From Fibrobacterota bacterium (GTDB lineage: Bacteria > Fibrobacterota > Fibrobacteria > UBA11236), in assembly GCA_028287505.1 (NCBI GenBank), contig JAQBPN010000095.1:1-34898 (forward strand): a DNA stretch of 34,898 bases, written 5' to 3'. Within the stretch, counting starts at the first letter, position 1, and each line of letters starts with the position of its first letter. The notes under the pieces are model-generated. The model had not been told where the DNA came from, searched no databases, and saw only the letters and a list, made by a program, of their open reading frames with translations. Shown here in pieces: positions 1 through 34,898 of this stretch. The translations under genes were made by a program, and so were the position numbers.

Positions 1-137
1 TGGAGAAATCAGGCCGCCTTGGTTCGGTGAAGCTGAAGTCCACGGAGCGCATCAAAGGCGGAACCGTGGAGGAGAAGACGCATATCCAGGCCAACAAAAA
101 GGATTTGGTCCGCTTCCAGATCGGGGCTACAGAGTGA
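1..137 (+). CDS. C-terminal fragment of a pilus/secretion assembly protein (PilN-like?)
   Basis: An open frame enters from the left edge (codons begin at base 3) and ends at a TGA at 135-137. About 44 C-terminal residues are visible, charged and without a membrane segment (ending RFQIGATE). The stop overlaps the GTG start of the next gene, so the two are translationally coupled in one operon. In type IV pilus clusters the gene before pilO is normally pilN, and a short soluble C-terminal end fits the periplasmic part of PilN or GspL. That identity rests on gene order only; no diagnostic motif is visible in this fragment. Confidence 0.6.
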   Translation, partial: EKSGRLGSVKLKSTERIKGGTVEEKTHIQANKKDLVRFQIGATE

Positions 138-715
138 AAAGAGCGACGTTCGGACGCTTTTCGGGCCAAGCCGCTTTCATCGGCGTCGCAGTGCTGCTGC
201 TGCTGGCTGCGGCGGTTCTTGGCGCGATCGGATGGCGCGCCTATGCGGAGGTTTCCGGGCAGGCTGCCCGGTATCGGGATTACAGGGCCCTGCAACGGGA
301 CGCAGGCAAAGCGGACAGTCTGTCCGCGGTTTACGAAAACATCCGCAAGGAAATCCAGGGCATCCGCGAGGCGTTGCCCGCGCAGAACCAGGGGTCCCAG
401 GTCCTCAACATTCTCGTTGAGGATGCGCGCAAATTGGATCTTGGCATCGCCGGCATCAATGCCCTCGATGAGATTCCTTTTCCCGGATACAAAGAATTGC
501 CGTTCGAGATCAATCTGACCGGCGGCTTCGCCAATCTTGTCCGGTATCTCCATTCCCTGGAGACGCGCGGCATGGTCCTGGAAGTCCGCAGCCTTTCCGC
601 GCATGCGGAGGCCATTAACAAGTCCCAGGTGACGGCGAAGCTGGAGTTGAGTGTTTTCGTCCCGGGAGAAGGCCGGGCCGAGACCGTTCCCGCAACGGTA
701 GGCGCCGCGCCATGA
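134..715 (+). CDS. PilO-like inner-membrane pilus assembly protein
   Basis: A 193-residue protein with a GTG start that overlaps the previous stop. Residues about 13-35 form one hydrophobic membrane segment (AAFIGVAVLLLLAAAVLGAI). A charged, probably coiled-coil stretch follows at about 40-80 (RDYRALQRDAGKADSLSAVYENIRKE read in part), then an alpha/beta domain with a PilO-like pattern (LPFEINLTGGFANLVRYLHSLE in part) at about 120-145. Length and architecture match PilO/GspM-type proteins, which pair with PilN in the periplasm and link the cytoplasmic motor to PilP and the secretin. The next gene starts inside its stop codon (ATGA), so it is one operon with 712-1164. Family assignment comes from architecture and context rather than from a catalytic motif. 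Confidence 0.75.
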   Translation: MKRATFGRFSGQAAFIGVAVLLLLAAAVLGAIGWRAYAEVSGQAARYRDYRALQRDAGKADSLSAVYENIRKEIQGIREALPAQNQGSQVLNILVEDARKLDLGIAGINALDEIPFPGYKELPFEINLTGGFANLVRYLHSLETRGMVLEVRSLSAHAEAINKSQVTAKLELSVFVPGEGRAETVPATVGAAP

Positions 716-1164
716 AAAAGACCTTTATGACCCTTCTGGTTTCCGCCGTCGCGGTTTGGGGCTACGTGGTGGTGCAAATCGTGTTGGTCCTGATCGGGAA
801 GGGTGAAACGATGAGCGGAGTCCGGGCATCCTCTTCCATGCCTGCCATCGCCATGCTGGCCCGGCCACGGGCCGCCCTGGACACGAGCTTCCGGGATCCG
901 TTCCAATCCTACTTGTACTCCCAGAAACCCGCCCCCGTGGTCGTCAAATCGGCGCAGCCTGCCGTGCTCAAAGTCATCGAACCTCCTAAGGCCGTGCTCA
1001 GCGGCATCCTTTGGGGGGATGAACCGGTGGCCATCCTCAAGCAGGACGGCCAGACCGAGTTGGTGAAAAAAGGCGCCGCCGTCTGGGACTTGAAGGTCGT
1101 GCGCATCGAGCGCAACCAGGTGGTGGTCCAGAAGCAGGGTCGGCAATTCACTCTCGGGTACTGA
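712..1164 (+). CDS. PilP/GspC-like pilus or secretion periplasmic protein
   Basis: A 150-residue protein starting at an ATG that overlaps the previous stop by four bases. It has an N-terminal membrane anchor (about residues 5-28), a proline- and alanine-rich linker (about 45-90), and a compact C-terminal beta domain (about 95-150) with the PilP/GspC homology-region pattern: LSGILWGDEPVAILK, a central KGAAVWDLKVVRIE and a terminal QGRQFTLGY. Such domains bind the secretin N-domains and connect the inner-membrane platform to the outer-membrane pore. GspC and PilP share this fold, so the choice between type II secretion and type IV pili is open; the pilin-like genes downstream fit either. Its TGA shares one base with the next ATG. 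Confidence 0.7.
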   Translation: MKKTFMTLLVSAVAVWGYVVVQIVLVLIGKGETMSGVRASSSMPAIAMLARPRAALDTSFRDPFQSYLYSQKPAPVVVKSAQPAVLKVIEPPKAVLSGILWGDEPVAILKQDGQTELVKKGAAVWDLKVVRIERNQVVVQKQGRQFTLGY

Positions 1165-2528
1165 TGGACCCGCGAGCCGGGAATCGGCAGCGGGGCGCGG
1201 CCCTGGCTTTCGTGCTGGCCCTGCTCGTCATCATCGGCATCCTGGTCGGCCTCACTTGGCGGACCATCCGTTCCAACAACTCCCTTGCGGCCATGGATCG
1301 GGGCGATGCCCAGGCCCGCCTGCTCGCTTTGGCCGGAGCGGACTATGCCGTGGCCAAGGTCGGACCGCCGGGGCCCACCCAGGATTTGGGATACGCCAGC
1401 GAAGGCTTGCACTATAGCCTCGACGATTCCGGGCGGGCTTTCGATCTCACCGTGCGGACCCATGGGCTGTTCGCCCGGGCCAGGTCGATCGGAAAAACGG
1501 ACCTGCCCCGGCCCGGTCGATCCCGGGAATATCCGGCCATACTGGGACAATTGCTCGATCTGGGCAAGCTTCCCGCCCTGGGTCTTCTCAACCATGAGGG
1601 AAACATGGTTCTGGCAGGTAACGCACAGGTGACTGGGCCGGTGATGCTTTGGAGGGGCGATATACGCAAGGCCACGGATTACAACGTGCGTTGGACCGGA
1701 AAGGCGGGCCATTCCGGCGCGGTATGGGACAGCACCGCTCCCGCCTGGAAGCTGGCGGTCGCGGATTTCCGGCGCGCGGACGCCTGGATGAAGGCCCAGG
1801 AGGACATCCTGGCCGCGCGCGATTTTTCCAAGGATACGGATTACGATAGCGGCATGGTGAAGGACCTGCTCTTGCCGGATTCCGCCGTGATTGCGGACAG
1901 CGTGATGAGGGATACGCGCATTCTCGCCGACCGGGTATTGCGGATCGGGACGGGAACGAAACTCTCCAATTGCAAACTGGTGTCCCGCCGGGTCATCATC
2001 GAAGGCGATGCGTCCCTGGAGCGGACTTTGGTGTACGCGGCCCGCACCATCCATATCCTGGGGGGGCGCATCCTTGGCGGGCAATTCCTGGCCGGGGACA
2101 GCATCAGGATCGCGACGGGCCAACCTCTTCAGGGCTATCCGGTTTTCTACGCCCAGGGCAGGATGTCCAATCGCGGCAAACCGGATTCCGCCGCGGTGGG
2201 CGCAGTGGAATTGGTAAAAACCACTGGGGAAGGGTTGTTCTTTTCCGCCTGCAAGGATCATTCGCCTTATGATCAGGAGGTCCGTCTTTCCATCAGCCCG
2301 GGCTCGCACCTTGCCGGACTGCTTTTCACCCCCTGCTACGCCCGCATGGAAGGGTCCCTGGAAGGCAGCTTGATCTGCCACAATCTCAAGTTCGAATATA
2401 AGGGAACTATTTGGCTGGGCCATCTCAAAGACGGCCAAATCAATGCCATGTCCGGCCGGAAGGTGATCCCGGCGCCCCTGCTGTTCCCGGGTTTTCCGCC
2501 GGCCGCTTTCGCGGGGAGGGGACCATGA
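1164..2528 (+). CDS. PilX/GspK-like pilin-type protein with a large beta-rich C-terminal domain
   Basis: A 454-residue protein whose N-terminus looks like a class III pilin: QRGAALAFVLALLVIIGILVG at about residues 8-28, with RG before the hydrophobic helix and no glutamate at position +5, as in PilX and GspK. The rest is far longer than PilX. Residues about 230-330 show short repeated hydrophobic strands (for example TRILADRVLRIG, CKLVSRRVIIEGD, TLVYAARTIHILGG) that suggest a right-handed beta-helix of bactofilin type. Near the C-terminus SLEGSLICHNLKFEY continues the pattern. It overlaps its neighbours by 1 and 4 bases, so it belongs to the same operon. A role at the pilus or pseudopilus tip is inferred; the beta-helix reading is from pattern only. 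Confidence 0.7.
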   Translation: MDPRAGNRQRGAALAFVLALLVIIGILVGLTWRTIRSNNSLAAMDRGDAQARLLALAGADYAVAKVGPPGPTQDLGYASEGLHYSLDDSGRAFDLTVRTHGLFARARSIGKTDLPRPGRSREYPAILGQLLDLGKLPALGLLNHEGNMVLAGNAQVTGPVMLWRGDIRKATDYNVRWTGKAGHSGAVWDSTAPAWKLAVADFRRADAWMKAQEDILAARDFSKDTDYDSGMVKDLLLPDSAVIADSVMRDTRILADRVLRIGTGTKLSNCKLVSRRVIIEGDASLERTLVYAARTIHILGGRILGGQFLAGDSIRIATGQPLQGYPVFYAQGRMSNRGKPDSAAVGAVELVKTTGEGLFFSACKDHSPYDQEVRLSISPGSHLAGLLFTPCYARMEGSLEGSLICHNLKFEYKGTIWLGHLKDGQINAMSGRKVIPAPLLFPGFPPAAFAGRGP

Positions 2529-2917
2529 ACGGATTCCTCGCGCGACGCTCTCCCCGGAACGGAAGCGATTCCCACCGGGGAAGTGGTGGGTTCACCCTGG
2601 TGGAAACCTTGGTCGCCATGTCCCTGGTTTGCGCGGTTCTGCTGCCCGCATGCTTCTGGCTCTACCAATCGCGGGCCAGCCGGGCGGCCTGGGAACGCTT
2701 CCACGCCTTGCAGATATTGGAGATGAAGATGAACCGGGCGGTCCTGCTGCGCCAGGGGACGGATTGGAGCGGAGAGGTGCCGGAACCGGGTTATCTGCGC
2801 CTGGAGATAAAGGCCGTCCGCGACGGGGCGGAGACGCGCTTGGTGGGGACGGCGAAGGATCGCAAGGGCAGGCTGGTCACCGGATTGCAGGCCGCGTATT
2901 TCGAGGGCAAACCGTGA
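2525..2917 (+). CDS. Prepilin-type minor pilin (PilV/GspI-like)
   Basis: A 130-residue protein starting at the ATG that overlaps the previous stop by four bases. It carries a clear type IV prepilin signal: a 22-residue basic leader, then G/FTLVETLVAMSLVCAVLL, with cleavage expected between Gly and Phe and the conserved Glu at mature position 5. The rest is a short pilin-like domain. An in-frame ATG-less extension further upstream is not needed. The position between a PilX-like and a PilW-like gene matches the minor-pilin order fimT-pilV-pilW-pilX loosely, or gspI-gspJ-gspK in reverse. It would be processed by a prepilin peptidase (PilD) not encoded in this window. Confidence 0.8.
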   Translation: MNGFLARRSPRNGSDSHRGSGGFTLVETLVAMSLVCAVLLPACFWLYQSRASRAAWERFHALQILEMKMNRAVLLRQGTDWSGEVPEPGYLRLEIKAVRDGAETRLVGTAKDRKGRLVTGLQAAYFEGKP

Positions 2918-3396
2918 TGGGCTTGCGCCACAACCGAATGGGAGGCCTAACGGAAATCCGGACGGAAAGCGGGATCACCCTGGTGGAACTGCTGGCCGCG
3001 CTGCTCATCTCCGCGTTCATCATGGTCATGGCATCCCGCATCTTCCTGTCCGGAAATCTCCAGTTCCTGCAGCGCACGTCCGAATCGGAACGGCTGGGCG
3101 AATTGCACCGTCTGAAGGGGATGCTCCAGGGAGCCCTCAAAACCGAAGTGGAACGTTGCGCCTCCGGCAAACTCTGGCTGCGGCAAGACGACAAGGAGAA
3201 GGAACTGGCGGTGATGGTGAAAGAGCATTTTCCCAACCTTACCGGTTCGGAATTCAATTGCCTGGAACCGTCGGCCGACGCCGCTTCCCTGGTGGAATGG
3301 AAGGACCGGTTCCAGCCGGCCTTGGTGGAATACCGGGTAATCCTGAAGCAGAAAAACGGGAAAACGGATACCCTCGCGGGGTCCTGGATCAAGTAG
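2917..3396 (+). CDS. Prepilin-type minor pilin (PilW/GspJ-like)
   Basis: A 159-residue protein. ATG 2917 shares its first base with the previous stop; an in-frame GTG at 2914 is an alternative. Residues about 18-40 contain ESG/ITLVELLAALLISAFIMV, a class III prepilin cleavage site with Glu at mature position 5. The mature domain is charged and polar with Cys at about residue 82 and 108, compatible with a GspJ/PilW minor pilin. It is the last member of the overlapping operon, and the next 147 bases contain no clear terminator. Family level (prepilin) is firm; the exact subunit name is inferred from order. Confidence 0.8.
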   Translation: MGLRHNRMGGLTEIRTESGITLVELLAALLISAFIMVMASRIFLSGNLQFLQRTSESERLGELHRLKGMLQGALKTEVERCASGKLWLRQDDKEKELAVMVKEHFPNLTGSEFNCLEPSADAASLVEWKDRFQPALVEYRVILKQKNGKTDTLAGSWIK

Positions 3397-3478
3397 ACCC
3401 GGGCTTATTTCAACGTGCCTCATGCCGCAGCATTTTGGGGTGCGCAATATTACTTCTTCAAAAAGAAGGAGGATTTTG

Positions 3479-3543
3479 ATGAACCCTGAGAAGTGGATGT
3501 TTATTCAAAGGGGCGTGATTTAATGAATGGCGAAAGGCACTGA
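3479..3543 (+). other. Two stacked mini-ORFs ahead of the secreted orphan gene
   Basis: A strong ribosome-binding site (AAGAAGGAGG, ending about 3473) precedes ATG 3479, which opens a 14-codon ORF (MNPEKWMFIQRGVI) ending in TAA 3521-3523. That stop overlaps ATG 3523, which opens a 6-codon ORF (MNGERH) ending in TGA 3541-3543, and the 194-residue gene starts at the next base. The best Shine-Dalgarno sequence in the stretch thus serves a tiny ORF rather than the main gene. Either these are coupled leader peptides, or the remains of a decayed gene. Both readings are inferred from sequence only. Confidence 0.35.
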
Positions 3544-4128
3544 ATGCAACTTCCTCGTATTTTTTTCGCCTTGATACCGCTTTTTTTCATCGGCTTCTCC
3601 CACGCGAAGCCCTTCATAACCCATCAGCTTGAAGCGCCAGATGGGCGGTTTGTGGCATACAGATATTTCGAAGAGGCAGGCAAGAACCACGACGTTATCC
3701 AGATTTCAATTATTCCAAAGGGAGGTGAGCTTCCGGCTAAAGGTAATGTAGTTGAATCCGCCTTGGCATTCGATCCGAGCAAGTGGAATGGGGATACCTT
3801 AATCGTCAAAGTCGCCCCAAAAGTCGATTACAAGAGCGTGAGCAAATCCGCGCAAGGGCATCCCATTCGTTATATCATGGTGTTTACAAAGTCCATGACC
3901 TTTCACGCGCGTTCTTCCCGGCAAAAGGGGGATTCAACGTTTTTCTCCCCTTCCTTTTTGCAAATACTCAAGACGGGTTTCGAGACCTTCTCCATTCCCT
4001 CATTTTCCATCACGGCGAAATCGGAATCCGAAATCCACTTCAAGGGATTCGAAAGGACGGATAAGATGCCGGCGGGAGAAGCCGAAATCGACCGGACGGT
4101 GAAGTACGAAGGCATCGTGTACCTGTGA
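3544..4128 (+). CDS. Secreted hypothetical protein
   Basis: A 194-residue protein that I do not recognise. Residues 1-21 are a typical Sec signal peptide (IFFALIPLFFIGFSHA, cleavage expected after SHA), so the mature form should be periplasmic or secreted. The rest is rich in beta-type alternation and Lys/Ser, with no cysteine and no known motif. The start is ATG 3544, directly after a TGA, with an AAAGG ribosome site in the preceding mini-ORF. Base composition is clearly lower in GC than the flanking genes (close to 50 % by eye), which may mean recent acquisition. It points the same way as the pilin operon but is separated by about 150 bases. No function is proposed. Confidence 0.75.
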   Translation: MQLPRIFFALIPLFFIGFSHAKPFITHQLEAPDGRFVAYRYFEEAGKNHDVIQISIIPKGGELPAKGNVVESALAFDPSKWNGDTLIVKVAPKVDYKSVSKSAQGHPIRYIMVFTKSMTFHARSSRQKGDSTFFSPSFLQILKTGFETFSIPSFSITAKSESEIHFKGFERTDKMPAGEAEIDRTVKYEGIVYL

Positions 4129-4390
4129 GGCACCGGTAACGACCGTTACCCGCCTTCCTTCTGCCTGCCGATCCTGAAGGCGCCTCCGAGGTCATCGCAG
4201 TCGGTGGCCGGCCAAGCGCGTCTCCGATGACGAAGAGGACGCTTTCGACCGCGATGACCAGCTTTTTCCTTCGAGAGAATGCCTTGTATCGGGCCTCCTT
4301 GTTTGCCTCTGGAATAAGTTTTAGGTAGGAGCGGGGACGAAAAGTTTCTCTGAAAACCTTAAAATGGGCCGCTTAGAGGGATGGCATCCC
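4129..4390. other. Intergenic stretch between convergent genes
   Basis: No gene is supported here. A small inverted repeat (GGTAAC-gacc-GTTACC) lies just after the stop of the secreted gene, without a T run. Another (AGGGAT-ggc-ATCCCT, 4377-4391) abuts the stop of the dsbD-like gene on the minus strand. Either could help end transcription, but neither looks like a strong intrinsic terminator. The minus strand has an open frame without a start codon through 4040-4372 that could be a gene remnant. Confidence 0.4.
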
Positions 4391-6715
4391 TTAAGGCGAC
4401 GATACCCGGTTCATCGTCGTCTTCGGCCCGGCCTCCACCTTCGCCAAGGCTTCCAGCAGAATCCCCGGCGACAACACCTCCGGCAGCATCACAAAGTCAT
4501 CCATCCCGTTCCCGCTATACAGCACGTACAGGGGAATGCTGTTCCGCCCGTACTTGGCCAAGGCATGGGCAATCGCCTCATCGCGCAGCGTCCAATCCGC
4601 CTTCAACAGGTTCATCTTCAAAGCCAGGAACTTCTGCGTCACCTCGGAGGAACTGAACGCCACCTTTTCGTTCACCTTGCAGCTCAGGCACCAGTCCGCG
4701 GTGAAGTCCACGAATACGGGCTTGCCCTGGCTCACCAGGTCCATCACCCGCGCTTCGGAAAAGGTTTCCCATTGGAGTTCTCCGGGAACCGCCGGCCCGC
4801 CCGCGCCCGCGGTGGCCATGCCGATGGATTTGGGTTTCGACTCCCGGATTTGATCCATGTAGACCAGCACCAGTACGAAGGCGGGGATGAATACCACCAG
4901 GGCCACCAGGGCCGCCACCACCCGCACGGGGGTGGTGCGATGCAGCGCCGTCCACTTGCCCAGAATCCAGGCGCTCAGGCCCGCCAGCAGCAGAACGAAC
5001 AACAGGGCGATCAATGCATCCACGCCCGCCTGTTTGCCCAGCACCCAGGCCAGCCAGATGGCGGTGGCCAGGAGCGGAAAGCCCATGAATTGCTTGAGGT
5101 GTTCCATCCATTCGCCCGGCTTGGGAAGGAACTTCATCAGACCGGGAAAGCCCGACAAGACCAGGTAGGGCGCGGCCATCCCCAGGCCCAGGAAGGTGAA
5201 GACCAGCATGGCGTAATAGGGCGGCTGGGTGAAGGCGTAGCCCATGGCGGAACCCATGAAAGGAGCCGTGCAGGGCGTGGCGACCACGGTGGCGGTCACG
5301 CCCGCCATGAAGGATCCGAGCCATCCGCTCTGGGTGCCGGTGCCTCCGATGCGCGTGAACATGTAGCCGAGTTCGAACACGCCGAACAGGTTGAGGCTGA
5401 AGAAGAAGAACAGGGCGCACAGGACCACCAGGAAGCCCGGGGATTGCAATTGGAAGCCCCAGCCCAGTTCCGATCCGCCGCTGCGGAGGATGAGCAGCAG
5501 CCCCGCCAGGATCCAGAAGGAGATCAGCACGCCGGCGGTGAAGATGAGGCCGTGGGAGAAAATCTTCCAGCGGGATTCGCCCGCGCGTTTCACGAAGTCG
5601 AAGATTTTCAGGGAGAGCACGGGAAGCACGCAGGGCATGAGGTTGAGGATGAGGCCGCCCATGAAAGCCAGGGAGAGCATGAGCAACAGTTTCGTGAATC
5701 CGGCTTGCGGCGCTGCGCCGCCGACGGGACCGGAAAGGGTGGCGGGAGAGATGGCGGGAACGGATGCGATGGCGGCGGCACCCGGGTCGGATGCGGATCC
5801 GGCGGATCCATTTTTGACCGCGCCGAAAGTGGGGGCGGACAGGGCGACGGGTTTTACCTTGCCGCGTTGGATGGCGACCCGGACCTGCACGGCCTTGGCC
5901 TTGGCGGCGTTCCAGCCGGATTCGGAAACGGCCACGCCGGTCAGGCTGTCAGGGCCTTTGGCGCCTTCTTCCGGGGTAATGGACTTGAGGTCCAAGGCGT
6001 ACCCGCCCTGGATGGGGTAGAAGGCCTGGGGCGCGGCGTTTTCCAGGAGGTCGGATTCATCGGGGAAGAAGGACAGGGAGGCGAGCGTGGCGCCCGGAGG
6101 CGGGGTGGCGATCAGGGTGAGGGTGGAGTCGATTGCGAGGGCGGAGAATTTCCAGGCGGAGGTTTGCAACGGCAGGGCGGCCCGGGCCGCGGTGAAAAGG
6201 GCGGCATGGGCCGGGTCGGCGGGGGGTAACGCCGATGTTTCCGTGGCCGGAAGGCTGAGCGAGAGTTCCGCGCTGCCGGGAAGACATATGTCCTTGCAGA
6301 CCACCCATTTGGCTTTGGCCTTGAGCTCGGATTTGCCCGCGGGCAGGTTGGCGGGGGCGGTGATTTCCACCGGCAGCAGGACTTCGCCTTCATACCCGTA
6401 GTTCATCAGCGGGGGGACATCGATGCGCTCGGGATGGGGCCATTGGATGGGAGACGCCGTGAAACCCTTGGGGAGCGTCCAATCCAGGGAGACGGGAAGG
6501 CCGGCATCGCCGGGGTTTTTCCAGTAGACGTGCCAATGGGGTTCGAGCTTGAGATGGAGCCCGGCCCAGAAGGTTTTGCCGGGGGCGATACCGGTGGATT
6601 CGGAGAGGAGTTCCGCTTCGACGTGCTGGGGCTTGGCCCGTTCGGCGGCGGCGGCCGGGAGCAGGGCGGCGAGGCACAGGGTGGGGAGGAGTCGGAACAG
6701 CGAAGCAATGCGCAA
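4391..6715 (-). CDS. dsbD: DsbD/ScsB-family thiol:disulfide interchange protein
   Basis: A 774-residue inner-membrane protein that moves reducing power from cytoplasmic thioredoxin to the periplasm. It has a signal peptide (about 1-24), a periplasmic beta-rich N-domain (about 30-330) with the pair C140/C144 (WVVCKDIC), then eight or so membrane helices (about 345-620) with the redox cysteines C362 (NLMPCVLPVLSLK) and C482 (VVATPCTAPFMG). A C-terminal thioredoxin-like domain carries C676-L-S-C679 (DFTADWCLSCK). The N-domain (HWHVYWKNPGDAGLP) is of the ScsB/DsbC-corrector type rather than classical E. coli DsbD alpha. The start appears to be TTG 6713-6715, with AAGGGG six bases upstream; no ATG is in frame nearby. 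All three cysteine pairs are intact. Divergent from crcB. Confidence 0.93.
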   Translation of the reverse strand: MRIASLFRLLPTLCLAALLPAAAAERAKPQHVEAELLSESTGIAPGKTFWAGLHLKLEPHWHVYWKNPGDAGLPVSLDWTLPKGFTASPIQWPHPERIDVPPLMNYGYEGEVLLPVEITAPANLPAGKSELKAKAKWVVCKDICLPGSAELSLSLPATETSALPPADPAHAALFTAARAALPLQTSAWKFSALAIDSTLTLIATPPPGATLASLSFFPDESDLLENAAPQAFYPIQGGYALDLKSITPEEGAKGPDSLTGVAVSESGWNAAKAKAVQVRVAIQRGKVKPVALSAPTFGAVKNGSAGSASDPGAAAIASVPAISPATLSGPVGGAAPQAGFTKLLLMLSLAFMGGLILNLMPCVLPVLSLKIFDFVKRAGESRWKIFSHGLIFTAGVLISFWILAGLLLILRSGGSELGWGFQLQSPGFLVVLCALFFFFSLNLFGVFELGYMFTRIGGTGTQSGWLGSFMAGVTATVVATPCTAPFMGSAMGYAFTQPPYYAMLVFTFLGLGMAAPYLVLSGFPGLMKFLPKPGEWMEHLKQFMGFPLLATAIWLAWVLGKQAGVDALIALLFVLLLAGLSAWILGKWTALHRTTPVRVVAALVALVVFIPAFVLVLVYMDQIRESKPKSIGMATAGAGGPAVPGELQWETFSEARVMDLVSQGKPVFVDFTADWCLSCKVNEKVAFSSSEVTQKFLALKMNLLKADWTLRDEAIAHALAKYGRNSIPLYVLYSGNGMDDFVMLPEVLSPGILLEALAKVEAGPKTTMNRVSSP

Positions 6716-6735
6716 TGGGCGCCCCTTTTTTTTCC

Positions 6736-6893
6736 CATAATATACCCACCCTGCCGGGAAATCCAGAGGCCGCGGCCGGAAATTCGCGTATACAAAAGGA
6801 TACGCGCTATTTGGGAGGATTAAGCCGCCCGATGCGGGGAAAGCGGCGTCTTTTCCCTATATTTTGCGGGGAAGAGAGGAAAAGGAAAAAGAG
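6736..6893. promoter_or_regulatory. Divergent promoter region and crcB leader with an inverted repeat
   Basis: This gap separates the divergent dsbD-like and crcB genes, so both promoters should lie here. A perfect 7-base inverted repeat (CGCGTAT, 6785-6791, and ATACGCG, 6800-6806, loop of eight) sits in the middle. A second 5-base stem (GCCGC 6824-6828, GCGGC 6843-6847) lies closer to crcB. Reading the minus strand, TATTAT around 6736-6742 could be a -10 box for dsbD. The first repeat could be an operator or a structured leader. The conserved core of the fluoride riboswitch was looked for and not found. Confidence 0.35.
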
Positions 6894-7283
6894 ATGCAAT
6901 TCATCTGGGTCGGAATCGGCGGGGCGTTGGGTTCGGTGCTGCGTTTCCTGGTGCAGGCCAGGCTGCAGTCCGCCTATCCGGGAAACTTCCCCATGGGTAC
7001 CTTGGGCGTTAACCTGATGGGTTCCCTGGTCATCGGGCTTTTGGGCGGCTGGTTCCTCTCCAATCCCGTATCCAACAATCTCAGGCTTTTCCTGATGGTG
7101 GGGATCCTGGGCGGATTCACCACCTTCTCTTCCTTCGCCCTGGAAAACCTGATCCTGGTCCGGGAAGGGCACATGAAGGCCGCGTTGCTCTATCTCCTGA
7201 CCAGCAATACCCTGGGGATAGGCCTGGCGTTCGGGGGATTCCTGCTGGCGCGCCTGCTCAGCCGTTCCGCCGCAGGGCCTTGA
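6894..7283 (+). CDS. crcB: Fluoride channel CrcB/FluC
   Basis: A 129-residue protein with four membrane helices that exports fluoride as a dual-topology homodimer in the inner membrane. Diagnostic motifs are present: GGALGSVLRF (9-18, with the conserved Arg), PMGTLGVNLMGS (33-44, with the pore Asn40) and GGFTTFSSF (73-81, the phenylalanine-box and sodium-site region). ATG 6894 is chosen because it follows a purine-rich ribosome site (GAGGAAAAGG) and gives the usual family start; an in-frame TTG at 6864 would add ten charged residues and is unlikely. Length is normal. A single copy is present, consistent with homodimeric FluC. Its last 26 bases overlap the 3' end of the convergent cytochrome gene. 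Confidence 0.95.
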   Translation: MQFIWVGIGGALGSVLRFLVQARLQSAYPGNFPMGTLGVNLMGSLVIGLLGGWFLSNPVSNNLRLFLMVGILGGFTTFSSFALENLILVREGHMKAALLYLLTSNTLGIGLAFGGFLLARLLSRSAAGP

Positions 7284-7608
7284 GGTAGGCCACCACATCG
7301 TCCAGATCCGTCTGGGGCAATTCCTCTTTGTCGAAGGCGGGCATGGCGCCCATTCCGTGGCGCGCCTGGAATCCCAGCAGGAAGCCCGGCAGGGGTTTGT
7401 TGTTCAGGGACGGGCCCAGGCCCGCATCGCCGCCGGGATGGCACTTGTCGCATTGGTTCATGAAAACGACCTGGCCGTGGGCTACTTTCGGATTGGAAAC
7501 GTCCAGGGATCCGCGCAAGGGTTCGCTGCGCCGGCCGGCGGCGCATCCGAAAAAGAACCAGGATCCGAGCGCGCAGGACAGCAGAACGATTCGCACACGC
7601 GTTTTCAT
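7258..7608 (-). CDS. Lipoprotein-like c-type cytochrome
   Basis: A 116-residue protein with one haem-binding motif C53-D-K-C56-H57 and a likely distal ligand Met89 (GAMPAF), the plan of a small class I cytochrome c. The N-terminus is a signal peptide ending in WFFFGC (Cys22), probably a lipobox although Phe at -2 and -3 is unusual. The ATG overlaps the stop of the upstream dehydrogenase by four bases (ATGA), so the two are translationally coupled. In such pairs the cytochrome takes electrons from the PQQ dehydrogenase and passes them to the respiratory chain. Haem attachment needs a cytochrome c maturation system not encoded here. The 3' end overlaps crcB on the other strand by 26 bases. Confidence 0.88.
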   Translation of the reverse strand: MKTRVRIVLLSCALGSWFFFGCAAGRRSEPLRGSLDVSNPKVAHGQVVFMNQCDKCHPGGDAGLGPSLNNKPLPGFLLGFQARHGMGAMPAFDKEELPQTDLDDVVAYLKALRRNG

Positions 7609-9194
7609 TGCCCATTCTCCTTCCAGATCCGCCAGATGACGCCAGTCTGCTTTTGCGCTTTGGGGCCATGTTTGGAAACCGCCATCACACCGAAGTCGAC
7701 CACGTACAGGGATTTCCCGTCAGGAGAGAAGCGCAGGGACACGGGCCGTTCCAGGCCGCCGGCCTTGAGTTTCGATGCGGGACCCAGGCCCTTGCGGTTG
7801 ATCGCGAAATCCTCAGCCACCCCGCGGGCCAAATCCACGCGCGAGATTTTGAAGCCCACCGGCTCGAGGACCTTGCCCACCCCCGGCGCCATGTCCCCGA
7901 ATTCGGCGACGAAGGCCTGGTTCTCATATCCGAATTCCGGCGCGCGGGAAAAATCCAGGCCGTCCGCGGAGGAATGGACGGGAAGCACGGCCATGGGGGC
8001 GGGGGGCGGATCGTCCTGGTATGATGGAACCGGGTGCGGGACGATGTCCGCGCTGGCATGCGTGGGCAACCAGGGAACCGGGGCTTTTTCGAGAAGCCGC
8101 TCGGGGGTATCCCCATGGGGCGGCGTGAATTCCGAAACGGCCAGGGATTTGGAACCGGAAAAATCCGGCCAGCCGTACCAGGTTCCCTGGTGTATTTCCC
8201 AGAGCAATTCCCCTGCGCCCCAGATGGGCCGGGAGCCGCGCTGATCATAGCCGTTGTCGAGCGCGAAAAACCGGCCGTCCGGCGCGAAGGCCAGGGCGAA
8301 AGGGTTGCGGAGGCCCCAGGCCACCAACTCGGGTTTGCCGCCCTGTAGGGAGATGCGCATGATGGACCCGTTGCAGGGCACTTCCCCTTTGACTACCTGC
8401 CCGGGAATGGTAGTGCTCCCGAAAGGGCTGAATGCGCCCGTTTCCACGGTGTCTTTTTTCTTGCCGGAAGTGAAGGGGTTCTTGGACAGATAGTTGACGC
8501 CCGAGAGGGTGATGTCCTGGCAGGGGGTATCATGGAAGGTACGATGGCGGGCCAGCCAGCCGAATTTGTAATCGTCGGTCCCCACCACCCCGGAATTGGT
8601 GGCGGTGCCCTGGCCGAAATACAGCATGCCGTCCGGACCGATCACCGGCGCGTTGGTATGGTGATCGCCCAGGCTGGGCAGGTTTTCCACCAGCGCCTGG
8701 ATGTTTCCGTCCATGCCGATGCGGAGCACGCGGCCGCCGCGCAATTGTCCGCCTTCGGTGAGATAGAAGGATCCTTTTCCCGCGCCGCCTTCCTTGGCGG
8801 CCACATAAGTCACGCCGGTCCAGGGACCGTTGCTGTCGCCCACCGCGATGGGAACGAACACGTTGTTTTTCATCACTTTGAGGAGCCGGGGCACGCCCCA
8901 TTCCTCCCCGTAGGCGTAGCCGCCCTCCACGGCATAGAGGGCGCCGGTATCGTCGAAGGTGACGGCCGTGGGGAAGGTCAGGCCGGTGGCGATGGCTTCG
9001 ATGCGGTAGCCCGCGGGAAGCGCGATGTCCCCGGGATCGAGCTTGCGGCCCGCTTCCGATTTGATCTTGCCGCCTCCTTGGCCTGGACGGAGGATATAGC
9101 AGGAGGTGAAGAGAAAAGAGGCCAGCGCCAGGGTCGCGGCCAGAAGCACGGGAGGCACGCGAGTGGAAGGGGAGCGGACCGGGGACTCGGGCAT
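7605..9194 (-). CDS. PQQ-dependent sugar (glucose/sorbosone) dehydrogenase-like lipoprotein
   Basis: A 529-residue protein. Residues 1-32 form a lipoprotein signal peptide (LASFLFTSC, lipid Cys32). The rest is a six-bladed beta-propeller of the glucose/sorbosone dehydrogenase type: GLTFPTAVTFDDTGALYAVE, LGDHHTNAPVIGPDGMLYFGQG, a central WGLRNPFALAFAPDGRFFALDNG (family Arg-Asn-Pro motif) and a C-terminal RPVSLRFSPDGKSLYVVDFG. These enzymes oxidise aldose sugars or related alcohols with PQQ. ATG 9192-9194 is chosen over an upstream in-frame ATG (9236) because GGAG lies 7-9 bases before it and the signal peptide then has normal length. It is coupled to the downstream cytochrome c. Substrate cannot be read from the sequence, and no PQQ synthesis genes are present here. 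Confidence 0.85.
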   Translation of the reverse strand: MPESPVRSPSTRVPPVLLAATLALASFLFTSCYILRPGQGGGKIKSEAGRKLDPGDIALPAGYRIEAIATGLTFPTAVTFDDTGALYAVEGGYAYGEEWGVPRLLKVMKNNVFVPIAVGDSNGPWTGVTYVAAKEGGAGKGSFYLTEGGQLRGGRVLRIGMDGNIQALVENLPSLGDHHTNAPVIGPDGMLYFGQGTATNSGVVGTDDYKFGWLARHRTFHDTPCQDITLSGVNYLSKNPFTSGKKKDTVETGAFSPFGSTTIPGQVVKGEVPCNGSIMRISLQGGKPELVAWGLRNPFALAFAPDGRFFALDNGYDQRGSRPIWGAGELLWEIHQGTWYGWPDFSGSKSLAVSEFTPPHGDTPERLLEKAPVPWLPTHASADIVPHPVPSYQDDPPPAPMAVLPVHSSADGLDFSRAPEFGYENQAFVAEFGDMAPGVGKVLEPVGFKISRVDLARGVAEDFAINRKGLGPASKLKAGGLERPVSLRFSPDGKSLYVVDFGVMAVSKHGPKAQKQTGVIWRIWKENGQ

Positions 9195-9330
9195 GGCAGA
9201 CTCCAAACCGATCCCGGCGTCACAGTGCCGATCCATTTGGTGGAGGCGGGATCGGGAGCCGGGAATCCCCTATAAAGAAATAGCGCCGGGGACGTGAGTC
9301 AAGCGAATTCCCCCGGCTCCGGGCCATGAC

Positions 9331-11727
9331 TCATTTTCCGGCGGCATCGTCCCGGGCGAGCACCTCGAAAACATGCTCCAGGCGCTCTCCCCGGTTGTCC
9401 ACCAACAGCAAAGTGTGCCGGCCGGGGGCGGGATCGATTTCCATTTTGTGGAATTCCCGGGTCATGCCCAGGTATTCCTTGTCCAGATGCCAGAATACCG
9501 TGGCGGCCGGGTCGCGATGCACCGCCTCGAACACGGTGCGGCCCCGCCGCGCGTCCAGATCGATCGGCACGTAGATTTTCGCCGTTCCCCTGGGATAGAT
9601 GAGATCCATGGATCGCGGCCGGCCCAGGGCCAGGGAACCCTCTTCGCAGTCCTTGCGCCACGGGGGCAGGGAAAGATAATCCGAATGCCGCTGGCGATAG
9701 TACCACTCCTGGGAGGGAGGGAGGACGAACCAGGCCGCATGCCGCATCTGCGCCACGTTCTGGCAGCCATCGTGGACCTGGTACGCGCCTTTAGGATCCA
9801 GATGCACCAGGCGGTGATAGGGACAGGCTGCGGTGCGCAGGCCGGCCGCCGGTACCCATGCGCTGTCCACCGCGGGGCAAAACGGGGACGGACGCATGCC
9901 GCTTTGGCGGCAGACGGGGATGCGCAGCAAGGAGGCCATGGGTTTTTCGAACCCGGTGGTGGAAGGCAGGAGATTGAAGGTCTCGAACAATACGGGGGCG
10001 GCCACCTGGATGCCGGTCATGCCCGGGCGTCCCTGGCCGCTGGCATTGCCGATCCAGACTCCCACCGTATATTCAGGGGTCACGCCCACGGCCCAGGCGT
10101 CCCGGAATCCGAAGCTGGTTCCGGTCTTCCAGGCCACCCAGCGGCTGGAGGAGAAGCTGCGCCAGCTCTTTTCCGCATCCGGCCGGGAGACTTCCGCCAT
10201 GGCCTGCAAGGCGAACCAGGCGGCGGCGGGACCGATGGGGAAGGCATGCGGATCGATGGCCTGGACCTTCCCGGGAGTATCGGACAGCAGGTGCGGCGGA
10301 AAAAAGGTCCTGCGCGTTTCCGCGTCCGGGGACGGTTCCGCGTAACGTTGCGCTTCCCGGGCCAGGCCGGCGTACATGCCCGTCAATTCCCAGAGATTGC
10401 CTTCCGCGCCGCCCAGCACCAGGGTCAGGCCGTAATCCCCGGCGGAGCGATCCGCCGTGGTCATTCCCAACGCGCGCAAGCCGTGCAGGAAACGATCGAT
10501 GCCGAAGTCCTTGAGCATGCGCACGGCCGGGACGTTGAGGGAACGCGCCAGCGCCATACGGGCCGGCACCGCGCCTTCGTAGCCGCGATCGAAATTCTCC
10601 GGGGCGTACCCGCCAATCAGGGACGGGATGTCCGGCACCAAGGTGCCCGGCAGGATTTCGCCCGCTTCCAGCATGGAGGCGTACAGGAAGGGTTTGAGCA
10701 GGCTGCCCGTGCTGCGCGGGGAAGAGATGATGTCCACTTCGCCGCCGGCCGTTTCCGCACCCGCTTGTGCACCAGTACCAGGCATGTTACCCACGTAGGC
10801 CAGGGCCGCTCCCGTCCTGGTGTCCAGCACCAGCACGGCCCCGTTCTGGATTCCCGCCCCCTCCAGCTCCCGGCGGCGGCGCGCCAGGACTTCGTCCGCC
10901 CGGGCCTGCAAATCCGCGTCCACGGTGGTGCGCCATAAGGTCCCCGGACCCGATCCCGTGGCCAGCCGCTCCACCAGGTGGGGCGCCAGCCGGGGAAGCA
11001 CGATGGGTTTGTCGGGCAAAGGTTCCAGGCGCGCGAGGGCGCATTCGAGGCTGTCCAGCTTCCCGTCGCGCCACAGGCGGACCAGGAGCCTGTCCCGTTT
11101 GCGGACCAGCAGATCGCGGTTGCGGCCCGGGTGCATGAGGGAAGGACTGTTGGGCAGCACGGCCAGCAGGGCGGCCTCTCCCCAGGAAAGGCTCTCGGGT
11201 CCCCGTCCGAAGTAGCGCCAGGAAGCGGCGGTGAGGCCCACCACGTTTCCGCCGAAGGGAGCGTGGGAGGCGTACAAGGCCAGGATTCCGTCCTTGCCCA
11301 GGGACATTTCCAGGCGCAGGGACAGGAACGCTTCCGCGATTTTCTCGGCCAAGGATCGGGACCTGCCCGGGCGGGAAAGACGGATCACCTGCATGGTCAA
11401 GGTGCTGGCGCCGCTCACCACCTTGCGGGCCCTGATGTTCTTGACCGCGGCGCGGATCACGGCGATGGGATCCACGCCGGGGTGGCGGCGGAAGCGGCGG
11501 TCTTCGTAAGCCATGGCGGCCACGGCGAAGCGGGCGGGACAAGGAGCGGCAGGGAAGCGCCATTGGCCGTCGTCGGCGATCTTGGCGCCCAGGAGACGGC
11601 CGTCCCGGGCCAGGGCGACGGTGGAAAAGGGCGTCCGGAACAGCGGATCGGGAAGGGATCGATGGAACAGGACCGCCAGGATGAACAGCGCGGCGAGGAT
11701 CCCCAGCCGGAGACGCGGCCGCCTCAT
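9331..11727 (-). CDS. pbpC: Penicillin-binding protein 1C
   Basis: A 798-residue bifunctional peptidoglycan synthase anchored by one N-terminal helix (about 8-22). The glycosyltransferase (GT51) domain shows E75-D-R-R-F and GASTLTMQ (106-113). The transpeptidase domain has all three active-site motifs: S342-L-L-K345, S396-L-N and KTGTS (534-538). The C-terminal region (about 620-798) contains the PBP1C-specific domain, with several cysteines (CRQSG, FCPAV, ACPYH) as in E. coli PbpC. The length matches the family. The gene starts three bases after the alpha-2-macroglobulin stop, the partnership known from E. coli yfhM-pbpC. No clear ribosome site precedes the ATG, so translational coupling is likely. 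Confidence 0.95.
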   Translation of the reverse strand: MRRPRLRLGILAALFILAVLFHRSLPDPLFRTPFSTVALARDGRLLGAKIADDGQWRFPAAPCPARFAVAAMAYEDRRFRRHPGVDPIAVIRAAVKNIRARKVVSGASTLTMQVIRLSRPGRSRSLAEKIAEAFLSLRLEMSLGKDGILALYASHAPFGGNVVGLTAASWRYFGRGPESLSWGEAALLAVLPNSPSLMHPGRNRDLLVRKRDRLLVRLWRDGKLDSLECALARLEPLPDKPIVLPRLAPHLVERLATGSGPGTLWRTTVDADLQARADEVLARRRRELEGAGIQNGAVLVLDTRTGAALAYVGNMPGTGAQAGAETAGGEVDIISSPRSTGSLLKPFLYASMLEAGEILPGTLVPDIPSLIGGYAPENFDRGYEGAVPARMALARSLNVPAVRMLKDFGIDRFLHGLRALGMTTADRSAGDYGLTLVLGGAEGNLWELTGMYAGLAREAQRYAEPSPDAETRRTFFPPHLLSDTPGKVQAIDPHAFPIGPAAAWFALQAMAEVSRPDAEKSWRSFSSSRWVAWKTGTSFGFRDAWAVGVTPEYTVGVWIGNASGQGRPGMTGIQVAAPVLFETFNLLPSTTGFEKPMASLLRIPVCRQSGMRPSPFCPAVDSAWVPAAGLRTAACPYHRLVHLDPKGAYQVHDGCQNVAQMRHAAWFVLPPSQEWYYRQRHSDYLSLPPWRKDCEEGSLALGRPRSMDLIYPRGTAKIYVPIDLDARRGRTVFEAVHRDPAATVFWHLDKEYLGMTREFHKMEIDPAPGRHTLLLVDNRGERLEHVFEVLARDDAAGK

Positions 11728-11730
11728 CGT

Positions 11731-14700
11731 TTATTCACCGCTTTCCCCGTCGCCTCCGCTTTCATCGCCGTCGCCGGGATTGCCGCCCTTTTTCGCGCCC
11801 TTGGTTTCTTTCTTCTTTCCCAGGGCCGAGGGGGCGTTCGGATCGCCGGGCTTGTCGGCGTCCGGCACCACTTCCACGGGCATCCCCTTGGTGCGGGCGT
11901 TGATCTCGCCGACGTACATGGCCTCCACCCGGCTCTGCGGCAGGTGGTAACGTCCCAGGTACGCTGTGTTGAGGAAGAACCGGTACAGCTTTTCCTCGCC
12001 CACGTTCAGGTTGAAGTAGGTCAGCACCCGGTCGTCGCGGAAATCCTGGTAGTCGAACCCGGAAGCGCTTTTGCCGCCGCCGGCGATGGTATCCATGCGG
12101 GTGTTGCGGATTTCCCACCCGGAAGGGAACAGGGTGGAAAGGGCCAGTTGCTCCAGCGGCCCGCGCCCTCCGGGATGCCGGACCCGGACCTCGGCCATGA
12201 AATCCTTGCCCTGTTCCAGCGAGGCGGGATTCAACGTCTTTCCTTTCATGTCCTTGTATTCCATGGACAGCCCGATGCCGTTGGAGGCTTCGGATTCCTG
12301 TCCCAAAGGCGGGATGCCTTCCAGGATGATGCGGGCATACAGGGTGCCTTTGCTCTTGTTCTTGATCTCCACCCGGTTTTCCCGGCCTTCAACCGCTTTG
12401 ACGTCCTCCAGCAGCAACGGCGTTGAGAACTCCCCGTCCTTGCCGGAGCCGTTCACCTTGAGCGCATAGGCCATGGGAATCCCGCAGTCGAAGAGCTTGC
12501 CGGCGTAGCGCGCAATCGCGATCAGGCCGTAGGCCGTGCTCTGGGTGCTCCACCAATCCGGCTTGGAAAGTTCGGCCGCCACTTCCTGGACCAGGGGCGT
12601 GGCTTCCACCTTGCGGCCCATGAGACTGAGCACTTCCAACATCATGGCCTTGTCGCGCAGATCGGATCCGAAGGTGCCGCTCATCTGCCGGTAGGGTTTG
12701 ACGGACTCGGGCGATCCCTGGATCATGGAGGCCGCCACTTCCGGCTGGCCGGCCAATTGATATGCGCCGCCCAATTGCCAGCGCGCGGTCACGCTCAGGT
12801 CCTTGGATTCCTTGAGGCGGTTCATGGCTCCCAGTTCCGGCACGCCCGCCAGGGCGAGGGTATAGAGGCGATAGCTTTGGCTGAGGGGATTCCAGTAATC
12901 GTACTTGGCATTCCAGCCTTGCGCGAAGGTGCGCTGGTAGCGCTTCCATTGATCCAGCATGCCGGCGGGGACGCTGTAGCCCTTTTTCTCGGCTTCCAAC
13001 AGGAAGTGGCCCGCATAGGAGGTGGCCCAATCGTTGGGATTGGGATCGCCGGGCCAATACCCGAAGCCGCCGCTGGGCGTCTGGAAGCTGCGCAGGCGCT
13101 GGATGGCCGCTTTCACGTTGGTTTCGATCTCCTTCTGGTAGCCGGAAGGCAGATCCATGAGCGCATCCAGGTACAACTGGGGGAAGGCGGAGGATGTGGT
13201 CTGTTCCACGCAGCCGTGGGGGTATGTGACCAGGTAACGCAGGCGTTTCCCCAGATCGATGGGCGGAAGCCGCGATAGCTCCACCGTGGCTTTGTTGGTC
13301 CCGGCCACGCCGATGGGCTTGAATACCTGGGACCAGGACTGGCCGGGTTGGATCAGCGTCGGGATCACGTCCGTGACCCTGGTATTGGGATTGCGGACCT
13401 CGACATCCAGGGTCTGCTCCGCTTTCTCGTTCCCGCTGCGGGCGCGGATGGTCACCTTGCCCCAGCCCACGGCCTCCCGGGTGGTGAGCTGGAAGGCGAC
13501 GAGCTCGTCGGTGGGGGCGGCCACCGTGATGGTTTTTTTATGTTCGCCGGAAATCCCGATGGGTCCGGTTCCGGTCACCTCCACTTCCACGTCCTTCACC
13601 TGCTTTTCCAGGGCGAAAACGGAAATGGGCAATTCGAAGGTCTCTCCCGGGGCCAGGATGCGGGGCAGGGTTCCCAGCACCATCAACGGCTTGCGGACGG
13701 GCACGGCCTTTTCGGCGAAGCCATAGGCGCCGTCCCGGCCGGCCACCACCATGACGCGGACGGATCCCACGTATTGGGGGATGGAAATCTCATGGCGCGC
13801 CTTCTTGCCCTTGTCCAGCGTGAACGGGCCCAGGAACTTGACCATGGGCGGGAACCGGTTTCCCTTGCGTCCGTCCGGGGCCTTGACCCCGTCTTCGTCG
13901 CCGCCGATGGAGAGGATGCGTTCGAGCCGGTCGCCATAGGCGCCGGCCACGAAGTCGTAAAGATCCCAGGACTTGATTCCCAAGGCCTCTCGGGCGTAGA
14001 AGCGCTGCCAGGGATCCGGGGTCTTGAAGCGGGTCAGGTCCAGCAGGCCTTCGTCCACCACCGCCACCACGTATTGCATGGGCTTGCCGTCCGCTTCCGC
14101 TACGGAGATGGCGGCTTTCTCCCCGGGGCGGAATACGCCCGGTTCCGCGTTGACCTGGGGATGCAGGCGCGTGGCCGGGTCTTCCACCAGGATGGGGATC
14201 ACGTTGTACATGCGGATGGGTAGATCGTTCTCGGTCTGCTTGTGCGGCTGCAGCAGGGCCACGTAGATATATACGTTGGGGGCCATGCCCGCCTCCGCTT
14301 CGATCTCGTGGATGGTTTCCTTCTCCTTCAGGTCCACCCAATAGCGCTTGTAAATGCCCGCGCCCTTTTCGATGCTGATGAGGGCCCGTCCCCCTTTGGG
14401 GCTGGGGATGGTCAGGCGGATCTTTTCGCCCACGTTGTACTTCATCTTGTCGCTTCCGAAGGAAAGCACGGCCGCGCCCGCGCCGGGGCCTTCCCGCTCC
14501 GAGCGGCCGTAATAATACGGGTATTCCAGGTAGACGGTCTGGGCGGCGCAATGGCCCTGGTCGCCGGCGTCCAAGTCGCAGGCGCGGATCAGGTAACGGC
14601 CATACTCCGGATACTTGACCTTGAGGCCCCAGGATCCCGCTCCGTCGGCGACCAGCACGGTGTCGCGCTGCACGCTGTGTTTGGTTTCGTTGCTGAGATA

Positions 14701-17484
14701 GGATGCGGCCGCTTCCTCATCGCTTTCCCACCACCAGCGCCATTCCAGTTTGTAGAGCTCCACTTCCACCCGGCGCTTGGCCAGGCGGTTCCCTTGCGGG
14801 TCCAGGGCGGCGAACTTGATGGTATTGACGGTGTCGATGAAGAGCATGTCGCGGCCCTGGCCGCTGGTAGGCAGCTTGAAGCCCACGAAGGCAGAGTAGG
14901 GATGGAACGGTTCGCTCCATCGATCGATGCTGAACCCGCCGCCGGCTTCCAGCACGCGCGTGCGGAAATTCGCCTTCAGAGTGCCGGGGGGAAGGGCGGA
15001 CATGTCCACCTGTTTGGAAAATGAAGCTTTGCCTGCCGCATCGATGCGGCCCTGGAAAAGGGTCTGCGTTTCCGGGCTGAATTTCCGGGACGGATCCGAG
15101 AACCGGTAGCCGTCGAAGCCTTTGAATGCGGGCTCCGCGTTCACCAGGGTCAATTCCACTTCCGCTTCCAGGTTCTTGGCGATGGCGCCGCTGAGCCAGG
15201 AGACGTCGAGACTGCCGTTGATGGGTTTGGATTTGGTGAGGGGCTTGGGCGAAAAGTCCACCTTGATGCGGAGGCGGTTGGGCATGACCGTTTCGATCTT
15301 GATCTTCTCTTCGAAGACGGCGGGCCCGGCTTTGACGCGCGCCAGGTAGTCGCCCGTGGGCGCGTCCGCGTCCGTGTTGGTGGCGAAGTTGCAGAAGCCG
15401 CCTACCGAGGCCCGCGTGAGGGTGCGCACCACCCGGCCCTGGGGATCGCGCAATTCGAAGCTGATGGGATGGCCCGCGGGCAGCCGCCCCTCCTTGTCTT
15501 CCAGGATGAAGGAAAGGAACAGCGAATCGCCCGGTCGCCACACCCCGCGTTCCCCGAAGAGGAAACCCTTGAGGCCTTCCTGCACGGGCATCCCGCCCAC
15601 GTCGAACGATCCCATCTGCAGGGCGCTGGGGTCGTCCAGCTTTAGGTAACCTTGCTGGTTCCCCTTGGAGGCGCGCAGCAGAAAGGGCTTGCCTTGCAGG
15701 TCCAGTTCCGCGAACCCGTTGCCGTCGGTCTTGCCCTTGGCCAGCGCCTGATGCTGGTAGTTCAGGATTTCCACATCCGCGCCTTCCATGGGTCCGGCGC
15801 TCAGGAGATCGGTGGCTACCACCATAATCTTACCGGGCCGGCCCATCTTGGCCATCAGGCCCACGTCCGAGGGCAGGAAGTTGCGGGAGGCGTGGCGCTC
15901 GTAGTAGAAATAGGAGGGGGTGCAGGGATCTTCCCGTTCCTGCCAACGGTAGTCGCCTCTTTCTTCGCCTTCGTAGTCCCAATTGTCCGAGTAATAGCCG
16001 TCTTCCCCGTCCCAGCCATGTTCGGAGAATTTGTCCTGGACGTCCTGGAGAGTGGCATCCTCTTTGGATGCCGCGGCCGAGTCGGCGCAGGGATAGGTGC
16101 TCTGGTTTTTCCGGATGGACAAGGTGACGCGGTACATGGTGCCGGGCTGCGCGTCCTTGCGGGCCAGTTCGGTGAGGTCCAGGGCGTACCGGGCCCAACG
16201 CGGCCGCATGGATGGGGTGGGGTTGAGGGCGACGGTCTTCTTGAGCACCGGCCTTCCCACGCGCTTCAATTCGTTTTCGCCGTCCAGGGCGTTCACCTGC
16301 AGGAACTGGGGCACGTTGCCGGCGAAGATGCGCACCACGGAAACGTCCACGGCCTTCAGGTTCACGGCTTCAAAGGCCAGAGTGAGCTTGCCGTCCCCGG
16401 GAAGGATCACGCCTTTGCCGATGAAGCGCACGTCCGGCTTCATCTCTTCGAAAGCCAGCGTCCAGGATCCGGGGTTCTGGAGCGCTTTGCCGAACAGATT
16501 GCGGATGCCGTCGGAAATCCGCACCGTCTTGGTGCCGTTCCATTCCGTGTTGCTGTAGACTTTCACCTCGTTGCGGTCGACCTGGAAACGCAGTCCGGCC
16601 TGGTCGGTCACCTCGATGAGGCCGCGGAAATCCAGGCCCTTCTGGGGCGGGTCCGAAAAGCGCACGCTCAGATACCGCTCATTGCCGCGGTAGGAGGCCA
16701 CGTCCAGGACGCGGAAGGCGTTGATGGAGGGAATGGAAATGGAATCCGCTGCCTTCTCGGCGACTCCTATGGAGGCTCCGTCCCATTTCAGGACGAGCAG
16801 GGAGGAGTCCTCGCCGCGGCGCAGGCTGTCCACGTGGAAGGAGTGCTCGCGCCGGTCCGATCGGTGGTCCCAGGTGATCGGCAGGGCTTGGCCGTTCTGG
16901 GAGGCGGTCAGCATCTTCTCGACCGCGGGGGCGTCCTCTCCGTCGGCCAGGCGGAGGAGTCCGCCCAGGCGCTGCCATTGCAGGTTCTTCTCATCCATGA
17001 TCTCCAGGCCGCCGATGTCCTTTTCGAAATGCTGGGTCATGGCCGTGAATTCGAATTCGAATTTCCCGAGCTTCTCGGGCACGGCGATCACCTTGTCCAG
17101 GCGCAACACCGCCTTGTAGGTCTTGCCCCGCTGCAAACGTTGGGACGGCCGGAACTCCAAGGTGCGTTCATCGGCCCATACCGTTACGCCCTTGATCGCG
17201 GGGGAGAACTCGAAGGGGGATTTCTCCAACGCTTTGTTGACGGATGCGGAGTCCGCGCCGGGATTGACCAGGGTCACCCGCACCGGGCCGTCCGCGGAGA
17301 CGGCTCCGCCGCTGAATCCGGAAACCACCGAGGCCAGGGCCCCGTCGATCTTGTTCGCGCCCGCGGAAGCTTTCTTTTTTTCGCAGCCGGTCACGGCCAG
17401 GAGGAGCAAAGCGAGAAAAAGGGAAATTCCGGAAGCGGTCCGCGAAGCGGGGATGAGCGGGGGGAGGGGCCGGGAAAACGGCAT
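11731..17484 (-). CDS. Bacterial alpha-2-macroglobulin lipoprotein (YfhM-like)
   Basis: A 1917-residue periplasmic lipoprotein, longer than E. coli YfhM (about 1650). The signal peptide ends in LLLLAVTGC (Cys34). Successive macroglobulin beta-domains follow; residues about 490-560 contain an acidic, tyrosine-rich insert (YYSDNWDYEGEERGDY), then the MG domains and bait-like region. The thioester motif C1425-V-E-Q1428 sits in TYPHGCVEQTTSSAF, followed by the alpha-helical thioester domain. The last 32 residues are a Lys/Gly/Glu/Asp-rich low-complexity tail not expected in the family. These proteins trap proteases that reach the periplasm, probably guarding the cell wall together with PBP1C, whose gene follows directly. 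The ATG has AGGAG upstream. All key thioester residues are intact. Confidence 0.95.
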   Translation of the reverse strand: MPFSRPLPPLIPASRTASGISLFLALLLLAVTGCEKKKASAGANKIDGALASVVSGFSGGAVSADGPVRVTLVNPGADSASVNKALEKSPFEFSPAIKGVTVWADERTLEFRPSQRLQRGKTYKAVLRLDKVIAVPEKLGKFEFEFTAMTQHFEKDIGGLEIMDEKNLQWQRLGGLLRLADGEDAPAVEKMLTASQNGQALPITWDHRSDRREHSFHVDSLRRGEDSSLLVLKWDGASIGVAEKAADSISIPSINAFRVLDVASYRGNERYLSVRFSDPPQKGLDFRGLIEVTDQAGLRFQVDRNEVKVYSNTEWNGTKTVRISDGIRNLFGKALQNPGSWTLAFEEMKPDVRFIGKGVILPGDGKLTLAFEAVNLKAVDVSVVRIFAGNVPQFLQVNALDGENELKRVGRPVLKKTVALNPTPSMRPRWARYALDLTELARKDAQPGTMYRVTLSIRKNQSTYPCADSAAASKEDATLQDVQDKFSEHGWDGEDGYYSDNWDYEGEERGDYRWQEREDPCTPSYFYYERHASRNFLPSDVGLMAKMGRPGKIMVVATDLLSAGPMEGADVEILNYQHQALAKGKTDGNGFAELDLQGKPFLLRASKGNQQGYLKLDDPSALQMGSFDVGGMPVQEGLKGFLFGERGVWRPGDSLFLSFILEDKEGRLPAGHPISFELRDPQGRVVRTLTRASVGGFCNFATNTDADAPTGDYLARVKAGPAVFEEKIKIETVMPNRLRIKVDFSPKPLTKSKPINGSLDVSWLSGAIAKNLEAEVELTLVNAEPAFKGFDGYRFSDPSRKFSPETQTLFQGRIDAAGKASFSKQVDMSALPPGTLKANFRTRVLEAGGGFSIDRWSEPFHPYSAFVGFKLPTSGQGRDMLFIDTVNTIKFAALDPQGNRLAKRRVEVELYKLEWRWWWESDEEAAASYLSNETKHSVQRDTVLVADGAGSWGLKVKYPEYGRYLIRACDLDAGDQGHCAAQTVYLEYPYYYGRSEREGPGAGAAVLSFGSDKMKYNVGEKIRLTIPSPKGGRALISIEKGAGIYKRYWVDLKEKETIHEIEAEAGMAPNVYIYVALLQPHKQTENDLPIRMYNVIPILVEDPATRLHPQVNAEPGVFRPGEKAAISVAEADGKPMQYVVAVVDEGLLDLTRFKTPDPWQRFYAREALGIKSWDLYDFVAGAYGDRLERILSIGGDEDGVKAPDGRKGNRFPPMVKFLGPFTLDKGKKARHEISIPQYVGSVRVMVVAGRDGAYGFAEKAVPVRKPLMVLGTLPRILAPGETFELPISVFALEKQVKDVEVEVTGTGPIGISGEHKKTITVAAPTDELVAFQLTTREAVGWGKVTIRARSGNEKAEQTLDVEVRNPNTRVTDVIPTLIQPGQSWSQVFKPIGVAGTNKATVELSRLPPIDLGKRLRYLVTYPHGCVEQTTSSAFPQLYLDALMDLPSGYQKEIETNVKAAIQRLRSFQTPSGGFGYWPGDPNPNDWATSYAGHFLLEAEKKGYSVPAGMLDQWKRYQRTFAQGWNAKYDYWNPLSQSYRLYTLALAGVPELGAMNRLKESKDLSVTARWQLGGAYQLAGQPEVAASMIQGSPESVKPYRQMSGTFGSDLRDKAMMLEVLSLMGRKVEATPLVQEVAAELSKPDWWSTQSTAYGLIAIARYAGKLFDCGIPMAYALKVNGSGKDGEFSTPLLLEDVKAVEGRENRVEIKNKSKGTLYARIILEGIPPLGQESEASNGIGLSMEYKDMKGKTLNPASLEQGKDFMAEVRVRHPGGRGPLEQLALSTLFPSGWEIRNTRMDTIAGGGKSASGFDYQDFRDDRVLTYFNLNVGEEKLYRFFLNTAYLGRYHLPQSRVEAMYVGEINARTKGMPVEVVPDADKPGDPNAPSALGKKKETKGAKKGGNPGDGDESGGDGESGE

Positions 17485-17604
17485 GAGGACTCCTATTCGT
17501 ATGGGCGCGGAATACGGTAACGGATGCGTTGGAAAAGGTAATCTATCGCTCCGTTTAATTGGCGTTCGCCGCCTCCCGATAGTTATTTACCGGAAGGAGA
17601 AGGT

Positions 17605-18657
17605 ATGATGAACACCCAGTCGAAAAGCGCATGGCACCCCTATCTGGGACCTCTCCTCCTGGTCGGTTCCTTCCTGGGCGTATGGCTGCTGCTGAAGTCG
17701 TTTCCCACCCTTACCCATTTCATCTTCCTGGCTTTCTTCTCCATCGTGCTGGCGGCGGCCTTCTCCCTTCCCATGGAATGGTTCGCCCGTTTCACTTCCC
17801 GGCCGTACGCCATGTTGCTCACCCTTCTCAGCCTTATTATCGTGTTGGCCGCCGTCGTCTGGATCGCGGTCCCCTTGTTCGTCAATCAATTCGAAACCTT
17901 GATGGACAAGGCGCCCGCCGCCCTGGAGCGGGTGCGGGAATGGTGGAAGGGACATACCGGCGTCGACTTCCTGGCGGGCGAAGGAGGCAATCAATCGCAT
18001 CTGGTCCAAGGGCTGCGCGGGAAGTCCGGGTATCTCCTCAGCCACGCTCTGCCGATAGCCTTCGGGACTTTCACCGCATTCATAGAAGCATTGGCCGTTG
18101 TGGTGCTGGGCCTGTTCCTGGTGTACCGGACGGATGGATATGCGAAGGGCGTCATCCGTCTGTTCCCCAGGGAAAAGGAGTCGGCGGTGACGGAGGTGAT
18201 GTCCGCCATGGGCCGCGCACTGCAAGGTTGGGTGCGCGGAACCCTCATCTCCGCGGCCATCATCGGCGCCATCACCGGATTGGGGCTGCTGTTGCTGGGA
18301 ATCGAGAATTGGTTCGCCTTGGCCGTGCTGGCCGGCTTCGGCCAATTCATTCCCTACCTGGGGACCCTCCTTTCCGCGGCGCCGGGCGTGGCCGTCGCCC
18401 TGGCGGAGTCCCCGCACAAAGCGTTTTATGTTTTGCTTGTCTACCTTGTCACACATCAATTGGAAGGGCATCTGGTCCGGCCGCTGGTCATGCGGAAGAC
18501 CATCCGCATCCAACCCGCCGTGCTGATCCTGTGGCAATTGGCCTTTTCCCTGGGATTCGGATTCATGGGCCTGCTGGTGGCGACCCCGCTTTTGGCGGCG
18601 GTGGAGGCCGCCGTGGACATAGGCTACGTCAAAAGGGTCCTGGGCTGGAAGGATTAG
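17605..18657 (+). CDS. AI-2E family transporter (PerM/YdiK-type permease)
   Basis: A 350-residue inner-membrane protein with about eight hydrophobic helices. It shows the AI-2E family pattern: paired N-terminal helices (about 15-55), a third helix at about 70-95, an amphipathic stretch (FETLMDKAPAALERVREWW), and a conserved C-terminal half with GQFIPYLGTLLSAAPGVAVAL (about 248-268), HQLEGHLVRPLVM (about 290-302) and GLLVATPLLAAVEAAV. Members include autoinducer-2 exporter TqsA and Na+/H+ antiporter-like proteins, so the substrate is unknown. The start is ATG 17605 or 17608 with GGAAGGAG upstream. Its 3' end overlaps the convergent hydantoinase-type gene by 29 bases. Nothing in the context identifies a quorum-sensing role. 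Confidence 0.88.
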   Translation: MMNTQSKSAWHPYLGPLLLVGSFLGVWLLLKSFPTLTHFIFLAFFSIVLAAAFSLPMEWFARFTSRPYAMLLTLLSLIIVLAAVVWIAVPLFVNQFETLMDKAPAALERVREWWKGHTGVDFLAGEGGNQSHLVQGLRGKSGYLLSHALPIAFGTFTAFIEALAVVVLGLFLVYRTDGYAKGVIRLFPREKESAVTEVMSAMGRALQGWVRGTLISAAIIGAITGLGLLLLGIENWFALAVLAGFGQFIPYLGTLLSAAPGVAVALAESPHKAFYVLLVYLVTHQLEGHLVRPLVMRKTIRIQPAVLILWQLAFSLGFGFMGLLVATPLLAAVEAAVDIGYVKRVLGWKD

Positions 18658-21600
18658 CCCGCTCGCCCCATGCCCCTCCTCCGGGCGTCTCGATGATCAA
18701 TCCTTCCCCCGCCTCGGCCGTGTAGGACGTCGCTCCGGGCAAATCGGTTTGTCCGCCCCCGGCCGTTATCCGCAGGTTCTTCCCCTTCTTTCCCGGCTCC
18801 CCGCCTTCCATTCCGAAGGGCGCCAAAACGCGGCGTTGGGTCAAGAGCGATACTTCAACGGGTTTCAGGAAACGATATTGCCGCACCAGCCCCTCCCCGC
18901 CGTTCCATTGTCCGCTCCCTCCCGATCCGCGCCTCACCTCGAACCGTTCCAACCGCACGGGGTAGCGGGTTTCCAGCACTTCGGGATCGGTAATGCGCGT
19001 GTTGGTCATATGCGTATGCACCGCGCTCGCCCCATGGAACCCCGGCCCGGCTCCCGCCCCTCCCGCCAAGGTCTCGTAATACCCGAAGGTTCCATCCCCG
19101 AACGTCACGTTGTTCATGGTCCCCTGGCTAGCCGCCGCCAGTCCCAGGGCCCCCAGCAGGCAATCCACCACCCGCTGGGACGTCTCCACGTTGCCGCCCA
19201 CCACCGCCCGTCCGGGAGATGGATTGAGGATGGACGCTTCCGGCAGGATGATACGGACCGGATCCAGGCACCCTTCGTTCATGGGAATGCGCTCCGCCAC
19301 CAGACAGCGAAGCACGTACATCACCGCGGAACGCACCACCGCCGGGGGAGCGTTCAGGTTGCCGTCGCTTTCTCCGCCCGAGCCGGTGAAATCCACCACG
19401 GCCCCGCCGTCCTCCAAAGTGATCCGGACTTCGATGGGCGTGCCGTCGTCCAGGGCGTCCGAAAATCCGTGCGTGCCCTTGGGCAGGCGCGCCAATGCTT
19501 CCCGCACCTGCCTGGAGGCGTTGGCCCGCAGGCGATCCATCTGGTCCCGTACTTTCTCCGGGCCATGCTCGGCGACGAGGTCGTGGAGCATGCGCGCGCC
19601 GGCCTGGTTGGCGGCGGCCTGGGCCTGCAGGTCCGCGATGTTGTCGGCGGGGTTGCGGGCCGGCCATGGTCCGGAGGCCAACAGCGCGGTCAGGGCTTCC
19701 GCCCGGAATACTCCCTGGTCCACCAGTTTTTCGGCGTCGAACAGAACGCCCTCCTCTTCGAGCCGCGAGGAAAAGGCGGGCATGGATCCGGGAGTGATGC
19801 CGCCCACGTCGGCATGATGGGCGCGATTGGCGGTGAAAAACGCCGGCGTGGAATCCGACGGGAGAAACACGGGAGTGACCACGGTGATGTCGGGAAGATG
19901 CGACCCGCCGCGATAGGGATTGTTGGTCACGAAAACGTCGCCGGTTAGGGGCCGGGGCCAGGCGCGCAGGACGTGCCGGACGCTTTCTCCCATCGCGCCC
20001 AGGTGCACGGGGATATGCGGCGCGTTGGCCACCAGGTTGCCCGCCGCGTCGAACACGGCGCAGGAGAAGTCCAAACGTTCCTTGATGTTGGTGGAGAGGG
20101 CGGTCCTCTGCAGCACCTTGCCCATATGTTCGGCGATGGCCATGAAAGCATGGTTGAACAGTTCCAGAAGCACGGGCTCGGCCGCGGGTCCGGCCGGTGC
20201 GGATCCCAAAGCGGCGGAAACCGCCGATGCCGATTGCGACTCCAGCAGCAACTGGCCTTCCCCGTCCATCACGGCCTTGAAATCCGCTTCCAATACCACG
20301 GTCGCCACATCGTCCAGGATCAGCGCGGGCCCCTGCACGGTGAGCCCGGCGGGAATATCCTCCCGGCGGTATACGGGCGCCTCGAGGAACGTTCCCTGCG
20401 ACCACATGCGCGTCGTCCGCAGGGGCGGGGGCAGGGCGGAACCCACGGTCTGGCGCAACGCCGGCCAAAGCGCTTCGGCCTCCCCGGCCGCCTCCGCGCG
20501 CATTTGCAGGATCTCCACGCCACGTCCGGGACGGATGTAGCCGTACCATCGCGCATGCCGTTCCCGGAAGGCGGCCTGCCAATCGCCGTCGGCCGGCAGC
20601 GGCACGCTCAAGGCATATTCGGTTCCCAGGTACCGCAGATCCAGGCGGCGTTGGAACCGGAGGGTATCACCCAGGTAACCCTGGTCCCGGAGGTTGCGGA
20701 CGCCCGCCTTTTCCAATTCCGCGAATCCAGGCTCCAGCGCCGCCAGGGACTCCGGCCCCAAGGGCAGTCGCGCCACCGGCGCGGACCCTTCCCAACTCGC
20801 AGCGGCCAATCCCATGCCCAGCGCCGAAAACACGCCGCCCAAGGGATGCAACAGGATGCGGCGGATCCCCAGCAGCCTCGCCACCGCGCATGCGTGCTGC
20901 CCGCCGGCTCCGCCGAAACAGATCAGCACGTGGTCGGAGGCTTCGTGGCCGCGCGCCAGGGAAATGTCCTTGATGGCCTGGGCCATCTGGCGATTGACGA
21001 TCTCCAGGAATCCTCCGGCGAGGGCTTCTCCGGACAGGTCCTGTCCGTCCGCCAGCAGGCGCGAGCGCAACTCTCCGATCCTTTCCGCCACGCGATCGCC
21101 ATGGAGCGGGAATGGGAAATTGTCCTGCAGCAACCTGCCCAGGAACAGATTCACGTCCGTCACCGTCAACTTCGAATCTGCGCCGGCCCTTCCGAAACAG
21201 ATTGGGCCGGGATCCGAGCCCGCGCTTTCCGGGCCCACCACCAGCCGGCCCGATTGCAGGCGGCACAAGGATCCGCCCCCGGCCGCCACGGTATGGATGT
21301 CCAGGGAAGGGGAGCGGATGCGCAGGCCGGCGGCCGTCCATTCGTAGGCTTTTTCATGGCCGCCGCCCGCATGGCGGGACACGTCCGTGGAAGTGCCGCC
21401 CATATCGAAGCCGATCGCCCTGGGGTAACCTCCGCGTTCCGCCAGGCGCGCGCACGCCACCACGCCCCCCGCCGGACCCGAAAGGATTGCGTTGTGTCCG
21501 CGGAAACGTTCCGGATCCGTGAGGCCCCCGTTGGATTGCATCAGCCGCAGGGAGGAACCGGGCAGATGCGCGCGCAACGTGTCCAGATACTCCGCCAACA

Positions 21601-22255
21601 GGGGTGTAAGATACGCGTCCACCGTGGTGGTGTCGCCGCGGGCGGTCAGTCCGATTTCCGGATTCACCTCATGGGAACAGGAAATACGCGTGAACCCGGC
21701 CCGGCGCGCGCAATCCGCCGCGATCTTTTCATGGACCGGAAAGGCATAGCCGTGGAGAAGCACGATGGCCAATCCTTCGGCTCCTTTTCGGCGGAGCCTG
21801 GAAAGATCCGTGAACAGTTTGTCCACGTCCAGGCCGCGGGATTCCTTTCCGTCCGGCTCCAGGCGTCCGCGCGCTTCCGCCACTTCCGTGTACAGGACCT
21901 GCGGTTTTTGGATGTTCAGGGCGAAGATGTCGGGTCGCTGCTGGGTGCCGATTTCCAGGACGTCCGCGAACCCTTCCGTGACGAGCAATACATGGGCACG
22001 GCCGCGCCGCTCCAATAGGGCATTGGTCGCCAGCGTGGTTCCCAAGCGGATTTCCGATGGGGGAATGGCATCCGTATTCCGAAGCTGGAGGATTTTCCGG
22101 ATGCAGGCCAGGGGTGATAGGGGACCGGACAACACCTTGGCGATGAAGATTCCGTTCTCCGGCGAGAGACCGATACAATCGGTGAAGGTCCCGCCCTGAT
22201 CCATCCAGAATCGCCAACGGCCGGGTTTTCCGTGTTTCGGTGTGATCGATCCCAT
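18629..22255 (-). CDS. 5-oxoprolinase/hydantoinase, fused HyuA-HyuB
   Basis: A 1208-residue fusion of the two subunits of ATP-dependent hydantoinase/oxoprolinase. The HyuA half (to about residue 690) has the N-terminal phosphate-binding loop [11 protein letters not shown] (19-29), the second ATPase motif [13 protein letters not shown] and the [13 protein letters not shown] loop. The HyuB half (from about 698) begins with [25 protein letters not shown] and contains [10 protein letters not shown]-type and [11 protein letters not shown] motifs. The fused length matches eukaryotic-type 5-oxoprolinase, which opens 5-oxo-L-proline to glutamate at the cost of ATP; N-methylhydantoinase or acetone carboxylase-like substrates remain possible. 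ATG 22253-22255 is preferred over an upstream ATG at 22312 because the family starts just before the [12 protein letters not shown] segment; neither has a good ribosome site. Confidence 0.9.
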
Positions 22256-22506
22256 AATTGCTACGGAAAATCTAATGTAAATTGGGGAAGGATCATGAGC
22301 CTGCCGAAGCATGCCGCCACCGGAACCTTCTCAAAGGATATCCGGGACTCCCACCCCCAACCCACCCCCGGGAGTTTTCTTCGCATCGACCCCCTACTCA
22401 TGCCTGATGGGCAGGGCGGATTCAAGGATGGAAGGATGGCGGTTGCTTCGGCTCCGGGATCCGGCCGCGTCGGCTTACCAGGATCGACCGCGTCGGCCGA
22501 CGGAAT

Positions 22507-23340
22507 TCAGCCCGGCTGGTTTTTCAACAGACATTCATAACGATCGCGCAACGGACCCATGGAAGGATCCTGGCGGATCTTTTTGATCGCCTGTTTGCGG
22601 ATTTGCCGGATGCGCTCCGCGGAAAGGTTCAAGCCGCTGCCCACTTCCTTGAGGGTGACGGGATTCTCGTCCCCCAATCCGTAGAAGCCCTTCACCACCT
22701 TCCGCTCCCGTTCCGACAAGGAGGCGAGCATGCGATCGGTGAGCCGCTCTCCCAAGGCAAGCTCCGTCTCCAGGGAAGGATCCGGCGCGGCCTGATCGGG
22801 CAGCACGTCGGACCATGATTTTCCGGTTCCCGGCTGCATGGCGTTCAAAGAGGAACACCCCTGGCTCAGTTGCCGGATCACCCGCAGGTCCTCATCCTCG
22901 ATGCGCCCCTGTTTCTCGGCCTGGAGCGCCTTGCGGAGCCGGAAATATTGGTTGGCGGGAAGCCGTATGAGATACCCCTTCTCATTCAGGGCTTTGGTGA
23001 TGTAGGAGCGGATCCACCAGACGGCATAGGAGATGAACTTCACGCCGCGCTCCGGATCGAAGGTCTCCACGGCGTGGATCAGCCCGATCGAGCCTTCGCT
23101 GATCAGGTCCACCACCGGCATGGGACAAGCGCGGTATTCCAGGGCGACCTTAACCACAAAGCGCATGTTGGCCGCGATCAGCTTTTCCCGGGCGCGCACG
23201 TTGCCTTTGCGGAACAGACGGAACAAAGCGCCTTCGACATGGCCCGGCACCTGGGCGGATTTGCGGATGTCCTCCAGGTAGGCTTTGAGGAAATAGTCGG
23301 CGTAATGCCCGGCCGAGGCCGAGACCGCGTCTTTTACCAT
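22507..23340 (-). CDS. Alternative sigma factor of the sigma-70 family (RpoD/RpoS-like)
   Basis: A 277-residue group 2/3-type sigma factor. Region 2 spans about residues 50-120: LIAANMRFVVKVALEYR, then VDLISEGSIGLIHAVETFDP and the -10-recognition helix KFISYAVWWIRSYITKAL. Region 3 is short (about 125-200). Region 4 (about 205-260) contains the helix-turn-helix TLKEVGSGLNLSAERIRQIRKQAI. Region 1.1 and the large non-conserved insert of a primary sigma are absent, so this is an alternative factor rather than RpoD. ATG 23338-23340 is chosen because AGGAGG lies nine bases upstream; a start at 23361 would place that site inside the gene. A sigma-54-type promoter is placed to give a leader of about 20 bases, see 23370-23386. 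Confidence 0.93.
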   Translation of the reverse strand: MVKDAVSASAGHYADYFLKAYLEDIRKSAQVPGHVEGALFRLFRKGNVRAREKLIAANMRFVVKVALEYRACPMPVVDLISEGSIGLIHAVETFDPERGVKFISYAVWWIRSYITKALNEKGYLIRLPANQYFRLRKALQAEKQGRIEDEDLRVIRQLSQGCSSLNAMQPGTGKSWSDVLPDQAAPDPSLETELALGERLTDRMLASLSERERKVVKGFYGLGDENPVTLKEVGSGLNLSAERIRQIRKQAIKKIRQDPSMGPLRDRYECLLKNQPG

Positions 23341-23369
23341 GCGCGTAGTCCTCCTGTACATTGTCCAAT

Positions 23370-23386
23370 GGCAAAGAAAATGCCAA
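23370..23386 (-). promoter_or_regulatory. Probable sigma-54 (-24/-12) promoter of the sigma-factor gene
   Basis: On the minus strand this reads TTGGCATTTTCTTTGCC. The sigma-54 consensus is TGGCAC-N5-TTGC with GG and GC elements separated by ten bases. Here GG (23384-23383) and GC (23372-23371) are exactly ten bases apart, with TGGCA and TTGC intact. Transcription would start near 23359, only a few bases before the AGGAGG ribosome site (23355-23350) and about 19 bases before the ATG. The same stretch is also a partly palindromic TGGCA/TGCCA hairpin, so chance cannot be excluded. No enhancer-binding protein gene lies in the window. Confidence 0.6.
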
Positions 23387-23558
23387 TCCGGGGACTCCGC
23401 AAAGCCGGAGGAATCGCCACTTGCGGCGCCGGCCAGGGCCGGGAAAGCACCAAATGGAATATCCCTTCACCCCAAAACGTCGAAGAAAGATCAGTTCCGG
23501 CTTCCCCGGGCGCGCCGTTATGCTAATTTTTCCGGACAGGACAGTAATGGGAGGCGCG

Positions 23559-24338
23559 GTGAAAAAAGTCCGGATTTTGTCGTGGAACGTGAACGGTTTC
23601 CGCGCGGTGTATAAGAAGGGATTCATGGACTGGATGCACAAGGAGAAGCCAGATATCCTTTGCCTCCAGGAAACCAAGGCTGAGGAAGGCCAGATCCAAA
23701 AGGAACTCCAGGACGTGGAAGGCTATCATTGGGTCTTCTGCTCTTCCCAGAAAAAGAAAGGCTACAGCGGAGTGGCCATCTTCTCCAAAGAGAAACCGTT
23801 GGAGGTGGCGAAGGGATTCGGGCACGATTCCTTCGATAGCGAGGGCCGCACTTTGGTCGCGACCTTTCCCGGGTTCACGTTGTGCAATGTGTATTTCCCC
23901 AACGGCAAATCCGGTCCGGAGCGGCTCCAATACAAAATGGATTTCTACAAGCACTTCCAGGCCTATACTTCCAAGCTGCGCAAAAGCGGGAAGAGCGTGA
24001 TCGTATGCGGGGATGTGAACACGGCCCATAAGGAAATCGATCTGGCGCGGCCCAAGGAGAATTCCACCGTCTCCGGTTTCCTCCCGGAGGAACGCGCTTG
24101 GATGGATGGGTTCCTCGCCGGGGGATTCATCGATACGCTGCGCCTGTTCAATCAGAAACCCGCGCAGTATTCCTGGTGGGACATGAAGTCGGGAGCCAGG
24201 GCGCGCAACGTGGGTTGGCGCATCGATTACTTCCTGGCCAGCGAGGATCTGAAGCCGAAGATCAAGGACGCGTACATCATGCCGGAAGTGCTCGGCTCGG
24301 ATCATTGCCCGGTGGGATTGGATCTCGTTACCGATTAG
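23559..24338 (+). CDS. xth: Exodeoxyribonuclease III / AP endonuclease
   Basis: A 259-residue DNA repair nuclease that cuts abasic sites and degrades 3' ends. All family motifs are present: SWNVNGFRA (Asn10 and Asn12), LCLQETK (metal ligand Glu38), a Tyr near 112 (CNVYFPNG), GDVNTAHKEIDLA (Asp152, Asn154), WRIDYFLAS, and the terminal LGSDHCPVGLDL (Asp248, His249). GTG 23559 is preferred because it gives the usual N-terminus (KKVRILSWN) and has GGGAGG four bases upstream; ATG 23547 is an alternative adding four residues. Length is normal. It is divergent from the sigma-factor gene and followed by a strong hairpin-type terminator. Confidence 0.94.
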   Translation: MKKVRILSWNVNGFRAVYKKGFMDWMHKEKPDILCLQETKAEEGQIQKELQDVEGYHWVFCSSQKKKGYSGVAIFSKEKPLEVAKGFGHDSFDSEGRTLVATFPGFTLCNVYFPNGKSGPERLQYKMDFYKHFQAYTSKLRKSGKSVIVCGDVNTAHKEIDLARPKENSTVSGFLPEERAWMDGFLAGGFIDTLRLFNQKPAQYSWWDMKSGARARNVGWRIDYFLASEDLKPKIKDAYIMPEVLGSDHCPVGLDLVTD

Positions 24339-24345
24339 TGGTATT

Positions 24346-24374
24346 CGGGGCCGGTCGGTTTTGGCCCCGCTTTT
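24346..24374 (+). terminator. Intrinsic terminator after the exonuclease III gene
   Basis: A perfect 7-base stem (CGGGGCC 24346-24352, GGCCCCG 24363-24369) with a 10-base loop, followed by CTTTTCC. It starts eight bases after the stop codon. The T run is short but the stem is GC-rich. Confidence 0.65.
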
Positions 24375-24668
24375 CCATGTGTCGGCGCTTTCCGGCTTTG
24401 TCGGATTTTTTAACAATTTTCCGGTGTAATCAGCCCAATCCCGGGCTCCAGCAGGGCATGGCATTTGCAATCAACGGGGATCAGGTTGGCCCGCGACGTA
24501 ACCGCGGCGGCTTTTCCGCAAAGCAAGACGCAAAGTAAGAGAATGGTCAAACATTGCGATAGTGCTCAAGAATCGGAATATTCGGAAGTGATATTGCGAG
24601 CAAGCGGTCTTATATTTTCACGCTCTACCCCGTTCGCCTACGGCAAATAAGGCAAGAGGAGAGGGTCG
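24375..24668. other. Intergenic leader before the TPR gene
   Basis: About 290 bases, clearly richer in AT than the genes on either side, likely holding the TPR promoter. A 35-codon ORF (ATG 24543 to TAA 24650) ends shortly before the TPR start, with only a poor ribosome site, so it is not called as a gene. A palindromic GAATATTC lies near 24580. A GACGCAAAG word near 24527 recalls c-di-GMP riboswitches, but the rest of that motif is absent. No clear -35/-10 pair was found. Confidence 0.3.
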
Positions 24669-25514
24669 ATGGATAGTGCGCCGGAATCCGATTGTTGGGA
24701 TCGCATCCGCAGGCTGGTACAGGCCGTAGAGGAAAACCCCTTCGATGAAGATCCGGCCATTGAACTCGGCCGCTCCTACCTGGAAAAAAACTGCTACCCG
24801 GAAGCGGTGGCCGTCCTGGAAAGCCTCAAGTCCCGCATGCCCGAAGCCGTCGAGCTCTATCCTTTGCTGGGACTCTCCTATCTCAATACCGACCGGACCA
24901 CGGAAGCCATCGATCATTTCATGGTCGCCATGTCCCACAGCCCCGAGGAAGGGTATCTGTACTGGTGCATGGGGGACGCGCTTTTCAAGGCCAACCGCTA
25001 TCCGCAAGCCATCGAGTACTACAAGCGATCGGCGGAAATGGAACCGGGGAACACCCTGCCTTTGCGCAAGATGGTCCAGGCATTCTACGATATCGGCCGC
25101 GTGGAAGAGGCCATCGACATCCTCAAGGAAGCGCTGAAATACGATGGGGCGGTTCCGGAATTGTGGAGCAGCCTGGGATGGGCATTCATCCACCTGGGAC
25201 GCTACTCCGAAGCCCTGGAACCTCTCAAGAAATCGCTGGCCCTGAAGCCGGACGATATCCAATGCATCAAGAGCCTGGGTCTTACCGCCTTCGCCCTGGG
25301 CCGCAAGGATGCCTGCTTCCAATCCTACCAGATTGCCCTGGGGATGAATCCCCTGGACGAGGAAGCCCTTTTCGGCATGGGCATCCTGTTCGTTTCCACC
25401 GGGGACCTCAAGTCCGCCTATCGCCAGTACGAATTGCTGCAATCGGTCAAGTCCTCCCTGTGCGATGATCTTTACGCCAAGATCCTGGAGCGTAAAGAAC
25501 TCCGTATGGCATAG
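24669..25514 (+). CDS. Tetratricopeptide repeat protein
   Basis: A 281-residue cytoplasmic protein built of about seven TPR units: each 34-residue unit shows the W/L-G-Y/A-F-A-P pattern, for example AIELGRSYLEKNCYPEAVAVLE, LLGLSYLNTDRTTEAIDHFM, CMGDALFKANRYPQAIEYYKRS, SLGWAFIHLGRYSEALEPLKKS. There is no signal peptide and no membrane segment. TPR arrays bind partner proteins, so the function depends on an unknown partner. The start is ATG 24669 with GAGGAGAGG upstream. The small membrane protein 55 bases downstream may be co-transcribed. Two cysteines occur in unit-internal positions, with no obvious metal site. Confidence 0.9.
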   Translation: MDSAPESDCWDRIRRLVQAVEENPFDEDPAIELGRSYLEKNCYPEAVAVLESLKSRMPEAVELYPLLGLSYLNTDRTTEAIDHFMVAMSHSPEEGYLYWCMGDALFKANRYPQAIEYYKRSAEMEPGNTLPLRKMVQAFYDIGRVEEAIDILKEALKYDGAVPELWSSLGWAFIHLGRYSEALEPLKKSLALKPDDIQCIKSLGLTAFALGRKDACFQSYQIALGMNPLDEEALFGMGILFVSTGDLKSAYRQYELLQSVKSSLCDDLYAKILERKELRMA

Positions 25515-25569
25515 CTCCCGCTCAACTTTTATTTTTAAAGAGCACCCACACCGCACAAAGGAGTGGAAT

Positions 25570-25755
25570 ATGGGTAAGACTGCCAAAATCATTACCGGAT
25601 TGGGCGTACTGGCCGGCATTTCCTATTACGGGCGCCGGAAAATGAGTAAAGAAGAATTGGCCGCACGGAGCGGCGGGTTCCTTGGTTACCTGAAGGGAAT
25701 GGGCCGGGGTTTCTATACCGGGGTCAGAAGCGCTTTTCGCTTTCGTCGCGCATAA
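25570..25755 (+). CDS. Small hypothetical membrane protein (61 aa)
   Basis: A 61-residue basic protein with a short hydrophobic N-terminal stretch (IITGLGVLAGISYYG, residues 7-21) followed by a charged region and a Gly/Arg-rich end (GRGFYTGVRSAFRFRRA). ATG 25570 follows AAAGGAG at good spacing; longer upstream starts lack this. The single hydrophobic segment is at the lower limit for a membrane anchor. It lies 55 bases after the TPR gene without an intervening terminator and is followed by a strong terminator, so it likely ends that transcript. No family recognised. Confidence 0.65.
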   Translation: MGKTAKIITGLGVLAGISYYGRRKMSKEELAARSGGFLGYLKGMGRGFYTGVRSAFRFRRA

Positions 25756-25787
25756 TCATTAATTAGTTTCCAGGCCGATAGGCGGAC

Positions 25788-25830
25788 AAACCGCGTGGAT
25801 GCGATCCATCCAGGCGGTTTTTTGTCTTTT
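25788..25830 (+). terminator. Intrinsic terminator after the small membrane protein
   Basis: Stem AAACCGC (25788-25794) with GCGGTTT (25814-25820), an inner stem TGGAT/ATCCA (25796-25800, 25804-25808) around a 3-base loop, then TTTGTCTTTT. The run of T on the plus strand places it as the end of the TPR/small-protein transcript. It is also 26 bases upstream of the YceI promoter. Confidence 0.85.
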
Positions 25831-25855
25831 GCTGATTGTTTTGAGATATGTCCTC

Positions 25856-25884
25856 TTGACAATATCCGTTGTAACAAGTAGTTT
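25856..25884 (+). promoter_or_regulatory. Sigma-70-type promoter of the yceI-like gene
   Basis: A perfect -35 box TTGACA (25856-25861), a 17-base spacer and TAGTTT (25879-25884, four of six matches to TATAAT). It lies about 30 bases before the start codon, directly after the terminator of the previous transcript. The -35 match and spacing are strong, the -10 box is moderate. Confidence 0.6.
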
Positions 25885-25915
25885 GCCTGTCAGAAACCAT
25901 CCTTCAGGAGGAAAA

Positions 25916-26584
25916 ATGAGCAAATCGGGAATCATCCAACTCGGATCCATGCTACTGGTCTCGGCTTTGGCCATGGCCGCCCATGCGGAGACCTATAACA
26001 TCGACACCGCCCACACGGACATCACTTTCAAGGTGCGCCACATGGGTATCAGCAATGTTACTGGAAAGTTCGAGAAGTTCGGCGGCACCTTCAGCGTCGA
26101 TCCCAAGAACATCAAGGCCACCAAAGGCAACATGACCATCGACGTGAACAGCATCAGCACCGGCCAGCCCAAGCGCGACGGACATCTGAAGAGCGAGGAT
26201 TTCTTCGACGTGGCCCATCATCCGGAAATGAAATTCGTATCCAAGGAAGTCAAGGACGTCAACGAGAAGGATTCCACCGCCACTTTGGTCGGGGACCTGA
26301 CCATCCGCGGCATCACCAAGGAAGTCCTGCTGAAGATCAAAGGCGGCGGCATCATCAACGACGGCTGGGGCAATGAACGCGCTGCGTTCACCGCCAACGG
26401 CACCATCAACCGCTTCGACTACGGCCTGAAATGGAACAAGGCCCTGGAATCCGGCGGCCTGGTGGTGGCGCCCGAAGTACAGCTGATCCTGGCCTTCGAG
26501 GGCGTGCGCAAACTGGCTCCCGCCGCTCCCGCCAAGGCGGAGAAGGCCGAGTCCGCGCCCGCCAAGGCGAAACCCGCCAAGTAA
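25916..26584 (+). CDS. YceI-family periplasmic lipid-binding protein
   Basis: A 222-residue secreted protein. Residues 1-24 are a signal peptide (MLLVSALAMAAHA, cleavage before ETYNID). The mature part is a lipocalin-like barrel with the YceI pattern: YNIDTAHTDITFKVRHMGISNVTGKF, then DVNSISTGQPKRDGHLKSEDFFD, and LTIRGITKEVLLKIK. Members bind isoprenoid quinones or polyisoprenoids in the periplasm. A Lys/Ala/Pro-rich tail of about 25 residues at the C-terminus is extra. ATG 25916 follows CAGGAGGAAAA; an upstream in-frame ATG (25799) lies inside the terminator and is rejected. It has its own promoter and a strong terminator, so it is a single-gene unit. Confidence 0.94.
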   Translation: MSKSGIIQLGSMLLVSALAMAAHAETYNIDTAHTDITFKVRHMGISNVTGKFEKFGGTFSVDPKNIKATKGNMTIDVNSISTGQPKRDGHLKSEDFFDVAHHPEMKFVSKEVKDVNEKDSTATLVGDLTIRGITKEVLLKIKGGGIINDGWGNERAAFTANGTINRFDYGLKWNKALESGGLVVAPEVQLILAFEGVRKLAPAAPAKAEKAESAPAKAKPAK

Positions 26585-26637
26585 CCGCACGTAACTGGAA
26601 TGGTACCGGGGTACCGGTGCCGATTCCGGCGCCATGT

Positions 26638-26675
26638 AAAAGACCCGCCTCCTTCCGGAGACGGGTCTTTTTTTT
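26638..26675 (+). terminator. Strong intrinsic terminator after the yceI-like gene
   Basis: Stem AAAAGACCCG (26638-26647) and CGGGTCTTTT (26662-26671), with CTCC/GGAG pairing near the loop, followed by more T. The A run on the 5' side would give a T run on the minus strand, so it can also terminate the convergent beta-barrel gene. Confidence 0.92.
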
Positions 26676-26724
26676 CGAATCGCGTAGCCGGGGCGCAGCC
26701 AGGGGCGGCGCCCTTGCGGAAGGG

Positions 26725-27357
26725 CTACTGGGTCAGATGGAAGAGCAGGCCGAGCATCGCGCGGATGTCCCGGGACTTCCATTCGTCGATGTCGCCGACA
26801 TTGTCCGACAAGGCATTGGTGAAACCGTAGGAATACCGGACATCGCCGGTGAGGTAGACGTACTGGGTCACTTGGAATGCGCCCCCGCCCCCGATGTCGC
26901 CGGAAAAGACCAGGGATTCGGATTCATCCTTGAAGGTGGACGAAGCGGATCCGAAACTCCCTTTGGCATTGGTATTGATTCCCATGCTCGGTCCGGCGAA
27001 AACGTAGGCATGCGCTTTCATGGCCCCGAATTTCGCCTTGAGGAGCACCGGGATCTCGACATAATCGAAATCGCCCCGCGTCGTCACCCCCAGGACGTCG
27101 AACCGGGCGCCTTTCTGGACGTACATGCCTTCCACCAGCAGACTGTAAGGGGACGTCACCCCGAATTCGGACCTGATGCCCAAGGCCAGTCCCTGGCGGC
27201 CGTCGGTCTTGCTGTGGTTGGACACGTCGGCATTGCCGAAATTCATCCCGCCGATGGGCCCGACGCCGAAAGACAGGGCCGAGACCGTCACCGGGGCGAG
27301 AGCCAGGCCAAAGAGCATGACATATCGGGCAATGGGGGCGTTATGGAATCGAATCAT
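26725..27357 (-). CDS. Outer-membrane beta-barrel protein (PorT/OmpA-barrel-like)
   Basis: A 210-residue protein with a signal peptide (cleavage expected after PVTVSA, about residue 27). The mature part has the alternating strands of a small outer-membrane barrel: FGVGPIGGMNFGN, SLLVEGMYVQKGARF, DYVEIPVLLKAKFGAMKAHAYVFAGPSMGI, AFQVTQYVYLTGDVRYSYGFTNAL. The phrase YVEIPVLLK is typical of the PorT-family barrels found in FCB-group bacteria. It ends FHLTQ, with no C-terminal aromatic residue. ATG 27355-27357 has AAAAGGAG upstream. Function unknown; such proteins are usually orphan outer-membrane proteins. It is divergent from the MFS transporter. Confidence 0.85.
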   Translation of the reverse strand: MIRFHNAPIARYVMLFGLALAPVTVSALSFGVGPIGGMNFGNADVSNHSKTDGRQGLALGIRSEFGVTSPYSLLVEGMYVQKGARFDVLGVTTRGDFDYVEIPVLLKAKFGAMKAHAYVFAGPSMGINTNAKGSFGSASSTFKDESESLVFSGDIGGGGAFQVTQYVYLTGDVRYSYGFTNALSDNVGDIDEWKSRDIRAMLGLLFHLTQ

Positions 27358-27452
27358 GAATTCTCCTTTTATTTGACCCGGTTGCGGAACGCGCCGGGAT
27401 GGAACTCTGACGGGAAAATAATTAGTATGGCTTCCTGCGCAATGGAGGATAT

Positions 27453-28688
27453 TTGACCCAACGGAATAAAGAGGCCGCCCCGGCCGTGAGCAACGGATTT
27501 CCCTTGCCTGTGCGCCAGGAAAACGTTCTTCTATATGTGCTGGCGGCCATCCAGTTCACGCACATCCTGGATTTCATGATCGTGATGCCGCTGGGTCCGC
27601 GCTTGATGGAGATATTCCGCATCACGCCCGCCCAGTTCGGGCTCATCGTTTCCACCTATACTTTCAGCGCCGGACTGTTCGGATTGATCGCGGCCTGGTT
27701 CCTGGACCGCTTCGATCGAAAGCGCGCCCTGCTTTGCCTTTACGGCGGATTCGGTTTGGGAACCCTGGCCTGCGCCTTCGCTCCCAATTACCACTTCCTG
27801 GTGGTCGCGCGTTTCCTGGCGGGAGGGTTCGGCGGCGTCGCCGGCGCCACCATCCTGGCCATCATCGGCGATGCCATCCCGCCCGAACGCCGCGGCGCGG
27901 CCATGGGCACCCTGTTCTCCTCTTTCTCCCTGGCCTCCATCGCGGGCGTGCCCGCCGGCCTGTTCCTGGCCAACCACCTCGGCTGGCATGCGCCATTCTT
28001 CCTGCTGGCGGGTCTCAGCGCGGCCATCCTGGTGATGGCCGCATTCGTGCTGCCTCCCATGCGCCAGCATCTGGCCCGGGTAAAGGACAAGCCCTGGGAA
28101 GAGATGAAAGTCATCCTGAGCCGGGCCAACCATTGGCGCGCGTTCGCCTTGACCGTGGTCATGACCATGGCCGGCTTTCTCATCATCCCCTATATCAGTC
28201 CCTCCCTGGTGGCCAACGTGGGGGTGAGCAACGATCATCTGCCTTTCATCTATCTCTTCGGCGGCGGGGCCACCTTCTTCTCCATGCGCTGGCTCGGGAA
28301 GCTTTCCGACCGCCTGGGCCTGTTGCGCGTGTTCACGGCCCTCAGCATCATCGCGGCTTTCCCGATCCTGATCCTCAGCCACCTGCCTCCCGTGCCGTTG
28401 TGGACGGCCCTGATTGTCACCACCTGCTTCATGGTGTTCACCTCAGGCCGTTTCATCCCGGGCATGGCCATGGTCACCAATACGGTGCATGCGCAATATC
28501 GGGGCGGCTTCATGAGCATCAATTCCGCGTTTCAGCAGTTTGCCTCCGGCCTGGCCTCCTTGATCGCCGGATCGCTTATCGCCGGCGGCCAAGGCGGGCG
28601 GCTCGAGAATTACGGAACCGTGGGGTGGATTGGGGCCGCGTGCCTGGTGGTGAGTATTTTCCTGGCGCGAAGATTGAGGCCTGCGTAA
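27453..28688 (+). CDS. Major facilitator superfamily transporter
   Basis: A 411-residue inner-membrane protein with twelve hydrophobic segments and a DHA1-type pattern: a first-loop motif FLDRFDRKRALL (about 86-97, motif A variant of GxLaDrxGrr), RFLAGGFGGVAGATILAI in helix 4, and LSDRLGLLRVF as the second-half motif A (about 283-293). These transporters export drugs, sugars or metabolites by proton antiport; nothing here specifies a substrate. The start is TTG 27453 with GGAGG four bases upstream; GTG 27486 in frame is an alternative. It is divergent from the beta-barrel gene, with a short shared promoter region of 95 bases. Confidence 0.9.
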   Translation: MTQRNKEAAPAVSNGFPLPVRQENVLLYVLAAIQFTHILDFMIVMPLGPRLMEIFRITPAQFGLIVSTYTFSAGLFGLIAAWFLDRFDRKRALLCLYGGFGLGTLACAFAPNYHFLVVARFLAGGFGGVAGATILAIIGDAIPPERRGAAMGTLFSSFSLASIAGVPAGLFLANHLGWHAPFFLLAGLSAAILVMAAFVLPPMRQHLARVKDKPWEEMKVILSRANHWRAFALTVVMTMAGFLIIPYISPSLVANVGVSNDHLPFIYLFGGGATFFSMRWLGKLSDRLGLLRVFTALSIIAAFPILILSHLPPVPLWTALIVTTCFMVFTSGRFIPGMAMVTNTVHAQYRGGFMSINSAFQQFASGLASLIAGSLIAGGQGGRLENYGTVGWIGAACLVVSIFLARRLRPA

Positions 28689-28732
28689 GAGGCATTGGTG
28701 GATCTTGAGATAGGGTGAAATTGGGCGTGATT

Positions 28733-28839
28733 TCGTCGGGCGACGGGCGTCGGGCGTCGGGCGTGAAGAAAAAGAGAGCTCTTTTTCTTTGGCTTTTCTT
28801 GGGTTTTTCGCCCGACGCCCGACGCCCGTCGCCCGACGA
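28733..28839. repeat. Large nested inverted repeat (31-base perfect arms)
   Basis: Left arm 28733-28763 and right arm 28809-28839 are perfect reverse complements of 31 bases. Each arm is made of four tandem heptamers of CGGGCGW type. The 45-base interior contains a second perfect inverted repeat: AAGAAAAAGAG (28766-28776), a 2-base spacer and CTCTTTTTCTT (28779-28789). The element sits between the MFS and dusA genes and resembles REP- or MITE-like repeats built from short GC heptamers. It could act as a terminator or insulator or extrude as a cruciform. ORFs read through it on both strands and are artefacts of the repeat. Confidence 0.9.
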
Positions 28840-28878
28840 CAGGGAATCGGTACCGGAGAATTTTTTTAGATCATTCCC

Positions 28879-29874
28879 ATGCCTCACGTCTCAGTAGCCC
28901 CCATGATGGATTGGACCGATCGGCATTGCCGGTTCTTCCTCCGTCTGCTGTCCAGGAATGTGCGCCTGTATACGGAAATGGTCACCACCGGCGCCATCCT
29001 ACACGGCAAGGCGGAGCGGCTGCTGGCTTTCGATCCGGCCGAGCATCCCATCGCCCTGCAATTGGGCGGAAGCAATCCCGCGGATTTGGCGGCCTGCGCC
29101 AAGGTCGGGGAGCGGTTCGGCTACGATGAAATCAATCTGAACGTGGGTTGCCCGAGCGATCGGGTGCAGGAAGGCAAATTCGGGGCCTGCCTGATGGCGG
29201 AACCGGACCTGGTGGCCGCATGCGTCCGGGCCATGCGGGAATCCGTCTACGTTCCGGTCACCGTCAAGACCCGCATCGGCATCGACGACAAGGACTCCTA
29301 CGAAGAACTGGTCCATTTCATAGGCACGGTGGCGGGAGCGGGTTGCGATACCTTCGTGATCCATGCCCGCAAGGCGTGGCTGCAGGGACTCAGCCCCAAA
29401 GAGAACCGCACCAAGCCGCCCCTGCGCTATGACGTGGTGGCCGGGCTCAAGGCGGATTTCCCCGCGCTCAAATTCGTCCTCAACGGGGGCATCACCTCCC
29501 TGGAACAGGCGGAAGGCCACCTCAAGTCTTTCGACGGCGTGATGATGGGCCGCGCCGCATACGAGAACCCTTACCTGCTGGCCCAGGTGGATACGCGCAT
29601 CTTCGGGGAAACGGGGGAGATACCCTCGCGCGCCGGGATCCTGGAAGCCTTCAAACCCTACGTGGAAGCGGAACTCAAGCGCGGACACCGCCTGCATTCC
29701 ATGACGCGGCATATCCTGGGACTGTTCCAAGGCGTGCGCGGCGGACGGATCTGGCGTCGGTACCTCAGCGAAAACGCCACTCAGCCGAATGCCGGTATCG
29801 AGGTGCTGGACGCCGCCTTGCGGGCCGCGGAGGGCGTGGCCACGGCCGACACCCTTCAGCGGGAAGAAAAATAG
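28879..29874 (+). CDS. dusA: tRNA-dihydrouridine synthase A
   Basis: A 331-residue flavoprotein that reduces uridine in the D-loop of tRNA (positions 20/20a for DusA). The N-terminus VSVAPMMDWTDRHCRFF is the FMN-site signature. NVGCPSDRVQEGKFGACLM follows at about 88-106, with the catalytic Cys104. The DusA-specific RKAWLQGLSPKENR is at about 173-186, and NGGITS and MGRAAYENPYLL close the TIM barrel. The C-terminal helical domain recognises tRNA. Length is normal. The start is ATG 28879, 40 bases after the large inverted repeat. The last 19 bases overlap the convergent kinase gene. Confidence 0.95.
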   Translation: MPHVSVAPMMDWTDRHCRFFLRLLSRNVRLYTEMVTTGAILHGKAERLLAFDPAEHPIALQLGGSNPADLAACAKVGERFGYDEINLNVGCPSDRVQEGKFGACLMAEPDLVAACVRAMRESVYVPVTVKTRIGIDDKDSYEELVHFIGTVAGAGCDTFVIHARKAWLQGLSPKENRTKPPLRYDVVAGLKADFPALKFVLNGGITSLEQAEGHLKSFDGVMMGRAAYENPYLLAQVDTRIFGETGEIPSRAGILEAFKPYVEAELKRGHRLHSMTRHILGLFQGVRGGRIWRRYLSENATQPNAGIEVLDAALRAAEGVATADTLQREEK

Positions 29875-30938
29875 GCGATCAGGCAGCCGCCCAGGAATAC
29901 AATCGCCAGCGCCCAGATGAGAATGCGCTCTACGCCGGTGGTGTGCGTGACGCGATGTCCCTGATACTCGCTGGAGCGCGACCCCAGGTTCTTTTCCATG
30001 AAATGCCCCAGCCTTTGGAACGTGCTGGAGTCGGCGAGCCCGGTGGCATCCCGGCCGGAATTCATCGCTTTTACATATGCGCCGCCGTTCCGGATGGTCT
30101 GCAAGCGGATGTTGCACAGGTCCGACAATTCCCGACCCGTCTTGGGCCGCACGGCCGGGTCCTTGGCCAATAAGGTCTTGAGAAGGCGCACCGTGGGTTC
30201 CGGCAGGGGCGTCTTGGTCCCCTGCTGGGTGGCGACATAGGACGGTTCGGAATGCAGGTGCCCGGAGATGACTTGGTTGAGGCTGCCCATGAACGGCGGG
30301 GTTCCCGTCAGCATCTGGTATAGGATGACGCCCAGGGAATAGAGATCGGCCGTGGGACCCAGGTCCCGGCCGGGGATGAAACATTCCGGAGCCATGTAAT
30401 ACGGGGTGCCGAGCATGGTATCGGCATTGGTCATGTCCCGGGCCGTAAGGTCCTTGGCCAGGCCCAGATCGGAGATCTTCAGCCACCCGTCCCGCGTGAT
30501 CAGGATGTTCGCGGGCTTGATGTCCCGATGGACGATGTTCTGGACATGGGCGGCGTGCAGGGCGGTGGCCAGGTAGGAAATCACCTTCAGGGAGATTTCC
30601 TCGCCCATGGGGTCGTTGTTGCGCAGGTACTCGTAGAGCGTGTATCCGTCGATGAACTCCATCACCAGGTACAGGAAGCCCATCTCTTCGCCGAAGTCCA
30701 GCACGCGGACGATGCCTTCATGGCTGAGTCGGGCGGCCAATTGGGCCTCGCGGCGGAAACGGTCCCGGTAGGTGGCCAGATGCGAGGCCATGGAATCCTG
30801 GGGCGCCACCTTGAGGATTTTCACGGCCACGGGAATACCCAGGGTTTGGTGCATGCCTTTGTAGACTTGGGCGGAAGAGCCCTCGCCTATCAAGGACTGG
30901 ATATGGCAATGGCCCAGGATCTTGCCGGTGAGCAACAT
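29856..30938 (-). CDS. Membrane-anchored serine/threonine protein kinase
   Basis: A 360-residue Hanks-type kinase. Motifs: the Gly-loop GEGSSAQVYKG (18-28), VAVKILK with Lys40, the helix-C Glu64, the catalytic HRD (His137-Asp139) in HRDIKPANIL, DLG (Asp157, replacing DFG), and the P+1/APE region GTPYYMAPE (ending Glu185). All catalytic residues are present, so it should be active. A linker leads to one C-terminal helix (about 336-357), leaving three residues beyond it, so it is tail-anchored without a sensor domain. ATG 30936-30938 shares one base with the stop of the amt gene, so translation is coupled. A longer in-frame start (31019) lies inside amt and is rejected. The partner may sense through Amt. 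Confidence 0.93.
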   Translation of the reverse strand: MLLTGKILGHCHIQSLIGEGSSAQVYKGMHQTLGIPVAVKILKVAPQDSMASHLATYRDRFRREAQLAARLSHEGIVRVLDFGEEMGFLYLVMEFIDGYTLYEYLRNNDPMGEEISLKVISYLATALHAAHVQNIVHRDIKPANILITRDGWLKISDLGLAKDLTARDMTNADTMLGTPYYMAPECFIPGRDLGPTADLYSLGVILYQMLTGTPPFMGSLNQVISGHLHSEPSYVATQQGTKTPLPEPTVRLLKTLLAKDPAVRPKTGRELSDLCNIRLQTIRNGGAYVKAMNSGRDATGLADSSTFQRLGHFMEKNLGSRSSEYQGHRVTHTTGVERILIWALAIVFLGGCLIAYFSSR

Positions 30939-32626
30939 CAGGCTTTTCCTTCCGCGGGTTGTTCCAGGGAGCGCGTATTGGTGAACAGGGAGGTCCCCAG
31001 GGTGCGCAACTGCTCCCAATAATAGGTCACGTTGTTCCCGCCGGCCTGCATCTCACGCAGCTTCTCGCGCACGCTCTCCATCACTTCCGTGGCCAGCGGC
31101 GTGACCGCGCCCGGAGTGGCCGCGCGCCGGCGCAACTCCCGGTCCACCATCTCGACCTTATGGGCCACAGCTTCCAGCCGCTTGGTCTGCATGCGGTTTT
31201 CATCTTCGCAACGGCGGATGACTTCATAGAGGCGATCCGCGTCCCGGCCCAGCCAGCCGCGCACCTGCTCCAATTCATCCCTATCTTTTTCGATCCGTCC
31301 CGCCCAGCCTTCTATGGCGGCCACCAGGCGGGCGTATTCCCCGCCGTCCAAATCGTGGGGATGGGCCGTTTTGTCCTTCTTGGAGCGCGCGATGACATAA
31401 GAGACGATATCATCGGCCGGGCTGCGCACCTGATGCTCGGAGTAATTGAGACCGACGAGTTCTTCGTCAGGGGTGACGCGAATGGGGGATATGCGGTTGA
31501 GAATGGTCCACATGATGAATCCTACCGCGTAGGCATACATGGCGCAGACCACGGCTCCCATGGCCTGGATGCGGATCACTTCCCAGCGGCCCACGGTGTG
31601 GCCCAGCATGGCGGTAAGAGAGCCCAGGTGTTCCGGTTTCGCGAAAACGCCGGCCAGAATAATGCCCGAGACTCCCCCTGCGCCATGCACGGGCACGGCG
31701 CTCACGGCATCGTCAATCTTGAAGCGCAACAACAACCAGTCGGCGAACAGGTACGCCAGGCCGCCCCCGCAGCCGATGAGACAGGCCGCCGGGGCGGTGA
31801 CGATATCCGCGGAAGCGGTGATGGCGACCAGGCCCGCCAAGATGCCGTTCATGAGGGTAGCCGCGCCGCTGATGCCCTGCATGGCCCAGGCCACCAGCAG
31901 GCAGGTGACGCCGCCGAAAATGCCGCCCAGGAAAGTGTTGAGCACGATGGATCCGGTCTGTGGGCCGAAGGGGGCAGACCCGCCGTTGAAGCCGATCCAG
32001 CCGAACATAAGGATGAAGGTTCCCAGGGCCACCAGGGGTACGTCGGAGGCATGGATATCCTTGGTGCTTCCGTCCGCGGCGAAGCGGCCGGTGCGCGCCC
32101 CGATCTTGACGATGCCGGCCAGGGCCACGAACCCGCCCATCATGTGCACCACGGAGGAGCCGGCGAAATCATGGTAGCCCAGGCGGTGCATCCAGCCTTC
32201 GGAATTCCACACCCAATGGCCGTAGATGGGATAGATGATCAGGCCCATGGCGCCGGTGGCCAGGATGTAGGGAAGGAAGCGCATGCGTTCCGCCACGGCG
32301 CCGGACACGATGGTGGCGGCGGTGGTGCAGAACACCAACTGATAGAGGAAGACGAACATCTCGGGATATTCCATCCCCTTCAAGGCTATGACCGGCTGGC
32401 CGATCAACCCGTCGATCAAGGGTTTCCCATAGTGGAGGGAATACCCGAGGATGTAATAGGTGGCGGCGGCGATGACGAAGGAGATGACGTTCTTGAGCGC
32501 GACATTGATGCTGTTCTTGGTCCGCACCGAACCCGCTTCCAGGCAGGAGAATCCCGCTTGCATGAAAAACACCAGGCCGGTGCAGGTCATGAGCCAAAGT
32601 AGGTTGAGTTGCGTCTGCAAATCCAT
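30938..32626 (-). CDS. amt: Ammonium transporter Amt with coiled-coil C-terminal extension
   Basis: A 562-residue inner-membrane protein. Residues 1-380 are a complete Amt core with eleven membrane helices: Asp153 (HDFAGSSVV) of the ammonium-binding site, the pore twin histidines His161 (VVHMMGG) and His314 (VPVHGAGGVSG), and GWIGFNGGSAPFG carrying the conserved phenylalanine. The usual C-terminal cytoplasmic segment follows (TPDEELVGLNYSEHQ). Unlike normal Amt proteins (about 400-430 residues), it continues for about 160 residues: a hydrophilic stretch (400-425), then a charged helical, probably coiled-coil part (about 430-545). No GlnK gene is adjacent; a kinase gene overlaps its stop. This resembles sensory Amt fusions such as Amt-histidine kinase. 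Confidence 0.95.
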   Translation of the reverse strand: MDLQTQLNLLWLMTCTGLVFFMQAGFSCLEAGSVRTKNSINVALKNVISFVIAAATYYILGYSLHYGKPLIDGLIGQPVIALKGMEYPEMFVFLYQLVFCTTAATIVSGAVAERMRFLPYILATGAMGLIIYPIYGHWVWNSEGWMHRLGYHDFAGSSVVHMMGGFVALAGIVKIGARTGRFAADGSTKDIHASDVPLVALGTFILMFGWIGFNGGSAPFGPQTGSIVLNTFLGGIFGGVTCLLVAWAMQGISGAATLMNGILAGLVAITASADIVTAPAACLIGCGGGLAYLFADWLLLRFKIDDAVSAVPVHGAGGVSGIILAGVFAKPEHLGSLTAMLGHTVGRWEVIRIQAMGAVVCAMYAYAVGFIMWTILNRISPIRVTPDEELVGLNYSEHQVRSPADDIVSYVIARSKKDKTAHPHDLDGGEYARLVAAIEGWAGRIEKDRDELEQVRGWLGRDADRLYEVIRRCEDENRMQTKRLEAVAHKVEMVDRELRRRAATPGAVTPLATEVMESVREKLREMQAGGNNVTYYWEQLRTLGTSLFTNTRSLEQPAEGKA

Positions 32627-32657
32627 TACGCGCTCCGAGGTAACACGTTAAACTGGG

Positions 32658-32687
32658 ATAGTAATCTTTTTCAGCCTTGTTTGGCAA
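32658..32687 (-). promoter_or_regulatory. Possible sigma-70 promoter of the amt-kinase operon
   Basis: On the minus strand TTGCCA (32687-32682, five of six matches to the -35 box) is followed after 18 bases by TACTAT (32663-32658, four of six matches to the -10 box), about 32 bases before the ATG. No sigma-54 site with correct spacing was found in this region. Confidence 0.4.
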
Positions 32688-32703
32688 ATTGAATCGCAAT
32701 CGC

Positions 32704-32783
32704 CACTTCCCAAAAATCATGGAAGTGTCAGATTCCTGTTTCAATTCGTTCTGAGCGTGACAATTCGGTTCAATTACTGACAA
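32704..32783. promoter_or_regulatory. Candidate operator sites upstream of amt
   Basis: A perfect 7-base inverted repeat CACTTCC (32704-32710) and GGAAGTG (32721-32727), spaced ten bases, lies just upstream of the predicted amt promoter. Further up, TGACAA occurs twice (32758-32763 and 32778-32783), with starts exactly 20 bases apart, about two helical turns. Both fit binding sites of a dimeric regulator. The regulator is unknown. Confidence 0.35.
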
Positions 32784-33094
32784 AGGTCTGGAAAGAGTAA
32801 AACGGGGACTCCTACCAAGCGGCTGAATCCCCCGATTCGCCCAAGGGCCGCCCCGGAAGCGGAATCGCCGGATGCGCGGCGATACCATGAGTATCACGCA
32901 GGTTACCCATGGCTCCGGAGCCTGCCGTTCCGGATTTCCGACTCCGCCTCCGGTGGCTTCGACAGGGACAAATCCTGACCCGGGCGGCGGGGTATCTTTG
33001 CTGCACCGCCGGACATCGGACCCAGGCGGGGCGGAGCGGACGGTTTCGCGATCCGGGCGGTGGCGCAACTAAAACATGAAAGCGGGAGGACGAC
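32784..33094. other. Intergenic region upstream of the small hypothetical gene
   Basis: Together with the sites above, this belongs to a 468-base gene-free gap between amt (minus) and the gene at 33095 (plus). Short frames on both strands are rich in Pro, Arg and Gly and lack ribosome sites, so no gene is called. A GC-rich stretch (about 32980-33060) is compatible with RNA structure, but no clean stem with a T run was found. Confidence 0.3.
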
Positions 33095-33436
33095 ATGTGG
33101 GTTTTTACGAACAAGGCTTTTCTGTCCATCGTGGAATTTCCAGGGCAAGCGGAATTGCTGTGGGTACGGGCGCGTTTTCCCGGGCACATCGAGGCGGCGT
33201 TTCCCGGGGCCGCGGTGCGCGAGACGCCGGAATGCGATTATCGCTACCGGGCGGCCGTGGACAGGGATGCGGTGGGGCGCTGGCTATCGCGCGAAGTGAG
33301 GGAGGTGCGCTACGGGAACTTCAAGCAAAGCATCGGCGAGAATTTCTACCATGATGCATGCCTTTCGGTGTGGACGGAGATGTTCATCTGGTCCAAAAAG
33401 CTGATGGGCATTTTGAGGACGACGCGGGCCGCGTGA
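33095..33436 (+). CDS. Small conserved hypothetical protein
   Basis: A 113-residue protein of no known function. It begins MWVFTNKAFLSIVEF and contains LLWVRARFPGHIEAAFPGA, CDYRYRAAVDRDAVGRWLS and a C-terminal YGNFKQSIGENFYHDACLSVWTEMF. This layout recalls a small uncharacterised family of bacterial proteins with the same order (WLFT-type N-terminus, RVPGDIE-type middle, YPNFK and H-D-x-Y/W end). That recognition is from memory, not from a search. No signal peptide or membrane segment. ATG 33095 has GGAGG six bases upstream, a strong site. It ends 14 bases before the stop of a convergent hypothetical gene. Confidence 0.75.
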   Translation: MWVFTNKAFLSIVEFPGQAELLWVRARFPGHIEAAFPGAAVRETPECDYRYRAAVDRDAVGRWLSREVREVRYGNFKQSIGENFYHDACLSVWTEMFIWSKKLMGILRTTRAA

Positions 33437-33449
33437 GCCCGTCGGGGCG

Positions 33450-33701
33450 CTAAGGGAGGGGCCGTTCCTGTTTCACCAGGTTCCGGTCCGCCCGATGGGG
33501 GCGGCGGTTGGGCAGATTCCACCAGTCCCGGTAGGCCAGCATCTGGTCGATGAGGCCGGAGGCTTGCCAGTCGTTCTCCGGGTGGAGTTCGTCGGGAGCG
33601 GCGGAGAGGGTGGGACGGGAAATCATGAGCTGAGCGGTTTTGCGGCCGCTTCGGAGCCCATGGTTTCGGTTCTGTGCGTTGAGGGGGTTCTGGGTATCCA
33701 T
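33450..33701 (-). CDS. Hypothetical protein (83 aa)
   Basis: A short frame of 83 residues from ATG 33699-33701. It is basic at both ends and has a more ordinary middle (DELHPENDWQASGLIDQMLAYRDWWNLP) that reads like a real protein. An upstream in-frame ATG (33740) would add 13 residues. No convincing ribosome site precedes either start, and a similar-length frame runs on the plus strand. No family recognised, and the gene may be spurious. Confidence 0.4.
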   Translation of the reverse strand: MDTQNPLNAQNRNHGLRSGRKTAQLMISRPTLSAAPDELHPENDWQASGLIDQMLAYRDWWNLPNRRPHRADRNLVKQERPLP

Positions 33702-33810
33702 GCTTACATTAAACAATTTGCGGGATTTCGGAACAAGCATTTAATGCCTTTCTTATGGATGTAAATTAGACGCACCAAACGCATCGAGAGTGAATACTTT
33801 TTGAGGGACT

Positions 33811-34821
33811 ATGCCAATTTTTTCCAATGACGAATGCGACATGATCGAGAAGTACTCGGAATCCTTTACCGAGTGGCTTAAAAAGAACCTTGTCGTGAAA
33901 CTGCAGGCGCAGATCGGCTACAAGCTGCCTTCCGAGGTGGACAACATCCTCTCCAAATTGTCATCTCTTGGCAGCTTCCTGAAAAAGCGGAACTCCGGCG
34001 GGCAGGTGAAAGAGGAACACAATGTTTCCGACGAGTACGCTCCCTTGATCAAAAGGGTCGTGATCCATCAGCGCCGGATCGTGGCTTCCAAGCTGGAAGA
34101 GCCCATGAGCAAGACGTTCCATCCGGAGCTGATCGGAAACCTGGAGAAGGAACTGGAGCCGATCCGGAAGCTGATGGAGGCCGCTTGGTTCCAGGGCGCG
34201 CCGGCGCTGCGCGTGCCGCATCTCACGGAATTCCTCTCCATCAAGTTCGTGGAAGACATGCACAAATCGGATCAGACCCTCGAGAAGCGCGAGTACGACG
34301 AGAAGTTCCACATCCTGCAGACGCCTTCGCTTTTCTTCAAGGACCTGCGCTACTATCGCGAGAAGTGCGAACTGCGTTCCAACGGATTGCTGGTCGCCTA
34401 TATCGACGTGGACGATTTCAAGTCCTTCAATACGCGCTATACGGAGACGAAGATCGATCGCGATCTGCTCCCGCGCTTCATGGAGTTGATGGAGTCCCAT
34501 TTGTATTCGCATGGACAGGGTTACCGATACGGCGGGGATGAGTACATCCTTTTGCTGCCCAACTTCAGCCTGGCCATGGGCGTGGGGTTCATCAAGGAGT
34601 TCCAGGCCAAGCTGCGCATGATCACCTATCGCGGCATCGCGGAAAAAACGACCGTTTCCATAGGCGCGGTGTGGATCCCGTCGGACTGCTTCCTTACGGA
34701 ACGCGAGATCGAGGACCGCGCCAACCGCGCCAAGAATTTCGCCAAGAAGAACGGCAAGAATTGCATCGCCACCTACAAGGGCGAATATTACTCGGAATCC
34801 GAACTCGTCATCGTCAAGTGA
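33811..34821 (+). CDS. GGDEF-domain protein (putative diguanylate cyclase, divergent)
   Basis: A 336-residue cytoplasmic protein. The N-terminal 170 residues are helical and unlike common sensor domains (no PAS, GAF, CHASE or membrane helix). The C-terminal cyclase-like domain has LVAYIDVDDFKSFNTRY (metal Asp199-Asp202 region) and YRYGGDEYILLLP, with GGDEY at 241-245 replacing GGDEF. TVSIGAVWIP (281-290) and the AKKNGKNCIATY helix (311-322) complete the fold. The usual ND-x-x-GH-x-x-GD segment after DxDxFK is replaced by NTRYTETKIDRD, and no RxxD inhibitory site precedes GGDEY. The signature residues are kept, so cyclase activity is likely but not certain. It has no close upstream ribosome site of quality; ATG 33811 is the first in frame. 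A further gene starts 16 bases later. Confidence 0.85.
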   Translation: MPIFSNDECDMIEKYSESFTEWLKKNLVVKLQAQIGYKLPSEVDNILSKLSSLGSFLKKRNSGGQVKEEHNVSDEYAPLIKRVVIHQRRIVASKLEEPMSKTFHPELIGNLEKELEPIRKLMEAAWFQGAPALRVPHLTEFLSIKFVEDMHKSDQTLEKREYDEKFHILQTPSLFFKDLRYYREKCELRSNGLLVAYIDVDDFKSFNTRYTETKIDRDLLPRFMELMESHLYSHGQGYRYGGDEYILLLPNFSLAMGVGFIKEFQAKLRMITYRGIAEKTTVSIGAVWIPSDCFLTEREIEDRANRAKNFAKKNGKNCIATYKGEYYSESELVIVK

Positions 34822-34836
34822 AAGGCAACCATTAAT

Positions 34837-34898
34837 ATGCTCACCATCGAAACCTTCATCGCCAACTGGCGGAAGGAAAGCCAGATCTGCATCAACCT
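34837..34898 (+). CDS. Start of the next gene (partial)
   Basis: ATG 34837 opens a frame through the right edge (MLTIETFIANWRKESQICIN at its start). It lies 16 bases after the GGDEF stop on the same strand, with AAAGG about ten bases before it, so it is probably the next gene of one operon. About 20 residues are too few to name a family. Confidence 0.55.
   Translation, partial: MLTIETFIANWRKESQICIN

Follow-up and report, generated by a model that had tools for sequence, protein, structure and literature searches.

A probable sigma-54 promoter before a short sigma-70-family sigma factor, with class-wide relatives and a convergent structured RNA

Promoters of the sigma-54 type stay off until triggered by a specific activator, and where such a promoter stands before the gene of another sigma factor a single signal can become a genome-wide switch, the textbook case being Borrelia virulence. 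Among the other sigma factors relevant here, HrpL is an ECF sigma factor, while rpoH encodes the heat-shock sigma factor and has other promoters as well. In Borrelia burgdorferi, the Rrp2-RpoN-RpoS pathway uses sigma-54 together with an NtrC-type activator to turn on a sigma-70-family sigma factor (PMC3037356, PMC2940757, PMC12655853). In the HrpS-RpoN-hrpL pathway of Pseudomonas syringae and Erwinia amylovora, a sigma-54 promoter precedes the gene of an alternative sigma factor, the Erwinia activator site being described at -138/-125 (PMC8657755), and in Salmonella the sigma-54 site TGGCACGGTTGTTGCTCG is reported before rpoH, a sigma-70-family gene (PMC3844500). For the class considered here (probably Fibrobacteria), a literature search that mostly did not extend to subscription papers, and in which incidental mentions were judged by titles and the openings of abstracts, returned nothing on sigma-54 or on a cascade of this kind; a word search of the main text of a survey of sigma-54 regulons (PMC12316311) likewise did not find Fibrobacter.

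The window, by which we mean the whole stretch of 34,898 bases analysed here, is contig C86 of a draft genome (G000; 6.07 Mb, 98.7% complete). It contains a locus that is like the Borrelia pathway in that a putative sigma-54 promoter stands before the gene of a sigma-70-family sigma factor, and like Salmonella rpoH, where a sigma-54 site also precedes a gene of that family (Table 1). It differs from the hrp system in that HrpL runs a type III secretion system, whereas the gene here encodes RpoD-like regions 2 and 4 and no such system was seen among its neighbours. We consider it highly probable that the element is a genuine promoter for sigma-54 (RpoN) at the head of the cascade proposed below, the call of the promoter appearing right and its reading as a cascade likely.

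Table 1. Positions of the features discussed, numbered along the window.
Feature	Coordinates	Strand	Remark
Sigma-70-family sigma factor, 277 aa, regions 2 and 4	22507..23340	-	'C86-type'
-24/-12 element TTGGCATTTTCTTTGCC, putative sigma-54 promoter	23370..23386	-	no variation among four orthologues in 14 of 16 columns
Predicted transcription start (+1)	23359	-	from the -12 position
Shine-Dalgarno sequence AGGAGG	23350..23355	-	same or nearly so in orthologues
Candidate upstream activating sequence, two boxes	23449..23480	-	about -122 to -91; invariant in four of four orthologues
Exonuclease III-like (Exo_endo_phos) gene, divergent neighbour	23559..24338	+	in the same four of six genus genomes
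Conserved structured RNA, about 160 nt	22295..22454	+	multi-arm junction closed by a stem; hairpin loop rich in C
Invariant 16-mer AAATCTAATGTAAATT, just 5' of the RNA	22268..22283	+	identical in four of four

The element is a 17-mer that occurs once in the window, on the minus strand at 23386-23370, where ten bases separate its GG (23384-23383) from its GC (23372-23371), exactly as a preliminary description of this DNA had it. That description had also expected transcription to begin about 19 bases before the gene and just ahead of the ribosome site, and the predicted start agrees, giving a leader of 19 bases that runs to the ATG at 23340, with AGGAGG in between; the mechanically listed open reading frame begins at 23361, and 23340 is the start common to the orthologues. 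The element is the sole exact copy of TGGCAN6TTGC in the window's 34,898 bases. When up to two mismatches are allowed, 120 sites are found in the window against 117.6 expected, and because such loose matches occur at the chance count only the exact core carries weight. Measured against the 12 letters of the consensus the element scores 9, departing from it by T for C and no G after TGGCA and by C instead of A/T after GC; this score, reached by 4.5% of shuffled upstream regions of the window's type, is not decisive alone. Genome-wide counts give the exact pattern a chance rate of about 3e-6 per position, and thus an estimated 0.004 or so chance matches in the 40-base stretch before each of some 30 window genes.

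The gene is present in three of the five other genomes of the genus, with protein identities of 85% (G002), 71% (G003) and 67% (G004), while G001 and G005 have no orthologue, only paralogues at 51% or less. Identity above 51% was found, among 60 relatives, in three genus members only, and outside the genus the best 80 loci listed, among which near relatives may be missing, reach 39% at most. All four members with the gene keep TGGCATNYTCTTTGCC at 27-31 bases from the ATG, within an element that reads TGGCATTTTCTTTGCC in the window's genome and in G002, TGGCATCCTCTTTGCC in G003 and TGGCATTCTCTTTGCC in G004; the -12 position lies 31 bases from the ATG in the first two and 27 and 30 bases from it in the others. 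Over 210 bases of upstream DNA, identity to the window's genome is 61% for G002, 54% for G004 and 42% for G003. An alignment of the four orthologues shows no variation in 14 of the element's 16 columns, compared with 14 of 132 in the other intergenic DNA (the two boxes described below being excluded), so that the region beside the element is nearly saturated with changes. It is the nearly fixed position in four of four orthologues that places the element above chance, and conservation upstream of orthologues, which the preliminary description had put forward as a check, is borne out.

That the element is a chance resemblance, kept only through the kinship of the four genomes, is in our judgement extremely improbable. 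Genome-wide there are 49 exact matches to TGGCAN6TTGC and 37 to a reversed control pattern, so that most exact matches are background, but such a resemblance sits badly with other upstream DNA that is 42-61% identical, with the count of invariant columns just given, and with a paralogous gene that has the same arrangement across the class. An excess of start codons is also found behind the exact sites: in 16 of 47 (the window's site and L020 being left out) a good Shine-Dalgarno sequence and start codon follow 12-110 bases downstream, compared with 46 of 891 shifted controls, which makes it very likely that a functional set of sigma-54 promoters exists in the window's genome.

The same letters might instead serve a repressor or other regulator as a palindromic operator (GGCA-N7-TGCC), with the sigma gene transcribed from an ordinary promoter; TGGCATTTTCTTTGCCA is indeed an imperfect inverted repeat in the window's genome and in G002. 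We regard this as very unlikely. TGCC is followed by A, A, C and T in the four genomes, so that the outermost pair of the repeat breaks down, whereas the sigma-54 letters are preserved; the distance to the ATG suits a -12 promoter; in the class-wide relatives the sequence is TGGCACGN4TTGCT, with ends that are less palindromic; and a scan for sigma-70-type promoters found none upstream of the sigma gene, the only one lying further off at 22281-22254.

The corresponding machinery is encoded in the genome. One rpoN gene, which the preliminary description had proposed to look for, was found there (Sigma54_DBD, E 3e-62; an open frame of 593 codons), and rpoN was found in all 61 genomes of the set of relatives. 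Matches to the activator domain number 25 in the window's genome, 20 of them with E below 1e-55. With rpoN, these 20 strong activator genes and the element in four of four orthologues, the earlier suggestion that the sigma factor may be switched on by RpoN and an enhancer-binding protein gains support.

The closest paralogue is a separate sigma factor found class-wide, which has its own, better -24/-12 element (TGGCACGCATCTTGCT and variants), in most cases placed some 44-110 bases ahead of the start. Among the 29 genes fetched, which do not comprise every match, 9 or more of the 12 consensus letters are matched within 150 bp in 11 of 11 from the genus, family and order and in 18 of 18 from elsewhere in the class; two more positives, L216 and L217, bring the total to 31 of 32, and L043, placed in the class-wide group by the tree, is without the element. 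In 13 aligned class-wide upstream regions TGG-A and TTGCT are invariant. Shuffled upstream regions reach a score of 9 in about 2% of cases and 10 in 0.2-0.75%. A second paralogue in the genus has no score of at least 9 within 150 bp in any of six cases, nor was an element found within 250 bp of any of 16 other sigma genes, two in each of eight species. Among sigma genes of other phyla (79 of the best 80 loci listed, with 200 bp examined), 3 of 79 have the element, all of them from spirochaetes. The presence of the promoter before a class-wide relative makes the analogy with Borrelia stronger than was first thought. Strong -24/-12 elements, with 10-12 of the 12 letters, also precede the spirochaete sigma-70-family genes L106, L113 and L138, which suggests that wiring of the Borrelia type may be wider among spirochaetes. 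The class-wide gene, at 51% identity, is in all five other genomes of the genus and was not seen in the window's genome, through either loss or an assembly gap.

Further upstream of the window's gene are two boxes, ACGTTTTGG (23480-23472) and ATTTGGT (23455-23449), which lie 22 bp apart in all four genomes. The combined pattern TTTTGGN16ATTTGGT has one copy per genome in these four, at the sigma locus (a control pattern has 0), and no copy in G001 or G005, both of which are without the gene. Enhancers of sigma-54 promoters are described as lying usually about 70-150 bp upstream (PMC3844500); the candidate boxes sit at this distance, within an intergenic region that the divergent gene has too. 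Being upstream of the exonuclease gene as well, the boxes could serve it instead, the sigma promoter then being real and using another enhancer. This is unlikely, though it deserves some weight: the exonuclease gene has the same distribution in four of six genomes and the intergenic region is common to both, but the distance from the end of the boxes to the -24 element is 62-63 bp in three of the four genomes (73 bp in G004), and their 22-bp spacing in all four fits a protein bound on one helix face.

Our preferred reading assigns the boxes to the sigma gene. RNA polymerase with sigma-54 would sit at the -24/-12 element and fire only after remodelling by an AAA+ enhancer-binding protein, probably bound at the box pair some 90-120 bp upstream of the start; the sigma factor produced, short and of the RpoD/RpoS-like group, would probably recognize the -10 element in an altered way, and a signal sensed by the sigma-54 activator would be turned into a switch of promoter choice. 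In many class-wide upstream regions (L044, L056, L036, L037, L042 and L161) a dyad resembling TTGTCA-N6/7-TGACA lies further upstream; as it is unlike the boxes upstream of the window's gene, the two gene copies probably answer to different activators. The arrangement seems to have been inherited, since the class-wide sister appears to be driven likewise, with another dyad upstream. The window's gene would then be an extra copy with its own activator input, and the whole looks like an ancestral cascade from sigma-54 to a sigma-70-family factor that has been duplicated in the genus with a different enhancer.

Within the window no activator gene was found. The six genomes of the genus hold 115 activator loci in 29 families, one of which shares the distribution of the sigma gene: G000:C39:132698 and its orthologues, which are of response-regulator type and have the motif GAYTGA, given also as the motif of HrpS (PMC8657755). 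The mean identity of activators to those of the window's genome is 83.8 for G005 and 80.7 for G003, and as G005 is thus the nearer, a single outgroup does not simply account for the shared absence. We treat this family as a lead only and do not claim it as the activator; an adjoining -24/-12 site is found in three of four genomes, without the boxes. Such a site, on the plus strand at about 2203 in L274, 2116 in L350 and 2173 in L369, lies downstream of a divergent GAYTGA response-regulator activator and before another gene.

Of the parallel with Borrelia rpoS drawn in the preliminary description, the analogy is apt; the identity of the protein is another matter. Its best NCBIfam model is proteobacterial RpoS (TIGR02394), but at 176.4 bits against a cut-off of 378.7 it is, unlike the Borrelia factor, not RpoS by the NCBI criterion, nor is it RpoD (TIGR02393), where it scores 146.4 bits against 354. 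A separate RpoD-like protein of about 500 residues in the same genome scores 317 bits, also below the cut-off of 354. Two RpoD-like genes of about 500 residues, L191 (G000:C27) and L204 (G000:C55), have nearly equal scores, through duplication or assembly redundancy. At the site that we take to correspond to Gln437 of sigma-70, the window's protein has Ser (WWIRSYIT) and the class-wide one Ala (WWIKAYIT), with Gln in the RpoD-like protein of the window's genome; from the residue other than Gln at this site we infer that -10 recognition by the window's sigma factor is probably altered.

A tree of 59 rows (8 class loci having been dropped to thin the set, and 26 of the best 80 loci listed being used) places the genes of the class on one side of a fully supported branch, with the four window-type genes clustering at 99/99. 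The spirochaete genes with sigma-54 elements lie elsewhere, the branches starred in the tree forcing at least three changes of label; a single clade uniting them with the class was not found, in a sample to which Borrelia RpoS itself is external. The class and the spirochaetes examined thus form separate clades. Within the class, the class-wide and window-type genes are not exclusive sisters with respect to the promoterless second paralogue (supports 93/96 and 84/91, not fully settling the point), and on this placement the promoter was either ancestral and then lost in the second paralogue or arose twice. A further difference from Borrelia is that the genus has two differently wired copies, one with a convergent RNA. 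Although the promoter type itself is already known, finding the same conserved wiring before a short sigma factor that is highly conserved in another class suggests a recurrent design rather than a peculiarity of a pathogen, and its signal, activator and regulon are tractable questions in cultured members of the class. The points deserving follow-up are the class-wide conservation of the promoter and the co-occurring RNA, the latter a small and testable addition.

This RNA lies on the strand opposite the sigma gene, directly beyond its 3' end, and the conserved block that comprises it and the preceding 16-mer (22265-22454) occurs once per genome in the four that carry the sigma gene and is absent from G001 and G005. 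A covariance model, with stricter filters in force, found the RNA in 4 of 126 genomes of the class, the same four that have the gene, and no match over the gathering score of Rfam 15 was found in the window. Identity to the window's copy is 93% in G002, 86% in G004 and 73% in G003, compared with 80%, 68% and 69% for the sigma coding sequence. The predicted fold has a long stem that encloses several arms, and one of these bears the loop ACCCCCAACCCACCCCC. Based on four sequences only, standard pairs make up 96.3% of 216 pair cells, and both partners are changed in six pairs, a number reached in 0 of 500 shuffles and compared with 0-4 in slid controls. Wobble cells with a Watson-Crick pair in another sequence number 20, against one A-C cell. 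The plus strand is favoured as the RNA strand, the structure having itself been derived on that strand, which favours this outcome; folding energy is lower for the antisense strand in three of the four sequences. A protein gene was considered in place of an RNA and rejected: a 5' ATG is conserved, but indels not in multiples of three break the frame between the four. Pairing of the RNA with the sigma leader was also rejected, 195, 58, 140 and 30 of 200 shuffled leaders pairing as strongly.

The RNA may be a regulator of the sigma factor, a target of it or a mere neighbour. A fuller reading, in which the cascade is ancestral to the class and the genus duplicate has acquired a new enhancer and a functional tie to this hitherto undescribed RNA, as its regulator or dedicated target, we hold tentatively, inclining slightly towards doubt. 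The 16-mer AAATCTAATGTAAATT, of which each of the four genomes has just one exact copy, located here, may be the promoter or operator of the RNA.
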